A DNA stretch of 12,034 bases from an uncultured Angelakisella sp. (lineage in GTDB: Bacteria > Bacillota > Clostridia > Oscillospirales > Ruminococcaceae). A program made the translations under genes and the position numbers. The stretch is from assembly GCA_937914895.1 (NCBI GenBank), contig CALGIL010000023.1, positions 1 to 12,034 of the forward strand, given 5' to 3'. The notes under the pieces are model-generated. The model searched no databases, had not been told where the DNA came from, and worked only from the letters and a program-made list of their open reading frames with translations. This document shows positions 1-12,034 of the stretch, piece after piece. Every line of letters starts with the position of its first letter. Within the stretch, counting starts at the first letter, position 1.

Positions 1-16
1 GACGCTCTTCCGATCT
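1..16. other. Illumina sequencing adapter remnant
   Basis: The first 16 bases, GACGCTCTTCCGATCT, are identical to the 3' end of the standard Illumina TruSeq Read 1 adapter. They are library-derived, not genomic. Genomic sequence begins at about base 17, one base before the first GTG codon, so the upstream region of the first gene, including any ribosome binding site, is missing. Confidence 0.95.
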
Positions 17-17
17 G

Positions 18-800
18 GTGATCCGAACGGTTTTTATCGATGTGGACGGCACCCTGACCAGCCCCCGGACGGGGCGGCTGGTGCCCAGCGCGGCACAGGC
101 CATCCGCCTTGCCAGAAGGGCGGGGGTAAAGGTCTTTGCGGCCACGGGGCGGCATACTAAAATTCCGGCGGAGGGAAAGGTGCTGGAGGGCGTCGGCCTG
201 GACGGGTACCTGGCCTTAAACGGCCAGCTGTGCTACCTTGCCGACGGCACCGTTCTGCGGGAGGTGCCCATGGATGCGGAGGACTGCCGGCGGCTCATGG
301 ATCTTTCCCGGGAAATGGGCTTTTCCTGCGCCGTGGTGGAACGGGGCCGGATATACCTGGACACTTTTCATGAGCAGGTGCGCGCCTATCACGAAAGGAT
401 GGGCATTACCCCCCCGGAGGTGCTGGGCTTTGCACGCACCGACCCAAAGCGGGTGCTGATGATGATGGCGTACCTGACCGAGGCGGAGGAGGCGCAGGTG
501 GCGCCCCGGCTGAAAAACAGCGTTTTGGTGCGCCTGAATGAACTGGGCTGCGACGTCATCCCCCGGGACGGCGGCAAGGCCGCCGGCATGCTGGCGGTGC
601 TGGGGGCCCTGGGGGAGAGCCCCGCCCGGGCCATGGCCCTGGGGGATGGGGAAAACGACAAGACCATGCTGAAGGCCGCGGGGGTGGGCGTGGCCATGGC
701 CCACAGCAGCGCGGCCGTCCGGGCCTGCGCCGACGATATTGCCCCGCCGGTGGAGGAGGATGGCATACTCCGTGTGTTTCAAAAGTATCATTTAATCTAA
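18..800 (+). CDS. Cof-type HAD-IIB family phosphatase
   Basis: Predicted cytosolic phosphatase of about 260 residues, the usual size for the Cof/HAD-IIB group, which dephosphorylates sugar phosphates and similar small metabolites using Mg2+. Motif I is DVDGT at residues 8-12, where D8 would be the nucleophile and D10 the acid/base. Motif II is ATGR at about 42-45. A lysine in GGKAAG near residue 187 fits motif III, and the C-terminal GDGEND fits motif IV. The stretch between motifs II and III would be the C2 cap. The GTG at 18 is taken as start because family members commonly begin about seven residues before DxDGT. The upstream DNA is adapter, so a short N-terminal extension cannot be excluded. 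It lies 43 bp before cutC on the same strand and probably shares its transcript. The substrate cannot be told from sequence. Confidence 0.9.
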   Translation: MIRTVFIDVDGTLTSPRTGRLVPSAAQAIRLARRAGVKVFAATGRHTKIPAEGKVLEGVGLDGYLALNGQLCYLADGTVLREVPMDAEDCRRLMDLSREMGFSCAVVERGRIYLDTFHEQVRAYHERMGITPPEVLGFARTDPKRVLMMMAYLTEAEEAQVAPRLKNSVLVRLNELGCDVIPRDGGKAAGMLAVLGALGESPARAMALGDGENDKTMLKAAGVGVAMAHSSAAVRACADDIAPPVEEDGILRVFQKYHLI

Positions 801-843
801 GGCCGCGCCGCCATGGTGCGGATGCAGTGCGGAGGGAGACGGG

Positions 844-1602
844 ATGAAGGAACCGGTTTTGCTGGAAATCTGCTGCGGCTCGGCCCAGGACGCCATAGAC
901 GCCTTTGGCGCCGGCGCACACCGGGTGGAGCTCAACTGCGCCCTGGCCCTGGGGGGCCTCAGCCCCTCGGCGGGGACGCTGAAAAAGGCCCTGGAGGGGG
1001 TGGAAATCCCCGTCATCTGTATGGTCCGGCCCAGGCCGGGCGGGTTTTGCTACGCCCCGGGGGAGTTCGACTCCATGGTGTATGACGCCGCCAATTTTGT
1101 GTCCATGGGGGCCGCCGGCGTCGCCTTTGGATGCCTGACGCCGGAGGGGCGCATCGACGTCCCCCGCTGCCGCCGAATGGTGGAGGCCGTCGGGGAGGGG
1201 GAGGCGGTGTTCCACCGCGCCTTTGACGCCCTGACCCAGCCCCTGGAGGAGGCCCTGGACATTCTTGCGGACCTGGGGGTCCGGCGGGTGCTCACCAGCG
1301 GGCAGCGCCCCACCGCACTGGAGGGCGCGGAGGTCATCCGGCGGTGCCGGGAATACGCCGCGGGCAGGCTGGAGCTTCTGCCCGGGGGAGGGGTCAGGCC
1401 CCACAACGCCCGGGAGATTCTGGAAAAGACGGGCTGCCGCCAGCTGCACGGCACCTTCCACAAGGACGCCCGGGACCGGTCGGCCTCCCAAAACCCCCAT
1501 ATGGACCCCGGCGCCGCCGCCCCGCCGCCCCCCGGGGACAATGTCCGGGTCATTGACAAGGCGGGCCTGCGGGCCTTTGAAGAGGCCCTGGGGCTGCTTT
1601 AA
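844..1602 (+). CDS. cutC: CutC-family (copper homeostasis-like) protein
   Basis: Predicted cytosolic TIM-barrel protein of the CutC family, 252 residues, about the normal length. Visible family hallmarks are LEICCGS at the N-terminus, the GAHRVELNCALALGGLSPS segment, MVRPRPGGFCY, FGCLTPEGRID, FHRAFDAL and RVLTSGQ in order, followed by GGGVRPHNA and LHGTFH near the C-terminus. CutC was named for copper tolerance in Escherichia coli, but its biochemical role in bacteria is disputed, so the name is by homology only. The start ATG at 844 has a GGAGGGAG ribosome binding site just upstream. The last 40 residues are proline/alanine-rich and look loosely conserved. It follows the HAD gene closely. 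No clear terminator separates it from the promoter at 1654. Confidence 0.9.
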   Translation: MKEPVLLEICCGSAQDAIDAFGAGAHRVELNCALALGGLSPSAGTLKKALEGVEIPVICMVRPRPGGFCYAPGEFDSMVYDAANFVSMGAAGVAFGCLTPEGRIDVPRCRRMVEAVGEGEAVFHRAFDALTQPLEEALDILADLGVRRVLTSGQRPTALEGAEVIRRCREYAAGRLELLPGGGVRPHNAREILEKTGCRQLHGTFHKDARDRSASQNPHMDPGAAAPPPPGDNVRVIDKAGLRAFEEALGLL

Positions 1603-1628
1603 CCGGATGTAATCGTAATTGATATAAA

Positions 1629-1634
1629 GTATAC
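1629..1634. promoter_or_regulatory. Possible auxiliary regulator half-site (GTATAC)
   Basis: GTATAC is a 6-bp palindrome in the context AAAGTATACAGTTT. Its centre lies 45 bp upstream of the GTATATAC centre in the promoter below. It may be a secondary binding site for the same regulator, by inference only. Confidence 0.3.
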
Positions 1635-1653
1635 AGTTTGTTTCAATGGTTTA

Positions 1654-1681
1654 TTGACATTTTATGAATTTAGTATATACT
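1654..1681 (+). promoter_or_regulatory. Sigma-70-type promoter of the SIS/PTS operon
   Basis: A perfect -35 TTGACA (1654-1659) and a -10 TATACT (1676-1681) are separated by 16 bp in an AT-rich patch within otherwise GC-rich DNA. The SIS gene starts about 75 bp downstream. This would drive the SIS gene and, by co-orientation, the PTS genes beyond it. Confidence 0.8.
1672..1681. promoter_or_regulatory. Operator palindrome overlapping the -10 box
   Basis: AGTATATACT is a perfect 10-bp palindrome that fully covers the -10 element. Its 8-bp core GTATATAC recurs in the promoter region of the GntR regulator gene (9374-9381). HutC-type GntR proteins are known to favour GT-N-TA-N-AC-like palindromes. 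Binding here would block RNA polymerase, so repression is the expected mode. This is inferred, not shown. Confidence 0.6.
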
Positions 1682-1756
1682 GTAACGTGTACGAAGGATG
1701 ACGGGGCGCTTTGGAAAACCGTCCAAAAGGGTCCCCTTTGGGAGGAGACTGTAAAA

Positions 1757-2461
1757 ATGAATAACGAAGTGTTTGAAAAAGCCGCGGAGCTTATTGGGAA
1801 GGAACAGGAGACCCAGGGGGAGAATATTATGGCCGCGGCCGTCTGCATTGCCGACACCTTTACGGCGGGCGGGATTCTGCAGGCCTTCGGCTCGGGGCAT
1901 TCCCAGTCCGGCGCGCTGGAGCTTTGCCACAGGGCCGGCGGCTTTGTCCCCACCAAGGCCATCCGGGAGCCCGCCAACGGCAATTACGAGGCGGTGCCCG
2001 GCGTGGGCGAGATCTTTATGAAAAAGGTGGATATTCAAAAAAACGACGTGGTGTTTATCATCTCCAACTCCGGGCGCAACCCCCTGCCCCTGGAGATTGC
2101 CTGCCAGGCTCGGGAGCGGGGCGCCAAGGTGGTGGCCGTCACCTCCGTCTCGGCCAGCTCCAAGCTGAGCTCCAAGCACAAATCGGGCAAGCGGCTGTTT
2201 GAGATTGCCGACGTGGTTATTGACAACCAGGTCCCCGATGGGGATGCCAGCATTACCCTGCCGGGGCTGGACACCGCCATCTGCGGGATGTCCAGCATCA
2301 CCACCGCCGTGGCCCTGCAGGCCGTGGTGCTGGAGGCGGCCAAAATTCTGCTGGCCCGGGGAGAGACCCCGCCCTTCTTTAAATCCCAGAACATTGACGG
2401 CGGCGCCGAATACAACGAGGCGCTTTTGGAAAAGTACTTCGACCGGCTGTACCACATTTGA
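1757..2461 (+). CDS. SIS-domain phosphosugar-binding protein (UPF0309-like)
   Basis: Predicted cytosolic sugar-phosphate isomerase or binding protein of 234 residues with one SIS domain. The phosphosugar-binding signatures are FGSGHS at 44-49 and ISNSGRN at 102-108. The following GAKVVAVTS and the SSKHKSGKRLFEIADVVIDN segment match the UPF0309 group rather than GlmS, GutQ or MurQ types. The ATG at 1757 is chosen because GGGAGGAG lies nine bases upstream. A longer in-frame ATG at 1664 sits inside the promoter spacer and cannot be transcribed from it. First gene after the operator-controlled promoter, and 183 bp before the PTS IIC gene, so it probably acts on the sugar phosphate made by that PTS. 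The reaction (isomerisation, deamination or cleavage) cannot be assigned. Confidence 0.88.
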   Translation: MNNEVFEKAAELIGKEQETQGENIMAAAVCIADTFTAGGILQAFGSGHSQSGALELCHRAGGFVPTKAIREPANGNYEAVPGVGEIFMKKVDIQKNDVVFIISNSGRNPLPLEIACQARERGAKVVAVTSVSASSKLSSKHKSGKRLFEIADVVIDNQVPDGDASITLPGLDTAICGMSSITTAVALQAVVLEAAKILLARGETPPFFKSQNIDGGAEYNEALLEKYFDRLYHI

Positions 2462-2543
2462 CAGCGGTTTGAGGATCCTGTGTGCCAAGGGGGTGTGACG
2501 TAAAAATCTGTCTGGCCAAAGCGGCTGAAAGGAGGGATTTAAG

Positions 2544-2645
2544 CTGCCTGAGATCACCATGGGCCTGGCCCGTCCGGCTGCGGGGATTATGTGTTTGCGG
2601 CGGAATTCAACATTTGCTGAAAAATGGTTGAAAGGGAGGAAATGA
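2544..2645 (+). pseudogene. Short CTG-initiated frame, relic or leader peptide
   Basis: A strong ribosome binding site, GAAAGGAGGG (2527-2536), is followed seven bases later by CTG rather than ATG. An open frame of 33 codons runs from there and begins L-PEITMGLARP. Its TGA at 2643-2645 overlaps the start region of the IIC gene. I do not recognise the peptide. The well-placed ribosome binding site without a normal start suggests either the remnant of a deleted or start-mutated gene, or a short upstream frame coupled to IIC translation. There is also an internal in-frame ATG at 2559, but it is 22 bases from the ribosome binding site. Confidence 0.35.
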
Positions 2646-3385
2646 TGAGTAATTTATTACTGGCCTTTTTACTGGCTGCCTTTACGGGTCTGATGATCCT
2701 TTTCTGCTCCCTGGCGATCAGCGGACTGTACAATCCGCTGGTGTTTGCCTTTGTGACGGGCCTGATTGTCGGTGACGTCGGCCTGGGCCTGCAGGTGGGC
2801 GCGGCGTGCGCGCTGATGGCGCTGGGCTTTTATACATACGGCGGCGCCACCATTCCCGACTACAACGTGGGCGCCATGTTTGGCGTTCTCATTGCCTCGC
2901 AAAGCGGCGACGTCACCCAGGGCATCGTCATCGGCTCGGTTATCGCCCTGCTCATGTCGTGGTTTGACATCCTGGGCCGCACCGCGACGACGGTGTTCCA
3001 GCACGGGGGCGACCGCGCCCTTGCCAGAAGAAGCATCCAAAGCTTTGAAAGATGGCACCTGGCGGGTACCCTCAGCTGGTTCCTGGGACGGTTTATCCCG
3101 GTGTTCATCGGCATCATGTTCATCGACCGGTATGAAGTTATTGCCACCTTTGTCCAAAATTACGCATGGGTGAAAAACGGTCTTGCGGTCATCGGCAAGG
3201 CGCTTCCGGCCGTGGGATTTGCGCTGCTGCTGTCCTATATGGATATTAAGGGCTACTGGCCCTTCCTGCTGCTGGGCTACGCGCTGTTTGCGTTTATGGG
3301 CGTTCCGACCCTGGGCCTTGCCCTTATCGGGATTGCCGCGGGCGCGCTGTTTACGGGCAAAGCAAGGAAAAAGGAGGAGGTATAG
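2645..3385 (+). CDS. PTS mannose/fructose/sorbose family IIC component
   Basis: Predicted integral membrane permease subunit of a mannose-family phosphotransferase system, 246 residues. It forms the sugar channel together with IID. Several hydrophobic helices are visible, starting with a segment at about residues 3-30. The ALMALGFYTYGGATIPDYN region and a loop with FQHGGDRALARR are typical of the family, and the C-terminus KARKKEEV is charged and probably cytosolic. Two adjacent ATG codons occur at 2642 and 2645. The second is preferred because GGGAGG at 2634-2639 is then five bases away; the first leaves two. The IID start follows after two bases, so translation of the two is probably coupled. 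Family-level assignment is firm; the transported sugar is unknown. Confidence 0.92.
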   Translation: MSNLLLAFLLAAFTGLMILFCSLAISGLYNPLVFAFVTGLIVGDVGLGLQVGAACALMALGFYTYGGATIPDYNVGAMFGVLIASQSGDVTQGIVIGSVIALLMSWFDILGRTATTVFQHGGDRALARRSIQSFERWHLAGTLSWFLGRFIPVFIGIMFIDRYEVIATFVQNYAWVKNGLAVIGKALPAVGFALLLSYMDIKGYWPFLLLGYALFAFMGVPTLGLALIGIAAGALFTGKARKKEEV

Positions 3386-3387
3386 CA

Positions 3388-4218
3388 ATGGCGAGAACAG
3401 AGAAAAAGCTGTCAAAACAGGCGATTAAAAAAGCTGCCTGGCGCCATAACTGGACCCTGCAGTGGTGCTGGAACTACGAGCGTATGCAGGCCTCCGGCTT
3501 TGCCTACTCCATGGTCCCTGTCCTCAAAGAGCTTTATACCACCGACGAGGAAGTGTGCGAAAACCTGGAGCGCCATATGCAGTTTTACAACAGCCACCCC
3601 GGCGCGTCGTCCGTCATCTGCGGCTCGGTAGTAGCCCTGGAGGAGGACTATCAGACCGAGATGGCCGACAGCATCAAGGTCGCCCTGATGGGCCCCATGG
3701 CCGGCATCGGCGACACGGTGCAGGGCGTTCTGGTGCAGCCCCTCAGCTACATTATTGCGGCGTCCCTGGCCAACGAGGGCAGCTTTTTGGCCCTGCCCAT
3801 GGTCATCATCCCGCTGCTGCTTCTGTTTTTGGCCCGGTGGCCGCTGTTTACCTGGGGCTATAACCGCTCGGTTAAAATCATCGAGGACCTCAGCGGCAAC
3901 AGCGACTTTAACACCCTGCGCGAGGCGGCCCAGGTCCTCGGCCTTACCGTGGTGGGCGGCTTTGTCCCCAGCATGATCGGCCTTAAGTTCCTGTCGGCCT
4001 ACTCCAAGGAAATGACGGACGAAGCAACGGGCGAAGCCGTTGTGCAGACCGTATCGCTGCAAAAGACCCTGGACGGAATTCTGCCCTACCTGCTGCCCAT
4101 CTGCCTTGTGGGCTTTTGCTACTGGCTGCTTAAAAACAAAAAGATGTCGCCCGTGGCGGTCATTGGAATTGTAGCGGCAATCACCTTTGTTTTGGGCGCC
4201 CTGGGCATTTTGGGGTAA
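3388..4218 (+). CDS. PTS mannose/fructose/sorbose family IID component
   Basis: Predicted membrane partner of IIC, 276 residues, normal length. The N-terminal cytosolic part holds the family signature: WNYERMQASGFAYSMVPVL, then KELYTTDEE and QFYNSHPGASSVICG. This is followed by MAGIGDTVQGVLVQPL and several hydrophobic stretches. The last helix runs almost to the C-terminus, ending LGALGILG. AAGGAGGAGG lies just before the ATG, and the gene starts two bases after the IIC stop. Its 3' end (3987-4218) is the parent copy of a tandem duplication that fills the gap before the IIA gene. All four PTS parts are encoded nearby; the general enzymes EI and HPr must lie elsewhere. Confidence 0.93.
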   Translation: MARTEKKLSKQAIKKAAWRHNWTLQWCWNYERMQASGFAYSMVPVLKELYTTDEEVCENLERHMQFYNSHPGASSVICGSVVALEEDYQTEMADSIKVALMGPMAGIGDTVQGVLVQPLSYIIAASLANEGSFLALPMVIIPLLLLFLARWPLFTWGYNRSVKIIEDLSGNSDFNTLREAAQVLGLTVVGGFVPSMIGLKFLSAYSKEMTDEATGEAVVQTVSLQKTLDGILPYLLPICLVGFCYWLLKNKKMSPVAVIGIVAAITFVLGALGILG

Positions 4219-4224
4219 CAGGCA

Positions 4225-4437
4225 GTTCCTGACGCTGTACCGTTCAGCCATGGAATGGCGGGCAAGCGACGGGCAGAGCAGCCGCGCAGGCCGTCCCACG
4301 GCAACAGATTCCGGGTGGGAGCCTGCCCGGCTGGCGGCCCGTCTGCCCTGTGGGCTTTTGCCACTGGCTGCGTAAAAACAAAAGGAGTTTGCCCGCCGCG
4401 GCCATGGGGCGCGCTGGGCAGATTGGGGTAACAGGCA
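4225..4437 (+). repeat. Decayed tandem copy of the IID gene 3' end
   Basis: This stretch repeats 3987-4224, the last ~230 bp of the IID gene plus its stop and spacer, head to tail. Both units begin with GTTCCTG and end with TTGGGGTAACAGGCA. In between, shared blocks appear in the same order: ACGGGC, TGTGGGCTTTTGC, ACTGGCTGC and TAAAAACAAAA. The first unit is 238 bp and still codes for IID; the second is 213 bp, has lost the reading frame and has diverged. The second unit ends on the A of the IIA start codon. The ancestral junction was therefore probably IID stop, five bases, IIA start. The 218-bp gap between the two genes is thus explained and holds no other gene that I can support. Confidence 0.85.
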
Positions 4438-4850
4438 TGATTGGTGTTGTACTTATCAGCCACGGCGGCATGGCCGAAGGCATGGTGTCCTCGGGGGAGA
4501 TGCTGTATCCAAACTTCAGCCAGGTGGAGTGTCTTCCCCTTTGGCCGGCGGATAATCCTGATGAATTTCAGGAGAAGCTGGAGGGCAAAATAAAATCGGT
4601 GGATACCGGCGGCGGCGTGATCATTTTAACCGACCTGATGGGGGGGACCCCCTGTAATCGCGCGCTTTATTCGCTTTCGTCCAACGTGCGGATGCTTGCG
4701 GGCATGAATCTGCCCATGCTGCTGGCCCTGCTGGCGGCAAGGGAACAGACCGAGGATCTTGATGAAATAGCGACGCTGGTTTTGGAGGAAGCGCATGCCG
4801 GCACCCTCGATGTAAACGAGGCGCTTAGAAAGAGGGGCATCATACCATGA
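4437..4850 (+). CDS. PTS mannose/fructose/sorbose family IIA component
   Basis: Predicted cytosolic phosphocarrier of 137 residues, the usual size for a stand-alone IIA of this family. It takes phosphate from HPr and passes it to IIB. The N-terminus MIGVVLISHGGMAEGM carries the expected phosphorylation histidine, H9, and LTDLMGGTPCN at about 62-72 is the conserved D-GG-P-N loop. The start at 4437 is chosen by homology. An in-frame ATG at 4404 would add 11 residues from the decayed IID copy. No strong ribosome binding site precedes 4437. An AAAGGAG at 4381-4387 arose within the duplicated sequence but is too far for a classical start. The stop overlaps the IIB start by four bases (ATGA), so IIA and IIB are translationally coupled. 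Confidence 0.92.
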   Translation: MIGVVLISHGGMAEGMVSSGEMLYPNFSQVECLPLWPADNPDEFQEKLEGKIKSVDTGGGVIILTDLMGGTPCNRALYSLSSNVRMLAGMNLPMLLALLAAREQTEDLDEIATLVLEEAHAGTLDVNEALRKRGIIP

Positions 4851-5332
4851 TCAAACATCTCAGAATCGACAACCGGCTTATCCACGGCCAGGTTGCGGTC
4901 GTCTGGCAAAAGTACATCGACGCCAAGGCCATTATTGTCTGCAATGACAAGGTGGCCGCCGACCCCATCCAAAAGATGGCGCTGCCGCTGGCGGCCAGGG
5001 GCTCCAAGGTGCTGGTCCTTTCCATCGCCGACATGCTGGCGTACGAAAAGGAGCACCCCGACGAAAGCCTGTTTGTCATCGCCAAGTTCCCCCAGGACGC
5101 GCTGGACATTCTGCGCTCCGGCGTCAAGGTGGAAAGCGTCAACGTGGGCAACGCGGCGCCCATCCAGGGCACCAAGTATGTCATGCTGACAAAGTCCACG
5201 GCGGCCACAAAGGAAGACGCCGAAATTTACCGGGAAATTGCCGGTTTAAACGGCGGCCGTCTGACAACCCAGATTCTTCCCAGTATGGAAAAACTGGATG
5301 TCCTGTCCCTTCTGGATAAGGCGGGCCTGTGA
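4847..5332 (+). CDS. PTS mannose/fructose/sorbose family IIB component
   Basis: Predicted cytosolic phosphotransfer protein of 161 residues, normal for the family. It hands phosphate from IIA to the incoming sugar. RIDNRLIHGQV near the N-terminus is the signature, with H13 the phosphorylated residue. Further family features are the DKVAADPIQKMAL segment and VNVGNAAPIQGTKYV. The ATG overlaps the IIA stop by four bases. A 161-bp gap rich in inverted repeats follows before the next gene, so this may be the end of the translationally coupled PTS block. Confidence 0.93.
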   Translation: MIKHLRIDNRLIHGQVAVVWQKYIDAKAIIVCNDKVAADPIQKMALPLAARGSKVLVLSIADMLAYEKEHPDESLFVIAKFPQDALDILRSGVKVESVNVGNAAPIQGTKYVMLTKSTAATKEDAEIYREIAGLNGGRLTTQILPSMEKLDVLSLLDKAGL

Positions 5333-5345
5333 CGGTTTATACGCA

Positions 5346-5386
5346 CCCCGCGGGGGACGGCGGCAGCGCCGCCCCCTGTGGGGCGG
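5346..5386. repeat. GC-rich overlapping inverted repeats after IIB
   Basis: Three nested or adjacent inverted repeats are visible: CCCCGCGGGG (5346-5355), GGCGGC-AGC-GCCGCC (5359-5373) and CCGCCCC-CTGT-GGGGCGG (5369-5386). The second and third share bases, so they are mutually exclusive in RNA. No T-tract follows, so this is not a classic terminator. It could slow polymerase or stabilise the 3' end of the PTS message. Confidence 0.5.
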
Positions 5387-5423
5387 TGTGTCCGGACGTC
5401 CGCCAAGGACAATTTGATGCAGA

Positions 5424-5457
5424 CAAGTGGCCGCTTTTGTGTGAAAGTGGCCACTTG
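5424..5457. repeat. Perfect 9-bp stem hairpin, no T-tract
   Basis: CAAGTGGCC (5424-5432) pairs perfectly with GGCCACTTG (5449-5457), and inside it CTTT (5434-5437) can pair with AAAG (5444-5447). The following sequence is GCCTGAAAAAACAAAA, which is A-rich rather than T-rich. It may be an mRNA processing or stability element, or a protein-binding site, upstream of the membrane protein gene. Confidence 0.5.
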
Positions 5458-5493
5458 GCCTGAAAAAACAAAACCAAAGACAGGGGGGCGCCT

Positions 5494-6117
5494 ATGCAGC
5501 TGAAGGTGGCAAAGCTGTTAAACCAGATTTTGATTGTGATCACCGTTGTAATCCTGCTTCTGGCGGGGGGATATTTTGTGGTGCTTAAATGGTTTGCGCC
5601 ATACCAGAAGGTGTACCTTGTGGTGTTTGCCGTGGTCAGCATCGCGCTGTATCTGGTCTTCCGCTGGCTGGAAAGCCGCTGGGATAAGCGGGTGGTCACC
5701 CGGATGGCCAAGGAGGGGCACATTGCCCTGGCGCAGATTCAAAGCGGCAGCCGCGTCATGGCCATGCGCGACTCCACCTTTACCAATTACTGGCTGTACG
5801 AATTTAAGGCCCGGCTGACCACGCCGGACCAAACAAGCTTTGACAAGACCTTTTACGAAAAAATGCGGGCCGATACCGAGGACATCCCGGGCGGCTGGGT
5901 CTATGTCACCTATGACGAAAATAAGCCCGATCAAATTTTTATGGTGCCCAATCTGCTCATCAGCCACCTGCCCCAGCTGATGCCGGTCATCGCCCAGTTT
6001 GAGGCGGACAAAAGGCTGGACATTAAGTATCTGGATGTGTACTATCATAAGGGGATGGTCCTCCGGACCTTTCAGGAGACGGTGGAAGCCAACAGGACAG
6101 CGAGGGAATCAGAATGA
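5494..6117 (+). CDS. Unrecognised two-helix membrane protein
   Basis: I do not recognise this 207-residue protein. Two hydrophobic helices are visible at about residues 10-31 (LNQILIVITVVILLLAGGYF) and 39-57 (VYLVVFAVVSIALYLVF). A mainly polar domain of about 150 residues follows, opening with ESRWDKRVV, whose positive charges suggest it faces the cytosol. The polar part has a mixed alpha/beta look, with segments such as GGWVYVTYDENKP. No catalytic motif stands out. AGGGGGG precedes the ATG at 5494. The stop overlaps the Gfo/Idh/MocA start by four bases (ATGA), so the two products are made together and may work together. Its place in the PTS locus suggests an accessory role in uptake or membrane anchoring of an enzyme, but that is inference. 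Confidence 0.8.
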   Translation: MQLKVAKLLNQILIVITVVILLLAGGYFVVLKWFAPYQKVYLVVFAVVSIALYLVFRWLESRWDKRVVTRMAKEGHIALAQIQSGSRVMAMRDSTFTNYWLYEFKARLTTPDQTSFDKTFYEKMRADTEDIPGGWVYVTYDENKPDQIFMVPNLLISHLPQLMPVIAQFEADKRLDIKYLDVYYHKGMVLRTFQETVEANRTARESE

Positions 6118-7094
6118 AAATTGGAACCGTGGGAACAGGATTTATTGTGGATACCTTTATGGAGGCCGCGGCCCAAATTCCGGGCATTCAGGTGGAGGCG
6201 GTCTATTCCCGCACGGCCGAAAAGGCAAAGGCCCTGGGGGATAAATATGACATCCCCAGGCGCTATACCGACCGGGACGCCTTTTTGTCCGACGGCGGGC
6301 TGGATTTTATTTATGTGGCGTCGCCCAACTCCCTGCACTACGGCTGGTGCCGGGACGCCCTGGCGGCCGGGCGCAATGTCATCTGCGAAAAGCCCTTTGT
6401 CACCACCTCCGCCCAGCTGAAGGAGCTGGTGCAGACGGCCCGGCAAAAGGGGCTGTTCCTCTTTGAGGCCATTACGGTGCCCCATCTGCCCAACTTTCGG
6501 CTGCTGCGGTCCAGGCTGGGGGAGATTGGGGACATCAAGCTGTGCCAGATGAACTTTTCCCAGTATTCCAGCCGGTACGCCGCCTTTAAGCGGGGGGAGA
6601 ACCCCAATGTGTTCAGCCCCGCCTTTTCCGGCGGCGCGCTGATGGACATCAACTACTATAACCTCTATTTTGCCTACGGGCTGTTTGGACGGCCCCGGGC
6701 CATCCGCTACTTCCCCAACATGGAGGAGGGCATCGACACCTCGGGGGTGCTGGTGCTGCAGTACGACGGCTTTGTCTGCTCGGCCGTGGGCTGCAAGGAT
6801 TCCAAAAGCCGCAACCTCAGCCAGATACAGGGCGACGGCGGCTGGATTGTCGTGCCCGAGGAGACCTCCCGCTGCGTGGAGGTACAGGTCTTTGCCGGCG
6901 GAAAGGAAGCAAGCTATAACCAGCAGCCGGTGCCCAATGCGCTGTATTACGAGCTGACGGATTTTTGCGCCATGTTTGAGGCGGGGGACCTTGCGGGCTG
7001 CCACAGGCTGCTGGAGGACAGCCTGGCCGTTACCGCCCTGGTGGAGGAGGCAAGGCTGGCGGCGGGAGTGGCCTTTGCCGACGACAAGGCGTGA
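6114..7094 (+). CDS. Gfo/Idh/MocA family NAD(P)-dependent oxidoreductase
   Basis: Predicted cytosolic dehydrogenase of 326 residues, normal length. The Rossmann domain shows GTGFI at 7-11, SPNSLH at 70-75 and EKP at 92-94, where K93 is the expected catalytic lysine. The C-terminal domain has GGALMDINYYN at about 173-183. In many family members a histidine stands four residues after this aspartate (D178); here the position is Y182, so the catalytic set is not the textbook one. Such variants occur in Firmicutes members of the family. Family enzymes oxidise or reduce sugars, inositols and their phosphates. The gene overlaps the membrane protein gene by four bases and precedes the ceramidase-like gene by 62 bp. 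Role in sugar catabolism inferred; substrate unknown. Confidence 0.92.
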   Translation: MKIGTVGTGFIVDTFMEAAAQIPGIQVEAVYSRTAEKAKALGDKYDIPRRYTDRDAFLSDGGLDFIYVASPNSLHYGWCRDALAAGRNVICEKPFVTTSAQLKELVQTARQKGLFLFEAITVPHLPNFRLLRSRLGEIGDIKLCQMNFSQYSSRYAAFKRGENPNVFSPAFSGGALMDINYYNLYFAYGLFGRPRAIRYFPNMEEGIDTSGVLVLQYDGFVCSAVGCKDSKSRNLSQIQGDGGWIVVPEETSRCVEVQVFAGGKEASYNQQPVPNALYYELTDFCAMFEAGDLAGCHRLLEDSLAVTALVEEARLAAGVAFADDKA

Positions 7095-7098
7095 CAAA

Positions 7099-7119
7099 CG
7101 GGGCGCCCCAGGCGCCCTG
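7099..7119 (+). promoter_or_regulatory. Hairpin between oxidoreductase and amidase genes
   Basis: GGGCGCC (7101-7107) and GGCGCCC (7111-7117) form a 7-bp GC stem with a CCA loop. Two more outer pairs are possible, one of them a wobble. TTTTT follows only after ten bases (7128-7132), so this is a weak terminator at best, perhaps giving partial readthrough into the downstream gene. Confidence 0.4.
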
Positions 7120-7156
7120 GCCGCAGATTTTTAAAGCGGGATAGGGAGGAATAACG

Positions 7157-8392
7157 ATGGTCAAGGCAGCGTCGGCCCAGCGGGACATTACCCCCCGCGA
7201 GGCCTGTTATATGGGTGGGTACGGCATGCGCACCCAAAAATCCCAGGGGGTTTTGTCGCCCCTTATGTGCAGTGTTTTGGCCCTGGAGGTGGATGGCACG
7301 GCCCTTGTCCTTTGCAGTCTGGACCTTTTGATGGCCCCCGGGGAGCTGGTGGCGGACCTGAAGGAGGAGATTGGCAGAAAGCATGGGGTGGACCCGCTGT
7401 ACACCACCATTGCGGCCATCCACACCCACGCGGCGCCCGAGATGCGCAGCGCCCGCCTGCCCGCGGTCACCGACGACGGCTTTTGGGAGCGGTACGCCCC
7501 CCAGCTGCGGGAGGCCGTTTTGTCGGCGGTGGACGAATGCTTTGCAAAGGGCCTGCAGACGGCGGCGGCCTTTTACAGCAAGACGGCGGTAAAGGGCTTT
7601 TACGGCAACCGCAACGGCATGGAAAAGCCCGAGGATAAGGACGTGGTCATGGTCAAATTCACGGACAGCCGGGGTGCGGTGCTGGGGGGGATGGTCAACA
7701 TCGCCTGCCACCCCACGGTGCTGGGCGCGGATAACCTGAGGATCAGCGGCGACCTGCTGGGCTATATTGCCGGGGCGGCGGCAAAGCAGTGGGGCGTCCT
7801 GCCCGTCATGATGCAGGGCGCGGCGGGGGATATGAGCAACCGCCACTACCGCCAGGGCCACGACGCGGCCGAGCTGGAGCGCACCGGCGGCGGCATTGTG
7901 GCGCAGCTGTTCCAAAACCAGGACTTTATGCCCCTTGCCCTGGCGGCACCCAAGGCACGGCGGTATGTCTACCAAACCGAATACGACGTGGACAGGGATG
8001 CCCTGGAGGCGCTGCGGCAGAAGACCCTGAAGGAGGCCGAGGCCGCCGAAGGCTATGACCAGCGCAAAATTCTGATGTCCGGAGTCATCGCCCTGGATAT
8101 GAAGCTGAAAGACCCCCACATCACCGTGGACTTTCAGGCTGCTGTTCTGCGGCTGGGGGATTTGGAGATCATCAAGCACCCGGGGGAGATGTTTGCGCGG
8201 TTCGGGATGAAAATCAAGGCCGCCAGCCCCGCAAAATTGCCGCTGATTTGGGGCTATGCCGACGATTACAGCGGGTATATGCCCAACGCCGAGGAGTACG
8301 GCGTCACCTACGAAAGCATGATGTCACCCCTGCCCAAGGGCGCCGCGGAGGAGATTACCGAAAACCTCTGCCGCCTGGTGGCGGACCTCTGA
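7157..8392 (+). CDS. Neutral/alkaline ceramidase-like zinc amidohydrolase
   Basis: Predicted 411-residue enzyme related to the N-terminal catalytic domain of neutral/alkaline non-lysosomal ceramidase, which hydrolyses N-acyl amide bonds with one zinc ion. Candidate zinc ligands are visible in family order: HTH at 89-91 within AAIHTHAAPE, H185 in IACHPT, E344 in HPGEMF, and Y371/Y374 in ADDYSGYMPNAEEY. MQGAAGDMSN at about 219-228 resembles the GDVSPN loop of true ceramidases. There is no signal peptide and the C-terminal immunoglobulin-like domain of secreted ceramidases is absent, so it should be cytosolic. AGGGAGGA lies six bases before the ATG at 7157. As last gene of the PTS locus it probably cuts an amide or similar bond in the imported phosphorylated compound. 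Real ceramide is an unlikely substrate inside the cell. Confidence 0.85.
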   Translation: MVKAASAQRDITPREACYMGGYGMRTQKSQGVLSPLMCSVLALEVDGTALVLCSLDLLMAPGELVADLKEEIGRKHGVDPLYTTIAAIHTHAAPEMRSARLPAVTDDGFWERYAPQLREAVLSAVDECFAKGLQTAAAFYSKTAVKGFYGNRNGMEKPEDKDVVMVKFTDSRGAVLGGMVNIACHPTVLGADNLRISGDLLGYIAGAAAKQWGVLPVMMQGAAGDMSNRHYRQGHDAAELERTGGGIVAQLFQNQDFMPLALAAPKARRYVYQTEYDVDRDALEALRQKTLKEAEAAEGYDQRKILMSGVIALDMKLKDPHITVDFQAAVLRLGDLEIIKHPGEMFARFGMKIKAASPAKLPLIWGYADDYSGYMPNAEEYGVTYESMMSPLPKGAAEEITENLCRLVADL

Positions 8393-8418
8393 CAGGGGCA
8401 GCCGTTCACGGCTTGGAA

Positions 8419-8446
8419 GCCGGGATGCTCCGCCCGGCACATTTTT
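8419..8446 (+). terminator. Rho-independent terminator of the PTS locus
   Basis: GCCGGG (8419-8424) pairs with CCCGGC (8433-8438) around an 8-base loop and is followed by ACATTTTT. It lies about 27 bp after the amidase stop codon. The stem is short but all G/C. Confidence 0.55.
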
Positions 8447-8454
8447 GAACGAAC

Positions 8455-8488
8455 AAGCAGCCTTCTCCCCCGGGGGAGAAGGCTGCTT
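8455..8488. terminator. 34-bp perfect palindrome between convergent genes
   Basis: Bases 8455-8471 are the exact reverse complement of 8472-8488, with arms reading AAGCAGCCTTCTCCCCC. This gives a 17-bp perfect inverted repeat with no spacer. It lies between the convergent amidase and gntR genes. The flanking T content is modest on both strands (CTTTAAG to the right, TTGTTCG to the left on the minus strand), so it most likely acts as a bidirectional terminator or transcript end stabiliser. Confidence 0.75.
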
Positions 8489-8539
8489 TAAGCTGCCGAA
8501 AAAGCGGCTGCGTGAGATCATGCGCCGGGGGGGCTTCTC

Positions 8540-9256
8540 CTACCGGCCCAGATGGGAGGTGTAGGAGTAGGAATAGCGGCTGCCGATGTAGTAGGTGCTG
8601 GTGTATTCCACCGGGGCGCCGCCGGAACTGTAGGTGATGTGGGAATTGACCAGCAGCGCCTCGCCGCCGATGCCCAAAATCCGCCGCTGCTCCGGGGTGG
8701 GGTTTTGGGCGGTCATCTCCCCTTCGGAATAGCTGCGGCCCACGCCCAGGGCGTCCAGGTAGTCGTACAGGGAGGTTTCCAGCCGGCTGACGTCCATGGA
8801 GGGCAGGACGCTGCAGGGGATGTAGGTGCAGCTGAGGGCGATGGGCAGTCCGTCCCCCGTGCGCAGCCGGGTGAAGTAGTGGAGCAGGTCGCCGTCGGAC
8901 AGCCCCATAAGCTCCCGGACCCGTGGGTCCTCCGACGCCCAGATGATCCGGTACTCCAGCAGCCGGGAGCCGGGCTTTAGGCCCAGGGCCTGCATGTCCT
9001 GGGTAAAGCTGCGGCCGGAGCCGATGGATTTGGCCGCGTGGGGATGGCGCACAAAGGTGCCCTTGCCCGGGATGCGGTAGACATAGCCCCCCGCCACCAG
9101 GCCCGAAATGGCCTTGTTGATGGTCATCCGGCTGACCCCGTACTCCTGGCAAAGCTGCTCCTCGGTGCTGATCTGCTGCCCCGGCGCCAGGCGCCTGGAC
9201 AAAATACGGCTGCGGATGTCCTCCTCGATTTGCAGGTATTTTGCCTTGTTCTTCAC
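8540..9256 (-). CDS. GntR/HutC-family transcriptional regulator (UTRA domain)
   Basis: Predicted 238-residue DNA-binding regulator. The N-terminal winged helix (about 1-70) contains IEEDIRSRILSRRLAPGQQI, then EEQLCQEYGVSRMTINKA and the wing GYVYRIPGKGTFV. The rest is a UTRA effector-binding domain, including LHYFTRLRTGDGLPIA and the C-terminal strand pattern SGGAPVEYTSTYY, so it belongs to the HutC subfamily, whose effectors are often sugar phosphates. The GTG at 9256 is chosen because AAGGAG lies eight bases upstream and the domain begins right there. The in-frame ATG 71 codons upstream would run back through the gene's own promoter. It converges on the PTS operon, and its promoter shares a palindrome with the PTS promoter, so it probably represses both until a PTS-derived sugar phosphate binds. 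Confidence 0.93.
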   Translation of the reverse strand: MKNKAKYLQIEEDIRSRILSRRLAPGQQISTEEQLCQEYGVSRMTINKAISGLVAGGYVYRIPGKGTFVRHPHAAKSIGSGRSFTQDMQALGLKPGSRLLEYRIIWASEDPRVRELMGLSDGDLLHYFTRLRTGDGLPIALSCTYIPCSVLPSMDVSRLETSLYDYLDALGVGRSYSEGEMTAQNPTPEQRRILGIGGEALLVNSHITYSSGGAPVEYTSTYYIGSRYSYSYTSHLGR

Positions 9257-9337
9257 GGCAAAGTCTCCTTTACTGTCGGCTGCGCGCTGCTGAATTTTGG
9301 ATGCAAAGGCGGTGGGCCCCCGCGGTTTGCCACGCCT

Positions 9338-9367
9338 ATCATACCAAGGATGGGCGCGGGAAGTCAA
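9338..9367 (-). promoter_or_regulatory. Promoter of the GntR regulator gene
   Basis: On the minus strand a -35 TTGACT (9362-9367) and a -10 TATGAT (9338-9343) are 18 bp apart. The start codon is about 80 bp downstream. The operator palindrome begins four bases upstream of the -35 box. Confidence 0.7.
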
Positions 9368-9370
9368 GAC

Positions 9371-9384
9371 TTTGTATATACAAA
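9371..9384. promoter_or_regulatory. Operator palindrome TTTGTATATACAAA
   Basis: A perfect 14-bp palindrome with the core GTATATAC, identical to the core at the SIS/PTS promoter (1673-1680). The form closely resembles known sites of HutC-type GntR regulators such as TreR. Its position just upstream of the -35 box suggests autoregulation, though not simple occlusion of the -10. Confidence 0.65.
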
Positions 9385-9441
9385 ATTCGTCAAATGCGAA
9401 GCCCCTACGGCGCCGGGGACCACAGGAAAAGACCGCCCCCT

Positions 9442-9468
9442 TGTGTAAACGGCATTTCTGCCGACACA
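9442..9468. repeat. Interrupted inverted repeat upstream of the 9500 gene
   Basis: CGGCA-TTTC-TGCCG (9450-9463) forms a 5-bp stem with a tetraloop. Outer arms TGTGT (9442-9446) and ACACA (9464-9468) can extend it past an AAA bulge. It lies about 30 bp before the next gene and could be a leader hairpin or binding site. I see no convincing promoter for that gene in the 9385-9499 interval. Confidence 0.35.
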
Positions 9469-9499
9469 TTTAGTAAAGAAAGCTGTGGGAGGGAGCAGA

Positions 9500-10036
9500 A
9501 TGGGCGTCGATAAAATCAGCTCTGCCGTCGGACGGGCTATGGCCCCGCCCGCCCCGGGGGAACCAAAGCCCCCGGCGGCGGAAGCGCCGCCCATGGACAA
9601 GATTGCGGCGGGCAGGCAGGAGGGTCTGGAGAAAAACCGGCAGGCCTGGCAGCCCGAGGATTTGGTCGGCTTTTTGCGGTCGGAGCTAAAGCGGGGCCAG
9701 CAGGAGAAGGATGCCCTGGAGAGTTCCGCCAAGGAGCTGCTTGTCTGTCTGGAAATTGCCCGGCGGATTATGGGCGGCGACAAGGTGCCCCTGGGGGACC
9801 ACAAATTCCTGATGGAGCGGAACATGGAGATGTACAGCAGGGCTATAATGCTGCGCCGCATTAAGGAGGACCCCGAGGAGTACGACCGGCTTTCGGAGGA
9901 CGAGGAAGCCGAAAAACCGGGGGATGCCCCGGAGGCCGACACGGGCTCCGACACGGCCCCGGGAACAGAAGCCGGCGCGGTCCCCGTGGAAGCCGAAGCC
10001 GCCGCCCCGGCGGCCCCAATGGATGCGATTGTTTAA
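9500..10036 (+). CDS. Unrecognised acidic, alanine/proline-rich protein
   Basis: I do not recognise this 178-residue protein. The N-terminal ~35 residues are proline/alanine-rich and probably disordered. The middle (about 40-125) is charged and predicted helical, with EDLVGFLRSELKRGQQEKD and LLVCLEIARRIMGGDKVPLG. It includes a Met/Arg-rich stretch LMERNMEMYSRAIMLRR. The C-terminal ~50 residues are acidic then alanine-rich and low in complexity. No signal peptide or membrane helix is visible. The ATG at 9500 follows GGAGGGAG by four bases; an earlier in-frame GTG at 9485 overlaps that ribosome binding site. It is divergent from gntR and converges on glyQS across a shared terminator. Small helical cytosolic protein, function unknown. 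Confidence 0.75.
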   Translation: MGVDKISSAVGRAMAPPAPGEPKPPAAEAPPMDKIAAGRQEGLEKNRQAWQPEDLVGFLRSELKRGQQEKDALESSAKELLVCLEIARRIMGGDKVPLGDHKFLMERNMEMYSRAIMLRRIKEDPEEYDRLSEDEEAEKPGDAPEADTGSDTAPGTEAGAVPVEAEAAAPAAPMDAIV

Positions 10037-10064
10037 GTACGGCGCCAATTTTACAGGGCACAAA

Positions 10065-10099
10065 AAAACAACCATCCCCCGGTAGGGGATGGTTGTTTT
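10065..10099. terminator. Bidirectional rho-independent terminator
   Basis: AAAACAACCATCCCC (10065-10079) pairs with GGGGATGGTTGTTTT (10085-10099) around a 5-base loop, CGGTA. The run of seven A upstream gives a T-tract on the minus strand, ending glyQS. TTGTTTT on the plus strand ends the 9500 gene. Classic stem plus T-tract in both directions. Confidence 0.92.
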
Positions 10100-10140
10100 G
10101 CGACAGGAATGCACACCCGGACATCCGGGGAAAGCGGGTG

Positions 10141-11517
10141 CTAAAAAGTCAGTTTTTCCTGTAAATAGGCCTGCAGCCGGGCCATGGGCAGCCGGACCTG
10201 GGCCATGGTGTCCCGGTCCCGGACGGTGACGGCGCCGTCGGTCTCGCTGTCAAAGTCGTAGGTGACGCACAGGGGGGTGCCAATCTCATCCTGGCGGCGG
10301 TAGCGCCGGCCAATGTTGCCCGAGTCGTCATAGTCGGTCATAAAGGCCCTGGACAGCTCATCCCGCAGCTTAAGGGCGGGCTCGCTGAGCTTTTTGGACA
10401 GGGGCAGCACCGCCACCTTGATGGGCGCCAGGGCCGGATGCAGCCGCAGCACCACCCGGGAGTCCTTTTCGTCCAGCTGCTCCTCGTCATAGGCGTCGCA
10501 GAGGAAGGCCAGGGTCACCCGGTCCGCCCCCAGGGAGGGTTCGATGACGTAGGGGATGTATCGCTCCCCCGACTCCTGGTCAAAGTACTCCATGCTTTTG
10601 CCCGAGGTATTCTGGTGCTGGGTCAGGTCGAAATCGGTGCGGTCGGCAATGCCCCACAGCTCGCCCCGGCCAAAGGGGAAGTCGTACTCAAAGTCTGTGG
10701 TGGCCTTGCTGTAATGGGACAGCTCCTCGGGGGCGTGGTCCCGCAGGTGCAGGTTTTCGTCCTTCATCCCCAAATCCAGCAGCCACTGGCGGCAGAAGTC
10801 CTTCCAGTACACAAACCACTCCAGATCGGTGCCCGGCTTACAGAAAAATTCCAGCTCCATCTGCTCAAATTCCCGGATGCGGAAGATGAAGTTGCCGGGG
10901 GTGATCTCGTTGCGGAAGCTTTTGCCGATCTGCCCGATGCCGAACGGGATCTTGCGCCGGGTGGTGCGCTGGATGTTCTGGAAGTTGACAAAGATGCCCT
11001 GGGCGGTCTCGGGCCGGAGGTACAGCTCGTTTTTGGCGTCCTCGGTGACCCCCTGGAAGGTCTTGAACATCAGATTGAACTTGCGGATGTCGGTAAAGTC
11101 GTGGCCGCCGCAGTCGGGGCAGGCGATGTGGTTGTCCTTAATAAAGGCCATCATCTTCTCGTTGCTCCAGCCGTCGGCGGGCGCCCCGGTAAAGTCCTCG
11201 ATAAGCTTGTCGGCGCGGTGGCGGGTGTGGCACTGCCTGCAGTCCATCAGCGGGTCGGAAAAGCCCCCCACGTGGCCGGAGGCCACCCAGGTCTGGGGGT
11301 TCATGAGGATGGCGCTGTCCAGCCCTACGTTGGTGGGGCTTTCCTGGACAAACCGCTTCCACCAGGCCCGCTTAATGTTGTTTTTCAGTTCGACCCCCAG
11401 GGGGCCGTAGTCCCAGCTGTTGGCCAGTCCCCCGTAAATTTCGCTGCCGGGATAGACAAAGCCCCTGTTTTTGCAAAGGTTTACAATGGTTTCCATGCTT
11501 TTATCCTGGTGGTTCAT
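10141..11517 (-). CDS. glyQS: Glycine--tRNA ligase, single-chain type
   Basis: Cytosolic class II aminoacyl-tRNA synthetase that charges tRNA-Gly, 458 residues, normal for the homodimeric type found in many Gram-positive bacteria (not the alpha2-beta2 GlyQ/GlyS type). Visible marks: [18 protein letters not shown] at about 24-41; a CxxC pair at 93/96 and another at 133/136, probably one zinc site; [16 protein letters not shown]; the motif-2 loop [20 protein letters not shown]; and [13 protein letters not shown] near the active-site end. The last ~100 residues, from [12 protein letters not shown] on, are the anticodon-binding domain. GGAGGA lies six bases before the ATG at 11517. The leader from its promoter is only about 40 bases, so there is no room for a T-box. 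Confidence 0.97.
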
Positions 11518-11559
11518 TCTGTTTCCTCCGTCTGTTCAGCCTGGCGATATAACCCCTTT

Positions 11560-11588
11560 ATTGTAGCCGTATTTTGCGGCCGTGTCAA
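11560..11588 (-). promoter_or_regulatory. Promoter of glyQS
   Basis: On the minus strand a perfect -35 TTGACA (11583-11588) and a -10 TACAAT (11560-11565) are separated by the ideal 17 bp. The glyQS ATG follows about 43 bases after the -10 box. Confidence 0.88.
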
Positions 11589-11609
11589 TGCGGCACCCCC
11601 TGCGCTTCA

Positions 11610-11637
11610 TTGACTTTTGGCCCCGTTATGCTATAAT
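11610..11637 (+). promoter_or_regulatory. Strong promoter reading toward tRNA-Pro
   Basis: A -35 TTGACT (11610-11615) and a perfect -10 TATAAT (11632-11637) are 16 bp apart. A TG one base before the -10 makes it an extended -10 promoter. It is divergent from the glyQS promoter, with 21 bp between the two -35 boxes. Stable-RNA genes commonly have such promoters; the next recognisable gene is the tRNA-Pro at 11989. Confidence 0.8.
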
Positions 11638-11644
11638 CATCTTT

Positions 11645-11918
11645 GCCAAATCCCGCGTCTTCCGTGGGGCCAGGCCCCGGCAGTCCTGCGGGATGCCGCG
11701 CACGGGCGGACAAAAGCGGGAGCCCCGCGATTGGATGTGCCGCCGCAGCCGGGCGCATACGAGAAAGGTGTCCCGTGTCAGCGCCGCCATGCCGCCGAAG
11801 CCGGCCCAACTTGAGTGCACACAACCGAAGCCTTAGCGGATTAATTACGGGCTGCAGTGCGGTCGGGGCCGTGCCTGCAAAGTGGGGGCTGGTGTGCAAT
11901 GATAATATTTCTATATTT
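11645..11918 (+). other. Transcribed-looking stretch with no recognised gene
   Basis: About 270 bp follow the strong promoter without a convincing protein or RNA gene. Open frames here have no ribosome binding site and low-complexity products. Local inverted repeats are present, for example GGGGCC-A-GGCCCC near 11670, GCGGG-AGC-CCCGC near 11720, and a bulged long-range pairing between CCAAATC (11646-11652) and GATTGG (about 11730). It might be a long leader of the tRNA transcript or an unassigned structured RNA. I could not match it to 6S, tmRNA, SRP RNA or RNase P RNA. Confidence 0.3.
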
Positions 11919-11963
11919 CCGGGTGTGGCGCAGTAGGTAGAGTGCCCGCATTTGGGAACTGGC
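11919..11963 (+). pseudogene. Decayed 5' half of a tRNA-Pro
   Basis: Aligned with the tRNA-Pro at 11989, 25 of the first 31 bases are identical, and the anticodon loop TTTGGGA is kept. A one-base insertion precedes the loop, and the anticodon stem (CCGCA against ACTGG) no longer pairs fully. The D-stem also has a mismatch. Similarity stops after the anticodon arm; no T-arm or acceptor 3' strand follows before the next tRNA. It is a truncated, non-functional copy lying 25 bp upstream of the intact gene. Confidence 0.75.
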
Positions 11964-11988
11964 GCGAAAATAGCATAACACGAAATAT

Positions 11989-12034
11989 CGGGGTGTAGCG
12001 CAGTTGGTAGCGCGCCTGCTTTGGGAGCAGGATG
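11989..12034 (+). tRNA. tRNA-Pro(UGG), cut by the window end
   Basis: The first 46 bases of a tRNA are present. The acceptor strand CGGGGTG is followed by a D-arm with stem GCGC/GCGC and loop AGTTGGTA. The anticodon arm CCTGC-TTTGGGA-GCAGG gives anticodon UGG, which reads proline codons. The T-arm and acceptor 3' strand lie beyond the window. It is probably transcribed from the promoter at 11610. Confidence 0.93.

Follow-up and report, generated by a model that had tools for sequence, protein, structure and literature searches.

Neutral ceramidases (PF04734) have been solved from Pseudomonas aeruginosa (PDB 2zws/2zxc) and human (4wgk), and GDVSPN is named as their amidase motif in the available text of PMC5874051. 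No published sugar-linked ceramidase was recognised among the open-access matches listed (titles and abstract starts). The 'ceramidase' SrfJ of inositol clusters was set aside, as the accessible part of PMC9430895 places it in another family akin to lysosomal glycosylceramidases. Amino-sugar catabolism of the E. coli type relies on PTS import of MurNAc or GlcNAc to the 6-phosphate and on MurP, MurQ and NagA (PMC13041923, in the text available). In Streptomyces, the GlcNAc-6P dehydratase NagS (SCO4393, PDB 9eol) yields 6P-chromogen I, which is then deacetylated by NagA (PMC12680351). The reaction was reported, in the source text available, as limited to Streptomycetaceae. The active assayed members of this SIS family are Streptomycetaceae dehydratases, and three distant homologues (25.7–35.7% identity) out of the four assayed had negligible or no activity with GlcNAc-6P (PMC12680351). 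The term UPF0309 gave no match of its own among the open-access papers listed. According to the accessible part of PMC6960285, the fucosyl-GlcNAc-Asn pathway of L. casei (alf-2, AsnA2) has a glycosylasparaginase that self-processes at its catalytic Thr, and operates with an MFS permease, a ROK kinase and no PTS.

The stretch analysed here (the window) comprises 12,034 nucleotides from an uncultured Angelakisella sp. It encodes an operon in which a ceramidase-fold protein (CER) is found with a sugar PTS (Table 1). The gene set originally predicted between positions 1757 and 8392, namely a SIS protein, the complete four-part PTS, an unknown membrane protein, a Gfo/Idh/MocA enzyme and a ceramidase-like protein, was confirmed. 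With E. coli-type MurNAc/GlcNAc catabolism the cluster shares PTS import to a 6-phosphate and, in its Chloroflexota version, MurQ and NagA. It differs by the addition of CER, UPF0309 SIS, Gfo, CutC and HAD, and by a PTS of the mannose family. The L. casei pathway resembles it in using a cytosolic amidase for amino-sugar uptake and catabolism and in its GntR-family regulator.

Table 1. Position of the features identified in the window and basis of their assignment.
Feature	Position	Strand	Basis
Cof-type HAD phosphatase	18–800	+	Pfam Hydrolase_3, 124.9 bits
CutC family protein	844–1602	+	Pfam CutC, 184.9 bits
Sigma-70-like promoter ahead of SIS gene, TTGACA-16-TATACT	1654–1681	+	11/12 consensus match only
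GTATATAC palindrome over -10-like hexamer	1673–1680		Candidate GntR operator
SIS protein of UPF0309 type, related to NagS and MurQ	1757–2461	+	PRK02947, 256.5 bits (cut-off 135)
PTS IIC, mannose family	2645–3385	+	EII-Sor, 172 bits
PTS IID	3388–4218	+	EIID-AGA, 274.5 bits
Decayed duplicate of IID gene 3' end, in IID–IIA gap	4264–4437	+	Repeats
PTS IIA	4437–4850	+	EIIA-man, 89.3 bits
PTS IIB	4847–5332	+	PTSIIB_sorb, 124.9 bits
Unknown 207-aa protein, two hydrophobic segments at N-terminus	5494–6117	+	Hydropathy
Gfo/Idh/MocA oxidoreductase	6114–7094	+	GFO_IDH_MocA, 88.8 bits
Cytosolic ceramidase-fold protein (CER)	7157–8392	+	Fold, zinc site, no signal peptide
Strong hairpin between CER and gntR, possible shared terminator	8455–8488		Fold
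GntR-type regulator, HutC-like effector region, GTG start inferred	8540–9259	-	HutC, 109.5 bits
gntR promoter-like site	9367–9338	-	
Second GTATATAC palindrome	9374–9381		Just upstream of gntR -35-like hexamer

CER matched the catalytic-domain fold of neutral ceramidases over 381–383 residues, and these enzymes were the sole clear matches of the fold search, the remaining rows being weak. Residues H89, H185, E344 and Y374, which we take to be the zinc ligands (two His, Glu, Tyr), align to the solved ceramidases, as does the arginine R152. The four ligand residues are invariant in alignment A1 and retained in 7 of 7 CERs of an even draw of Bacillota genomes. The putative zinc ligands had been predicted to be kept, and by alignment the metal site is indeed intact, with no sign of its loss. 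In contrast to the ceramidases, CER has no signal peptide, is shorter (411 residues versus 646 and 688 in the solved enzymes) and is encoded in a sugar-phosphate operon. No hydrophobic stretch, either as secretion signal or as membrane anchor, was found ahead of its domain. Such a stretch was seen in none of the 66 rows that make up the linked groups, as against 12 of 39 others. The predicted cytosolic location is thereby borne out at the level of sequence.

The motif of CER also departs from that of the ceramidases: the window protein displays GDMSNRxxR where they carry GDVSPN, and related CERs have GDxSxRxxR instead, which is a trait of the lineage. That its arginine pair (R229/R232), at the position of the ceramidase SPN, forms a phosphate site is plausible but unproven. 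The pair changed only four times on the CER tree, and as independent evidence it failed, an independent-pairs test with two usable pairs having no power.

All four PTS components scored above the Pfam cut-offs, and the N-terminal domain of EI is encoded in the same genome. The start of the IIB gene overlaps the end of the IIA gene by 4 bases; the duplicated 3' end of the IID gene consists of a 145-nt repeat at 74% identity and a 31-nt repeat at 90% identity. Like the PTS operons for N-acetylgalactosamine and galactosamine (Aga), the window encodes a mannose-family system, and among NCBIfam models IIA scores highest with AgaF. However, all Aga equivalogs remained below their cut-offs (AgaF 74.9 of 130 bits, AgaW 80.8 of 300, AgaE 126.3 of 500, GalN IID 176.5 of 400).

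The window SIS protein belongs to the same SIS subfamily as NagS. In an alignment to 9eol, eight of the nine active-site side chains compared are kept (H53, S54, R64, E94, S119, S121, D179, N228), and all 25 SIS rows aligned conserve the essential NagS residues H53, R64, E94 and D179. The window protein differs from NagS by its context in a PTS operon, by a glycine in place of S91 and by a gap instead of the 11-residue loop preceding it. A second UPF0309 SIS protein and mannose-family PTS are encoded elsewhere in the genome, beside a NanE family gene.

Among the other products, the HAD phosphatase has as closest solved structure the sugar-phosphate phosphatase BT4131. The HAD and CutC genes are the conserved first and second members of the block in Chloroflexota, and in the Chloroflexota locus L032 their counterparts occupy the same positions with 45% and 50% identity, respectively. 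The 207-aa two-TM protein had no match in Pfam or NCBIfam, and a 55% identical gene is present in L032. The nearest solved structures of the Gfo/Idh/MocA protein (2ho5, 4iq0) carry a family name only, followed by dimeric dihydrodiol dehydrogenase. A kanosamine-type (NtdABC) reading of Gfo and HAD was weighed and set aside, the nearest solved Gfo enzymes offering no more than this family name. A PDB search with two other neighbour proteins gave no match at the limits set.

The regulator gene is convergent with the operon. Its product matches HutC over residues 10–233 and stays below the equivalog cut-off of 220 bits. The stem of the intervening hairpin is 15 bp long and leads at its end into TTTAA, and the region 8393–8500 folds at a z-score of -5.1. 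The palindrome GTATATAC is present in two copies in the window versus 0.03 expected by shuffling, and through these sites the GntR regulator would probably control both the operon and its own gene. As a unique regulon mark the palindrome was weakened by a third site in the genome, located in another PTS locus.

The original prediction had called for a search of other genomes for joint occurrence of amidase, SIS and PTS genes. A single-sequence scan of genome contigs for CER gave no relatives. An alignment scan revealed 184 stretches encoding one, of which the best 80 were kept. The CER tree left out matches shorter than 300 residues or below 120 bits, and neighbours were counted at a score of at least 90 bits, with profiles built for the analysis, within 6 kb. 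Five Chloroflexota loci share the nearly full order HAD-CutC-SIS-IIC-IID-IIB-TM-Gfo-CER, without IIA and with nagA- and murQ-family genes added. In the even draw of 398 Bacillota genomes, a close CER was found at seven loci besides that of the window. They include UPF0309 SIS in 7/7 (PRK02947 285–313 bits, cut-off 135), mannose-family PTS in 6/7, a BadF-type kinase in 1/7, Gfo in 5/7 and NagA in 3/7. The joint occurrence is thus found in 6/7 of these loci, and lack of conservation elsewhere was not observed. The gene set at 1757–8392 is not assembled by chance.

On the tree, the window lies within a clade of 50 rows (SH-aLRT 99), in 41 of which at least two mannose-family PTS genes occur within 6 kb of CER. 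The same was true of none of the 39 rows that belong neither to the PTS group nor to the archaeal, actinobacterial or Coprothermobacter groups. SIS and Gfo are missing from the vicinity in most clade rows, with counts within 6 kb of 9/50 and 7/50. Nine of the 50 rows showed no nearby PTS; in six of them the contig ends within 6 kb, which is not the case for L050, L066 and L069. In the window itself CER is not immediately adjacent to a PTS gene. More distant CERs in relatives of the window genome (L118–L130) had a mannose PTS in 0 of 13 cases in the fetched region. None of nine genomes of the same genus carries the CER gene, which is therefore sporadic in the genus.

Several neighbours of CER are enzymes of amino-sugar metabolism. 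NagA homologues lie next to CER, or at most a few kb from it, in Chloroflexota, Thermococcus, Zymogenaceae, Coprothermobacter and the three even-draw Bacillota loci; within 6 kb they were counted in 7/50 clade rows and 0/7 actinobacterial rows. No gene of the NagA amidohydrolase family was found among the ten window proteins scanned, and two NagA genes above cut-off are located on other contigs of the genome. A true MurQ lies just downstream of the cluster in L032 (TIGR00274 373.7 bits, cut-off 302), and in the four Anaerolineaceae genomes searched the only MurQ above cut-off is that of the CER cluster, as judged by contig positions. NanE (ManNAc-6P epimerase) is present above cut-off in CER loci L086 and L156. 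In actinobacteria and archaea, a BadF-type kinase, SIS and CER share common loci; the kinases of L076 and L158 scored 141 and 105.7 bits against NagK, below the cut-off of 370. Together, the NagA, NanE, MurQ and BadF neighbours point to catabolism of N-acetylhexosamine 6-phosphates. Computation established the genes, the fold of CER, its metal site and its lack of a signal peptide, and likewise its linkage, recurring across phyla, to a PTS or a sugar kinase, to UPF0309 SIS, to NagA and to Gfo.

We favour, with a probability of about 0.6, the reading that the operon serves the catabolism of an N-acylated amino sugar, with CER as a cytosolic, amide-cutting zinc hydrolase. From its class and neighbours, the mannose-family PTS would import the sugar as 6-phosphate. 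CER would cut the amide of the phosphorylated sugar or of a product thereof, and the GDxSxRxxR arginine pair may hold the phosphate. With its catalytic residues kept, the UPF0309 SIS protein may remove the C2 proton of the same phosphosugar, either in a NagS-like C3 elimination or in an isomerisation. Gfo/Idh/MocA would contribute a redox step and HAD a dephosphorylation. Against this reading count the NagA-family genes in related clusters or elsewhere in the genome, the few changes of the arginine pair on the tree, the scarcity of SIS and Gfo near CER in the clade, the clade rows without a nearby PTS, the more distant CERs without a mannose PTS, the sporadic presence of CER in the genus and its position apart from the PTS genes in the window. 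The original prediction of cytosolic deacylation of an imported sugar phosphate is supported in part: it holds for the co-occurrence of amidase, SIS and PTS genes, the location deduced from sequence, the intact metal site and several amino-sugar neighbours, but a simple N-acetylhexosamine-6P deacetylase would duplicate NagA.

The latter point bears on the reading that the original prediction implied, in which CER is simply a NagA analogue, a second type of N-acetylhexosamine-6-phosphate deacetylase, and SIS the matching deaminase/isomerase. In its favour are the minimal PTS-CER loci of Erysipelotrichales and the actinobacterial BadF-CER-SIS loci, in which the surrounding 6 kb contained no NagA. 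Since NagA-family genes are present in related clusters, as listed above, or elsewhere in the window genome, the need for a further deacetylase is not evident. It is doubtful that NagA-type deacetylation alone accounts for the role of CER, and we regard this reading as fairly unlikely. A dehydrative route, which we consider unlikely, would give SIS the elimination of the 3-OH of N-acetylhexosamine-6P to a 2,3-enamide (6P-chromogen I), hydrolysed by CER or by an in-operon NagA; the resulting imine would give a 3-deoxy dicarbonyl sugar phosphate, reduced or oxidised by Gfo, with an aldolase or phosphatase acting last. The Streptomyces NagS–NagA sequence, the four residues conserved in all SIS rows, and a DeoC/LacD-family aldolase in the gene cluster of L152, closely related to genes in L153 and L154, are consistent with it. 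The poor activity of the distant NagS homologues, the missing S91 and loop, and the absence of any DeoC relative found in the window argue against it. Its extension to an Entner-Doudoroff-like growth route, in which enamide deacylation by CER frees ammonia after C3 elimination by the UPF0309 lyase, and the 3-deoxy dicarbonyl sugar phosphate is cleared by Gfo together with an aldolase or the HAD phosphatase, is more speculative still.

The MurQ genes of L032 and of Breznakia, also near CER, raise the question of whether CER could be a cytosolic MurNAc-L-Ala amidase, hydrolysing the amide between the lactyl group and the peptide in a phosphorylated MurNAc peptide ahead of MurQ and NagA. Such a role agrees with genes for M14 peptidases and for binding-protein-dependent ABC permeases in the vicinity of archaeal CERs. 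Since no peptidase was present among the sampled annotated neighbours in PTS loci and MurQ was within 6 kb in only 8/50 clade rows, seven of them from one lineage, we regard it as improbable. The fold and the zinc site, being those of neutral ceramidase, would suit an intracellular lipid amidase whose gene is in sugar operons by chance. This is very hard to reconcile with a linkage that recurs in several families of bacteria and also, with kinases, in archaea, nor do the altered GDVSPN motif, the absent signal peptide and the short chain favour it. A function as N-glycan asparagine (GlcNAc-Asn) amidase, also weighed, found no support.

Proteins of the PF04734 neutral-ceramidase family bear the name of a lipid enzyme. 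In bacteria and archaea, one branch whose members have no signal peptide is found together with a sugar PTS or with sugar kinases, and with UPF0309 SIS, NagA and Gfo. The shared context of these relatives points to an undescribed intracellular step in amino-sugar breakdown. If the Entner-Doudoroff-like route were true, it would make the toxicity side path of Streptomyces NagS–NagA into a pathway that sustains growth and takes the place of GlcN-6P deaminase. If the branch acts on amino-sugar phosphates, the ceramidase name misleads, the range of a zinc amidase fold would extend to another class of substrates, and what UPF0309 does outside Streptomyces would become directly testable in one operon.

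The window, which is the complete 12,034-base contig C23 of the 2.13-Mb genome G000, carries a mannose-family PTS operon with a ceramidase-fold protein (CER) encoded at its end.

Features of the window
Feature	Position	Strand	Remarks
HAD	18-800	+	family match
CutC	844-1602	+	family match
GTATATAC copy 1	1673-1680		over -10-like hexamer of SIS promoter
UPF0309 SIS	1757-2461	+	family match
PTS IIC, IID, IIA, IIB (in that order)	2645-5332	+	family match
IID 3' end and its decayed copy	4022-4437		copy in IID-IIA gap; repeats of 145 nt (74% identity) and 31 nt (90%)
TM	5494-6117	+	207 aa, two N-terminal hydrophobic segments
Gfo/Idh/MocA	6114-7094	+	family match
CER	7157-8392	+	family match
Hairpin	8455-8488		strong, ending in T, between operon and gntR; region z -5.1
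GntR-type gene	8540-9259		convergent to operon; HutC 109.5 bits, below equivalog cut-off
GTATATAC copy 2	9374-9381		just upstream of gntR -35-like hexamer
Partial tRNA	11989-12034		contig end; Rfam RF00005

Overlaps of 4 bases were found for IIA-IIB and TM-Gfo, and spacings of 2 and 62 bases for IIC-IID and Gfo-CER. Wider spacers separate CutC-SIS (154 bases), SIS-IIC (183), IID-IIA (218) and IIB-TM (161). The IID duplicate lengthens the IIA frame at its N-terminal end, probably spuriously.

In a quick tree with several long branches, the CER of the window falls in a 50-row clade (SH-aLRT 99), two rows of which (L054 and L055) are identical. At least two mannose-PTS genes lie within 6 kb in 41 of these rows. 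The contig ends within 6 kb in six of the other nine (L035, L038, L044, L057, L071, L073), while L050, L066 and L069 are not interrupted in this way. A PTS gene immediately adjoins CER in 27/50 rows, but not in the window. Other neighbours in the clade, at the same 6-kb limit, are HAD (25 rows), SIS (9), MurQ (8), NagA (7) and Gfo (7). G000 is itself rich in mannose-family PTS, with 12 EIIA-man matches in 2.13 Mb; by a rough estimate, chance alone would put about a tenth of its genes within 6 kb of such a match. No mannose PTS was detected in the 13 fetched regions around more distant CERs in relatives.

Scanning genome contigs with the CER alignment revealed relatives encoded in 184 stretches, of which the best 80 were retained. 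Five Chloroflexota loci (L032, L033, L034 and L037, titled Anaerolineaceae, and L036, titled Chloroflexi bacterium) display the order HAD-CutC-SIS-IIC-IID-IIB-TM-Gfo-NagA-CER-SIS-HAD-MurQ-ZnADH, preceded by a further, divergent NagA. Another two Chloroflexota loci, L035 and L038, are interrupted by contig ends. In L032, the sole Chloroflexota locus scored with NCBIfam, MurQ (373.7 bits, cut-off 302) and the front NagA (286.4, cut-off 225.65) passed, and the inner NagA (214.6) fell short. No IIA was found in the Chloroflexota cluster loci; an EIIA-man domain occurs elsewhere in five of six searched genomes, and an EI domain over cut-off in four of the six. Identities between window and L032 are 80% for SIS, 74% for IID, 73% for IIC, 67% for IIB, 56% for CER, 55% for TM, 54% for Gfo, 50% for CutC and 45% for HAD. 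Together with the lack of any CER match in nine same-genus genomes and a single further SIS match (E<=1e-45) among 391 genomes of the class, these cross-phylum identities suggest horizontal transfer.

In an even draw of 398 Bacillota genomes, CER-profile matches at E<=1e-40 were obtained in eight, including G000, and all seven non-own loci were fetched. A UPF0309 SIS gene lies near CER in all seven (PRK02947, one gene per locus scored with NCBIfam, 285 to 313 bits, cut-off 135). Mannose PTS is present in six (L152-L157), and the seventh (L158) reads BadF-CER-M20 peptidase-SIS. Gfo was found in 5/7 and NagA in 3/7; L152 and L153 include a GntR/UTRA regulator. A DeoC/LacD-family aldolase is encoded in the L152 cluster, and L153 and L154 have proteins 73-76% identical to it. 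NanE exceeded its cut-off (189) in L156 and in another CER locus, L086 (291 and 263 bits).

Where ceramidases have GDVSPN, the CER loop GDxSxRxxR carries an arginine pair, R229 and R232. Both are present in 50/50 rows of the PTS clade, 8/8 of the archaeal and Zymogenaceae group, 6/7 actinobacterial rows, the Coprothermobacter row and six of the seven even-draw loci (Arg-Lys in the seventh); among the other 39 tree rows, R229 occurs in nine and R232 in eight. PTS or BadF kinase lies within 6 kb in 51/70 pair-bearing versus 0/35 pair-less rows. Since the pair changes only four times on the tree, it is a mark of lineage and a paired test is without power. A hydrophobic stretch ahead of the CER domain was seen in 0/66 rows of the linked groups versus 12/39 others, and some members of the group of other CERs have possible signal peptides. 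In Bacteroidota genomes (L095, L097, L099), more distant CERs occur in pairs, and neither PTS nor kinase genes lie within 6 kb of them. Seven archaeal CER loci (L076, L078, L079, L083, L085, L090, L091) all contain AP_endonuc_2 TIM-barrel genes and, variably, M14 AspA-like peptidase, Gfo, SIS, NagA, GlmS/GlmD-like SIS and BadF kinase, possibly forming an archaeal amino-sugar cluster; this AP_endonuc_2-type set is absent at comparable scores from archaeal L074, L087 and L104.

The two GTATATAC copies in the window compare with 0.03 expected, and 0/200 shuffles gave two. They fit autoregulation and operon control by the GntR-type regulator. The longer form, TTNGTATATACNNNA, has three sites genome-wide (one for the backward-read control): both window sites and one at L138 (G000:C385), between a divergent SIS-SIS (deglycase-like) gene and a mannose PTS IIA-IIB-IIC-IID. 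The GTATATAC core recurs there near the PTS promoter, the cores lying in the intergenic region. Given the L138 site, a related regulator may also use the window sites.

The SIS protein was aligned to NagS, the Streptomyces GlcNAc-6P dehydratase (PDB 9eol). H53, S54, R64, E94, S119, S121, D179 and N228 are retained, whereas Gly takes the place of S91, and NagS has an 11-residue loop that is missing here. In the NagS study, the mutants H53A, R64A, E94A and D179A had no activity and that of S91A was 40-fold weaker, the product was deacetylated by NagA, and three homologues (25.7-35.7% identity) had negligible or no GlcNAc-6P activity (PMC12680351). The residue pattern and the poor activity of these homologues make NagS-type chemistry on another substrate plausible for the window SIS. 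Elsewhere in the genome, a second UPF0309-type SIS, so called by a profile built in this analysis, is clustered with RpiR, PTS IIA-IIB-IIC-IID and NanE (L136, G000:C15, 553-5775), and its pairing with NanE points to N-acetylhexosamine phosphates.

Plain deacetylation, a dehydrative route and cleavage as a MurNAc-peptide amidase compete as specific routes for CER, none of them established. That NagA genes are also present speaks for a role of CER different from that of NagA. Best supported is the general reading of CER as a cytosolic zinc amidase within an amino-sugar-phosphate module. No report of a PTS operon combined with a ceramidase fold appeared among the matches listed in the open-access literature; each is of a known kind, and their combination represents a new variant.
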